A stretch of DNA of 64,000 bases from Choanephora cucurbitarum (lineage: Eukaryota > Mucoromycota > Mucoromycetes > Mucorales > Choanephoraceae): the NCBI GenBank assembly GCA_025331435.1, contig JAIWNI010000010.1:186001-250000 (forward strand), written 5' to 3'. The notes under the pieces were generated by a model, which saw only the letters and a program-made list of their open reading frames with translations, did not search any database and had not been told where the DNA came from. The position numbers were made by a program, and so were the translations under genes. Shown piece after piece: positions 1 through 64,000 of this stretch (positions are counted from its first letter, which is position 1; each line of letters starts with the position of its first letter).

Positions 1-3000
1 CACTTTTTTGATTCAAAGCGTATTGCTGAAGAATATGCTACTATCCAATCCGTTGATCAAGCTACATTGGATCAACTTGTTTCGGCAGAAGACCTCGAGA
101 AATTCCGTCAACACAAGCAAGAACAATCTGTATCTGCTTATATCCAGTACAAGCAAAAGAAGGAGCAAGAAGATAGTGAGAAGGAAGTAGATGTGAGTGT
201 TATTGTGCAAGAAGTCATGGCCAAGTTTGCTACTTTGACTGGGCGCCAGTATGCTCCTTTGGAATACAGCGGTCATCCTGAAGCCGAAAATGTTACTGTG
301 GCAATGGGTGCTGGTGCTACCGTAGTTGAAAAGACAGTAAAGGCTATCGTTGCCAAAGATAAGGATGCCAAGATCGGCTCCCTTAAGGTCAGATTATACC
401 GTCCTTGGTCAGATAAAGATTTCTTGAACGCCTTGCCTGGTGCTAGCGTAAAGCGTATTGCTGTCTTGGAACCTTCTCATGATTTCACTTCAACCTGGAA
501 TCCTCTTTTCTTGGATGTTGCTGCCGCCTATCAAACTGCTCAAAACAATGAAGTTGAGATCATCAGTGGACAATATGGTGTTGATGCTCAAGATTTCTCT
601 CCTGCCCAAGTTCAAGCTGTTTTTGCTGAATTGTCTAAAGCTCATTTCGAACGCAAGTTCCAAGTTGCCAACTTGGCAGTAGCTGAAACCAATGATTTAG
701 TTTTAGATGCTAACGTCAAGCAATTCATTTTGATTGGTGATGAAACTTTAGCTTTGAATTATGCTCAAAGTGCTGTTACTGCTGGCAAGAACGCTCAAGT
801 ATACACCGTTGCTGAACAATCTCATATTCGTATCTCTGCTTCCAATGGATCATTATTGCCTTCATTTATTAACAAAGCCGAAGCTGTTCTTATCCAAAAG
901 CCTAGTGTCGATGCCTCTGCTGCCATCGATGCTCTTGCTAAGACCGGCAGCATTGTTGTGCAAGGCGATATTGAACAATTAGCTTCCTCCACTAAGCGTG
1001 CTATTGCTAATGGTGCCAAGATTGCTAGCGTAACTGACTTTAAAGAATTGATCGCTTCTGATCTCTCTGGTGTATTGGCTAAAGCTCAAACTGTTTCCGC
1101 CCCTGCAAGCTGGAAGCAATTACCAACTGAATCAAGATCTACCACAGAAGCCCCCAAGGCTGCTGAAGAAACTCTTCCTGTCGAAACACCTTATTTGAAG
1201 ATGTTAGACCAAGTTTTCCAAGATCGTCTTGAGATTGCTAATGCCGTCAACAGCGCTTCTGTATGGTCTCGTGATGAAAAGAACGCTTCTGCAGCTGCCC
1301 CTGAATTTGGTTATGGTAAGATCCTGAACAAGATTCAACAACGTACTCGTTTGATCGATGCCGTCGAAGTCTTGGTTAAGGAAAACAAAGTATCTGAAGA
1401 AACCTACAAGGCATTGTCTCAATGGCTTTTGGCTGTTAAGTCAAAGAAGGTCGATGTGAAGGCTATCAACAAGGCCGCTGAGGCTGTAGTCGCTGCCACC
1501 GGTCATCTCCCTGCTACTGAATATGTTGTTAAATACAAGGATCTCTTATTTGCCAAGTCTAATTGGCTGATTGGTTCTGACAGTTGGGCTTATGATCTTG
1601 GTCAATCTGGTGTTCACCACGTAATTGCTCAAGGCGAGAATGTCAACATGTTGATCGTCGATACCTTGCCTTACTCATCGGAAGTTGCTCGCGAACAACG
1701 TAAGAAGGATATTGGTCTCTATGCCATGAACTTTGGTAGTGCCTATGTTGCATCTGTCGCTGTTTACTCTTCTTACACTGGCGTCTTGCATGCTTTAATG
1801 GAAGCTGATGCTTATAATGGTCCTTCTATTGTTTTGGCTTACTTGCCTCAAGAACCTCAAGCTACTGCAGGTTCTGTCAATCCTGTTTATACCCTAAAGG
1901 AAACCAAGGTCTCTGTTGACAATGGCTCATGGCCTCTTTACCGCTGGAACCCTGCAATGGAAGCTGAAGGCAAGGAAGCTTTCTCTTTGGACTCCCAACG
2001 TATCAAGAAGGATCTTGAGAAGTTCTTGGAGCGTGAAAACCACTTTTCTCAAATTGTTGCTCAACACCCTGATATCTCTCAAATCCTTGTTAGCTCTTTG
2101 GAGAATGTAAGTAACCATCTCTGTCTTGTATTAAGGATAACTGGCTAACCAAATTTATATTAGGATGTCGAAAAGAGACACAGTGAAATGAAGAAGAAGG
2201 CCCGCGACGATTTTGCCAAGTTGTTGTCTGGAATGGGCGCTGCTAATGGTCCTCCTTTGGTTGTTTTGTTTGGCTCCGATAACGGCAATGCTGAAGGTGT
2301 CGCCAAAAAGATCGCCTCTCGTGGTAAATCTAGAGGATTGAAGGTCAAGTTGATGGCCATGGACGATTACGAAGATGTGCAAGAGCTTGCAAATGAAGTC
2401 AATGTTGTCATCATCTGTTCCACTGCTGGTCAAGGTGAACTTCCTTCTAACGCTCGTGAACTTTGGAAAGCCTTGAACAGTCTGAACCCTGGAGATGTTG
2501 ACTTTTCTCAATTGAACTTTGCTGTCTTTGGTATGGGTGATAGCCATTACTGGCCTCGTGAAGAAGACGCTGTCTTCTATAACCGTCCTGGTAAGCTTAT
2601 TGATGCCAAGCTCGAAACCTTGGGTGCCAACCGTCTTATCGAATTGGGTTTGGGTGATGACCAAGATGCTGATGGTTTTGAAACCGGTTTGGGTCTCTGG
2701 CAGCCTGAGTTCTGGAAAGCCCTTGGTGTCAAGGATGTCGGTGCCGAAGACGATGAACCCAAGCTTACTGATGATCAAATGAAAATCAACTCTAACTTCC
2801 TTCGTGGTACTATTGCTGAAGATCTCAAGGATGAATCTACCGGTGCTATTAACGAAATCAACGGCAAGCTTCTTAAGTTCCATGGTTCTTATGGTCAAGA
2901 TGATCGTGATATCAGAGAAGAGCGTAAGAAGATGGGTCTTGAAAAGGCTTTCAGTTTCATGATTCGTGTTCGTATGCCTGGTGGTGTCTCCACTCCTGCT

Positions 3001-4440
3001 CAATGGCTTGCCATGGATGAGTTGGCTGACAAGTATGCTAATGGTGCTATCAAATGTACTACTCGTCAAGCCTTCCAACTTCACGGTATCTTGAAGAAGA
3101 ACCTCCGTTCTACCATTCGTGGCATCAACCACTCTCTTCTCTCAACTTTGGCTGCATGTGGTGATGTCAATCGTAACATTATGATCACTCCTGTAACTGA
3201 AATCCCTGAAGTTCATCCTCAAGTTCAACAATTCGGTGTTGATCTTATGTATCATTTGGCTCCTCAAACCACTGCTTACCACGAAATTTGGTTGGCTGAT
3301 GAACAGGTTGCTGGTAATGCTGTTCAAGACTTCGAACCTATTTATGGTCCCACTTACTTGCCTCGTAAATTCAAAATCGTCATCGCCGTTCCTCCCAACA
3401 ACGATGTTGATATCTTTGCTCACGACTTGGGTTTCATTGCTATTGTTGAAAACAAGAAGGTTGTTGGTTACAATGTCACCATTGGTGGTGGTATGGGTAT
3501 GACTCACGGTAACAAGAAGACTTATCCTCGTCCCGCCAATGTGGTTGGTTACGTTCCTGCTGAATTGGGTGTCAAATGTGCTGAAGCTGTCATGACCACT
3601 CAAAGAGACTACGGTGACCGTACCAACCGTAAGCATGCCCGTTTCAAGTACACTATCGATACCTACGGTTTGGACTTCATCAAGAATGAAATTGAAACTC
3701 GTATGGGTACTAAGTTTGAAGAAACACGTTCTTATGAATTCACTGACAATGCTGATCGTTACGGTTGGTCTAAGGGCTTGGATGACAAGTGGCACTTTGG
3801 TATGTTCATTGAAAACGGTAAGATCAAGGACTGGCCCGATTTCCAACCCAAGTCTGGTCTCAGAGAACTCGCTCAATGGCACAAGGGTGAATTCCGTCTT
3901 TCTCCCAACCAACATCTCATCATCGCTAATGTTCCTGAAGCTGATCTTGAAAAGACAAAGGCTCTTTTGGCAAAATACAAGATGGATAACCTTGCTTTCA
4001 CTGGTCTTCGTTTGAACGCTATGGCCTGTGTTGCTCTGCCTACATGTGGTCTTGCTATGGCTGAATCTGAACGTTACTTGCCTACTTTGGTCGGTCATCT
4101 TGAGAAGGCTATTGAAGAAGCTGGTCTCAAGGATGATGCCATCACTATTCGTATGACTGGTTGTCCTAATGGTTGTGCTCGTCCTTACCTTGGTGAAATT
4201 GCCTTTGTTGGTAAGGCTCCTAATGCCTACAATGTCTACCTTGGTGGTGGTCATAAGGGTGAACGTTTAAACAAGCTCTACAAAGAAAGTTTACGTGAAG
4301 AGGAAATCTTAGCCGAGATTAACCCCATTATCAAGCGTTACGCTCTTGAACGCAACCCTGATGAACCTTTTGGTGACTTTGTCATCCGTGCTGGCTATGT
4401 CAAGAAGACCATCACTGGTACCGATTTCCACGAGCTTTAA
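1..4440 (+). CDS. MET5: Sulfite reductase [NADPH] hemoprotein beta subunit, 5' truncated by window edge
   Basis: Catalyses NADPH-dependent six-electron reduction of sulfite to sulfide in assimilatory sulfur metabolism, together with the flavoprotein alpha subunit (Met10). Exons 1-2106 and 2164-4440; the frame is open from base 1, so the start codon lies outside. 1460 residues are visible, close to the full length of yeast Met5 (about 1440), so little is missing. Domain order fits fungal Met5: an N-terminal pyruvate-ferredoxin-oxidoreductase-like region (to about residue 690), a flavodoxin-like domain (about 732-880, motif LFGSDNGNAEG), then the siroheme/4Fe-4S sulfite reductase module. The four cluster and siroheme cysteines are present as CVALPTC (1324 and 1330) and CPNGC (1369 and 1373). 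The 57-nt intron separates the N-terminal region from the flavodoxin part. A large antisense open frame mirrors this codon-biased gene and is a shadow. Confidence 0.96.
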
Positions 4441-5010
4441 AGCTCTTTGTACTTTTAGATTTCCATATTTTATTTATATTTATATTTATGCCCTTATTGC
4501 TGTTGGTATATACTACTTTTCTAGATTTCACAAAAATAAACCTGCTTATTTCACAATGTTACTTCAAACTTGTCGTGATTTTATACTAGTCTATCAATAG
4601 AGATCAACTTTATTCAAATAGACCTTACGCAACGATGGTAAATCAAAAGCTAATAAATGACGGATCGAAATTTACGTGACACAAAGGCAGAACAATAATC
4701 AAAATCTTTAAATACAAATTGATCTTGTCTTGTTTGACAAAATGAAGCTCATTGTCCCCCCTCTCTCTCTCTCTCTTTCGTTTAGTAAGTGGCATTGCTT
4801 ATAAATAAACTTTTTCTATTATCATATCAGACAAGAGCACCTTTCTCTCTTATTTAACAGACAAGTCCAACTATCGATATCAAAAAGCAGTAAGGTGTCA
4901 CATCAGGAAATTTTGTCCTACAGACTCTAGAGAAAAGTAGCTAATTCTATAAATGAAATAGCTTACTTGTTGCTTATGCTAGTTTATTTTATGTTAGACT
5001 CTTTTCGCAG
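4441..5010. other. Intergenic region downstream of MET5
   Basis: 570 bases with no supportable gene. It holds the MET5 3' UTR (AATAAA-like hexamer near 4536) and a CT-rich tract at about 4760-4780. The remainder is AT-rich and probably serves as the promoter of the next gene. Confidence 0.6.
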
Positions 5011-5874
5011 ATGAGCTTACCAAATCTTTCTTTGCAAGAAAAAACCGAAGTTGATTCTACAGCTCATCCCTTTACCGTCATGGAGGACAGCAACAGCAAC
5101 GTCTCGAAATTTACAGAAAGAGATCCCCTCATCACTCCACCTCCAACCATATGGACCAAGTTTAACGATAGATTCAAGTTTGGCAAATACATTCTTTTAG
5201 GTGCAGGCATATTCAGTATATTTCTTATCATGTTCATTGTACTCGGTACATTGGGTGTGTTTAAGAATCAGAGATACAGAAATGAACTGGGTATATCATC
5301 TATTGGCCACACCAAATATCCAGGCGATAGTTGGGGAGAATGGTCTGAGGGCTCAAAGGGCGGAAAAGGGGATGGCACATATTATGGTAATGATAGAGAT
5401 AATAAAGTAACAAATCAATAGGCTTACATCGAATCTGTCCTTCTCCCCTATTTTTTTCTTTCAGATCCAGGAGTAGGTCTTACTGCTTGCGGTACATCTT
5501 TTACTGCTACAGATTATATAGTCGCAATGGTAAGAAGGAAAAAAAATGTGATAAAAGTACTGAATGCTCATCATTTTCAAGAATGCCTATGATTTTGGCG
5601 AGTCTGCAAATTCAAATGAAAGCCCTGTGTGCGGCATTTGCGTGATGATTACAGGACCTAAAGGCAGTCAGAAGGCACAAATCCAAGATATCGTAAGTTT
5701 AGGATAACTGTCCATAAACATGCTTACTGATAGCTGATTTACTTTCATTGCTCTTCTGTATAGTGCCCTTCAACTGGATGTGGGCGAGGATCTGTTGATT
5801 TGACACCTGCTGTATTCAACAAAGTGGGCGATATTGATGCAGGAAGAATCAACATCAATTGGACACAGTGCTAA
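5011..5874 (+). CDS. Membrane-anchored RlpA-like double-psi beta-barrel (expansin-like) protein
   Basis: Four exons: 5011-5386, 5465-5529, 5582-5692, 5764-5874; 220 residues. Residues 1-58 are a polar N-terminal tail, about 60-84 form one hydrophobic membrane segment, and about 123-220 form a barwin/RlpA-like double-psi beta-barrel. Family hallmarks seen are TYYDPGVGLTACGTSF, DYIVAMNAYDFG, VCGICVMITGPKG and the C-terminal VDLTPAVFNKVG followed by ININW. There is no cleavable signal peptide. The order suggests a type II protein with the barrel outside the membrane. Secreted relatives are linked to cell-wall loosening or stress; a catalytic role is not established for them. Every splice junction restores the barrel frame, so the model is firm although the exact role is unknown. 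Confidence 0.85.
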
Positions 5875-6579
5875 ACTTGAATACCTTTGTTTTTTTTTGT
5901 TCTTGGTATTGAAAGAATGCTCAATACCATTATATATATATATTAGCATAATCCAGAAAACCTATCATTATCATACATTCTATACTACTACTTGTTTTTT
6001 AATTAAAATCAATCAATTGGCGCATAATATGAGCACCTGAAGTTTATGCCCCACACTATTACAATTTGGATCTAGAAAGAAAATGAGCTTATTTGTTCGA
6101 AAAAGAAGAAGATAAAGATTAATCAAACTTGCCATTTGAAAAATACTGAATTTCTTGATAGGTACATTCAGTACAAATGTAAGAAGTTTTTCTTCTTTTT
6201 TTTTTTCAAAGATCAGTGAAAATGTCAAATCTTAGTTATCTGCAGTAAAGTGATTATGCCTTTGAATTCAAATACCGAAACACGTCATCTCGAAATGATC
6301 AACTATAAAATCAAGCTCAAGAATCACTTATGCTCTCTTAAAAACTAGTATCAAGTTCAGCACTACAATGTGTTATATGTTAGTTGTTTGTAGCGCACTT
6401 ATTACAAATGCAGGTCGACTTTAGACTTTTTCTTTTTACCAAGAAAGCATATTAGAAATAAGATGACAAATTAAAGCTCAGAAGAATGCGCGCAGAAAAA
6501 AGCAGGGACATTGGGTATGGTTATATTTGCTACGAATTTTTTTTTCTTCTTCTTTCTTATTCCTTATATTTCAAAAAAA
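5875..6579. other. Intergenic region before ACP gene
   Basis: About 700 bases, AT-rich, with T-runs and several short open frames that show no family resemblance. A T-rich leader runs directly into the ACP start codon. No RNA gene recognised. Confidence 0.55.
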
Positions 6580-7047
6580 ATGTTCCTTCGTCCCAACGCA
6601 ATTTTGTCTGCTGCCTCTAGAGCTGCTGCCACCCAACGTACTCGCGTTGTAGCTCCTGCCGTCTTCTCTCGTATGTATGCTTCTCTCCCCAAGGAAGACG
6701 TTCAATCACGTGTTCTTGATGTTGTCAAGAGCTTCGAAAAGGTTGATGCTGCTAAGGTAAATAAGACAACGAGTAATAGCGAGAACAGAAAGAGGGAGAG
6801 AAACCAAGAACAACTTTATTGTCATGAGTGAGCCAGAGCTAAACATGAACTTTTTATTATTGACATGTAGGTGACACCCGATTCCAGCTTCATTAAGGAT
6901 CTCGGTTTGGATAGTTTAGACACAGTCGAAGTTGTTATGGCCATTGAAGAAGAATTCTCTGTTGAAATTCCCGATAAGGAAGCCGATGCTATCCACAGCA
7001 TTAAGCAAGCTATTGACTACATTGCTTCTCGTGAAGATGCTCAATAA
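6580..7047 (+). CDS. ACP1: Mitochondrial acyl carrier protein (NDUFAB1/ACP1 type)
   Basis: Two exons, 6580-6756 and 6871-7047, encode 117 residues. The protein carries acyl chains on a phosphopantetheine arm in mitochondrial type II fatty-acid synthesis (lipoate precursor supply). Relatives are also structural subunits of complex I and of LYR-protein assemblies. Residues 1-35 are Arg/Ala-rich without acids, as in a mitochondrial presequence. The attachment site is the DSL motif [10 protein letters not shown] with Ser74. The helix II acidic patch ([12 protein letters not shown]) is intact. The start at 6580 begins directly with the presequence; an in-frame ATG at 6511 would add a T-run-encoded phenylalanine stretch and is unlikely. 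The 114-nt intron is long for this window. Confidence 0.95.
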
Positions 7048-9021
7048 GCCTATTTTTTTTTTCAAAAGAAATCGCCAAAATAAAATGCATATTATGAAGA
7101 AAAAAAAAGAAAGAAAGAGAGAAGTGAGAAAGAGTAGCAGACGGACAAATCATAGACGACTTGAGCATACCAAAATCGAGCTTAAGATAGAAAGAGGAAA
7201 AATGGGATTGCGCTTATAGTTGTTTGTAGTTTCGATTGGTCAAATTCATGAAAGCAATTTGGTCAGCGTTTTTTTTACTACCATTTTATTGTGAGATCAA
7301 TTTAAGTTACATTTCAAGATGTCGCCTTAATTGCTTAGATCAGATCATTTGGTTAAAGAAAGGGAAAGGTAAGTTAAAAGGCTTAAGGGACTAAAGATAA
7401 AAAGAATGGAAAAAAGAGAGAGAGGGAAGAGGACTAGGGAAGGGAGACACTAACTGTTGGTGAGCGGCTAATTTTGTGGGAGCTCACTGAGGATGCAAAG
7501 ACAGTGCATTGTCTCTATGGTGAGGCACATTCAATCTCAAGTCCAAAAAGAAAAAGACAAAGAATAACATGGTTCATGTTCATGTTAGGGAAGCCACAGC
7601 GACAGGGATGCTTCCAATAAGCCATCCTAATTGCAAGAGGGCTGTGCTCAGTTACAGTCATGGATAACTAAACAACGGAATCAACACCAAATGACGGACG
7701 ACAGGAAGAAAGAGTTTTGATGAACAAGGCTGCGCTTTCTTCTTCAAATGCCTCACGAAAAGAATTGATGGACATCAATGGAAGAGGCACTATGGAAAAT
7801 AAGCTGTTAGAGTCAAGAGTATGAACGATTAAACTACAAAAGAGAGTAGTAAGCTAACTAAGTGGTCACAACATTGGCTTGAATGACAGATTTCATGGAG
7901 GACATTGCATAGGCAACACATGATTTTATTTGAGACGCTTTTTGTTCCGCTCCCCAGATGTATCGCACAACTTTATTTTAAGCTGCATTCTGTTAGTAGA
8001 GTCTGTGACCAAGTAATTTGAACCCCCTTGGGGCTAATACTAATGGGAGACAACAAATAGAAAAGACAAAGCTGTTTTTTTTTTGCTAACCAGCCCAGAT
8101 ACTTTACTGTGTGGAAGGGATTGCAAGGCAAAGACAATAGGATCGACACTAAATTGGCAGGTCGATGTGACAAGGTAAATCAATCAAAATAGATGAAAGG
8201 TCAAGCGGGCCTTTGTACACATTTGATCTGAAAGATGAGATCATTCATGCAATCGACGTCAAAGTGAGTGGTCTGAAAGGAAGAATCACGCCAGTTTTTT
8301 GCATTGGATCAACTTTGATCTAGATTGATCCAGTGTATGTATGGATAGCAAAACCAAACCAGATCTTATCTTTCGTACGAGCTCTTGTGATTAATAAATG
8401 CTTATGTAGGTTGAATAGAGCATATCGTCTTCCATACAGACATTGTATTGAAGAATACAAAAGTCCTATTCTTTTTTGTTGGCTGTGCCGCCAAAAAAAA
8501 AGAAGTTGAAAAAGATAGTATTTCTATTTTGATGAGTGTAAGGTTAACTAAGCAAGTGTTAGTAGTTAATCCGATCCTTCCTCTTCTATAAGTCTTGAAA
8601 ATAAGTGACAGGTTACCTCAATCCTTTGAATGACGGTTGTAGAAATATTACTTATGTCACTTTTTGGAATCGACATAAATATGGAAAGGCAAAAGACGAT
8701 ATACTTGTCTCTTTAAAGAAAAATGGACAACTCAACTCATCAACATTTGATAGCTTTCTTCCCCCCTCTCATTTATCACTTGAGCCTAAATCGAAGCCCA
8801 AGATAGCTAAGGGCTTTTTCCTGGTTCTCCAGTGACTGTAAGAGATACTCTTCAGAGAACCCTTCCACTTTACATTGACAAATCAAACCACAAAAAAAAA
8901 GCTTCATAGGGTAAACTACATCAAAAGGAGATGCGATGTTCATAACAAAGATATTTTTTGGTAAATCATACGCAAGTAAGCGATTTGACAATAAATAAAG
9001 GGAAACTCTGATTGTGTTGTA
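7048..9021. other. Long intergenic region, 2 kb
   Basis: No gene supported. Open frames are short (76 codons at most, at 8605-8835) and resemble nothing I recognise. The first 400 bases are purine-rich (repeated AAAGA/GAGAG). No tRNA-like fold, inverted-repeat pair or simple repeat stood out by eye. Confidence 0.5.
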
Positions 9022-10022
9022 TTATTCATATTCAAATAGATGACTAAAGGCTTCCCCACAACCTCTTTCATTTAACCAAGTCTGTAACATACTAAGATTA
9101 TTATGATTAGCAAATGCACCATGAATTTCAAACTTGACTTCTTGCATGTCCTTGAAGATACGCTGGGACTCAAACCCAGCTTTGTCCTGGCACTCTACCA
9201 CCTGTTTCCATCGAGATGTCATCTTCTTATGACCCGCAGGAATGTCTGCCCAAGAGATAGTCTTGATATCATTAATGAACTGGGCTATCTTTTGTTCAGT
9301 TCCCTCAAGACACATACAGCCAGGTTTGCCAGGACACAAGAATCCTGTGATACCATACTTGGGTGCCCATTTCACAATATCACCACGCTTTTCTCTTGTG
9401 TAAATCATTGGAAACCTAATCTTTCTGATAGTAAGTCAATAAGATAGAGGGGGGGTTCAGAAAGAGTCTAGGTTTACCAAATCCAATCTCTCAAAAACCG
9501 AACAGGGCCATTCTCTGTTGCCAATGCTGCCCTTTCTTTCTCTGTCTGCTCTTGTTTTCTTTTGAGCCAGGCCATAGCATAAGGTTCAGCAATGATTTGC
9601 ATTTGCTGCATTTTTTCGACAATACAGGTTGAGCGTTCTTCTTGATCTGGTAAATCAACTTCATGTGTCATAGCATAGACAAGTGCTTCATGATCTTCTC
9701 TTGCAAGCCATAGGTTCGATGCTGATGGTATAGTAAGACCATATTCAGTTGGTGATGTAGTGGACAGTCTACAATAGAAAGTAAGATAGAGATGATAGCC
9801 ACCTTGTTCTCTTTCGTTCTCGGGAAGATCGATAGGTGCTTTGATATCAAACTCCAGTTGTGTTGTATTGCCTGTCCAATCTTCTTGTTCAATACATGAT
9901 TGCAAGTGTTGATAGTTGGCTTCATCCTCGGCTGTCTTAAACTCGAACTCCTTGTCAAAGTAGATTGATTGTAACAGGTCAACTGTGTTCACTGCATCTA
10001 TCACTGCGTCCTTTCTAGACAT
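9022..10022 (-). CDS. RWD-domain protein with C-terminal DUF1115 (RWDD2 family)
   Basis: Two exons on the minus strand: 10022-9478 and 9415-9022; 312 residues, close to the roughly 300 of animal RWDD2 proteins. The N-terminal half is an RWD domain (ubiquitin-conjugating-enzyme-like fold used for protein contacts) with YHLYLTFYCRLS and the Pro-rich loop PIDLPENE. The second exon is the DUF1115 domain with the family signature FPMIYTREKRGDIV followed by GFLCPGKPGCMCLEG. The intron acceptor was chosen because the nearer AG at about 9424 would make a stop at the junction; the AG at 9416 gives DWIWFPMIY, the expected joint. The molecular role of the family is poorly known. It is divergent from VPS33, sharing a 229-bp upstream region. 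Confidence 0.9.
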
Positions 10023-10251
10023 GGTTCCTGAAAGAAGGTTAGCAGGGCCAAATAGACATGTAGAATAGTCAAGTATATTACCTTTATTAAAGAGAGAGAG
10101 AGAGAAAAAGAAGAAAAAAAAATCTCTTAAAATGAATTGTCAAAAAAAAAAAAAATAATCGTAAAATCACCATAAAAGGTAACCCACTCGACACGGAATT
10201 ATATCCTTTTTTTTCCCCCTCTTTTTTTTTCAACTCACTTTTAATACTTCC
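10023..10251. promoter_or_regulatory. Shared divergent promoter region (RWDD2-like / VPS33)
   Basis: 229 bp between two outward-facing start codons. It contains GA-rich and long A/T homopolymer runs (for example around 10140-10155 and 10208-10230), a common nucleosome-depleting feature of fungal promoters. No clear TATA box. The regulatory role is inferred from position. Confidence 0.5.
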
Positions 10252-12886
10252 ATGAGTAGTAGTGGCTCTCATCTTGGAAATACTCCACTCAATCTTGCCA
10301 AACTTCGAGAACTCTCGAGAAAAGAACTACCAGAGATACTGGACAAAGTAAGCCAACGTTTGTTCTCAACACCCTGAACTCACACTGTATAGGTTCGAGG
10401 CAAAAAAGGGCTTGTGTTGGATCCTACTATCAATGGTCCTCTAGGCTTAATTGCTGAATTCACACTATTGAAAGTAAGTTAATGATTATATTTGAACCTC
10501 CCTTAACAGCATACTATAGGATCATGGCGTAGAGAAAATCTATCATCTTGAATCTGATACACTTGAACCAGAATGCCCTGGTTTGATTTACATTTGTCGA
10601 CCCAAATTGAAATACATGCGCTATATAGCCAGTAAGTTGGAATGAGAGCGTTGGACACTAGTATTAAACAATTTATTATAAAGATCATATCAAACACTTT
10701 TCAAAGACATCCAAGATTGAATGTTGGTTGTTTTTTGTGCCACAGCGTACGATGGTATGTGAGCGCGTTTTGGAAGAAGAAGGCGTGAAGGGTGATATCA
10801 CCATTGGCGATTATGCGATGGACTGGATCCCTTATGAAGATGATTTGATTTCTATGGAATTAGATGCTTCTACTTGGAAAGAGATTTATTTGGTAAAAAA
10901 AACAACAGACAGAGAGGCCTTGTTTTCTCAAAAATGATCTATAGGACGGAGATCAAACATCCATCTATTATGCAGCTAAATCATTAATGCGACTTCAATC
11001 TATCTATGGTCTATTTCCTCGTATCCTCGGTAAAGGCGATGCAGCCAAGGTAAAAAAAAAAAAAAGGACCATACTCTCATTCAATCCAAAGTATCTCATC
11101 AGAAATGAGTTAGCAATTAGCAGATATGTTATTACGTATGCGAAAGGAACAAGCAGTGATCGACCCAATCTCGACAACAGCCTACAAGACACCTTCCTTG
11201 TTGAATACTGTCTCCAACCATATTGACCAGTTTATTATTATTGACAGAAATGTAGATTTGGTGACACCACTCTGTACAGAACTGACGTATGAAGGTCTGA
11301 TTGATGAAACCATGGGCATCAAGCATTGTCTTGTTGAGTTGGATGCCTCCCTTGTCAATCCTGCTCAGTCTGCTAATACAGCCAAATCACCACAGACAAC
11401 ACCTGGTATTGCAGGTGTCCCCTCTCCTGTTGTCGGTACGGGTTCTGCCGGATTGAATGCATCACCAGCTGCACCTGTCAAGAAGAAGAAATATGTACTG
11501 AATTCATCTGATAAACTGTTCAGTCAACTCCGAGATCAGAATTTTGCTGTTGTTGGTAACATGTTGAATAAGATTGCCAAACGAATCAATGAGAATTACG
11601 AGGTAATTTAGATTTAAAAAATATATATATATATATTGAATTCTGTCTTGTAGGAACGTCATAATGCAAAGACAGTAACTCAAATCAGAGATTTTGTAGT
11701 TCGTCTCAATGAACTTCAACAAGAACATAAATCATTAAAGATACGTAAGTAATGACAGGTATTAATAAAAAACAAAAAAAAACCAATGCATCGTGTAGAT
11801 ACGGGCATTGCTGAAGAAATCATTAGTTATACAGTGACAGATGAATTCAATAAAATACTTGAAGTACAGCAAAGTAAGTTAATACAACACTTACTAGCAT
11901 GATTCCTAAAATTTTGTTTATTTAGATGTGGTAGCTGGTATAGATGGTAATAGAGAACCAGATTATATTGAAGAGATGATCAACAAACAGAAGCCACTTG
12001 TACAAGTCCTTCGTTTACTCTGTCTCATGTCTCTTGCTCAAGGTGGTTTAAAACAAAAGGTCTATGATCATTTTGAAAGGGAAATTGTTCAGGTAAGCAA
12101 TAAAAAAAAAGAGAGCAAACAACCTGATAAAAAAAATATATAGGCCTATGGTTATGAACATATTGAAACGTTACACAGACTGGAAAAACTCGGGCTTTGG
12201 ACGAAAAGAACAAATTCAGCCGCTTCCCGCAGCACATTTGCTCAATGCAGACGTCTATTGAAGCTTATTGTGGATGATGTGGATGAACGCCATCCAAACG
12301 ATATTTCCTATGTCTATTCAGGCTATGCGCCACTCAGTATCCGTCTGATTCAATCTGCCATGCAAAAGCTAAACCAAGGCACAGTCCAGACAACAGGCAC
12401 GAGTGCTGCTAGTCTGTTTTCTTATGTCGGTAACAGTACAGCACAATTCATTCAAGAAAAATCGAATCATATCACAAGTAATTTCAATCATCATCAACCC
12501 AATCAGAACACGATCATTACCAACACAGAGTCTGGTGGATGGCGGGGTTCTGAGGATATCTTGCGGTTGTTACCTGGACAGGCATTTGATATCAAACAGA
12601 CGGTAGAGTATGGTACAGAGACGAATATAGCGATGGCCAAAGCGAAACGCCACGGACTTCAACACGGTAAGACAACCATCGTCTTCTTTCTCGGTGGTTG
12701 CACACATACAGAAGTATCAGCTGTTCGATTTTTGGCACAACATGATGAAGGTAATACAAAAAGAAAGGTAGATTAGCTATGAATACTCAATTGATTATCT
12801 TAGGCCGAGACTATCTTGTGGCCACCACTCAAATGATCAATGGAAATTCGATTCTAGCACCTATTCTTCAAACTAGGCTGGATTAA
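10252..12886 (+). CDS. VPS33: Vacuolar protein sorting protein 33 (Sec1/Munc18 family)
   Basis: Eleven exons: 10252-10347, 10393-10473, 10520-10631, 10684-10892, 10945-11049, 11114-11602, 11654-11744, 11799-11873, 11926-12092, 12144-12750, 12804-12886; 704 residues (yeast Vps33 is 691). It is the SM subunit of HOPS and CORVET tethers and templates SNARE assembly at endosome and vacuole membranes. Diagnostic stretches are [15 protein letters not shown] near the N-terminus, [20 protein letters not shown], and near the C-terminus [18 protein letters not shown]. The acceptor at 11113 was preferred over nearer AGs because only it keeps frame and gives [14 protein letters not shown] Thr/Ser/Pro-rich insert around 11370-11470 interrupts the conserved core, as in other fungal copies. 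Introns are all 45-64 nt. Confidence 0.95.
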
Positions 12887-13451
12887 ATAAACAGGCGTTT
12901 TGTTGCTACAGTACATCTTTCATCGTATAGCGGGGATTTCTAAATAGTATTCTCAAATGAATTCCAGACAACAGGGTTTTCTTACATGTTGAAAATAAGG
13001 GTTCTGACATATGCCATTTCTGGAAATGACTTTTGGAGTGATCATTAGATAATTTCAAAAAAAAAAGGGGTATAGAATAGACCCTGTTGATCATAACCTA
13101 TGATATGTGTGTGTTCATTTAAAATGTCTTTTTGCTGAGTGATGATCGAAAATAGTAATAAGATGTGTGTAATCATGACATTTGTCTTAAATACAAATAA
13201 CTATAGATTTACTTGGTGACTCAATAACACTTCTTTTTTAAAATGCAATAACATGCTTTTTATTTCTTTTATCATGATTCACTCTATTAAAAAAAAAACG
13301 AATGATAAACGTATTCTATTTATTGATTGGCTAAATCACCTCAAATTCGGAATTTAGAATATGTTAAAATTTTGATTATTATTTTTTTCTGCCAAATTGT
13401 CGGTGATTGTTTCCCTTTTCTTTTCTCTCTTTCTATAAAATTAAATTGATT
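12887..13451. other. Intergenic region before GATA factor
   Basis: 565 bases, AT-rich, no gene. A CTATAAAATT sequence at about 13434, 18 bases before the GATA factor ATG, is too close to be a usual TATA box and is probably leader. Confidence 0.5.
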
Positions 13452-15156
13452 ATGGCACCTATTGTATTGAAAATAAAGGGAGATAAGACATTCTCATCAT
13501 TATCAGCACTTGCATCAGAAGAAGATCTCTCTCAAGCATGGCGAGTGTGTTCTAAAGTCAGAGACTCTCTAGAACAAGGCTCTCGTCTTGAAAACCTATC
13601 ATGGAGACTATGGCATCGACAACACACAGTCACCTCATTCAAAGCACTCTCGGCAACCACAGCCAGGAAACTAAGCAACCAATCTATCCGCCCACAACCA
13701 AAACCTGAGCCACCAACCATGCATCCTCTCGAGAGCACTCAACAGGCCATCGAACCCTTACGGTTTCCTGATTCATTCTACAACAGTCAACAGAACACTC
13801 AGTTTAACATGCCTGAATTCAATCACAACGAACTGGACGATCTCTTTCATGCATTCAGTAACAGTTTTGCTATCCCTACTGCGCCTATGGACATGGCAGA
13901 TGGTTGGGATTTCGGTATACCCTCACCTACCAATCCTTATTACTCACCCTCCACTCAGGTGAAGGCACCTTCTCTTCCAGTTGAAGAGAGCAATACCAGT
14001 CCTGCCTTGCTTCATTTTGATATGATGGCACCTTCTTCTAATGAGATACCGACCAACAGTAGTAATGATGCCATGTATGTCTCAGGCTCTACCATGCCAC
14101 CACCACCCACAGCCACGTTAAGAAATAAGATTCTAGGTATTCAACAACAGAAGCAGTTCAATAGTTCTGGACAACTCTATCCTACCAACCAAACACCACC
14201 CATGTCAACTTCATCTAGTGTTTCTACTGCAGGCAGTAATCCCTCTGTTCCATTGAATTGTTTAGTGGACGATCATCCTCTGTAAGTGAATTGTTTTTAT
14301 TCATTAGGATTTTATTTTTAATCTCTCTTATGAAGGCTCAATCCACCTCATTTCAATCAACCTACACCTGTATCAGCACCCAATTCACCACCTTCTTTTG
14401 ATTCCAAATCAAACAACAGAACAGCCTCTCATCTCGATCATCAGGATAGACCTATCTGTACCAATTGTGGAGCTACCAGTACACCACTCTGGCGACGATC
14501 AGCTGAGGATGAATTGTTATGTAATGCATGTGGTTTATAGTAAGTTCATATATGGATGACTTGGATATCACCAAAAAGAAACTCATTTCTCTTTTTCAAG
14601 TCAAAAACTACATAATGCACCTAGACCAAAGACATTGAAGCCACATAATGCAAGAAAGGAAGCAAGAGATGATGAATCTTCACAACTGGTCTGTTCCAAC
14701 TGTTCTACCACCACTACACCTTTGTGGCGAAGGGATGATGAAGGTGCACCCTTGTGCAACGCATGTGGTCTTTAGTAAGTTATCTTTATACCTTAATCAA
14801 CATTTGACTTACTTTCATTTAGTCTCAAACTTCATCATGAAAGACGACCCTTATCGATGAAGACAGACATCATCAAGAAACGACAACGGTATGAAAGTAA
14901 CGTGAATTCCAGTACACCAGGTAGAAAGAACACAAAGAAATCAAAGCCTGAACCATCACCGCCAGCCAGTCGAATGGAGGAGATGTTATATCCTCAGTCC
15001 ATGTATGCAAACAACGAGTGCCTTGAATTCCCCACCCTAAGCCATTCAGACAATATCAGTGAGGATGTATCTGCTGCAGTGGCAGCTGCCTTTACTGGCT
15101 ATCCTTCATCTCATTTTACCAATCCAGACACAATGATGTCAACCAATTATTATTAA
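13452..15156 (+). CDS. GATA transcription factor with DUF1752 and two zinc fingers
   Basis: Four exons: 13452-14281, 14336-14539, 14601-14774, 14823-15156; 513 residues. The N-terminus carries the fungal DUF1752 motif ([23 protein letters not shown]) found in nitrogen-regulatory GATA factors such as AreA and Gaf1. Two C-X2-C-X17-C-X2-C fingers follow, at about 318-342 and 376-400 (both TPLWRR and CNACGLY). They are only about 33 residues apart, closer than in SREA/Urbs1 siderophore regulators, and lack the cysteine-rich spacer of those. The middle is Pro/Ser/Gln-rich, probably activating. A lysine-rich basic segment follows finger 2. It is a sequence-specific regulator of (A/T)GATA(A/G) sites; the nitrogen link is inferred from DUF1752. 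The first in-frame ATG was taken as start. Confidence 0.93.
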
Positions 15157-15285
15157 CTTCATCTACTTTCTTTTTTTGCATTCTTATCTAATTCTTGTAT
15201 TATATATACTCTCTATCTCTTATGTATACATCCCCCCCCCCTCTTTTTTTAGACATCTTAATACAAGTTTCTCTTTTTTTCCTCA

Positions 15286-16248
15286 TTATTTATTTTCAAG
15301 AAGAGATAAAGGTATGATTTGATTGTGAATCAATGCATATTTCATCTTAGCCTTGAATTCTATAAATTTAACTTCAAAATCCATGACAGACAGTTTAGGT
15401 TCATGTGTGATCCAGAATTGATTGAACTGATAGAATAGATAACAATAGGCATCTTGAAATGTTGTCAAGACAGGTCCATACTGAAACAGATAGAGTTGAA
15501 GTTGCTTTGATTCAAGTAGCTGATAGGCAAATTGAGTGAGATTGATACCCACAATAGCATAGGGATACCAATAGACAGGATGAGCACTGTGTTGAAGGAT
15601 AGAGTGTGCATAGGCAGGATAATGTACACTAAAGTACACAAGATCATCTAAGCCCTGAAGACCCATGCCTCTGAAATCAGTAGCAGGATCATTCCCTTGA
15701 AATCCAAGATCAACCCATTGTTTAGTCAATCGATGCTCCAATGGCTCATTGGGTTTCATGGCTGACCAGAGCTATCTCTCTCTATTTAGTTTTTTTTTAA
15801 AAAATAAATAAATAAATAAACTTACTGACAAAAGTAATGTTTCATGCTCTGGATTGGTTGAATCATACTTGGTTCGAGTACGTTCTTCTACTGTATTCAA
15901 GAGTTGATTGGATTGATAGATACGCTGAAGACTGTATTCAAGTGCCTGTGCAGCAGAGGATTGAGTAGATGAAAAGAGTTTTTTATGGCAGAGTGTCTCA
16001 AAGACAGTGGTGAGAGGTTGGTCTGATGTCAGTTGCATTCGTTCTTCTCTCAGTTGGCTTGAATAGAGAATGGATTGGTCAATACGATAGATGATGGTAG
16101 GATTGGGTCTATCTGATAGTTGACATAAACGATAGATTTCAGTGGTGCCTGTTGTTAGATAAGTGATGTATTTTAAGCCTTTGTAGATAGCCAATAAGAT
16201 AGGCGAATGATAAATCCTATTGAATAAGATCCATAGAATCCAGTTCAT
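15286..16248 (-). CDS. ELMO-domain protein (ELMOD / CED-12 family)
   Basis: Minus strand exons 16248-15826 and 15771-15286; 302 residues, the usual ELMOD1-3 size. The ELMO core is recognised from LWSAMKPNEP, KQWVDLGFQGNDPATDFRGMGLQGL and a later hydrophobic helix GINLTQFAYQLL. In animals ELMOD proteins are GTPase-activating proteins for Arf/Arl GTPases, with the Arg of the WXXLGFQG-DP-TDFRG block as key residue, present here. Splicing joins a phase-0 donor at 15825 to an acceptor at 15772 and produces LLLSLWSAMKP; without the intron the frame closes. Residues 1-30 are hydrophobic and could associate with membrane. Divergent from the next gene with only 70 bp between start codons. Confidence 0.9.
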
Positions 16249-16318
16249 TTTTTTTTATAAGAGAAAAAAATAGTAGAGCGGTTCATCAAATCTATTTTTC
16301 TTTTTCTTTCTATAAACT
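16249..16318. promoter_or_regulatory. Very short bidirectional promoter (ELMOD / UIM protein)
   Basis: Only 70 bp separate two opposed start codons. The sequence is A/T-rich with an A-run and a CT-rich run. Both genes must share control elements or place them in each other's coding DNA. Inferred from position. Confidence 0.55.
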
Positions 16319-17029
16319 ATGGTCAAAAAGAAACCTCAGACACTTCAAGAGTTATTTCAAAAAGCAGCTAAACGATCCACACCAGACGATCAAGAAGAAA
16401 AAGAGTTACAGAAAGCACTTGAACTAAGCCAAAAGGAACATGTGAATGAACAAAGACGATTACTAGCACAGTTCTTTCAAGTGAGTCAACCTACAACTGA
16501 AGAAGATGACCAATCAGAGCACATCAAACAAGAAGAAAAAGAACCATTATTGGAAATAGCTGATTTATCTGCTTTTCTAAATGCATCGGATACGGAAGAA
16601 GAAATAGTAGACAATCTATCTGAATTCCTACCACCTACCTCTTCTATTCTAATTGATGATGATGATGTAGTAAGTATAAAAAGTACAAAGTAAATCAACA
16701 TATAAAATCTCATATATAAAAATAAGCCATTTGCCAAAGAAAGATTAGATTGGCAAGGAGATGCAACAGTGATATCAGACTCAGACTGCAGTGTCATTGA
16801 TCTTGTTGATCCTGACAACAGTAGTAAACCCAATGATGATGATGGTTATCTATCACCCTTAGAAGGCTTTACCAACATTAAAGAAAACAGAGAAGATGCT
16901 CAATTTAACCCATTCTTTCAACAGTTAGAACAAAAGACAACCAAGAGAAAACGAACAACTAAAAAGAAGAAGCCTGCCTATAGATCCAAATGGTATTTTG
17001 TGAATAAGAGAAAACGAAAGAAGAATTAG
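16319..17029 (+). CDS. Small acidic protein with ubiquitin-interacting and SUMO-interacting-like motifs
   Basis: Two exons, 16319-16669 and 16727-17029; 217 residues. No full-length family recognised. Residues about 25-40 (QEEKELQKALELSQKEH) fit the ubiquitin-interacting motif pattern of an acidic stretch, then Leu-x2-Ala-Leu-x-Leu-Ser-x2-Glu. Two hydrophobic-acidic patches, SSILIDDDDVV ending exon 1 and SDCSVIDLVDPD in exon 2, look like SUMO-interacting motifs. The C-terminus is strongly basic (KRKRTTKKKK and NKRKRKKN), consistent with nuclear localisation. The motif set suggests a nuclear reader of ubiquitin/SUMO marks, similar in logic to RAP80, but this is inference from short motifs. The intron is inferred because exon 1 otherwise ends six codons later. 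Confidence 0.75.
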
Positions 17030-17488
17030 GAAGGATGATTATAGACAAATTAACTTGGCGTATTTATTAAAAAGAGAGAGAGAGAGAGAGAGGATAATAA
17101 CAAACATACAACTTTGCATTTCACTATAAAAAAGGTTAAATTCGAATTTACTAACAAAAAGAAAACAATCAATATTGTGTTGCCCCTTGCCTTTTCTCCT
17201 TAATTTCTTTATGTATGATTTTCCCTTTTCTTTTTTAGAGAAAGAAAAAAAAAAGAAATTCTGTTTGATAGTGTCTGTTGTATATAGATGATAATGATAC
17301 TATCCTTAAAGACTTTATTCCATTTTAAAGATAATCATCATCATAATAAAAACAGAGTCCCCTATCTCCTCATTTTCCCCACCCCCCTTTTTTTTTTCTC
17401 TTTTTAGAACATCATAGTGTATATAACATGTATTATTTTATTTTGTTTATTTTCACTCTTTTCTTTCACTCTCTCTACTATTATTATT
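17030..17488. other. Intergenic region before APSES gene
   Basis: About 460 bases with a (GA)n run at about 17072-17092, several A/T homopolymers and a C8/T9 block near 17380-17398. A GTATATAAC sequence near 17418 could be a TATA element about 70 bp before the start codon. No gene. Confidence 0.5.
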
Positions 17489-18683
17489 ATGATTGAAAAC
17501 AAAAAGAATTTGACAGACAATGATAGCTTAATGTATCGCCCATTTCAAACAGATCAATATACGATCACTAGAGATCATTATTCTACCTCACTTGATCCTC
17601 GAGGTTACATTCCTGGTAAATTACATATGATTCAGGTAGAGAGACAGTTAGACTGACTATTGAATTTAGTCTATGAATATGTGATCAATAATGCACCTGT
17701 CATGTGGGATAGAGAGACAGGTAAAAAGAGAAGAGAGCAAAATGAAATCACAGGGGATTGACAGATTTCAACAGGATATGTTCATTTCACGGGTATTTGG
17801 AAGGCATTAGGCAATTCAAAGTCTGATATTGTCAAGATGGTTGATTCTAATCCTGAATTGGGTACAAAAAAGATTCGAGGAGGATTCCTTCGAATTCAAG
17901 GTACATGGTAAGTCTATTATTCAATCTCTTTTATTCCCTATTGACACTTATAACAGGATTCCTTATGATTATGCACATTTACTCTGTAAGAGAACAGCAT
18001 GGCATATTCGACATGAACTGGTACCTATCTTTGGCCCTAAATTCCCTATGGAAGCATTGGATCCAGAGCATCAGGATTATGGATGTCTCTTACTTCAGCC
18101 CAAATCCAATCCAAACCATCAAAAGAAGAGTAACACAACCATGCGACAGAAACCCTATGTTAAACAACAGCGCCAATCATCTGTCTGTCAGAAACGTAAA
18201 CGATCTGAGCCATCCAAGAAGAAAAAGAAGCCAAAACACGATACCATGTCACTCAATCGTCTACTGAATCAATCCAAGCAAGAAGACACGGATGATGATA
18301 TGATGACCCTCTCAGACGCATCTTCCTTATCCTCTCTTGACTCACCCACCACCACTCCCTCTCCGACATTCCGAGTCGTCCAGACATACCCACCCCATCA
18401 TGAAGAAAGTTGGCCCAAAGGCTTCTGTCAAGACAGTCCTCTCTTACCTCCCATTCAACAAAACCCTTCTCAGCATTATGCATTACCTTCCATTAAACAG
18501 TCTACAGACACCTGGCCTGCACAACATGTTGCTCAGGACATCATCGATACCATCAGCGCCACCATCCTCCTACAGAGACTCTCACAGGATAATGGTGAGA
18601 GACCTTTTCGGCCAATGGAATCCTCTGTCATTCCCTCCAAAGTCATTGTGGGTCATCAAGAATTCACCATTTGTTGGGATTAA
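17489..18683 (+). CDS. APSES / KilA-N-type DNA-binding protein
   Basis: Exons 17489-17615, 17670-17720, 17775-17907, 17957-18683; 345 residues. The N-terminal half is an APSES-type helix-turn-helix domain: YEYVINNAPVMWDRETGYV, HFTGIWKALGNSK, then IRGGFLRIQGTWIPYDYA, the motif where APSES domains contact DNA. The family controls cell cycle (Mbp1/Swi6), morphogenesis (StuA, Efg1) and stress repression (Xbp1); the lack of ankyrin repeats argues for an Xbp1/StuA-like rather than an MBF subunit. After the domain comes a Lys/Arg-rich segment (RKRSEPSKKKKKPKH), a likely nuclear signal, then a Ser/Pro-rich tail. The first donor was placed at 17616 because the later GT at 17636 cannot be joined in frame; this gives IPVYEYV. 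The long 3' frame was used to fix the last exon. Confidence 0.85.
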
Positions 18684-18794
18684 AACGTTTTTATTATTTA
18701 TTTATTTATTTATTTTGCTACTTTTTCATACCAGAACAACATACGCGCGCGTATTTCACAAAAAAAAAAAAAAAAGATAGTTTGCATACTTCAT

Positions 18795-18900
18795 CCCCCC
18801 CCCCCCTTCTTTTTTTTTTTCTTTTTTTAAAAAAAAAATCTGTAATATCATTTTATGCTCTTATTCCCCCCCCCCCCCCTTCTTTTTTCTTGCTTCTGGC
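18795..18900. repeat. Tandem pair of poly-C/poly-T blocks
   Basis: Two successive C-run followed by T-run units: C12 then CTTCTTTTTT-like at 18795-18828, and C14 then TTCTTTTTT at 18866-18889. They follow a poly-A tract at about 18760-18774. Length is prone to sequencing error. Confidence 0.6.
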
Positions 18901-20639
18901 GCCAAAAAAAAAAGAAAAACGATCTTTTCTCGAGAAAATAAACAATGTTTAACATGTATAGATTAAACTTTATCCAAGTACACATGATAAACTATGAATG
19001 GAGCACTTTTGATTGGTCAGAACTCAATTTTCATTCTCTCCTGAATATTTTTTTTTTCCTCGATGCCACTCATCCTAGCTTATTTACTTTAACTATATAG
19101 AGAATTCACCTATTCGGAATAAGGAGAAAGTTGTTTATTTAAGGTTTGTAGCACTTTTTCGTATCCGGAGTTGCTTTTCGACACAAATATGTGCAGCTAT
19201 TCTTGTTTATTGAAGATCAGAAAAAAGAGTAGGATCGTTTGTTTTCTTTTTTCTAAAAAAAAACCGTACGTACCTTAAGATGATCAAAAGAAAACAAACA
19301 ACAGGAAGGCATTTCGTTGATTATCTGCTGACTGGGCTGTCTATTTCTCGAGAAAAAAGGGAAATGCGCTCCGAGTTTAAATAGTCTCGGTATCGAAGCT
19401 TTACTTTGAGTGGATGTCGATCTTCTCTAATGAGTCAATGAAGAATTCATCCTATTGAAACAAGTGCTTTTAGTAGCACTATTTTTTAGAAGAGGGGGGA
19501 ATACGTTTAAGGAGGGGGGAGAGATAGTTCAGTTACTGCTGAGGTTGATGTCAGAAATAGTCAACAGATTGAAACAAAACTCAACCCTGGGTGATACACA
19601 TGAAGAAAAACTTGTTTTACACCCATTTCCGGAAATTACGATGTAGTTCCCTTTAGTGAACCCAAGCCATAAGTAAGGTTGATTTAGAAGGGCTGGGAAT
19701 TCCGTCTCATTTGATATGGAGCATTTCTTTTCTTTATGGTCAGAGTTCATTGATGAACTAGGAAGAGAGTTTCTTTGAGGCTTGACGAGTGAAACGTGTC
19801 ATTACAGTAGCTTAAGCTAAATGAGTGTTGCAACCACACAATTCAAAGCTCCTCTCTCTTTTCTTTACAGATTCTTCATTGGATGTTGATCTTGATGACC
19901 AAAAGATAGTTTTCAAAATACAATGATTGCATACTAAGCTCAAATGAACTGTCTATGTTAAATAAAACCATTGGCATTGGGAAGAATGGATAGGTGTTGT
20001 CAACACTACAAAGCAAAGTATGAGTTGGCCAAGTTATCTTTTGGATAAAGAAGTTTGGATGTCATGTTCTAAAGAAAAAGAGAAAACTTGTCCCTACTCT
20101 AATCAGGAAGATGTTGTATGTAGCACAAGAAAATATACGCATGTCTTTCACAGATTAACCAAGTTGACTTTGAACATATCTTTGAAAAGTGATTTTGATG
20201 TCACTAAAACATCAATAGGATACTGCTGATTTGACTGAAAAAAAAGGGGTCAGAGAACCTGTCCAATACTCACATACAAACAGTACTCTGTTTTACATGA
20301 TAGACACTGAGAGGTTTGGGAAAATGAGTGTATGTTTAGCAAAGAACCAAGATGCAGGTTATGACTTGCCTGTAAAGGCTCAAAAGATAATAAGAAAGAT
20401 GGAAAAAAGCTAAAGTCAACAAGCGTCCTTCTAGACCGGTGCTTTGAGATGAAGTGTATGATATCTTTGTTCGTTGTTAAAAGCGAACCCAAAAAAAACA
20501 GGGACTCAAGGATTCCACTATTATGCTCAGTTTTTTGAGAAATAGAGTGTTCATAAGGTCAAAATGTATTGTTCTGGGCATCATTATCTTACACTGTAAA
20601 ACTTAGTTGGAGACTGGCATGTGTCATCTACTTAAAAAA

Positions 20640-20850
20640 AAAAAAAGAGGACATCAGTTCCTGAGGCTGTCAGCTTTATTGGACTCTCTGATGCTGATAT
20701 CCAATGGCAGTATCTTGGTTACATCCCGCCAGATGATAACCACTTTTCTTCCTGATGTTTTAGAATAGAAAAGGAGAGAGAGAGAGCTGTTATACACACG
20801 TAAAGGTAAAGCCTTGAAAAATACAATCAAAGCAGCAGAAATTGAAGGTG
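20640..20850 (+). pseudogene. Possible remnant of a decayed coding sequence
   Basis: One frame from about 20642 reads 38 codons (includes PEAVSFIGLSDADIQWQYLG and IPPDDN) to a TGA at 20753. A second short piece near 20795-20850 reads LLYTRKGKALKNTIKAAEIE and ends at a GTGAGC donor-like site. Composition is protein-like, but the two pieces are not joined by a convincing intron and I recognise no family. It could be a relic of a mobile element or chance. Confidence 0.2.
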
Positions 20851-22810
20851 AGCTTATTCTATCAGTTATACTTAAAGTTTGCTTGTTGGCAAGTTAGGTC
20901 AATAATAGAAAATGTTGTCTTTTCAATATCCTTTTTTTTTTTTAGTTGAATGACATTGGTTTTGTTAATGTCTGGTTTGCATACGGTTCATTGATTGGAA
21001 TTCTGACACAAAACCCTTAGGATCTATAGGACGCTTAAGAGACTCACTATTGAATCAGTAAGCAGTACTGAAATACACATGATGAGCAGCAAAGTACAAA
21101 GATGACTTGTTGATGATGGAAAACAAAGATGCCAGATCAAGCCAACTGATTTTCGACACCTACAGAATGCCACTACTGTTGAATGAACAAGATGCTTTTG
21201 AAATAAACTATCCTTGTTGTAAAGCCAAAATGTATTCATTAAAGGTATCTAAAACATTGCAAGATATATGAGGCATTTGTTACAAGATGAATGAAGCAAG
21301 CATCTGAATGATTTATTAAGCATATCTATTAAGTAAACTCAAATGTATCTCTCTCTTCTTTCTCTTTTCTTGACACAGTAATGTTTAGCTTGAATTGAAC
21401 TATAGCTACACTTAAGCCTTCACTGCTATTATAACTAGTGTTTGTTCGAGATCACCATAACATAATCAATATTCCATCACTTTTATCTTGGCAAACAATG
21501 CTTACAAAGCACAAGTTGAATAACAAGCTTTTGAAGTGTCCTGTCTCTCTCTCTGCTTTCAATCATTTGTGGTTCCTTCCTTTCCCTTTCAAACAAAAGC
21601 ATGGTTTGTACTACTTTGATTGTATCAAAGAAAACAGTTGAAACTGCAATCAGATACGTGTTTGCTTCCAAAGATAAGCTTTTTCTTCTACTCTACTGGA
21701 TTTTCTCTATCTTTTTGGTGCACTGTGGATAGTGTCGATCTTTCAACTCGTTGAGCGTCAATAGGAAAGTATATCAGGTCAATCACTTTTCATGTACAGA
21801 AATAATGCTCAGGAAGAAGCGATTGAATGACTTCAGTGTGCTTTTCAAAGATAATAAATCACATGGTTTGATAACAAACAAAACAGCCCTAACTCAGCCA
21901 TAATAGTAGCTCATATGGGTGTAGGCTATGCCCTAAAACAGCATTCTATCTTAGACACACCGGTAAAGAAAGAAGGCTATATGGGGGGCTCTATTGACTT
22001 TATGTGATCATCATTACACCTTGGGTTTCGATCTAACATCTGTTCTGATCTAGTGTCCTCCAAACAAAACAACAGCTAAGATAGAATTGAAACTCTAAAA
22101 GAAACACATTGATTTCATGGCTTACTACAGCATCACTGTTCCCAGAAAACTGATAGATGGCTATGTATATCTTTCTTTTCAAAGACTACTTTAAATACGA
22201 TAATGCACCAACAAATGACTATATCATACTTGTTTCAAAAGTATTCCTAAAACATGTTTTATGGTCCATTTGACAGGAATGTTATGCTTACAAGTCATAT
22301 GGATTGTATTCACCTTTTACAAGTCCGATGTCAGCTCTTTTTTTCTTTTCTTTTATACGTGGACGATCCTAACTCTAAACAACAGTTGTCTATCACTGAG
22401 AAAACGTCATCTGTGGATTGGTGTAACAATAAAGAGAGAAAAATGGGTCGTGAGAAACTTATTTGATTCGTGTAGGTTTAAAATGTGGGGTAAGAAACTT
22501 AAAATAAGTGACAATCACACTTCAACCAACAAAGTATATCAAAGATAACTAAATGACATATTTCTACTTCCTTTATAACTGAAACGCGAATCAGCATTTT
22601 ATATGCGCTCTTCAATCTTGAAACCAACCAAACAGAGAGAAAAAAGGATAACCGGAGATTAACAACCCTCTTTCTCATTGTCATAGGACTTTGTGTGACA
22701 ACAATGATGTTCGCATAAACATTTTAAGCCATGACCGCATTTATATGATTTCCTTGCTTTTTTTTTTCTCATTCTTTTTTCTTTTTTTTTTCTTCCATTA
22801 CCTTACAGCA

Positions 22811-25230
22811 ATGATAAAAACCCCAACTGGATTGATTTCACCCGATAGCTCACCTAGAGATGAAAAAGCAAGCTTACCTATCAACGAACCTAGTGGAGGA
22901 GAGACATTTAAGTTTCAAGACAAACTACCTAAATTACCTATTCCGGAACTAGAGAGTACTGCACAAAAGTATTTGTCTGTTCTCAAGCCATTGCAGGTAA
23001 TGTTATCAAGTGATGGAAACAAGTGTTTAATAAAGACTCATCGTTTCCTTTCTTTCAGTCACCTAAAGAACATGAAGAGACAACACTTGCTGTACAAGAA
23101 TTCTTGAATCAAGAAGGTCCTCTACTTCAAGCCAAATTACAGACATATGCTACCGATAAATCATCTTACATTGAAGAGTTCTGGTAACTATGAGAATTCG
23201 GTTGAGTAAGACGTGTTACTGAATGACAAATCATTTTAGGTATGACTCTTACCTACGCTACACAGATCCTGTTGTTCTCAATCTAAATCCATTCTTCTTG
23301 CTCGAAGACGACCCTACACCATTGAGAAACGATCAAGTCGTCCGTACTTCCTCCCTCATCTTCTCTACTGTCAAGTTCATTGAGGCCTTACGCAACAAGA
23401 CATTAGAGCCCGACGTATTCAGAGGCACTCCACTCTGTATGTCACAATTTTCCCGATTGTTTGGTACTGCACGTGTGCCTAGTCAAAATGGGTGTTACAT
23501 CGCACCAGCAGATGATGCACGCCACATTGTTGTGATGGCACGCTCTCAATTCTACCATTTTGATGTACTTGACGAACATGGCAATGGTCTCCTTAAAGAA
23601 AAAGACATTGCTGCCAACCTAAAAGCCATCCTGAAGGATGCTGCCAACACACCTGTCGAGGCCCTTTCTCAACATGCAATGGGCGTCTTGACAACTGAAA
23701 ATCGTCTGAATTGGGCTCGATTGAGAGATGAATTGAATTCAGATCAGACAAATGCAGACAGTTTGCGTGTGGTGGATACGGCTTTATTTATCGTCTGTCT
23801 TGATCATGAAGAGCCTAAAGATGCTGATGAATTGAGTACCAATATGTTATGTGGTACATATCGCCTTGTGGATGGTATGCAAGTGGGTACATGTACCAAT
23901 CGTTGGTATGATAAACTTCAGGTAAAAAAAAAAATGAAATGAAATGAATCTATGCCTATGCTCATTCTTTTATAGATCATTGTCTGTAAAAATGGTAATG
24001 CAGGTATTAATTTTGAGCACACAGGTGTAGATGGACATACAGTACTTCGCTTTGTATCTGATATCTATACCGAGACGATTCTTCGTTTTGCAAAAACAAT
24101 CAACAGTCAGACCAAGTCTATTTTCCATTCCTATCAACGCGAACAGACCCACCTTAACAAACAATCCATTGATATCAACCCGCGCAAGATTGAATGGAAT
24201 TTAACCGAGTCACTTCGCTTGGGTATTCGATTTGCTGAGACTCGACTGAGCGACTTGATATTACAGAATGAAGTCAAGGTGCTAGAATTCAGAAAATACG
24301 GTAAATACTTTATCACTGACATGAAAATGAGTCCAGATGCATTTGTTCAGGTAAAAAAATAGATCTTTTTTTAAAAAAAAAAAAGTGTGAATAACACATC
24401 ACATTAGATGGCCTTTCAAGCTGCTTATTATGGTCTTTATGGCAAAAATGAATGTACATATGAACCTGCTATGACAAAGACCTTCTTGCATGGTCGTACA
24501 GAAGCTATTCGAAGTGTATCTGAAGAATCTGTTCATTTTGTCAAGACGTTCTATTCGAAAAAGGCCACAAGTCATGAGAAGCTACAGGCGTTGAGATCGG
24601 CTCTTAAGCATCATAGCAAATTGACAAAAGAATGCTCCATGGGGTTAGGTCAAGACCGTCATTTGTATGCACTTGATTGTTTGTGGGAACGTCTCTATCC
24701 CGATCAAAAGAAACCTCGTATATTTACTGATAGTGGATGGAAAACGCTTAACCATACTGTCATCAGCACTTCCAACTGTGGTAATCCTGCTTTAAGATTG
24801 TTTGGTTTTGGTCCAGTGGTATCCAATGGATTTGGTATAGGTTACATTATTAAAGAAGATGGTATTGCTGTAAGTTAACACACTCTCAAAAAAAAACAAT
24901 GTCTAAGCTTATTATTATTAGTTTGTTGCATCGTCAAAACATAGACAAACACAACGTTATTTAGATACTCTTAAACAATATTTGACTGATGTGCAAGGTT
25001 TACTCTTGAAAGAAAAATACCCTACAGGTCTTTCTCAACGTCAGCGTGTGCTTGAGCTACAAGAAGCAGCAGAGCAAGCGAATGATGGATACAGTTATTT
25101 TGATAATGGTGATTCACAAAAGACTGAAAATAGTGGAAATGAATCTGATGTCTCCAGTATGGGCAGTCATTCATCAACACAACGCAAAAAAGTAGGCAAA
25201 CGCCTTGTCTTGCATGAGATGGACATGTAA
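22811..25230 (+). CDS. Carnitine O-acetyltransferase (YAT1/FacC-type)
   Basis: Six exons: 22811-22996, 23059-23183, 23240-23921, 23976-24350, 24408-24869, 24922-25230; 712 residues (yeast Yat1 is 687). It transfers acetyl groups between CoA and carnitine so that acetyl units from fatty acids, acetate or ethanol reach mitochondria. The choline/carnitine acyltransferase fold is clear: N-terminal LPKLPIPELESTAQKYL, the substrate region TARVPSQNGCY, the catalytic histidine in INFEHTGVDGHTVLRF (His346, followed by Asp), and the C-terminal STSNCGNPALRLFGFGPVV. No peroxisomal PTS1 (it ends EMDM) and no obvious mitochondrial presequence, so a cytosolic or outer-membrane form as for Yat1/Yat2/FacC is inferred. 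The last about 60 residues are a Ser/Asp-rich extension. Confidence 0.93.
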
Positions 25231-25257
25231 TAATAAAGAGAATATTTATTGGGTAAA

Positions 25258-27115
25258 TTATTGTGGAAAGATAGGTGCATTGATACATGTCGCCTTATTT
25301 CTTTGATTGCTTTTGTGTCTCTTGAGAGCATCCAGCCTATAAGTGTTTAAATTAACCTTATGGATTGAAGAAATGTATATGTGTGTTTACCTTGAAAAAC
25401 TCTTATTGCATCCAGTGCATTGATACGGTTTATCTCCACCATGAATCTTTCCATGTCTCTTGAGGTCATGATTTCGACTGAATGCCACTTGACAAACATG
25501 ACAGACAAATGGCCTGTCATCTGTGTGTGTGCGTGAATGACTCTTGAGATTGTAGAGCCTTGCAAATGTCTTTGTACAACCAGGAAACAAGCAAGGATAA
25601 TAGGTCTGTGTCTGATTGTCGACTGTAGTAGTGATGGGCGTTGAAGAAGCATAGATGGACATGGCAGCACTCTGGGTATTGGCTAAGGCAGGATCCGACC
25701 GTTTTCGCTTCCTTACATGTGAAGACAATGCTATTGATCCCTTTTGATCTTCCTTGACATGGTTTTCTGTGTCATTTGTGATTGTGTTGGATGATGGTAT
25801 AAATAGAGAGGATGAATTTGTTTGTACAGAAGATGATGTGGCACTAGTCAGAGATACTTTAGTTTGCTGTAGTTTTTGCTGAAATGCATGAGGAAACAGT
25901 AAGAGGGCTGCTGCATCTGCATAGTTTAATGAGGGAGTATGTGTTGATGTGTTTGTGTCATGATTAGAAGAAGTAGTGTGTGTTGTTGTGTCATTATTAG
26001 TATGAGGTATATCTGTATGTGTGCTGGATGAGGAAAGGGATGGGTTAGTCACATTTTGGTTGTTGACTACAGTTGTGGCATTTGCTGTTGTTGTGACTGA
26101 AGCAGCTACAGATTGTATGGAGCTGAGTAAGGCTTGTGAAATGATGGTCTCTAGTGTCATTTGATCACCCTCTTTGAGCTTTTCGCTTATTTTCTGAGCA
26201 AAATTGACCCAGTCTGCAGAAGTCATGTCATGTTGAACTGATGGACGAGGTGTGACTGATGCGACAGGACTGGTTCGAGATGAAGCAGGTGATGAAGCAT
26301 TTAAGCCCTCGTCTCTTATCTTGTTCTTGAGCCATTCTTGATCCACATACTTTGCAGCTAATGTGTTATCCCATCGCTGCTTCAGTTGCTTTCCTTTTCT
26401 ACCGGGAATGATCGTCGCAATCTCTTTCCACCTTCCATAGCCAAACTTTTTTATGCCAGCCAATAACAAATCGTCTTCTTCACGTGTCCAAGCACCTCGC
26501 TTTTGTTGTTGCTCTGTCTGCTGTTGTTGTTCTTTAGAAGTAGTGTTGGGTGAATCAGGCTTAGCGGTTTTCTTGTCGCTCGATTGTTGAGCTAATCCTA
26601 ATAACTGTAGAGCAGTAGCAGCAGCAGCTTGATCCATGAATTCAGTACTGGTATTTTTTTCTTGGCTGGTTTTCGAAGAATGTGTTTCATATGATGTTCC
26701 TGCTTGTTGTGGCTGTATAGCCTCTTTTCTTAAGGTTGCCAAAAGCTGTTCTTGTGTCGCTTCGTTTAATAAGCCTATTGAACCAAGCGAGTGAATGAAT
26801 AAAGAAGAAGAAGAAAAAAAATGTGTCGAACTTATACACACCTGGTTTAACAGAGAGTGCTGCAGCAACTGTGCCTACAACGTCCATGTTACTAGAAGCT
26901 TTATGTAGCAGTGCTGCTGCTAAGGTAGATCCATTATTATCGATTGATGGTGATGGAGTGTTGTTTGCTGTAAAATCTGATGTTGAATCTAATTGTTGGG
27001 ATTGTTCTATAGTGGTTTTCTGAATGGATGGAGAAGCAGGTAGATCTTGTTGGTCTAATACCACATCTCTGTTCTGCTTCTCCAAAGAAGGCTTAAACAT
27101 ATGCACACGAGCCAT
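25258..27115 (-). CDS. Transcription factor combining a Myb/SANT repeat and three Crz1-like C2H2 zinc fingers
   Basis: Minus-strand exons 27115-26842, 26774-25391, 25336-25258; 578 residues. One Myb/SANT repeat spans about 184-236 (GAWTREEDDLLLAGIKKFGYG, then WKEIATIIPGRKGKQLKQRW). Long Ser/Thr/Asn-rich low-complexity segments follow. The C-terminus holds three C2H2 fingers (about 485-565): CLFPGCTKTFARLYNLKSH, CHVCQVAFSRNHDLKRHGKIH and CTGCNKSFSRLDALKRH. Finger sequence (FARLYNLKSH, RPFVC) resembles the calcineurin-responsive factor Crz1/Prz1 and its relatives. The third finger is split by the second intron; only splicing gives its histidine half. The gene is convergent with the carnitine acetyltransferase, with 27 bp between stop codons. 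Targets cannot be told from sequence. Confidence 0.88.
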
Positions 27116-28854
27116 CTTTATGTAAAATAGATACAGAATAGACAACAATGATAATTTTTTTTAAAAAAAAGAACAAAGGTACAAGAGAAAGAGAGAGAGG
27201 CTGTGATCAGGTTCACTTCTCACGGCTATTTTTTTTCCGGAAATTCAATTGTTTTTTTTTTCTTGACAGAATTTAGTTCTCTTGACAGCGCAGAGTCCAT
27301 ACAAGCACTACATTATTATTCTTCTCTCTTTACACGCCCAAAGCTACTGAACACATGATTACAGTAGTCTTGGAACAGATCAGTTTTCATGTGCGTATTA
27401 TGAATCGTTTGGGTTTTGACTCTAGTGTTGAATGTCAAAACTTTTAAGTGAGAGAGAGAGGGAGAGAAAACTTTTCACCATTGCTACCGAGCTAATTGAG
27501 TGTCATAAACGAGGAGAGAATTCGTCAAATAACTAGGAGTATACCGTATGTTCTTCATTGAAAGAAAAGTGTGTCCGCCATCAACTGCTTGACATAACTG
27601 TCGAGCTATTATATTGATTCTTTTTGTATTCAAGCTTACTAGTTACTGCTATTCTATCAATTCAAAAGCTGACTTGCTAGCTGTACTTCCAAAATCAAGC
27701 ACATTGATAGCATTGTCCGTGATACTTGCTTTAATACCTGTATAGACAACATCGAGAAGATGCTTTGATCGATTAAACACGTACATTCTGTCTTGCCCAA
27801 ACAGAAAAGAAAAATTAAGCAACATGAACATAGTTTACCTGAAAGAGAGCGAAGGTTGATTTGATATGCCTCTAACTTTGATTAGTAGTGAAGTCAGTAG
27901 TTTTCTAATCCAATAAGATTCTGGATATGGGCTTCCAAAAATGAACCTTACAGATCTTCAATAGATCATAACTTTAACTGCTCTACTATCTTTCTTATTA
28001 TGCACGTACTTCTCAGGAGAAAAAGGAGATTGAAATTTCGAGTTAAACTCAGAGTAAACAAACATGTTGTCTCAAGGAATAATGAATAAATGTCGTTCTG
28101 CCGTATACACTAAATCATCTTTGGTTTGATACATCAGAAAGACTCTATGAACAGTGCCATTGTAACAAGCTAGGTTTTCTCTTCTTATGTGGCCACAGTC
28201 ATCTCAAGCTGTCCAAACTGGCTTCGAAAATCTGTCCAATGAAAATGCTGTACCTTGATTTTAGATGGGTAAATTTAAGTGAGTAACAAGGAAAGGCACC
28301 TGTGAAGATGACGAATTGTGTTTGTACATCTGGATCAAATGAAAGGCGCTTCTGTTTGAAGCTGGCATTTAATTTTTACATGCATAGTTTGTTCTTCTGT
28401 TGGTTGTTAAAGCCAAACCTTCCCCCCCTCCCTCGAAGCTGAATCAAGTCAAGTGCTTAGCAACAAATTAAAGTTAAATGAATAAATCTATCATTTGTCA
28501 CAGGGCTCCGAAATGTCATGTCGAGCTTTTCTTTCAAGTGATGCAAGATAATATTGGATGTACCTTGTCTTCTATATGATTCTGACGTGTACATATATGC
28601 TAAAGCTTTCATTTTTCTTTATGAAATTGAAGACCTTCATCATCTTGTTTCTTCACCAAAAAAAAAACTATAATGCTTCAAGTGCAAGAAGAAGCAGTCA
28701 ACAGAATGCACTCTTTGATTTTGCAGCCATGATGAAAAAGGAAAAGGAGAGTTTTGAGAGGGACAAGGAACTTTTTTTTTTTTTGAAAGGCTAATTTTTT
28801 TTTAAAATTTTCTCTCTTTTTTTTTTCTACCTTTTTTTGTTGTTAAGCTTCGAG
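27116..28854. other. Intergenic region upstream of Myb/C2H2 factor and ARP1
   Basis: 1.7 kb between two divergent genes. No intact gene. Coding-like scraps: minus 27831-27649 (60 codons, with LLDVVYTGIKASITDNAINVL) and plus about 28670-28780 (SSQQNALFDFAAMMKKEKES). These do not join into a model and may be relics. T-runs precede the ARP1 start. Confidence 0.45.
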
Positions 28855-30347
28855 ATGAATTCTGAATTTGACGATGTAATATCATCTACAAGATGAATAG
28901 CTTGTTGCTGACAACTTTTTACTTTTCAAACGAATAGGTGCTGACGAATCAGCCTGTAGTGATTGACAACGTAAGGAAGGACCATCAAGCTGATGGTAGT
29001 TCATCCTTCTCATCTCTTGTTCTTGAATAGGGTTCAGGTGTTATCAAAGCCGGTTTTGCTGGTGAAGAACAGCCCAAATGCTTCTTTCCTTCCATGTAAG
29101 AGAGATGTTATATGTTGAAGATAATGAGGCTGATGAGTGAACAATCTTTAAATAGGGTGGGTCGACCAAAGCATGTTCGTATCATGGCAGGTGCAGTAGA
29201 AGGCGACAATTTTATCGGTAGAAAGGCACAAGAGCTGCGCGGCTTATTGAAAATCAGATACCCTATTGAACATGGTATTGTCACAGATTGGGAAGATATG
29301 GAACGTATCTGGCAGTACATCTATACAGATGAACTCAAGACATTATCCGAAGAAGTAATGAGTTTCATACGCGTTTCTCTTTCCTCTTTTTATTCATTTT
29401 TTTTTTTTAATTCTGTAGCACCCTGTCTTATTGACAGAAGCACCTTTAAATCCTAGAGCAAATAGAGACGCCGCTGCACAAATCTTTTTCGAGACATTCA
29501 ACGTGCCTGCACTATTCACTTCCATTCAAGCTGTCCTTTCGTTGTAAGTCATATGTACTGGAGAAAAAGGAGGAAACAGAACATTCAACCTGCATCATTT
29601 TAGATATTCTTCAGGTAGAACGACAGGTATTGTGCTTGATTCTGGTGATGGTGTGACTCATGCAGTGCCTGTCTATGAAGGCTTTGCTATTCCCCATGCC
29701 ATTCGTCGAGTGGATATTGCAGGAAGAGATGTCACAGAATACCTGCAGTTGTTGTTAAGAAAGTCAGGCTATAATTTCCATACAACAGCAGAAAAGGAAG
29801 TTGTTCGTATCATCAAAGAAAAGACATGTTATATTGCCTTGAATCCCGCTAAAGAGGAAAAAGAAACAAGTGGCAAAGTAGATGACTTTATGTTACCCGA
29901 TGGTAATATCATCAAGGTAAGTCCTGTTGTTTATCCCAAACGATAGCCCTATCTCATTTTCATCTTAAGCTTGGTGCTGAACGTTTCCGTGCCCCTGAAA
30001 TTCTGTTTCAACCTGAGTTGATTGGTGAAGAATATCCTGGTATTCACCAAGTCATTGTTGATTGTATCAGTCGTGCAGATCTCGATTTGAGAAAATCGCT
30101 TTATTCTAACGTGGTTTTATCTGGTGGATCTACTTTATGTAAAGGCTTTGGTGAGCGTCTGTTGTCTGAAATCAAGCGTCTTGCATTAAAGGACATTAAA
30201 ATCAAGATCTATGCTCCACCTGAGCGTAAATACAGTACCTGGATCGGTGGTTCTATTCTGGCCAGTCTCAGTACTTTCAAGAAGATGTGGGTTTCTGCAG
30301 AAGAATATCAAGAGGATCCTGATGTTATTCATAAAAAGGCCTTTTAA
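28855..30347 (+). CDS. ARP1: Actin-related protein 1 (centractin, dynactin filament subunit)
   Basis: Seven exons: 28855-28875, 28938-28970, 29031-29095, 29156-29354, 29419-29543, 29604-29916, 29970-30347; 377 residues, the normal ARP1 length. It builds the short dynactin filament that links dynein to cargo and positions nuclei and endosomes in hyphae. Actin-fold signatures seen: phosphate 1 loop [20 protein letters not shown], the ARP1-typical [34 protein letters not shown], the phosphate 2 loop [16 protein letters not shown], and [20 protein letters not shown]. The first two exons are tiny (7 and 11 codons) and are missed by simple ORF calling. They supply the N-terminal beta strand and are supported by exact frame restoration. 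Confidence 0.96.
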
Positions 30348-30549
30348 GATATCACTTTATACTTCTTCAAGCTTTTTAAATTATACCTCATAAAACACCA
30401 TTATTATTACTAGATATAAGTTACTTTGGTAATTAATCATGATCATGTTACACACACACACGTTAGCTCCTTCTCTTGCGGTACCTGAATTGAACTTGCT
30501 TTCTTTTCTTCTTTTTTTTTATTATTCTAACAATACATAACCTTGAGAG

Positions 30550-33350
30550 ATGGACTACTTTTCAAAGTTCAAGAAACGCATTGCTCCACCAAAAGCACAG
30601 CCTACTAGTGCTATGCAACTAGCCAAATTTCACAAATATTGGGAATATGTTCATGTAATTAATAGATAATTCATTATTTCAACATATGACTGAGTAAAGA
30701 CTGTACATAGAATATATTTGTGTTAGACGACAGAAAAGCCAACATGCATGTGCAACAGACTGAGATTCCCAGCAAACTACGCCAAATGGTCGACTTACTT
30801 GTCGATGAAGAAGCTCGTCAAGAGGACAACACAACTGGCTTATGTATGGAATACTTTCTAAAGAATGGCGTACTCCAATACCTGGTGACCATTTCAGAAA
30901 AGGAGGATTATCCTGTAGGCATTCGAGGTGAAGCCATTCGGACGATAGCCAGCATGATTGACTTGTTAGACGACCGATTCTTGGTGCATAATGCAGTGCA
31001 TAAGCCCACCATCAAATTACTTCGATTTTGTGTGTTAGATGATCGACAGAGCGAACTTTACAGCGATGATTTAGTGGATTTAATGTACATTATCTGCTCA
31101 AAGATTCATGGATTTCCAGCCCTTCTTAACATCTTCTTTCATGATACGCATTGGTTAACTACTCCTCAGAAGAACAATGCAGTAGCCATCAAAACAAACG
31201 AAGAGCAACAACACCAACAACAAGATGCACATGAGTATGAGTTTTTGTTGTTCACTTATCTTTTACGGTTTGTGCATCGTGAAGGAAGATCGGGCGATTT
31301 TGCTCGTACCGGTCTCTTGTTCCTTGTTGAGATGGCTACAGACCAATTGGGAGATTTCATTTTGGGCTCTGATTTTGCAACAATTCTATCAGCTGGCTTA
31401 GGTGCTCTCTATTCTCAGCTGCCTCGAAAGTTAATTGTGAAAGATGAAGCAGAGCAGATTTACGCTACCACTACTTCCTATCTGTTGGGTCAAGATGGAC
31501 TAGAAGAAGAGACAAACACCAGCAGGTTCCCCTCTACTCTGGGTGCAGAATACTCAAATTCACCTGAATTCCGTTATCAGCTAGATTCCTTTTTAAAGTT
31601 ACTTGAATTCTGTCAAGATGTTCTGATGCGCTGTCCTAACCAAGCAATCTTGGTATCCTTATTGACCAACATACGTGCCAACTTTCTTGAAAATATCCTG
31701 TACCCATCTATCCTTGAATGTAATGATCTCGATGGCTCTTCTGTAGCTGTCATTAGTTACATTGATCTGATTTTGCAGACCATTCAACAAGACGACCTGG
31801 CTAAAGTAGTAGTAGGATTCTTGATGAACGAAGATGATGAAGAAGACATAAACACAACAACTGAGATGGCATCAGAGACAGATCCTATCCAGATTGAACG
31901 AAGACCAAGTACATCAGCTCATATCACTCTTAAGGATTTGATCTTTGGTCGTCTTGAGTGCAATTCCCAATCGACTGTGATTGCTACTCTCAAGCTATTA
32001 AAGACCTTGGTCACAAAGCATTGCCAATACTCACTCAGCTTACTCTCTATCTATCCTGATACCAACAAGAGCTCTATGATCATTTCTCACCATCTAAGAG
32101 AAGTCGAACTCTACTTTTCATTGATTATCGCAATTGACGCTCAGCATGCTCAAGAAGTGTTGAATTGCGGTTATGAAGAGTATTTGCGTGATGTTGAACT
32201 GTCGATGGATTTGGATGGATGCTATCAGAACATGCGATCCGACTACGACCAAACTACACGACAATTTGATCTGAAAGAGACCTCCAAGGCCAAAAAAAGA
32301 CGCAGCTTCAAATACGGTCAACGTCATCATGAAGAACAACTGGAGGAAGAGCAGATGAAGAAACAGCACAGAAAGCAGATGACACGACACTGTGTACGAT
32401 CCACAGATCGTCTCTTGCAGATCCTGTTGAACCTTCTCAGCCATTTCTTTACTCAATCCTCTGAGCTCAACTTGGCCTTGACAGGTGTGATCGCTGCTCT
32501 GGCCATGTGTCCTTACCGCAGCTTAGAGGGTTGGATCTCATTCAGTGAGCAAGACCGTACGCATCGTGACGATATCCTTGTCTTGAATCCATCCGACACT
32601 ACCTACCAACAACAGGGTCAGGATAACCCAAAGACCAAAAGTAGTACACAGGAAGCAGAGGATGAAGACGACGATCGATCGGTTGATTTTGGTGTAGAAA
32701 GGGAATCCAGTCAGAAGACCATGCCTACCTTCTTCAAGTCATACCCGCCTTTCTTCACCTTGTTACGTACACTCACACAACAGGTAGATTATTACCGTTC
32801 AGAGATCCAAGCCTTTGATCAGCTATTAGAAGAACGTCGAAATGCCTTGATCTCAGGTGAAGTACAAGAGGGAACTAAACGTATGGCCACTTTGACTATC
32901 TCGTCTCCCCCTCCTCCAGCCCCTCTTGCCTCTGGTCGAAGACCTTCTGTCTTGCGTCCTCTATTAGATACACCTGCCCTCACTCCCTCTGTCTCTACCT
33001 CAACCACAACCACGCGCTTGAATACCAACATGTCAACCATCCTCAACAATCCCATGAGTCCCCTTACGGTGCATATCAAAAAGACCAATACGCGCATTCA
33101 ACCCCTATTTCCTTCCAACTTCATTAATGAGCGAGAAGAGCCCATCTTGGATTTGGATGATGAAGATGAACATACATTTGCACCCAAGGTGACTGATCCT
33201 TCCCGACAAAAGCGACTGGATAAGAGTACAGAAATTACCTTGTCAACTTTATTAAACAATGTAGTCATTCTAGAAGAATCCATCAAGGAATTAGTGGCGT
33301 TGATGCAGGTCAGACGTAGCTTAGGTATTGATGAAATTGCTTATGTTTAA
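30550..33350 (+). CDS. FHF complex subunit, Hook-interacting protein (FHIP / FAM160 / RAI16-like)
   Basis: Two exons, 30550-30654 and 30711-33350; 914 residues. FHIP proteins join FTS and Hook to couple early endosomes to dynein-dynactin, demonstrated for FhipA in Aspergillus. Recognition rests on the N-terminal block FHKYWEYVHNIFV and the following helical repeats (IPSKLRQMVDLLVDEE, YFLKNGVLQYL, FLLFTYLLRFVHREGRSGDFAR). A charged, low-complexity stretch near residues 660-690 and a Pro/Ser-rich segment near 760-810 separate it from the C-terminal helical part. The short first exon supplies the family's N-terminal motif. It lies 202 bp downstream of ARP1 on the same strand, a neighbour in the same transport pathway, though fungal gene order need not reflect function. 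Confidence 0.85.
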
Positions 33351-33575
33351 ATATATATACAAGTTTTTCTTTTCTTTGCTTACAAAAAAAAAAGAGTGTA
33401 TAAAAAGGGGAGAGTGGGATTGGCCATGTTAAAAGAGACAGTGCTTGTTGTCAAGCAAGGAAGCTTGATCTGAATCAATGGTAAATGATTCAGAACAAAA
33501 TACATTCTGTTGGCTTTCTATCATAATATAGTCTAAAGAGAAATAAGAGCACATTCAATAAGGGGTTTTTCTCTT

Positions 33576-33884
33576 TCAAAAGTCTACTATACATTGAGTG
33601 CCGGGTGGAATATCAAACGGAACTATCCATTCAAGTTCTTCTAGATGTACATTTAGCTGGCCTAGAGACAGTACTTTTTGATTGGCCGTATGAATGGATT
33701 TAGACATTAATGAAACAGAGACAACACCTTCTGTTGCATTTGTGGACCATGTAATTCTCAAAAGTTTGCCTCTCTTGATCTCAGATGCCTTGTTGGGAAA
33801 GGTCACCATCAATTCTTTGGATAGTGGCAATAGAGAAGTGAAATAGCTAGCAGCCAAAAAGAAGGCAGCAATAGGGAATCCCAT
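33576..33884 (-). CDS. Small secreted Kre9/Knh1-like N-terminal domain protein
   Basis: 102 residues. Residues 1-23 form a hydrophobic signal peptide (GFPIAAFFLAASYF). The rest matches the Kre9/KNH N-terminal module of fungal Ser/Thr-rich surface proteins: LMVTFPNKASEIKRGKLLRITW, a central VSVSLMS strand, and the closing WIVPFDIPPGTQCIVDF. Kre9/Knh1 proteins act in beta-1,6-glucan assembly, but the module alone is widespread and of unknown function. The first ATG in the frame was taken as start; 27 upstream bases are open but only offer TTG. There is no Ser/Thr-rich tail or GPI signal, so it is either a minimal secreted form or lacks an unrecognised 3' exon. Confidence 0.75.
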   Translation of the reverse strand: MGFPIAAFFLAASYFTSLLPLSKELMVTFPNKASEIKRGKLLRITWSTNATEGVVSVSLMSKSIHTANQKVLSLGQLNVHLEELEWIVPFDIPPGTQCIVDF

Positions 33885-34041
33885 GTAATGAAGAAGATAA
33901 GGAGAGAACAAGAGCCAAATTGTCTCACAATTGAGTGCTTTTTTCTTCTTTATATTTATGGATAGAAAGAAGGGGAACTAGGAGATTTGGGGTAAAAAGG
34001 AGAGGGGAGAAGAAGAATAGGAGAAGCATTTTGTTTTTCAC

Positions 34042-34590
34042 CTACTCATCTTTCTGCTTACTATGTTTTTGCTGAGATTGAGATAGAAGAATGGTTCCTG
34101 CTAAAATAAAGCTTGCACCTATCCACCACCTTAAGGCCAATGGCTCTTGAAAGACAACATAGCCTAAGATAGCCTAAACAAATCAAGAAAGTCAAACGAT
34201 CATGCTTATTGATCTAATGTATTTATGATTTACAGAAGTACTGAAATTGACAGCACCATTGACAATAGAAACTTGAACTGAAGAAGGAGAGCGATTCAAC
34301 GCTTTAGTAAATGTGGTCCACATAATAGAGTTACAGGCAAAGATAAGACCGAAGCATATGCCTCGGATCAAGATAAGTGCCGTCTATTAGAACAATTAGT
34401 TCAGGTGATAACGCGTAGACTTATTTGGATTGTTTACTTTTTCAGGTACCAATTGATATGCAGACATGATATCAGTATAAAAAACAGTGGTACGTTCATC
34501 CGAAAAAAGTTTGGCAAATACAGATGAAAGTGCTGCAAAAGCCCCTGAAATGATTGCAAAAGGTATATACGATGTGGATGATTGAGTCAT
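34042..34590 (-). CDS. TMEM42-like small membrane protein (EamA/DMT fold half)
   Basis: Minus-strand exons 34590-34438, 34383-34234, 34173-34042; 144 residues with four hydrophobic segments, the size and pattern of TMEM42. Markers: FAIISGAFAALSSVFAKLF in segment 1, CNSIMWTTFTKALNRSPSS in segment 2, then VNGAVNFSTSAILGYVVFQE and WWIGASFILAGTILL. This is half of an EamA/drug-metabolite-transporter unit (10 helices), so it probably works as a dimer; the substrate is unknown. The C-terminus is polar (SQQKHSKQKDE). Each exon ends in phase 0 and each carries one or two membrane segments. The start codon is the first ATG, directly before the hydrophobic segment. Confidence 0.85.
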
Positions 34591-34752
34591 ACTACAAAAT
34601 GAAGAAAAAAAGAAAATTAAATGACAGATCTATTCAAGAGATAAAACCTGTGTACTAAAACCTGTGTTCCCGGAGTTTGAATAGTACTGAGTCAGAAATT
34701 ACATTTTACACTTTTTCATCTTTTTTGCTCTATAATAAACCACACTCGAGTC

Positions 34753-36953
34753 ATGAATCAATTGACAGATAAAGAATATTGCAAGAAAAACTACTTTAAG
34801 AATCAGTTTCCAGATGGTAAACATTTCGAAAGATTTACTATTGAGCCACGCAAGGGCCTAGAAGATACATTCAACAAGTGTAATCTTGATATCGGCTGGG
34901 CACTGACAGGAGGTTCAAAAAAGAACATCAAAGGTTGCCCTACTCGTTACAATAAATGCCTTGGTGCAGTCTATTGTGATCAAGAAATCTGTCCTTTTTT
35001 TAATAAAGATATGAGACCTTCTTATACTTTAGAAAAAATAAAAACACAGACCTGTTTTCATTGTAAAGAAGCATTGAAGCATAGGGAATGCAAAGTAGCT
35101 GTCAAGTTTACTCTGATTTACGACGAGATTAGTGATCTGACTAGCTGCGTTGTTAAGTGTGAAGGCATACACTCTCATGAAAAATACAAGAGACTCCATC
35201 TTTCGGGAGAGGAAGACAAAGTTCTACACGAAAAGGTTCAAAATGACCAATTCATTGCTCCAAAGAGTTTCAGCATCGGTGTCACTTCTCTACCTGGACA
35301 ATTTACCAGCATGGCCAAGGAGATAAGCTCTGCATTAGGCAACCAAGACAGAGCAAAATATCAACTGAATGCCACCAAGGCATCCTTAGGTATTAGTAAG
35401 AGTAGTGATTTTTTGGGTGATCTTAGCAAGATAAGAAAAGAATAGGAAGGTTACATTACCTATGCACAGGTTGCCAATGACAAGGACTTCATGATCGTCT
35501 TTTCTGCTTTTAACTTGTTGAAATACAACCTTCCTTTTGCAACACAGCCTATCGTAACAGATGTTACATATAAAGCTGTTGCCAATGACAAGAAGTACTT
35601 GTGTTCTTCCGTCATTTACGTTCCTGAAATGCGGAAAAGCATTGTCTTTTTCCAAGCAGTCATTGGCAGTCTCGAAGCAAGTACTTTTGCTACATACTTT
35701 ATCAAGTTGTTTGAGCACATAAATATTGCAAAGGATCGCTTTCTTGGTGTTGTCATGGATTTCTCTGCAGCACAACGTTTAGGTTTTTTGCATGCCTTCA
35801 ACTATCATTACCACAACAGTGCCAATGGCAGCGGTACTCCTGAACAATTGAATGAAGGGATTAGCTATCTCAAAGGATGCCACATGCACTGGATGCAGAG
35901 CGTACAGCGAGCATTCAAAAATCATTCTGCTGTACCTCCACAGATGAAAAATGAGTTTTTGGCTCTCGCCTACAAGCTAAGAACAGCAGAGGCACAATCT
36001 ACCTTCCTGGAAACAGTGGGACTGATTCACAGCAAGTTCCCCAACTGCCGTAGATGGCTCAGATGGTGGATGAGATACGCTGTCAGCAGCATGATCTTCA
36101 ACTGCCAATCTTTGATGATGGAATCGCTTGCTACCCATCCTACAAGAACTTCGAACTCGGTTGAAGCATACCATAGTGCCCTTTACCGTACTATGAATGA
36201 GAAATTGAGCTTGTCTGTGTCCTTGAGACACATAATGCAGTTTGCCCAAGGTGATTTGCATCTCCTTTCAAGTTATTACGAGGACGGAATTGCACCTCGC
36301 TACGGCCAAAAGAAGCGATTCAGAAAGAGCAAGCGACTCGCCAATTTCTACAAAGAAAGCGACAGTCGTGCCCCAGACAATTCTGAGGCACTTTTTGGAA
36401 GTCTTGATTCTCAAACAAATCAAAACAAGAGAAAGGATCAAGAAAAAGAAGAACAGTACTTTGTCGCTCTCTTAGCAAAGTCAAAAGAGAGAAAGTTTAA
36501 CTGAAGATTTGGAAGAAGATGATGATGAAGAAGAAGTGAAAGCAGGCGTAGAAGTTGAAGATCTTGGGATAGCAGATGAAAGAGATTTGAAGTATGATGC
36601 AGTAGTAGATTTGACTGATATTGTGAAAGTCAGGAGAAACTATGAAGTTGAAGAAGACATAGATGATATCAAGAAGAACTTCCCCAATAAGGGCGAAGAA
36701 ATTCCAGATGAAGTCGAGTGTTTTTTGTGATCACAATGTCAGCAGCTGCAACCACTTTATGTCACAATTCTCGATTGATGCAGATGAATTGACTTTGAAG
36801 GCTGTTGCACCTGTTGTAAAGAGTATGGAAGAAGATTGTGTTGAGCTGCCTGATTACACCGATAATTGTGATGAAGAAAGCTTGGATATCAACATTTTAG
36901 GTACGATATATTCACATCTGTTCTGCCTTTTGAAGTACTCAAATAACAACTAA
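34753..36953 (+). pseudogene. Decayed Mutator-like (MULE) transposase with GCM/WRKY-type zinc finger
   Basis: The transposase reading frame is broken. Part 1 is 34753-35442, stopped by an in-frame TAG at 35443-35445. Part 2 continues in the same frame to 36504. The sequence then carries on in the next frame to 36730 (acidic segment) and in the third frame to about 36953 after a T-run near 36719-36724, indicating two frameshifts. The N-terminal region has spaced Cys and His residues (CLGAVYCDQEICPF, CFHCKEALKHREC, CEGIHSH) like the WRKY-GCM1 fingers of MULEs. The catalytic core shows the expected acidic triad context: TDVTYK, VVMDFSAAQRLGF and SNSVEAYHS. No alternative intron removes the TAG in frame. 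No convincing terminal inverted repeats were found by eye. Confidence 0.75.
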
Positions 36954-37037
36954 TGATGATAAAAGGTATCGTAACATATGAGGTGGAAGAGAAAGCGAAA
37001 TAGGTATTTATTTAGTGAGAAGGGTGGTTTAATACAT

Positions 37038-38237
37038 TTAATAGGACTTTAAGTGGTCAGCGAGGGAAGGGACAACACTTTTTTTGTTTGCAGTTGATAT
37101 GTATGGTGCTAATAAAGTAGCCAATTCCTCAGCAAGAGAATTCAAGCCACTATTTCCAATAATAGCAATATCATCATTGTCGTCAAATAGTTGAATAATC
37201 CGTAGAAAAACAACTTTAGCCTTTGTTTCTTTGGTAAATTCGGACAATAGTTTTTCAACACTTTTTTTCGCTAAACGAGCACTTTCACCATCCCTCATGA
37301 CGGAGGTAGCTAAAGTAGCAAGCAACCTAGAAGATAAGGACCCAGAATTAATAGATGTGGCACCTTTACCATATGTGAATACTGTCATAGGTTGCTGTAG
37401 ATATCCATGAAATAATGTAGAGCGTGAAGAAGAGTAAGTATCAATTTCATGAAATCGTGTTTTAAGCTGTCGAAGTTGCATAAGGCGTGAGTGAGTATAA
37501 ATTGAATCCAAATTTGTTTTTTCACCGAGCGCCAAAGAGTCAGACCATGATTGCGAGTCGAGGTATAGCTTGTATTTTGAATGAGAATGAGGAGGTACAA
37601 CGAAATTTACGGTGTTGGGTCCGCATTCTGGCTGATCAACCAAGTTGTCAATACGTGCACTAGCGTTAAAGGGGTGGGCACCAAGTATAAGCTTCATGGA
37701 AACATTTTTTCCTTCTGTTTGGTACATAGTACATATTTCCAAATCATTGTGACCGAAAGACGGCACAGAAGTTGATTGCCGAGTGGATCCAGTAGAGCTT
37801 CGTTGTTCGGCGTGGTTATCAATACTAGGATCACGGCCATAAACTTCCAAGGCTAAAATAAGAAGACCACGATTATTTTCAGTATCAATAACTACAGATC
37901 CAATCAAAGCTCTTGCCACAACAAAACGCTGTCTTGGCTTGATCTCTCAGTCTTGATTCAGTACTTCGATCATGTCCTTGTTCAATTCGATATAATGTCG
38001 CTTTTTTAGGTATTGCGACATTGCTCCAAGTTCACCGATACTATCAACAGTATCACAAGTTCTAAAAGCACTTTCAGGAGATGAATCTTGAACTGGACGC
38101 CCTATAGTCAGTTTCGTGGGTTTTGCAAGCATCGTTTGGAACTGTTCAATGTGACTTGGAGACATAATTACATCTATTTCGTTACCATCTTCGTCAGTTA
38201 TTGCGACAGGTACAGCGTCATAAAAATCAGCAAACAT
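37038..38237 (-). pseudogene. Unknown protein gene interrupted by an in-frame TGA
   Basis: Minus strand. Two open stretches in the same frame, 38237-37950 and 37946-37038, are separated by only one TGA at 37949-37947; together about 400 codons. I recognise no family. The first part includes VPVAITDEDGNEIDVIMSP and QTMLAKPTKLTIGRPVQD. The second starts IKPRQRFVVARALIGSVVID and ends with a helical C-terminus (GLNSLAEELATLLAPYIST). An alternative is a 36-nt intron (GTACTG to GACAG, in phase) that would remove the stop, but this is shorter than any other intron here. It faces the MULE remnant tail to tail with 84 bp between them, so it may be cargo of the same element or an old host gene. No upstream exon could be supported. 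Confidence 0.55.
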
Positions 38238-38246
38238 CAATGCCAC

Positions 38247-40694
38247 TACGGCGCATATTAAAACTCAGTTTACATTTTTTATATGAAAACTTACATAATA
38301 TTTTGCTCTCACGGGCAGAATTTTAGTAGAGAAAGAAAAGAGCCAGTTTGAAAGCTAAAAGTGTCGATTTTTTTTCTCGACGCTATTTGGTGAGTTAGAG
38401 GAAGCACTCTGTTAAGTTTCAAGACGATTGGTGATGGTAAAGTGATCCAGGTTTTTTTTCCATGTCGATTTTCTTGAAGAAAAAATACAAAGAAAGAGAA
38501 ATAGCGGGTGAGAGAATATTTTTACTTGAATTGAAAAAAAGATGAGAGAAATTGAATTGATTCTCAGTGAATTCTCAAAAAGAGTTAAGATGGGGGGGAT
38601 AGTTACGAAAAGGGAAACGGATGATATCCTAAAAAAGAAAAAGGGGGGACAAGATACTTCCATATGGATGAAACATTTAAAGAGATTTAGATAGCGTCCA
38701 AATTTTAAAGGAGAGGCAATTTTAGAAGGATGGTTATATTGAGGATTTAAGTGTAGGTGATGTAAAAGAATAGAAATAAGCAACGAGTTGAGTAAAGAAG
38801 AAGCAGATGCAATAAGCCTAAGGGTGAAACGGAGAATATTTATTTATTGAAGCTTGTGCACCCTAACTAAGAAGGTAGAAGTGAATGTTATGGTCAACAG
38901 GATGAGTGGTCCTAACAAGTGAAGCATAAGTTATAGGATAATACTGTTTATCTTTTGTATGAAATAAAAAAGATATAAGAACGACAAGTCGCACAAAGAG
39001 AGCTTACGACTCTCTTTTTAATCATGCTGAGACTTGAATCATCAGTTTGCTGCAGTATAAAAGTTGTTGTTCATCGTCTTGAATTCAAAGCACTACTCTC
39101 TTTTTCTGTTCGTGAATAACTGGTTCAAATCAGGTAGCTGAAAGCGTACTCATGAGTTGCTGCTGTGCTTACTATCCTTTAAGAAACGCATAGAGTTAGT
39201 AAGGATCCTTTCGTGTAATTATATTAAAAGGTATAACCAGTTAGTTATGCATCAGTAAGACTTTTACGACAAAGGTATTCAATTGAAGGTGCAAACAATA
39301 AGCTGTTAAGTTAGAAAGAAGCAGAATATAAAGGTATTAAGAAAAAGGGAAAGGAAAAGGAAGTAAACAACAAAAGCCAAGCCATCTTAAATTAAAACTC
39401 TTTATCCAATTCTTGACCTTTTTAGGATTGCCTTCAATTGATAACAGAGACACAAGAGACAAAGCTCGGTTAACTTGACACATATACAAGATAATAAACC
39501 GGATCCAAATAGACAAATCACTTTTAAATCAAGACTGCACCTTCTTTAAATATCTCACATTTACAGTGATTAAGACACTTTATATTCTTAAAAGTGGCTT
39601 CAAATGGAGAGCGATAAATGCATACTACCGTCATCTCTGAATATGCTATCACTCTGGACAAACAAAGTTCATAAGATTGATAGGTAGTATAAGGTTGTCT
39701 TTTGTTGAAATCCAACTTTATCATTATATCCAAAGCCAATTCCCAAATCCTCCCTAAACATGAAGCTTATTTGAAAACCATTTGCCTTTACACTTTCAGT
39801 ACTCATTTGAAGCTATATGATATGATCCACATAATCAAATCTAGAATATTTGATAATCTTCACTATATGTTGAATAAAGCTGATCATATTCAGTAGAGTG
39901 TTGAATAGATATCCATTACCTTATCCAAAATGAGACTTGTAAACTGATCAGGTAAAAACACAATAGCTGATGTATCATCTTTCAATTGGCTATCATAATC
40001 TCTTACTCTGAGGGTTGTAGACAGGCTCACCAATATAGGAGTGATTGATTTGAGATAAATAACAGGTATAAGTCAATTATATTGGTCACTAACCCCAATG
40101 TTTTCTAATCAACGTAGATGAATAAGCATACAAATAACACATTCGATTTCATTCAGTTTGGCAGATATTTGAAAGAAGCATTGAAATGATAAGCAACAGA
40201 GGTTAAATAGACTGTGCTTATGTTAAAACGGTGCTTAATTCACTTTTTATTCTTTTACAACGGGGCTGTGCTTATGTTAAAACGGTGCTTACCAAATATT
40301 CAATCAAGAGGGGATTAATGTATAAAAGGTGGTTTAAGGGGAGGACAAGTTCAAGCTTTTCAATTATGTGGTGCTAAACAGTTAATGAGTCGACCGGTAA
40401 ATTTGGCAAGGAGAAACTCTGTAACATCTTTTACGATGCAAGTAGGGTGCTCTTGGATGTGGTCTTCAATGAATTAAGAGTGTTCCTCCGTAAGCCTCAT
40501 ATTGTTGCTTTTCTTCTTTATTTCAAATGCTAGCTTGTATCCTGGTAGTACCGTTCCTTCATTAGGTTTCGTTCTTTGTAGAAGCTATAGACCGTAATTC
40601 CAGTCTTTTTAGCAGGTTTAGGAAGCTTCATACTCTTATTTTGCATCAATGTAATTAATTGAGTAACTTGGGTTGGTTTGTATTTAGTTGATGT
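38247..40694. other. 2.4-kb gene-poor region
   Basis: No gene supported; open frames are short (71 and 64 codons near 39524-39896, 123 codons of T-rich composition near 38412-38783). It contains a perfect hairpin-forming GTCGA/TCGAC pair near 38367-38382 and a 26-bp direct repeat pair at 40212 and 40266 (listed separately). Mobile-element debris next to the MULE relic is plausible. Confidence 0.5.
40212..40291. repeat. 26-bp perfect direct repeat, period 54
   Basis: The 26-bp unit at 40212-40237 recurs exactly at 40266-40291. Inside each unit the heptamer GTGCTTA occurs twice. The 28-bp spacer is T-rich and unrelated. Confidence 0.85.
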
Positions 40695-41006
40695 CTACAC
40701 CATATCTGGAAGTGGTATTCCGCCCAAATCAAGCTCTTCCATAGCTTGTGCTAACGTTTCTATCTCTTCTTTATCAGACAATATAGAAATATCAGAAAGA
40801 TTATCCAATCGATAAAATGGTTTTTGCAAAGTTCCATCCGTAGCATCTTTTGGCTGATATTCAGTATCCTCAAAGTCAACTCTGTCGCAAAAAAAAATTC
40901 GCCATAAGGGAGATAGTGATAAAAAGGACAATTCTATTATTAGAGGAATATAGTTGACAGGAGCCAAAGTACATATGTCAATGAGCTTCGTACTTGAGAC
41001 ACTCAT
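40695..41006 (-). CDS. Hypothetical small protein, acidic C-terminus
   Basis: 103-codon open frame on the minus strand, no family recognised. The first about 40 residues are hydrophobic (includes NYIPLIIELSFLSLSPLW). The second half is acidic and more protein-like (VDFEDTEYQPKDATDG, LAQAMEELDLGGIPLPDM). A T-run followed by GCGACAG just before the acidic part looks like an intron acceptor, so the hydrophobic N-terminal half may really be intron and the true 5' exon may be elsewhere. I found no donor within the ORF in the needed phase. It shares a 150-bp upstream region with the nucleoporin gene. Confidence 0.45.
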   Translation of the reverse strand: MSVSSTKLIDICTLAPVNYIPLIIELSFLSLSPLWRIFFCDRVDFEDTEYQPKDATDGTLQKPFYRLDNLSDISILSDKEEIETLAQAMEELDLGGIPLPDMV

Positions 41007-41156
41007 GCTTTAGAAAGCTAATTATTCATTCATTTTAGTGTTTCAAATCAATTCTTCAGTGCTGCAAAAAAACTTTGAACTAAGAATCGGTCCATTAAAT
41101 ATCCATTGAACGTGTTTTCTTTTTATATTTTTATTTCTTATTATACCAATATAGTT
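41007..41156. promoter_or_regulatory. Shared divergent upstream region (hypothetical / nucleoporin)
   Basis: 150 bp between divergent start codons, AT-rich, ending in a T-rich leader with ATATAG just before the nucleoporin ATG. The role is inferred from position only. Confidence 0.4.
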
Positions 41157-43120
41157 ATGGCTTCGTTTGGTGGCTTTGGGTCTTCAGGTAACGTCTATGC
41201 ACTGTTTTAAGAAGAAGAAAAAAGTCGTGTTTAACTAGTAGTTCATTAGCACCTTCGTTTGGTTCAACAGCAAACACGCAAACTTCAGCTGGTACATTAT
41301 TTGGAGGTTCAGCTGCCAACACGTCTACAGCACCTTCAAACAGTTTATTCGGTGCTAGCAACAACACCAATGCTGCCGGAACTCTCTTTGGCGCCAACGC
41401 TAATAACTCTTCAGCAGGCACACTGTTTGGTGCATCTACAACACCTGCATCTACAGGTAAAGAAGAAAAAAAAATTTTTTTTATATTCAATGACTGAAAA
41501 ACAGATTCTTTTCTTTTTTTTATAGGTTTTGGTGGATTTGGTTCAACGCCTGCAACAAGTACAGCTTCGGGAGGATTTGGAGGATTTGGAGCAACTAGTT
41601 CAGCACCTGCAACTACAAACAGTTTTGGCTCAACACAACCAGCAGCTGGCTTTGGTGGATTTGGTTCAACACCTGCAACAAGTACAGCTTCCACTGGCTT
41701 TGGTGGATTCGGCAACACAGCAACAAGTGCACCTGCCACAAGCACAGCCGCTACTGGTTTTGGAGGTTTCGGTACCACACCTGCAACAAGTACAGCTACA
41801 ACTGGCTTTGGCGGATTTGGAGCTACACCTGCCACAAGCACAGCTTCTACTGGCTTTGGTGGGTTTGGGGCGACGCCCGCCACAAGTACAGTAGGAGGAA
41901 GTGGGTTTGGTGGATTTGGAACAACACCCGCAACAAGCACAGCTACTACTGGATTTGGCGGGTTTGGCAACGCAGCAGCTAAACCTGCTTTTGGTGGATT
42001 CGGAGCAACCAACACAACAAACAACAGTATGTTTGGCGCTAACAATCAGACAACAGGATTTGGTGGACAACCTAGCACTGGCTTCGGCCTTCAACAACAA
42101 CAGCAACAACAACAACAACAAGTGCAAGAAAAAGTATGGGAAGAACTTGCTCTTATTCGAGCTCGCTTTGATCCTACTTCAGCCAATTGTTATTTTAGAG
42201 TAAGTTCATATGCCATAGAAAGAAAAAGGAAACTCAGATAAGAATGTAGCATTACTTTTATAATATGGTACCTGAAAACGAAATTCATCTATACCGACGT
42301 CCCGAAAATCAAACAGAACAAGCATGGAACGAAGCCATGCGCAAGAACCCTGATCCTAAAAAGTAAGCTATCTTTTGAATAGTTGAGCATATACTCAACA
42401 ATCCCATTAGATATGTCCCTGTATTGGCTGTTGGATTTGATGACATTTTAAAGCGTATGGAAGTACAATCAAAGCAGGTCGAATTACACCAAGAGAAATT
42501 AAAAGAAACTTCTGAGAGACTGCAGTCTGTACAACGTCAATATGCTCTGGGCACATTGGTCAAGATTGAAGAACACAAACGTCGTCATACTGATTTGACT
42601 CAAAGATTATTGCGTGTAAAGTAAAAGTTTACCTCAATTGTATAAAGGAAAAAAAATAAGTCAGGAAATCTCACTAGTTCACTTTTAGCTCCTTAGATAT
42701 AGTTCTGTCCTTCGCTATAAAGGCTTCCCGCTGAATGGTGAAGAATCTACTTGCGTACAACAATTAGCTCAATTAGCTGAAAGCAGTGAAAGCCCAGAAC
42801 AACTGAATGCCAAGATGAATGCTTTATGGAATCGTCTCCAAAGTCTAAAGGCACAAATGAGTCAAGGTGGAGATAATCGATATGAAGTCTGGCGTACAGT
42901 GAGTGAAGAAGATACAAACATAATTGCTAAGGTAATGAGTCCCATTGATTTATTGTGGTTTGAGCGAGAAACTCATTTTTTTTTTTATTTCTATAAGATT
43001 TTGAGTGATGAACAACGTGGCATAAAGCACATTACAAGTATACTAAAATCGGATGAAAAGGATTTGGAGGCAATTGAAGCAGGATTGAAGGAGCGCCTCA
43101 GGCCAGATATGAGTACATAA
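41157..43120 (+). CDS. NUP57: FG-repeat nucleoporin of the central channel (Nup54/Nup57)
   Basis: Seven exons: 41157-41187, 41250-41456, 41526-42199, 42250-42362, 42411-42620, 42697-42931, 42998-43120; 530 residues. It is one of the three Nsp1-Nup57-Nup49 type channel nucleoporins forming the permeability barrier of the nuclear pore. Residues 1 to about 300 are FG repeats of GFGGFG, GTLFGA and SLFGA type with Thr/Ala/Ser spacers, made of tandem units (FGGFGxTPATSTA). A polyglutamine run (Q10) precedes the structured part: RARFDPTSANCYFRHYFYNMV, NEIHLYRRPENQTEQAWNEA, then coiled coils (MEVQSKQVELHQEKLKETSE, LNAKMNALWNRLQSLKAQMS). Frames antisense to the repeat (296 and 153 codons) are shadows of its low-complexity composition. 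Confidence 0.94.
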
Positions 43121-43226
43121 AAGAATAAAAAAAAAAAGAAAAATGCTTGATTATAGAATTTTTCTCTTTGTGCATTGTATCATGATATAAGATGGGGGAA
43201 TGATAATGTAAAATTATGTGTAAATC

Positions 43227-44816
43227 TTATATCAATTCTACAACCGATGTCCAGCCTTCTCTTCTTGAGTTTCTTTTAGCCCATCTAGAAAATCAACATA
43301 GTGAATAAATGTAACAAAAAAAAATTATGTTTGTGCTTACAGCTCAATTAGTTTATCACCATGAGGATTCTTCTCTGGGTGATACACAGCATTTGGAAGT
43401 AAAGTTTCAATAACTTTGTATAGAAAAGGCGGCTTCTTCTCAGTTACTTCATCTAAGCCAATGTTATTCATTTTTTTTTCATTTGTATCTTGTCAAAGTC
43501 TCTTTACCTGGTAGACGAGGACGAATGAAATCAAAAACACAATCAGGATTACGTTGGTGGCGCAATTCGACTTCACCTTCCTTTCGAAAGATCAACAGAC
43601 TCAATTTACTTTTGTTAAAGTAAGTATATTGACTTCGGTTGATTTGATTGTTCACATTCTTCTTAATCCAACAAAAATTTTCAACGTATTTGAATCCCCA
43701 ACTAGTAATGATATTGACAGCTTTCTGAAGCCATTCTTTCTCTAACCAAATAAAAATAAATCCTGCCTTCACTATCTTAGATACACCTAGTTGTGCCTTA
43801 TTGTTGAGAAGTCATAAGTAAGACATAGCTTGCCATCAGCTCTTTGAACTTACAAAATCTTCAATAGCTATCTTGCCTGGACTAGGTGGCTCTCCTGGTA
43901 ATAGAAAGGGCGGATCCATATAAACTGCGCTGAAATCTTGTCCATATTGTGTAAGATCAGTAGATAAGATTTGGTTGACTTCATGATAATGCGATCCATG
44001 GATAGAGATAGGTGAAGAGATGGGTCGAATGGAATTAGCCCAAGAAGCAGGGATAGGTCTAGGTGGAATTCGAACATAAGTAGGTAATGAAGGATCCATA
44101 TTGCTGACTTTCTTTTTGATAGTGAAATAATTGCCGTTTCGATCCTGTATCTTGATCTGCATAAATTTGTATTTAGCAATGATACTTTCTCGATCCACAC
44201 CACCACGCCGAACTCCAGGTTGTCTTGGCTCTTTCGCTCGTCTGTTGGTACGCTTGTTTATATTACTGATTGTCTCTGAAAATTCATCTTCCCAAAAACT
44301 ATCATCCACATAATAATATTCACTATTCCAAAGAGAGTGAGTGTTTTTTCGTTAAACTAATCGTTAGCTTCTCTTACTCTTCTTCTACTATTTCGTTTGT
44401 ACTGTTATCATTGTATTCAATTTGCCAAAGATCAAGTGCATCTAAATCCATGACATGACTTGTATCGATAGTGGCACTCTTTACAGTGAAAGCAGAGGTA
44501 CGCTTGAATACTTCCTCTAATTGCTCCTGAGTAAATTCAGATACAGGTTCCATCACTGTATCTTGTGTATCTGGAGTCTCTTCTTCAGCGGGCTGCTCTA
44601 CTTTGAGTGAAGAGAATTCCTTTTGGATGCGTTCCAATTCTTCGAATTTCTTCATGATGGCCTCTACTGATTCGCCATCCTCAACATAACCTACATAGTG
44701 AGCATTACTGTTTAACGTGAGTTTTTTCTTTTTTTGGTGCTTCATGTTGCTTTGTTTTACCTCACTTTAGTTCTAGGTTGAGCTTGTCTTCTTTTTCTTT
44801 TTGGACGGTCACTCAT
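43227..44816 (-). CDS. MT-A70 family adenine N6-methyltransferase homologue (DPPF variant)
   Basis: Six minus-strand exons: 44816-44761, 44707-44378, 44322-43854, 43796-43508, 43452-43341, 43284-43227; 437 residues. Residues 1-18 are basic (PKRKRRQAQPRTK). An acidic/helical region follows, then the MT-A70 domain from about residue 230: FSAVYMDPPFLLPG, KAGFIFIWLEKEWLQKA, WGFKYVENFCWIKKN, ELRHQRNPDCVFDFIRPRLP, and the C-terminal ELWAKRNSRREGW. MT-A70 enzymes methylate adenine N6 in RNA (METTL3/14) or DNA (MTA1 complex of ciliates and early-diverging fungi, METTL4). The catalytic motif here is DPPF (265-268) rather than DPPW, so this may be the non-catalytic partner subunit or an altered enzyme. 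Introns 1 and 2 are essential: they join the basic N-terminus and restore EYYYVDDSFWEDEF. Confidence 0.85.
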
Positions 44817-45220
<404 letters not shown>

Positions 45221-45226
45221 TGGTTT

Positions 45227-45398
45227 TGTAGAACACTACGTCCACTCCAATGTCCACTCCCTTCAGACATCCCTTTCCTTATTTGGGCTATGATTTGCTC
45301 ACTCCCTTTGGGCACCCTACCTAATTTCCTCGCCATGATAGTAGTAATCTTCCCCCCCCCCCATTTTCTGCTGTCCACTCCAACACTCCGTCCACTCT
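45227..45398 (+). repeat. Left terminal inverted repeat of the fold-back element
   Basis: Pairs with 45959-46129 on the other strand. GTCCACTC copies start at 45240, 45252, 45373 and 45390. It includes a C-run at about 45352-45362. Confidence 0.88.
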
Positions 45399-45465
45399 GT
45401 AGAATTCCAAATAAGTTGCGCAACAAACGGCTTCTATAAACGTTAATGAAAAAAACGTATGATAG

Positions 45466-45924
45466 TTGCAAAACTATTCATCTGCCTCATTAGCCCTAAA
45501 AGAAATGCCTCTAACACACTTATTTACTACAGAGTCTAATATATAATCTTGTCTATACTGGATGATTTGGTACTACACTGAGGGTGTTCGTCGTTATTTG
45601 ATTGAAAAAAAAAACCTAAATCTAAAGTGAAAGCACAAAGACTTTAAACATGTTCCTGGCATAAACCCACCCTTAACTTTTCTTCCTCTCAACTTACCAA
45701 AATCCAAGTCAAAGCCCGTTGCTATCCATTTTCAAAACGGTCATAATCTACACTGGTATGCTATCAGCCTAGGTGTCAATCAAAGCAATCTTCCTTCTGT
45801 TTATCATTATTTCTTTACGATTGATGGAAAAATAGAAGAGTACAACAATTATTGGAACAAATGGCGTCAATTTCCAAAGAGAAAAAGTCTCAAAACATCG
45901 CCTGAAATCATAACTTTAGAATAA
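45466..45924 (+). pseudogene. Degraded reading frame inside the fold-back element
   Basis: One frame reads through 45466-45924 with only TAA at 45544 and TGA at 45628 before its final TAA at 45922. The pieces look protein-like: ALKEMPLTHLFTTE, WMIWYYTEGVRRYLIEKK, then HVPGINPPLTFLPLNLPK, PVAIHFQNGHNLHWYAISLG, IDGKIEEYNNYWNKWRQFPK. The last, longest piece (97 codons) has no methionine, so it is not an independent gene. No frameshifts are needed, only point stops. I cannot name the family. It may be captured host sequence or what remains of the element's own gene. Confidence 0.5.
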
Positions 45925-45958
45925 ACAATATACTTACATCTTCATCAACAGCGAGAAT

Positions 45959-46129
45959 AGAGTGGACGGAGTGTTGGAGTGGACAGCAGAAAATGGGGGG
46001 GGGGAAGATTACTACTATCATGGCGAGGAAATTAGGTAGGGTGCCCGAAGGGAGTGAGCAAATCATAGCCCAAATAAGGAAAGGGATGTCTGAAGGGAGT
46101 GGACATTGGAGTGGACGTAGTGTTCCACA
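45959..46129 (-). repeat. Right terminal inverted repeat of the fold-back element
   Basis: Reverse complement of the left arm, with the matching G-run near 46000-46010. It ends at the TGGTTT candidate duplication. Confidence 0.88.
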
Positions 46130-46135
46130 TGGTTT

Positions 46136-46402
46136 TTTGATATGGTAAAAAGAAACCATCCTCACATTTGCTACAAATACTAAGACCTCAAATCTATTAG
46201 TAGCTATCAAACCATTCGAATATCACATCCTCCCTTTTGTAACCCAACAAAGAACTGATCTTAAAGTTATTTGATATATTTCCAAGAATCTTCAACAACT
46301 GAGGTAATGTGCTAGAAAAAAAGTTGCATGAATAATGTGTTCAATTTCTTAATATTTTATATTGATTTATTTTCTCTCTCTTCTTTCTTCCCATCTTCCT
46401 TT
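46136..46402. other. Short region between fold-back element and MLH1
   Basis: 267 bases. A 30-codon coding-like tail (includes NLLVAIKPFEYHILPFVTQQ) ends at a TGA near 46274 and lies outside the element. Otherwise AT-rich MLH1 leader. Confidence 0.35.
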
Positions 46403-49203
46403 ATGGCGAATATAAAAAAACTAGATCGAACTGTTGTTAGCAAGATAGCTGCTGGAGAGGTGGATTATACAAGATAAATAAACAAAAGCAATGATACTAA
46501 ATCTTTTGATTCTTTAAAAAAAAAAGACTATCCATTACCCTTACAACGTAGTTAAAGAGCTTATGGAAAACAGCTTAGATGCGGGTGCAACTTCTATCCG
46601 AATCTGTGCTTTATCAGGAGGTCTAAAGCTAATTAGGATCATAGATAATGGCCATGGCATTTCTGTAAGTTGAAATTACACACTTAGCTTCATTGCTAAC
46701 AACAAGCTCAAAAAGGAACAAGACCTTCAACTTGTCTGTGAACGACATGCAACCAGTAAAATTGAGCATTATCAAGATATCACCCAACTGACTACATTTG
46801 GGTTTCGTGGAGAGGCTATGGCTAGTATAGCCAATATCTCTGAAGTAACCATCACTTCTAAGGACATTAAATCTGAACAAGTCTTTCAGTAAGTAGACGA
46901 CACTAAGAAGATTCTCTTTCTTTTATGCACAAACTAACAAATTGATTTATTGACTGATTAAAGGATAGGATATAAATATGGTCAATTAGTAGGTTGGCCA
47001 AAGAGCTTAAAAGAAGAAAAATTAGTAGGCTGGCTTAAATCTCTACATACTGGAAATGGCACTGCTGTTTTAGTAAGATACAGTTCATTCACAATATAAC
47101 ATGTTGTTTTTACTTTGATCTATCATTACACTTTTTTTTTGTGTTAGGTTCAAAATCTATTTGACAACATGCCTTTGCGTAAGAAAGCGCTAAAGATTTC
47201 CCAAGAATCGCAAAAGATCACAGATTGCATACAGAAATATGCCATTCATAATGTACAAGCAACATTTGGTCTCTCCAAGGTCAAAAATCAACACTTTCAC
47301 ATGATGGTATTTGTGTTAACTTGTTTTTTTTTCTACAGGATGCTCAGTCAGAAACACTGTATTATCCCTTGGAGCCTATCAAAACTGAGCATGACCAAAG
47401 CAACAGTGTCGTTAAGAGGATCAAGGACATATATGGCTATGAGCCTAATACAATCAATCGAGTGAGCCATGAGCAAGAAAGATGGCGCTTTACGTTATAT
47501 TTCTCAGATGTTGACCGTTACAAGAACACAAAGCCAAATGTTTTTATTTTATTTGTCAATAGTAAGTAAACAAAGTAAAAAAAAAGGAGGGAGAGCCACT
47601 AAGGCGCAATTCAGATAGATTGGTAGAGAATGTAAAGATAAAGAAAGAAGTCAAACAAGTCTACACTATGAATGGAAACGGTGCAAAGGGTTCTATGTTT
47701 ACCTATATCGATATCACAGTAAATCCTAAGCATGTGGATGTCAATATACATCCTACAAAGAACCAAGTTCGCCTTTTGGAAGAAGATGCGATAATTGAAG
47801 CTTTAACAAAGCAGCTTCATGATGCAATCGCTCTAGGACCCTCTTGTGTCTCACCAAAAGCTCTCTGTCAACCAAAGTCAAGACGTTTATTATCTTCGCA
47901 AACAACACTTGATCAGTATTTTGTGGCACCTAAAATAAGTCCTAAAACATCAGATAGTGAAGAAAGTGACAACAGTCAATCAACAATTCCAAGCACTCCT
48001 ACCAATGGCTTTTCTCCAATTGATGTAAGCTAAAAGAAAAAGTTACTGCATATATTTTTGCCTATTGTTTTCCAAAAAAAAAATCATGATATAGGCTTCC
48101 TTCTTCAAGAAGCGAGTACAAAATCTTTCGTTTCCAGTAATTAGGAATCAAACTACACCAAGCGTTGATATACATCAATCATCTAACAATAGTAGTACTC
48201 TTGAGCAAGCTGCTGCTACAGACGATATGGCTCATGTAAAGAGAAAGAAAGCTAGGCTGACCCTTGCAACAAGACCCATACAGCCTCCTTCCAAACCCAA
48301 GAGAAGTACATTCAACCAAAACAAAACCATTCAAACACCTGAAAAGGAACAGTCTGATGAATTGGAAAGTATCCAGTTACTGCAAAAAGAAATCATTCAG
48401 TCAGAGGACAAACGTAAGTATTTCTATCTGCATAAAGATTAAGGGAAATGAGTTTAATAACATATGTTGATCTCAAAAAAAACAGAGCTTAGTAAGGTAA
48501 TATCTCACCATAAATGCATTGGTGTAATAGATGATGTTCTTTTGCTTGGTCAATACAAAAACGCTTTCTATATATTTCAATATCAAGTCTTGAGGTAAAT
48601 ACATCGATTAGTGTAGTATAGAAAGAGCAATAGCATACTCAACTTTTTTTTAGTGAGGAATATATATATCAACGCATCATTTATCAATTTCCTCAATTTG
48701 GAAAGCTAGTGCTATCGACACCTCTTAATATTATGCAATATCTTTCGAATTGTAAAGAATACGACCCTGATGATATACTTACTATCAACATGCCGATAAT
48801 CCTGGAGCATGCAGAGCTATTGTCGGAGTGTTTCAAGACTGAAATTGAAGTGAAAGAAGATCAGATTTATCTCAAAAGTCTCCCATTGTTCATAAATGAC
48901 TATATACCATCTTTCTTAATGGAGCGATTATCCGGATTCTTGTGTGACTTAAGTACACAGGTAGGTTGATCTTGGTTATCTATCTGTTAACCTTTTTTTT
49001 TTTACTGACAACACATTTAGATCAACTGGAAAGATGAAGTGGCTTGCCTACAAGGCTTAGCAGAGGCCTACGCTAAACTGTTTTACTGCTGCCATGAAGA
49101 TGATTGGAAATCATTGTCCAAATCAATGCAACAAGTTCAAGGCATTAAAGCACATCCTCATCTTATGCAGCATGGTTACGTGTTCAAAATGGATATCAAA
49201 TAA
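46403..49203 (+). CDS. MLH1: DNA mismatch repair protein MLH1-like (MutL homologue), atypical C-terminus
   Basis: Eleven exons: 46403-46459, 46527-46664, 46707-46888, 46964-47072, 47148-47279, 47339-47561, 47615-48024, 48095-48413, 48486-48594, 48654-48960, 49021-49203; 722 residues. MutL GHKL ATPase motifs are intact: [15 protein letters not shown] (Mg/ATP-binding Glu and Asn), IIDNGHGIS, and [15 protein letters not shown], followed by [19 protein letters not shown] and the transducer [18 protein letters not shown]. The C-terminal dimerisation domain starts near [16 protein letters not shown], in MLH1 style. The invariant MLH1 C-terminal FERC is absent: the frame ends GYVFKMDIK at TAA. Two junctions are weak: the GTGGAT donor at 46460 and the A-run acceptor at 46526. 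It partners with Pms1 in mismatch repair if functional. Confidence 0.88.
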
Positions 49204-49750
49204 GATATGCTATATAAATGTCTTTCTCTTCGTATAACTTCTTCAAAAATAAACTACGTCAAGACTCCTTGCGACAGCAGAGAAATTGAGCCAAAACTTC
49301 CTTTATTTTATGTAGATGCACAAGATCTTAAAACGATAAGTGATTTTGATTTATTGCACAGATCTTCAATGACCAAAAACTTTGACCTGATAATTGTTGC
49401 CTTTTTACTTCCTAAACCAAAAATTAGCTGGTTTCAGAAGCTTACATAAAAAGTCTTTTTAAGTAAATTAGTCAACTGCTCCTATAAAACGTTACAAAAA
49501 CAATAAGAACAGTTGATTTAAAAAACTTATGTGTAACTTAGATTTGGAGCACACTGAAAGTCTATTTTTGTATCATTTTTGGTTGACAAAAAAAAACAGA
49601 GACTAAAGCGCCGTTTGAAGATTTGTACACCTTTCTCTCTCTATTTCGAAATCGAGCCGAACTTCCACAGCCTTTGAAGTAGAAACAAACCACAACTGTT
49701 CTTTTATTCTCTTTTTCTTCTCTTTTCCCTTAACTAAGCATACAATAAGA
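49204..49750. other. Region between MLH1 and calmodulin
   Basis: About 550 bases. The MLH1 frame stays open for 81 codons beyond its TAA (to 49447) and begins with DMLYK, reminiscent of the LYK-VFERC ending of MLH1. The rest is AT-rich and includes the calmodulin leader, which is C/T-rich. Confidence 0.5.
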
Positions 49751-50415
49751 ATGGTAAACTGAAACTTGCATTTTCCTCTTTCGTCTTTATGACTCACATC
49801 CTCTTGAAGAGCGACCAACTCACACCCGAACAAATTGCAGAATATCGTGAAGCCTTTCATTTATTTGATGCCGATGGTAGTGGCAGCATCAGTGCCTCCG
49901 AGCTCGGTACTGTCCTTCGTTCATTTGGTATGAATCCAAGCGATGCTGAATTGCAAGATATGGTAAGATATTATTGTGTTTGAGAATAGTCCTTTTTTCT
50001 CCAAAAAGAAAACAAATCGTATACTGAATGTGATCATTTTTCGTTAAAGGTGAACGATGTGGATGCAGACGGCAATGGTACTATCGACTTTGAAGAATTC
50101 TTGGGATTGGTAAAGAACCTACAATCAGAAAACGATACAGATGATTTACATGAGGCGTTCAAGTGAGTCAAGCCATTGTATTACTGCATTGTGTCATAAT
50201 TGAGAAGGATGTGTACACTAAACTATACCATTATTAGAGTGTTTGATGCAGATGGTAATGGTGTTATTGACCGTAGCGAACTACAGAAAGTGATGTCTTC
50301 TTTAAACGAAAACTTGAGTGAAGCAGAACTTGATGCTATGATTCAAGAAGCTGATATAGACGGTAACGGTACCATTAGTTTTGAAGAGTTTAAGGCTATG
50401 ATGAGCGGCAAATAA
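49751..50415 (+). CDS. CMD1: Calmodulin
   Basis: Four exons: 49751-49753 (the ATG alone), 49810-49962, 50050-50162, 50238-50415; 148 residues. All four EF-hand loops are canonical: [36 protein letters not shown] and [12 protein letters not shown], so four Ca2+ sites are expected. The N-terminus becomes [17 protein letters not shown] when the intron directly after the start codon is removed; this is the usual calmodulin start. Using the ATG at 49789 instead would add an unusual THILLK extension, because that ATG lies inside the intron. Calmodulin activates calcineurin, CaM kinases and unconventional myosins. Confidence 0.97.
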
Positions 50416-50527
50416 ATTGTATAATAGTATTACCTAAAAGAGCGAGAGATTCATCTGATGATACAACATGAAATCTATTTTTTAATGAGTTCATTTTTTT
50501 TTACTTTCTTTCAATTGTATTTCCATT

Positions 50528-52376
50528 ATGACCAAAACGGTAAAGACTCCTTTACCCAAAGTATTGACAATTGCTGGTAGCGATAGTGGCGGGTAAGTCA
50601 ATTGCATTCAACTTCTACGCGAACAATCATATATATATTTTTCAATATAGTGGTGCTGGCGTGCAGGCTGATATCAAGACACTTACTTCGCTTCATGTTT
50701 ATGCAACTTCGGTTATCACTGCTTTGACCTCGCAAAATACATTGGGTGTAGATGGAATACATGAAGTTCCAGCTGAATTTGTTGTTAAGCAAATTGCTTC
50801 TGTGCTTAGTGACATTGGCACAGATGCTATCAAAATTGGCATGCTCTGTTCTGCCAGCATTATCAAGGCAGTTTCTGATGCCCTAAAGCAATTCCCTGAA
50901 GGTTCTCGCTATATTGTACTGGATCCTGTCATGATATCCACAAGCGGTTCCCATTTACTAGCAGTGGATGCGCTATATGTACTCGTGAAAGAACTTTTAC
51001 CATTGGCCCACATACTCACGCCTAATGTACCCGAAGCTGAACTTTTATTGGATAAATCGCCAGGATCCATAAAAACTCTGCAAGACATGAAAGATGCTGC
51101 TGAGCAATTAAGCAAACTTGGTCCTAAGTTTGTTTTGCTTAAAGGTGGACATTTGCCTCTTTCACTCGAGGATAAGAAAAAAGTGATAGACGTTCTGTAT
51201 GATAGCCATGGCTCTGTATGGCATGAATTCGTCAATGATTATGTTGACACAAAAAATACCCATGGTACTGGATGTACACTATCTTCAGCTATTGCTGCCG
51301 AACTAGCCAAGGGAGAAAAGGGTAATCTTTAACTATTTTGTGGCTTTGGATTTCCCTAATTGTTAAATCATTGTAGCACAAAAGGCTTGTCGAGATGCTA
51401 TTGAATATGTCAAATCAGCTATTGCTGACTCTTTAGTAGGCATTGGCAACGGTAATGGCCCTGTCAATCATTTTCATCCTCTCAAATGGTCACCTTATCA
51501 AGGGTAAAGCTAAAGAAAAAAAAAGTGAAGACAACCCGTTCTTTCCATATCTAATTTCCTTATTATTGTTGATTTTAGCAAAACCTTTATCGAGGCTGCC
51601 AAGGAATCTCTTCCCGAAAAGTTATGGTCAGAATTTACTTATCATCCGTTTGTTCAAGGTATTGCTGATGGTTCTCTACCTAAAGAAGCATTCGTATATT
51701 ATCTCAAGCAAGACTACTTGTATCTCCAACATTATGCAAGAGCAGCTGCATTAGCTGCTTACAAATGTAAGCCTTAAAGAAAAAGAAGAGGGGGGAGAAT
51801 TAGAAGAGATGTTAACTTGAGCGGTTTATTTAAGCGAATGCCATGGAGGCCATTGGTGGAAACGCATCCATTGCGTTACACATAGCAAAAGAATCTCAGC
51901 TCCATCTCGATTATTGTGCGCGTTGGGGTGTCACTAAAGATGATGTTCTAAGCACACCTGAAAGTGTATTTAACTCAGCTTATAGCCGTTATGTGCTTGA
52001 CAAAGGTCAATCAGGCGATATTCTTGACCTGAAGGCTGCTATGATGCCTTGCTTGTTAGGTTATGGAGAAATTGGCTTAAGATTGTTCAACGATCCAAAG
52101 ACCAAGAGAGATGGAAATCCATACTGGAGTTGGATCTGCCAATATGCAGCAGATGATTACCAAGTAGCTGTAAAAGTTGGTCTTCGTAAGTTCAAATGAC
52201 TTGATTGTAATCACAGAAGAACATAATTGTTTTGTCACTTTTTAGAGGAATTGGAATTGTTAGCTGAAACCTATATTTCAACATCTGCTACTCGTTTCAA
52301 AGATGTATGTATGACCTTTGAGCAGGCTACCCGTTTAGAAATCAAGTTTTGGGAGATGGGCCTCAAGATGTGTTGA
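50528..52376 (+). CDS. THI20: Bifunctional hydroxymethylpyrimidine (phosphate) kinase / thiaminase II (THI20 type)
   Basis: Six exons: 50528-50592, 50651-51321, 51377-51503, 51579-51766, 51835-52185, 52246-52376; 510 residues. The N-terminal half is a ThiD ribokinase-fold domain: LTIAGSDSGGGAGVQADIKT, IKIGMLCSASII, VLDPVMISTSGSHLL, FVLLKGGH and the anion-hole/catalytic motif NTHGTGCTLSSAIAAELA. It phosphorylates HMP and HMP-P for thiamin synthesis. The C-terminal half is TenA/thiaminase II: HPFVQGIADGSLPKEAFVYY, DYLYLQHYARA, and MMPCLLGYGEIG with the likely catalytic Cys, then WEMGLKM. TenA salvages pyrimidine from degraded thiamin. This fusion is characteristic of fungal Thi20/21/22. No THI-box riboswitch was recognised in its introns. 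Confidence 0.96.
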
Positions 52377-52833
52377 TCTCTTCTTTTTTGATATGCTTTG
52401 AAATAAACGATTTACAACTACAATGTATTTTTTTTCCGCTGACTTCCGTTACTTGCTAAAACATGTGTTTAAAAACAGTCAACTCGTTCAAGAAGAATAA
52501 GGTCCTAAAGTTTTGTAGCATATTCAAGCTAGATCAAGTGTTACACTTATAAATATTGTTATATCTTTCAATCAAAAAATGCTGTCGGTCTTAGTTTCAT
52601 GTTCTATTGTTTTTTTTTGTGTCTCGTCTATATGGCTTGATGCAAATAGAAAAGCTAGAACACGCTTCTGTACGATGCTTTCTTGTTCAGTTTGTTTTGC
52701 CTACAAGAAGCTTAATTAGGACTACAAAACAACATATGTTCATCTCATTTATCAGCCCTTATTCTAGAGAAAAACAGTTTATTATTATATTAAAGACTAA
52801 AAAAAATATAGGAATCTATTAAATTAAAAGAGT
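52377..52833. other. Convergent intergenic region THI20 / chitin deacetylase
   Basis: About 455 bases between two converging stop codons, holding both 3' UTRs (AATAAA-like at about 52401). A 71-codon open frame at 52607-52822 has no recognisable content. Confidence 0.55.
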
Positions 52834-54780
52834 TTAGAACAAATGGTAAATACCAGCGGCAAGACCGACGATCAAGGGGCCGGTGGAAAGGGTCAGTGTG
52901 GAAGCACTGCTAGTCTTGCTAGAATCACTGCTGGATGAGCCTGATGAACCTGAAGTAGTAGCGTTACTGCTGCTGGGCTTGCTGACAGCAATGCTCTTCA
53001 ATTGACAGTCAGAGGATGAGCACAGACATGTGTTTCCAATAGGATCCCACCAAGTAGTACTATTGATTAAAGTTAGTCGCTAAAGGTACATAGTAGGGAT
53101 TGAACATCAACTTACTCGCATGTATCAGCAATAGGATAACGGTAGCCAGTGGTTCCGTTTTGAACAGATGAGCTAGGGGTGGGGTTGTCTAAAGTTGGTG
53201 CTGTGGCAGGACAGTTGAAACAGGTCTTTGTGCTGGAAGTACCAAAGTTACAGCTATGATTTTTTTTTTTTTAGAAAAAAGGCTCTTGGTAAGCACAAAG
53301 TTGATTTTTTGTCTAGTCATATACATACCTGTTTACTAAACCATCATCAATAGTACCATTGTGGTCATCATCAAGACCATTACAAATTTCCTTAGGAATG
53401 ACAGGTTGTTTACATTGCATGTAATCTTGTTTGCCGAGTTCAGATGCCTTGACGGGGTTCTTCATGTATTGGAGTAATTGTTGGTTTGTGACGAACCAGA
53501 CATTGGGCTTGGCAGCAATGCTTTGGATAAAGTCAACGACGCCCTTTAACAAATCCTTTGGATCAGCGCCACCAGGGTATGTAGTCAAGTGAGCTAACAT
53601 GTATTGTTAGATAAACGATTTATAGATTGAGATGGTGATTAACTTACTAGGGTGAACGTAGATACCAAAAGGTTGACGGTTGCCATTGTAGTGTTTATCG
53701 AAAGCAGCTTGGCTCCCTATAGTGTTGTGTGAAGGTTAGATACAAGCGGGTCGAATTGCTTCACAGCCACTTACAAGTTGTAACATCGGCTGGAGTACCA
53801 GCAAGGTATACATCCATCAATTGAGGAATGCTGGCATTGTCAAGGACAGAGTACATAGGGATTTCCCAAAGACCGGGTAACTTGACTTGACCGGCTGCAC
53901 AGATACCAGTCCAACAATCGTTAGCCATACCATTGTCGAGAGTATAAGGCCAGTACATGTCGTCAGTAACAGCACTTGCACTAGAGTCGTACAAAAAGCC
54001 TTGTTGATTCAAGGTGTTCAAAGTATCCTTGGTGTAGTTGAGGAAGGGTGCACGGAAGCCTTGAATTTTGCTGGAAGGAATACCACCATAGGCATTCAAC
54101 ATTGTCTTACAGCTGGCAATTTCTTGAGATGAAGGTGAACCTACATGGGAGAATGTATGACTGTACAATTGGCTTAGATGGAGAGATACTTTCAAATTTT
54201 TGGTTTCAATCCTTCAACTTACTCGGCAATCTCGTTTCCGGCGGCATACCATTGTTGAACCAATGAGAAATCGGTGTATTGCATGGAAACAAACCTGGAA
54301 AATCAGATGTTAGTATTTTTGGAAACAGCTCTTAAAATAGTAATGATCTTACCAGGTACCGTGACCAGGACAACCATTAGGATTACTATTAATCTTCAAA
54401 TTAGTACCCATAAAAGGAAGTCTAAAAATAGTGCTTGATAATCCACTTACGTAACATTAATCAAGGCATTGGCAGTATCCATTAAGGATGCTTGGATTGA
54501 ATCGTCGTATGTCACTGTGACAAACTATTTGGGACTATAAATTAATATACTCTGTCTATATGCAGTCAAGTAACAATACCTGAGGTGTGTCGCTGGGAGA
54601 AAGGCCTCCAGGAGGCTTCTGTGAAGCACAAAGACAGTTGTTTTCGATCTTACAGCTGTTAGGATCACAAGAATAACTGCTGGTGCCAGCACTAGTTGAA
54701 ACAGGGACAGTTGCACCTTCTTGAGCAACAACTGTACCAATGAAAAGGGCGATACTAGCAACAATTGACAATGATCTCAT
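52834..54780 (-). CDS. Chitin deacetylase, secreted, probably GPI-anchored
   Basis: Nine minus-strand exons: 54780-54580, 54524-54451, 54385-54353, 54294-54223, 54160-53775, 53716-53648, 53593-53329, 53253-53116, 53059-52834; 487 residues. Converts cell-wall chitin to chitosan, the main wall polymer of Mucorales. Signal peptide 1-19 (LSIVASIALFIGTVVA). The NodB/CE4 domain carries VTVTYDDSIQASL (metal-binding Asp pair), GNEIADHTFSHVG (metal-binding H-x3-H) and GFRAPFLNY (catalytic Arg motif). A Cys-rich segment follows, then a Ser-rich stretch and a hydrophobic end (TGPLIVGLAAGIYHLF) typical of a GPI signal. The first Asp motif reads YDDS where bacterial NodB has FDDG; fungal Cda sets often vary here. 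Several exons are as short as 33-74 nt, but every junction is in frame. Confidence 0.94.
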
Positions 54781-54853
54781 TTATGTAAAAATAAAAAATA
54801 AAATAAGAGGAAAACTGAAGGAGAGAAAAGAAGGGAGATCTACACAAGAGCTG

Positions 54854-54862
54854 CTATTTATA
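54854..54862 (-). promoter_or_regulatory. TATA box candidate for chitin deacetylase
   Basis: TATAAATAG on the minus strand, about 75 bases upstream of the chitin deacetylase start codon. Position and match are good for a TATA box; no experimental support. Confidence 0.55.
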
Positions 54863-57171
54863 CTCTACATTTCAGAATCAGACACTCTATATTAAACAAA
54901 TGTAACACAACACTCTGATCTTTTTTTTTTTAAAAAAAAGAGAAAACCGTAAAGTCTTTCTATCCTGCAGCTCCTTTACTGGGCCTCCTATTTCTCTTTG
55001 TTTTCATCTGATATTGCAGAATTTCTTTCAAAATGGGATTCATTGTATTCGATTTCATTATGAAACGAATTGGATTTTCACAAGCCATATTAGATTAATA
55101 AATTACAGTTACATTTTAAAATAACGAACAATGGATTGTTGGTAACAAATAATGTTGCGCAGAACAAATTAAGGCTTTTTTTAACAAGTGTTTATGCAAA
55201 TGTAAAACTCTGTCTTGATTAAGATTTATTTTTGGGCTTAGAACGACATATACATTGGGCTTTATTTAAAGACGTTTATTTTTTTACAGGCACATCCCAT
55301 GATAGAACTATTTGGTGTGAACAAAAGTTACACCAATAAAGGGTGTCAACATAACTGACAGGCTGTCGAAGAGAAGTATCTGGTATGGATAAAGAGTATA
55401 TTGAGATGACTAAATATACTATAGAGTACAATCATATACCTCAAAGTGTTGCTTTGGTAGGGACCAAAATTCACTGGGCCTAGTTCCAGTCCATTCTTTT
55501 TTTTTCCTAAAATACGATTGGTTCAGCTTACTCAGAAAAATGGACAAAGAAATATGTTTAACAAAGGTAGTGTCAGTTAATGACTACAGACACATTGAAA
55601 GTATGTAATACTCAATAAAAAACAAAGGTTCTTTCTTGCTCTTACTTTGGTCATTATTGAGGCTATTCCCCTTTACTGTCTTGGAGCTCTCTCTGTGTCT
55701 AGCAAAAAGAGCCAGAGCATAATCAAATAATCAGTTTGGGCCTTAGCTTAGAAATAAGATTGAAACAACAACTCCCAAGTGAACAGTATAAGGTTTTACA
55801 ATAGCCGCTTTACTTGAAAGTGTTTGTATCCTCGAGAAACGCACTCTTATGTTGAGCATACTCTTGGATTGAATGGTATTTTAGTGCTTGAAGTGATTTT
55901 CAGGTCATAGGATTGTACTCTTGTGTTGAGCATACTTTTAAATCAAGCAACCACTGCACTTCAAGTTTAATGGCCCTCAATAGTGTTGTCACTGTAATCG
56001 ATCTTCCAATCGCAAGTTGAAAATATGTATATCTGACGTAAAATGATTGTTGATCTATAATTACCAGCTTGCATAAAAAAAAGCCTCAAGAATACCAGCG
56101 TGGTTATACTTTTGCATAGCGTACGTTCATCTAATATAGAAGACGTTCATGTTTAAATTGCTTGAAATATGACTAAGAATTACCTCAAGCTTAGAAAAGA
56201 AAGGGGAAGCTATACATTCTTTTGGCCTAGTCAAAACGAGTGTTTGCTTCAATAGTAATGGCCTAGCCTCGAAAATGAAACGCAGAGACCTAAATACTTG
56301 CATCATGCAGGTCATGCTGTTTATTGAGGGAGTTTTAGGCTATGTCTTTTTTCTTAAAATGCAACAGTTTTCATCAGCATTAAGTTGCTGTCTAAATGCA
56401 TCGACAAAAACCATTCAGTTCCGAGCTTTTATCGCAATCTTTTCAGTAAGACCAACTAAGAGCGTTTCCATGACAAACCTATATTAAAGAGAAGAAAAAC
56501 ACCCCTTTTGTCAAATTAGAGACGTATGTAGAAATGTCAGCATCAAAGATAGAAATTTTTGCTTTCTTAATTGAGTATACTCAGCACCAAAAGCCTTTGG
56601 CTCGAGAAACATATCAGTTGCGTTCCTATCAAGACGTCTTTGCTCTTTGCCCTTATATGTTTTGAATCAACTGGGTCTGTTAGACCTCTTTAGATTGAAG
56701 ACAATTCGGTCAATCAATTTTTGATGCCTTTGCTATTGATTTTTAAATATCCGTCAAAGCATCAAATCATATATGTTTATTGAAATATGGCTGAGCGTTT
56801 GGTTGGCATTGTACAACCAGTTTCAGCGTGATTAGTATTCATAAATAGAGTAGCCAGAATTTGTGCCTAAGAGTAATACATACATCATAGAAAATGACAC
56901 TAGCTAACTTGGTTGACTCTTACCATCAGTTGGTAAAGAGAAAAAGGGACAGTACGCAGTAAGAGCTCATACTGCTTAAGCAAAACATAAGCTGACTCGA
57001 AAGAAAAGGAGAGAGAGAGAGGTGACTGAAATAAACTACTTCCCTTATTTTTTCTGTCGGTTTCTTTTTTTTTCCTAACCCCTCTTTTTTCCCTTCTTTT
57101 TTTTTTCTTCGAACTCTTTCAACTTAATAAAAATAGCTCTATCTCAACCATCCCCGTCCCATTTGGCTAAG
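54863..57171. other. 2.3-kb gene-poor region
   Basis: No gene supported; the longest frames are 70 codons or less. It contains an imperfect 20-bp direct repeat at 55843-55862 and 55917-55936 (one mismatch). The last 120 bases are a long T/C-rich leader before the MAPKKK start. Confidence 0.5.
55843..55936. repeat. Imperfect 20-bp direct repeat pair
   Basis: ACTCTT(A/G)TGTTGAGCATACT occurs at 55843-55862 and 55917-55936, 74 bases apart, one mismatch. Confidence 0.7.
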
Positions 57172-60100
57172 ATGGCATATGAAAGCCAAGCACCTCCCTT
57201 GCAGTCAGATTACTATGGACATGACTGGCCGATGGACAAGGTGATTCGTTGGCTTGATGCAAACGACTTCAAAGCTGTCATCGAAGTGTTTCGAGGTATC
57301 ATCTCTCTCACATTAACTGTTTCTACATTAGCTAACTCAACACTTTTTTTGAACAGCAAACCATATTTGTGGCAAGGTGTTTTTAGACCTTAGCTTACCA
57401 TTTTTGATGTCATTACCAAACGAAATATCACTTTCCTATAGCGAAAAGCGTAGACTAGTACATGCTGTTAGGGCACTAAAAGCAGTAATAATCCACCCCA
57501 TATCCTTATAGGTACATGACACTGACAATTGTTTTATTTTTAGAACGATGAACAACAATCATATCAGCAGCAGCCGTACTACAATTACCCATCACGTACA
57601 CAACCAAATGTAAACAACAATGGTAGTATCAATGCTCGCTACAATACAAATTCCCGGTATCACCCTCATACACATCGTCGTCAGCCTTCAGACTCTTCTG
57701 TTCCACTTATACCCGAGAGAACCTCGTCTAATAATGAGCAAGTGCTAGATTGGATGAAGACATTTATACCTTCACGCACCTTTGTAGCTCCCAATGTTAC
57801 AGCCGGGAGAAATGCAGCCATGACAAATGCTGGACTTGCTAATAACACCATCAACGCTAATACAATCAATAGCGCCAGTATGACAAGCAGCAGTCGATAT
57901 CCGATTAATGCAAACACACTAAATGCTCGACATAATCCTAATGGCACCAATAGCCCTCGAACAGCTGAAATTGACGGTGCATGGAAGTTTGTCAGGCGAA
58001 GACCGCCTGTAGCTTCTGCTAAACACATGGTAAGTCATTGTTGGATTGAAGTAAGAATAACAATTCAGGGGCTAAATTTTAACAATAGGATCATCCAGTG
58101 CCATTGCCACCACAACCACCGCAACAGAATATTCATGTCACCAAAGACTCAGATACATTTCACAGTCTTCAAGTATCAGGCATGCATGATCCTCGCTTAA
58201 TTAAGAACGCGATACTGAGGAAGTTGGGTCTTGAAGGCAGTTGTGAGCGATATTTGTTTTATCATGAAAACGGAAAGAATTCAGGTATGTTTGCGTTAGG
58301 TTGACACATACATATAGTTAAAAATCAAATTTGTTTTCGGAAAGTAGTGCCTTTGACAGACAATGAGCTTTCGCATCTCTGTCAAATATCAGATCATACA
58401 GCTACCAATCGCATTTTAGTTAAGCCAGTCAAAAGTGAGAGTAAGCCATTGGAGCGTTATCGATCATATACACAAGATGGTACCACTTTCCAAGATTTTG
58501 CAGTGCAAGGAACAGGCTATACAAGGTAAGTCTTGGTTAGTATAATCACTTTGGCCCCTAAACTCTTCTCTCTTTTGTCTTTTTTATAGACGCTATTATC
58601 CAGAGCCAACTCGTTCGATGAGTACAAGCTACAACGTAAAGCAAGAAATGAGTACCAATCGACCCCTTTCCAATACCAGTACGATTCCGCTTGTGGATGG
58701 AAACAATCGAATTGCCTATTCACCTCAAGAAGAAAATAACGAGCGTCCTTACTTTGACCGCACACGTAAGGCATCAATGGATGTGACAGATGAAATGGGT
58801 CGGTTACGCACCAGTAAACCATCTCTGCATCGAAGTACTGCTTCTGCTTCCTCAATTGATATCGGTCATCAATCCAACAATGGATTATGGCCTGTGCATC
58901 AAGAAGCTTCTACTATCTCTTCTCCATCTTCCACCTCATCACAGGTGCGTGAGGTTTCCAAGCCTTCGGTATCACTCTGGGCAGTGCCTCCTCAAGCACA
59001 GCCTACTACCTCCAAGAGCGAGTCAACAAAGGAGTCTGTGTCACTCTGGGCAGTGCCTCCCCAACAGCAACAACCTCAATCAGTTGCTTCAAAAAGCGAA
59101 TCACATAAGGATCCTCCTTCACTTTGGGCAGTGCCCCCTTCTGTTCCTCAAAGTGAACATACCAAGAAGGAGCAAGTATCTTTATGGGCAGTGCCACCCA
59201 CACATACATCGCAAAATGAACCTCCAAAGAAAGAAACAGTTTCACTCTGGGCAGTGCCGCCTTCTTCTTCACCATCCAACACACCTAACCCATCTTCTTC
59301 ATCGCAATCTTCCTCTACACCTTCACCAAAGCTTGTCAAGAAGGAGTCGCCTTCACTCTGGGCTGTACCACCTCAACTTCAACCATCCAAAAGCGAGACA
59401 GCCAAAGAACCTGCATCTCTCTGGGCTGTCGCCCCACAGCAACCTCAAATGCAACCATCTAAGAGTGAGACGACTAAAGAGCCACCTTCACTCTGGGCTG
59501 TGGCTCCCCAACCCACTTCTTCTAAGAGCGAAATGACCAAGGAGCCTGCATCTCTTTGGGCCGTTCCTCCACAACAGCCTCAACCTCAGTCATCCAAAAG
59601 TGAATCCACCAAGAAAGATAATGTGTCCTTATGGGCTGTTGCACCACAATCTTCAAAAAGCGAAGGGACAGGCAATATTCATGCTAGTCATGGTCAGTCA
59701 GCAAAGCTAGGAAATGTAGATGAAGATTCCAACGAAGACAAACAAGAGGACGAGGAAGAGAAAGAAAGGGAGAAACAATATCTCTTGGAGACAAACAACG
59801 GAGAAAAAGAACAGACACAAGAGGATGAAAACGGGCTCACATTTGGATCTGAAAACCTCGACTTGCATCCGAGTATCATGAACAACAAGAAATCCAATGG
59901 ACGTGGTGTCGAATTTGCTAGTAGTTTGGTTGTAGATCACGATGACAACGAAAGTGTAGTGAGCGCACCAGCCGTAGAAGAAGGCATCGAAAATCATCCT
60001 GGCGAGCTCTCATCGTCACCTTCTCCCCCACCTTCGCTTATCATAGATCGTCATCCTCAATCAGCGCAACAATTGACAATTGATACTTCTTCCTCAGATG

Positions 60101-61682
60101 ATCGCAGCACAACGCCTTTATCTTCTCCTTCTGCTGCAACAAGCGATGAAGAGAATTGGGCACAGCGTCCTACTGTAGAGCGTCTTTACAAGAACATCGA
60201 CAAATATTTGCCTGGTCATGACTTGGATAAGGAAATTATTGTAGATGCACCTCAACCTGTGCCTTCATCCTCAAGCACAACCACTAGCTCTACTTCACAA
60301 AGCGCAGCCCATGTTAATAACCAAGCGGTCACTAGTATGTCCGGCGTTGATGGCGCAACAATGGTAACCGCATTACCACCTGGACGACGACTTGGTGCTC
60401 ATAAGAAGTCAATTCGTTATGTGGCCAATGAAGCACATCGTAACTGGAGAAATGCAGTAAACGTCATTCGAGCCAACAACAACTTGATGCGTCGCCGTAG
60501 CACAAAGATGTGGCACCGAGCAGTGGAACAAGTAAAACCAGGCATGAAGCCTATTGTCCAGTCTTCTGACAACAGCAAGCCCAAGTCCAGGAAACTGCAG
60601 TGGATTCGTGGTGAGCTGATTGGTAAAGGCTCGTTTGGTCGTGTTTATCATGCTTTGAACGTTGAGGCAGGTGAATGGATTGCTGTCAAACAGGTGGATC
60701 TACCAACAACAAGAGCAGATTATGCCAATCCTCAGTTACGAGAAATGAAAGATGCCTTGTTCCGAGAAATTTCTTTATTGGAAGATCTGGATAACGAGTA
60801 TATTGTACAATACCTTGGTTATGATGTGGATGAAGAAGAAGGACATATCAATATCTTTTTGGAGTATGTACCTGGTGGCAGTATAGCCTCCTGTTTAAGC
60901 AAGACAGGTCAGTTTGAAGAGCCTCTTGTCCGTTTCTTGACACAACAAATCTTGATGGGTTTGGCCTACCTCCATAATCGCAATATTTTGCATAGAGTAA
61001 GCTGGATTTGTTTGAATTATCTACATTATCTAACAAAAGAAATTTTGAATGTATAGGATATCAAGGCAGGCAACATCCTGTTAGATCAGAACGGTGTTTG
61101 TAAAATCACTGATTTTGGTTTGTCCAAGCTGAGTGGGCAAGAAAAAGCATATGATCCTCATTCAAACAATTCTGTTATGCGTGGTACTGTGTTCTGGATG
61201 GCACCCGAAGTAGTCAAAGGAACAAACTACAACGCTAAGGTGGATATTTGGAGTTTGGGCTGTACAGTGATTGAGATGCTAACAGGCAATCATCCTTGGC
61301 TTGACCTGAATATGCTGGCAGCACTCTACAGTCTTGGCAAATACCAAGCGCCCCCTATTCCTGAAGACCTTAATGATGATGCCAAAGACTTCCTCTCTAA
61401 ATGCTTTACCATGTAAGTACTTCCTGATAGAAAGCTAAGTTCAATTCACCCTTACTTAAATTATGTATAGCAATCCAGAAGATAGACCAACTGCAGAACA
61501 GCTATTGAACCATCCATTTGTTCAGCCTGATCCTACATTTGAATTTAAGGTAAAGGAAAACAACATCTCAACTCTCTAACAATGTACTAATACAATGTAC
61601 GACATAGAAATACATGAAAAAGGCAGAAATAGAAAGAAGAGCCTCTAAAAGATTACAACTCGCTTCCGGCAAGGAGCTTTAA
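57172..61682 (+). CDS. MAP kinase kinase kinase, Bck1-like (STE11 family), with SLWAVPP repeats
   Basis: Nine exons: 57172-57295, 57357-57484, 57544-58029, 58089-58284, 58348-58525, 58590-60996, 61057-61412, 61471-61549, 61608-61682; 1342 residues. Residues about 18-90 look like a SAM-type helical module (MDKVIRWLDANDFKAVIEVF). About 255-345 is a Ras-association/Byr2-type region (HDPRLIKNAILRKLGLEGS). About 498-725 carry ten SLWAV(P/A)P units. The kinase domain, about 1043-1310, has GKGSFGRVYHALN, IAVKQVD, HRDIKAGNILLD (completed across an intron), DFGLSKLSG, GTVFWMAPEVV and DIWSLGCTVIEML. Similarity is highest to Bck1 of the cell-wall integrity pathway. Exon 5 has two in-frame acceptors three bases apart (58345 or 58348), changing one Val. 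Confidence 0.92.
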
Positions 61683-61914
61683 TACAATGTAGCATACTAC
61701 AAGAATACATATACACATACACACATTTATACAAATTTGCAAAATTCACCCACTTAATTTCATCTATGCATATCCATTCTCATCAATATTTCCCGTGCCA
61801 TTTCCCTTATTACTTTCAAGCCCATTTAATACACATAAAAAAAAAAGAAATCCATTGTATATTAAAGAAAAAAAAAGTTCAAATGAGTAAAAAAATATAC
61901 TTTTTTCTTGATTA

Positions 61915-62667
61915 TTATGATCTAAACAGCCTTCCTAAGCTTGAACGATGATTATGATGATTATAGGGATAGTATCCATTGAAATTATCGTAGGGCTGCA
62001 TTAACCTTTGATCTTTTAGCATACCGTATCGTCCAAAGTAAGGATCAGACTGATAATAGGATTGCGGGCCATCTTGATAGAAAGGATATGCGTTATATTG
62101 TCTATGGTGTGGCATATAGTTGCTATTACTATTTCCATTATGGTTACCATAAGGATATGTATGTGGACCGTTTTGCTGATATTGATTATAGCCAACCAAG
62201 TCGCTCATAGCATGAGTGGCAGCACCTGCCATAGCATCGATAAAAGGATACATCACATGATTTCTTATTCCTTCTTGCATATACCCATAAGGGCGATTCC
62301 CTGAAGAAAAGAATTGACTCCCCGGTAAAGAGTTACGACGCTGGCGACGTGGTTCATCATACTGAGGTCTGAGAAAAGAAGACAAACTTCGAACCCGATT
62401 TAGGCGATCAGGTTGATTTTGAAACAGCTTTGTTTGATCCTCCATGTAATGCCGGTGCTTTGAACGCTTCCAAAAAGAGCTTTTCTTCTGATGCTCATAA
62501 TCTTGATGAGGTACCCCATTAACATCATTAAGCCAATTCCTAACCTGATCGTTTCTCTGCTGCCTCCAATTGACATCACTCGACCTCATAGCGTCGTCGT
62601 AATCCGAGTATTGATCTTGGTTACTGTAGTGATGGCCAGTCAGATAATGCTTGATACTATTTAACAT
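61915..62667 (-). CDS. Hypothetical Tyr/Asn/His-rich protein
   Basis: Single-exon frame of 250 residues on the minus strand, no family recognised. The N-terminal half is charged (WRQQRNDQVRNWLND, KRSKHRHY) with basic Ser sites (RVRSLSSFLRP and RRQRRNSLPGS), which fit AGC/PKA-type or 14-3-3 targets. A short helical stretch HVMYPFIDAMAGAATHAMSD lies in the middle. The C-terminal 100 residues are Tyr/Asn/Gln/His-rich (NQYQQNGPHTYPYGNHNGNS, GYYPYNHHNHR), prion-like in composition. Length and non-random composition support a real gene. It is convergent with the MAPKKK, 232 bp apart. Confidence 0.65.
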   Translation of the reverse strand: MLNSIKHYLTGHHYSNQDQYSDYDDAMRSSDVNWRQQRNDQVRNWLNDVNGVPHQDYEHQKKSSFWKRSKHRHYMEDQTKLFQNQPDRLNRVRSLSSFLRPQYDEPRRQRRNSLPGSQFFSSGNRPYGYMQEGIRNHVMYPFIDAMAGAATHAMSDLVGYNQYQQNGPHTYPYGNHNGNSNSNYMPHHRQYNAYPFYQDGPQSYYQSDPYFGRYGMLKDQRLMQPYDNFNGYYPYNHHNHRSSLGRLFRS

Positions 62668-64000
62668 TTAAATTTATAAACCGATTGTTTTTGATGAAAA
62701 GAATAAAACGAGAAAGGAAGAAAAAGAAAAGAAAAGCAATCTATATTTTTTCTTTAAGGTGATATCATGCACTTTTAGCTACTTGGTATGTGCGCATCGT
62801 TTATGCTATTCATGGTAGGACAGCAACCAACGCCACAAGACTTCACGTAGATGCGATTCTTCAGCCAATCAGATACAAAAGGAAAAATTTGTACATTACA
62901 CAGCTACCCAAGAAGGTCTAAGCACTTTTACGTTTCTTTCTGTCTAGCTGAACACAGAGGTGACAAAGAACTTGATATGAGGTATTAAGCTCTTATGACG
63001 TCTTTCTTACTCTTATTCTTGTAGTGGGGTTTTTATGCTCGTAAACAATCAGTTTAAATTGCTCATCATCCCCCTTCTCCTCTTTCCTCCCTTTTCAACG
63101 CTCACAAGACCATTTCAGGGCTTGTTCTGGTCTGAAGCAAGCCATGCTGTAGTTCAACATATTAATAGACATTATAGCTGTTTTGCGAAAGAGTTGAGCC
63201 GACGATTTATCTGAATCAAGTAAAAAAAAAGCAAGACCAAATTTCTGAGATATTTAAGAAGAACTTCTATTCATCATGGATGACTGATTAAGCCAAGTCA
63301 TTTGTGGTTGCTCATGTTCTGTTTGTGCTGATTGAATACTTGATAGTGTCAGCTTGTCTTAGACATTGTTGCTTCCTATCAGGACTCAATCAATTTTAGT
63401 TTATACTAGTCATATGCTGAGTCAACGAGAACTAAAGAGGCCTTTATCGATGATCAAATAAAGAGTCAAAAGGCCCACGCTTACAACAATAAAATCAGCT
63501 CATGATGTTTAGCAACAGCTAGTCTCTTCTAAAGTTAGAATACTGTAATTCTATTTACATCTAATTGTGGTCAATAAACATCATTCCCTTACTTGCATAT
63601 ATAGACGAATTAGCAGCAACACAATGTACTGGTGTAAGTCATATTAGATAATGACTGACAATCTATAATTATCTTTGAAAGTATTAGACTTTTGAATCTC
63701 AAGATATAATCGATTTCAAATCTAAAAATTCGTCTTAGCTGTCCAAAGTAACACCTGATAGTCATGACAACAAGGATATGCTCAGTTACTACCATACACG
63801 GCCATGATCCGCTCTATCCGAAACTTTTGACACATAAAAAACATAAGAGTATTGATTGAACAGAATGCCAATAAGCAATTGGAAATATGATTCTTTGTTT
63901 TATACAGCATCTCACTCATGAGATATTAATAGCTATAAACTGCTTCTTAAGAGAAGGTATGATAGTCTTAACAACAAACAGAATTTCTTAGATCTAATTT
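62668..64000. other. Terminal intergenic region
   Basis: 1.3 kb to the window end, AT-rich, with no open frame above 61 codons and no recognisable RNA gene or repeat. The part nearest 62667 is the leader of the hypothetical gene. Confidence 0.5.

Follow-up and report, generated by a model that had tools for sequence, protein, structure and literature searches.

Evidence for a recently inserted, deletion-derived Mutator-like element in Choanephora cucurbitarum and for relatives whose transposase carries an OTU-like domain

Introduction

A 64-kb stretch of the Choanephora cucurbitarum genome (C2:186001-250000, hereafter the window) contains two long arms that are almost exact reverse complements of each other and lie close to a gene start. 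What kind of element is this, how did it arise, and can the likeness of its arms be read as a measure of its age? The best explanation, to which we assign a probability of about 0.93, is the recent insertion of a non-autonomous Mutator-like element (MULE), namely a 900-bp deletion derivative of a 4-kb parent that was moved in trans and is flanked by 8-bp duplications. Throughout the text, W denotes the window copy and C-numbers denote genome contigs (C35, C38 and so on); the genome searched comprises 33.4 Mb in 357 contigs.

Structure and Boundaries of the Window Element

Element W occupies positions 45228-46128 (901 bp), with arms of ~171 bp separated by about 561 bp. Its parts are the following:

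45220-45227, no strand: left target-site duplication ATGGTTTT, 8 bp, an exact match to 46129-46136, with ends fixed by other copies
45228-45398, plus strand: left arm, terminal inverted repeat, with GTCCACTC at 45240, 45252, 45373, and 45390
45399-45652, plus strand: left part of the interior, derived from the 5' region of the parent, ahead of the transposase start
45653-45658, plus strand: deletion junction with microhomology TTCCTG, from C247 against the window sequence
45653-45924, plus strand: 3' remnant of the transposase gene, the last ~88 residues of the OTU-like domain, including HWYAI; the same segment is present in C247 and C35
45959-46128, minus strand: right arm, terminal inverted repeat, with GAGTGGAC at 45960, 45977, 46097, and 46109
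46129-46136, no strand: right target-site duplication ATGGTTTT, 8 bp, matching the left copy

The arms are reverse complements that differ by two substitutions and the length of one C-run. The longest exact inverted match in 45105-46700 is 78 nt, whereas none of 200 order-1 random sequences exceeded 16 nt, and the near-perfect inverted arms of ~172 bp reported by the first-pass annotation are thus borne out. The same is true of its subterminal repeats, four per arm: the left arm has four GTCCACTC sites and the right arm four of the complementary GAGTGGAC, so that all eight sites of the 64-kb window are located in the arms and the remainder of the window has none. The transposase remnant is open up to its stop codon, within a stop-to-stop frame at 45631-45924. 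A scan of the window with Rfam gave nothing at gathering scores, and a search of plasmid records gave no match.

The ends of W were set by arm matches to other copies, which start at base 8 and stop at base 908 of the first annotated interval used as a query, placing the ends at 45228 and 46128. Matches to whole copies reach 3 to 4 bases deeper into one flank (query bases 4-908 for C38 and 8-911 for C30). With these ends, the flanking duplication is 8 bp rather than 6 bp long.

A start codon is located at 46403, 274 bp downstream of the element end, and the presumed next exon (46554-46664) matches HATPase_c_3 at 27.6 bits (cut-off 25). The gene resembles MLH1, a likely DNA-repair gene, and the short distance to its start places the insertion in a likely promoter region. 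Elsewhere in the window, an uninterrupted (CT)n run of 110 bp (44992-45101) precedes the element, and an 812-aa frame, whose relatives have protein-kinase domains, is 70% identical to a protein of Blakeslea trispora and 60% to one of Gilbertella persicaria, which marks the host as mucoralean.

Copies and Relatives in the Genome

The genome search with the first annotated interval returned 38 matching stretches. Besides W, the short form is represented by three further copies: C38 (C38:13581-14479) and C30 (C30:49899-50794), which are near-complete and have flanks different from those of W, and C328, which a Gypsy-type element interrupts and whose right arm is partly lost. The Gypsy-type element (L011:2289-7133, in the right arm) has gag, protease, RT, RNase H, and integrase domains and one open frame of 1615 aa. 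Long relatives with W-type arms are C35 (4009 bp, both ends present) and C247 (left end missing), and no further long copy with such arms was found among the best candidates of the genome searches. C303, which matches C35 over 311-2460, was tried as a long relative and rejected, its nearby inverted repeats being only four pairs (22-46 nt, 71-82%), none of the W arm type. A search of the arms against the whole genome had been the first check proposed from the sequence, and it revealed copies at unrelated sites with target-site duplications of their own.

The 27-base end sequence, allowing at most three mismatches, occurs at 16 sites in the genome (control, 0), and the looser motif CTACGTCCACT-N(1-14)-GTCCACT at 22 sites (reversed-pattern control, 0), grouped into 10 convergent pairs and two unpaired ends (C247 and C328). 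By this looser motif and DNA matches we recognized sister subfamilies (C46, C134, C57, C357, and the 3976-bp C116), in which the arms have diverged and the motif is the same, as well as smaller elements with such ends (C311, C130, and C329). The arms measure about 171 bp in W, 116 bp in C35, and 130-177 bp in the sister copies.

Several observations concern the surroundings of individual relatives. C130 (L016:2673-3039) and C329 (L017:3100-3472) are elements of ~350 bp whose flanks, compared without gaps, agree at 172/200 (left) and 104/200 (right) positions, so the surrounding region seems to be duplicated. The sequence directly outside C57 (element start, L074:115) includes, at L074:92-111, a short copy of this end in reversed orientation, as if two ends stood back to back. 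The C247 copy adjoins a mobile-element-like gene cluster (L009:1-1320 and L009:6219-6614) with an NDC10_II/GCR1_C protein, presumably Crypton-like, and a PIF1-like helicase fragment.

Target-Site Duplications and Empty Sites

In the 10 copies with both ends, the flanks were compared for perfect repeats 5 to 11 bp long. Five of them have a perfect 8-bp repeat, specifically W (ATGGTTTT), C38 (TATTTTTC), C46 (GCAAATTA), C134 (TCTATTTA), and C357 (AAAGAAAA). C116 matches at 7 of 8 positions, C30 is perfect at 7 bp, and C35, C328, and C57 show no duplication at 5 to 11 bp. None of the 10 copies is perfect at 5, 6, 9, 10, or 11 bp, and the best of 90 mispaired flank pairs used as a control reached 6 of 8. 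The 6-bp duplication TGGTTT proposed by the first-pass annotation is indeed present on both flanks of W, but only as part of the 8-bp duplication. MULE target duplications are given as 8-11 bp in the available text of the Mutator catalogue (PMC6446971), and six of the 10 copies fall in this range (five perfect, one at 7/8), with 7 bp in one copy and none in three.

The C30 copy is located within a repeat family (flanks in L013; L078-L081) that has more than 10 other places in the genome, with 40 of 51 candidates scored. Four relatives of this host repeat lacking the element were compared: C57 and C24 read TTCTTTGTTGAAG uninterrupted, C44 reads TTCTTTGTTAAAG, and C279 is more diverged. The C30 element itself has TTGTTGA on both sides, and ~80 bp just past the insertion site are missing in C30. 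The paralogous empty sites confirm the C30 insertion. For the W site, flank matches elsewhere in the genome extend at most 20 bases beyond the element, giving no empty paralogue; for C38, no empty site was found in the genome, where query bases 8-269 matched one other place besides the element.

The Parental Element and Its Transposase

A transposase gene is located between the matching arms of C35. Its 362-aa frame, with the first ATG at C35 position ~519, matches the Pfam models FAR1 (29.5 bits, cut-off 28.1) and MULE PF10551 (58.3 bits, cut-off 27.6), and a 293-aa frame of C247 matches PF10551 at 58.6 bits (cut-off 27.6). C35 is therefore a full-length relative, of the kind that the first-pass annotation had suggested looking for, that shares the arms and encodes a (broken) MULE transposase. 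Further frames of C35 and C247 contain a C-x-C...C-x-H stretch that resembles a SWIM finger by eye, as well as a C-terminal domain. In the second subfamily, C116 has a PF10551 match between arms of W type. Six frames taken from C35, C247, and their relative C148 matched the Pfam models MULE, FAR1, ZSWIM1-3 RNaseH-like, Mutator, and, below threshold, Peptidase_C65, and none for hAT or P; in NCBIfam, no model exceeded its cut-off among the matches listed (the best 25 of 27 for one protein).

Both C35 and C247 are broken by stops and frame changes or frameshifts, some of which may be introns. With both long copies broken and no other one found among the best candidates, the enzyme that moved the young copies may have come from an element that is lost, unassembled, or endowed with diverged arms. 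A search for a full-length transposase, for which C247 was pieced into one read-through, yielded no match at E 1e-5 among 6039 candidates, a null result that is weak owing to the broken query. The last exon of C247 alone retrieved five relatives, which points to the weakness of the pieced query rather than to absence. In UniRef the one named relative, itself from Choanephora cucurbitarum, carries the label 'OTU domain-containing', and NCBI lists it as 'hypothetical protein'.

Origin of the Short Form

The left part of the short form corresponds to the beginning of the parental element: C2:231300-231666, which includes part of the arm, matches C35 positions 28-378 at 90%. From parental position ~370 the window sequence jumps straight to the OTU end. 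At the junction, the parental C247 has GTTCCTGAG at the left site and CTTCCTGGT at the right one, the window reads GTTCCTGGC, and the three share TTCCTG, a 6-bp microhomology. These alignments indicate a single internal deletion as the source of the short form: ~3.2 kb between two TTCCTG sites was lost across the microhomology, leaving a derivative of roughly 900 bp with both arms and the OTU tail. The deletion junction is common to all four short copies (W, C38, C30, and C328), which argues for one lineage; three of them (W, C38, and C30) have both ends intact. Short elements of the sister subfamilies have other breakpoints, C57 and C357 keeping a FAR1-side region and C46 and C134 the OTU region.

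Age and Arm Homogenization

Pairwise comparison of the W, C38, and C30 interiors (564, 564, and 563 bases) shows no substitution and one step in the length of an A-run, so that all substitutions among these copies fall in the arms. The invariant interiors indicate recent movement, and on sequence grounds this supports a recent insertion of W. The first-pass annotation had drawn the same conclusion from the near identity of the arms; the young age stands, but the arms are not good evidence for it, since in part of the group the arms are homogenized within a copy.

Between W and the C38 and C30 copies, three arm columns, two of them adjacent, are changed in both arms at mirrored places, perhaps by two events, and one more column is changed in one arm only. 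The same 45-bp unit is missing from the left and the right arm of C35. A further case is given by C57 and C357, a pair with apparently one and the same deletion junction. The two have diverged at 127 of the 641 interior bases compared (20%), whereas the arms within each copy differ at only 2 of 135 and 0 of 130 positions (98.5-100% match), and thus arm similarity alone cannot serve as a clock. Between these two copies, 13 of the 15 variable arm columns are changed in both arms, two in one arm, and none by side. In C30, a terminal A/G difference is swapped between the ends relative to W and C38, from which we infer that its interior was flipped by recombination between the arms. Homogenization is not universal: the outer 116 bp of the C46 arms are identical, the inner parts are side-specific in both C46 and C134, and the C134 arms differ in repeat units. 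The C116 arms have 21 differences over about 175 positions.

The OTU-like Domain and MULE-OTU Fusions

The C-terminal domain of the transposase has D-G-N-C and H-W motifs. Residues D67, C70, and H199 are invariant in six of six aligned sequences from two diverged groups and follow the pattern of D-x-x-C plus a downstream His; by analogy, they may be the catalytic residues. A profile of the six sequences (A2) matches OTU domain-containing protein 5, OTUD5 (3tmo), at E 8e-5, and a smaller profile (A1) gave no match in PDB. The best Pfam score for Peptidase_C65 is 16.5 bits, below the cut-off of 24.3; in Pfam, the frames of the C279 and C47 relatives matched no OTU family; and an AlphaFold model of the domain from five sequences is poor (pLDDT 39). 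We refer to the domain as OTU-like.

In the best-candidate lists, an OTU-like match is located at most 3.5 kb downstream on the same strand at 37 of 87 PF10551 places, two of the 37 being overlapping matches at one C344 locus, and none of the 87 has such a match upstream or on the opposite strand. Among places with at least 40 bits in the same lists, the fraction is 31 of 51. Both parts are found in single open frames of C279 (980 aa), C246 (1006 aa), and C337 (993 aa), as judged from the two match lists; the C279 frame was also read directly, in two overlapping stretches.

Tentatively, and with somewhat less than even confidence, we propose that these fusions (37 of 87 MULE places; single open frames of about 980-1006 aa) represent an undescribed lineage of Mutator-type transposases with a C-terminal OTU-like, possibly deubiquitinating, domain, together with elements that often keep their long arms identical by repeated arm-to-arm copying, in which case arm identity would report copying and not age. 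A 2006 survey reportedly may describe fusions of this type. Among the matches listed from partly accessible open-access literature, none describes a MULE transposase with an OTU domain, which does not establish its absence from print. The words OTU, protease, peptidase, and ULP are absent from the available text of the Mutator catalogue (PMC6446971) and from the 2026 arthropod MULE survey (PMC13359780), and in PMC6875170 OTU stands for operational taxonomic unit.

Discussion

The first-pass annotation had classified the feature as a fold-back transposon. This describes its shape well, but by the transposase of its full-length relatives it is a non-autonomous Mutator-like element, and it is this transposase that assigns W to the MULEs. 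Besides the transposase of an arm-sharing full-length relative, the 8-bp duplication and the long terminal inverted repeats agree with this assignment. The proposed history begins with a 4-kb parent that would have combined the same arms with one transposase, comprising a FAR1-type DNA-binding region, the MULE catalytic domain, a SWIM-like motif, and the C-terminal OTU-like domain. After the internal deletion, the derivative would have spread to other sites by transposase supplied in trans, which would recognize the arms, probably through the GTCCACTC repeats. The element would be cut out and inserted at staggered cuts, producing the observed 8-bp target duplications. The arms of one copy would then tend to stay alike by exchange or copying, a pattern seen in some copies, with gene conversion or template switching during repair as possible routes.

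Two other accounts of the structure were weighed against this one. The long, repeat-rich arms are similar to those of Galileo-type fold-back elements, and 8 bp is also the usual duplication length for hAT and P elements. Both traits would suit a fold-back element or MITE of the hAT or P/Galileo type that holds a MULE fragment by chance, yet we consider such an origin very unlikely: C35 carries the arms at its ends and the FAR1-MULE transposase gene between them, C116 has its PF10551 match between arms of the same type, and, apart from the nested Gypsy in C328, no other transposase gene lies between such arms in the elements examined. Near-perfect palindromic arms can also come from fold-back replication or misassembly, and the locus could in principle be a non-mobile chromosomal inverted duplication, either a hairpin locus or an assembly fold-over. 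The 900-bp structure recurs, however, in intact form at two other sites, where the flanks differ and each copy has a duplication of its own (8 bp in C38, 7 bp in C30), and once more in interrupted form, and C30 has paralogous empty sites; copies elsewhere, target duplications, and empty sites together refute this account, to which we give practically no weight.

With the Mutator-like reading retained, it may be asked whether the near identity of the arms reflects nothing but a recent insertion from a symmetric founder, with no arm-to-arm exchange, as the first reading implied. W, C38, and C30 are young and little time has passed, the inner arm parts of C46 and C134 are side-specific, and the C134 arms differ in their repeat units, all of which agrees with this view. 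The mirrored arm columns of W, the 45-bp unit missing from both arms of C35, and above all the paired arm changes of C57 and C357 over strongly diverged interiors make it improbable, and we favor exchange between the arms in part of the group. In such families, similarity between the ends of a DNA transposon should not serve as an age estimate.

W belongs to a new family of a known kind, the MULEs, and its value lies in a clear deletion-derivative history. It is an ordinary, albeit well-documented, non-autonomous MULE, and the MULE-OTU fusion is the more interesting part, arm homogenization being the other aspect of broader interest. One of the closest known systems is MULE-Mucorales, group 5 of the Mutator catalogue (PMC6446971), which in the available text is the sole MULE group listed for Mucorales and is given 10-bp duplications, 40-bp repeats, and no other motif. 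The family described here likewise has a MULE transposase in Mucoromycota, a SWIM-like finger, and terminal inverted repeats; it is set apart, by description only, by its 8-bp duplications, arms of about 116-171 bp, and the C-terminal OTU-like domain. The Tm1 Mutator/fold-back family of root-knot nematodes (PMC3169594) is similar in its fold-back-like composite repeats, MULE transposase, and combination of transposase-encoding and short non-autonomous members. As far as the accessible part of that report goes, Tm1 differs in its Phantom-type FLYWCH transposase, in duplications that are mostly 9 bp long, and in an average arm identity of 93.15%, and the word OTU is absent.

According to the accessible part of PMC2836005, Ginger1 resembles the fusion in that an OTU or Ulp1 protease domain is found at the C terminus of its transposase and differs in that its transposase is of the integrase-type DDE kind, not MULE; OTU domains are also reported there for some Helitrons, and Ulp1 for Mutator elements. 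With the OTU pairing thus known in other transposon classes, its presence in MULEs would suggest that ubiquitin removal helps several unrelated kinds of transposase. Finally, the behavior of the arms has a counterpart in the ISWpi1 inversions (PMC3004938), for which the available text describes recombination or conversion between the ends of one element that yields identical ends and a flipped interior; ISWpi1 is a bacterial insertion sequence with 23-bp ends, whereas here the arms of 116-171 bp belong to a eukaryotic MULE.
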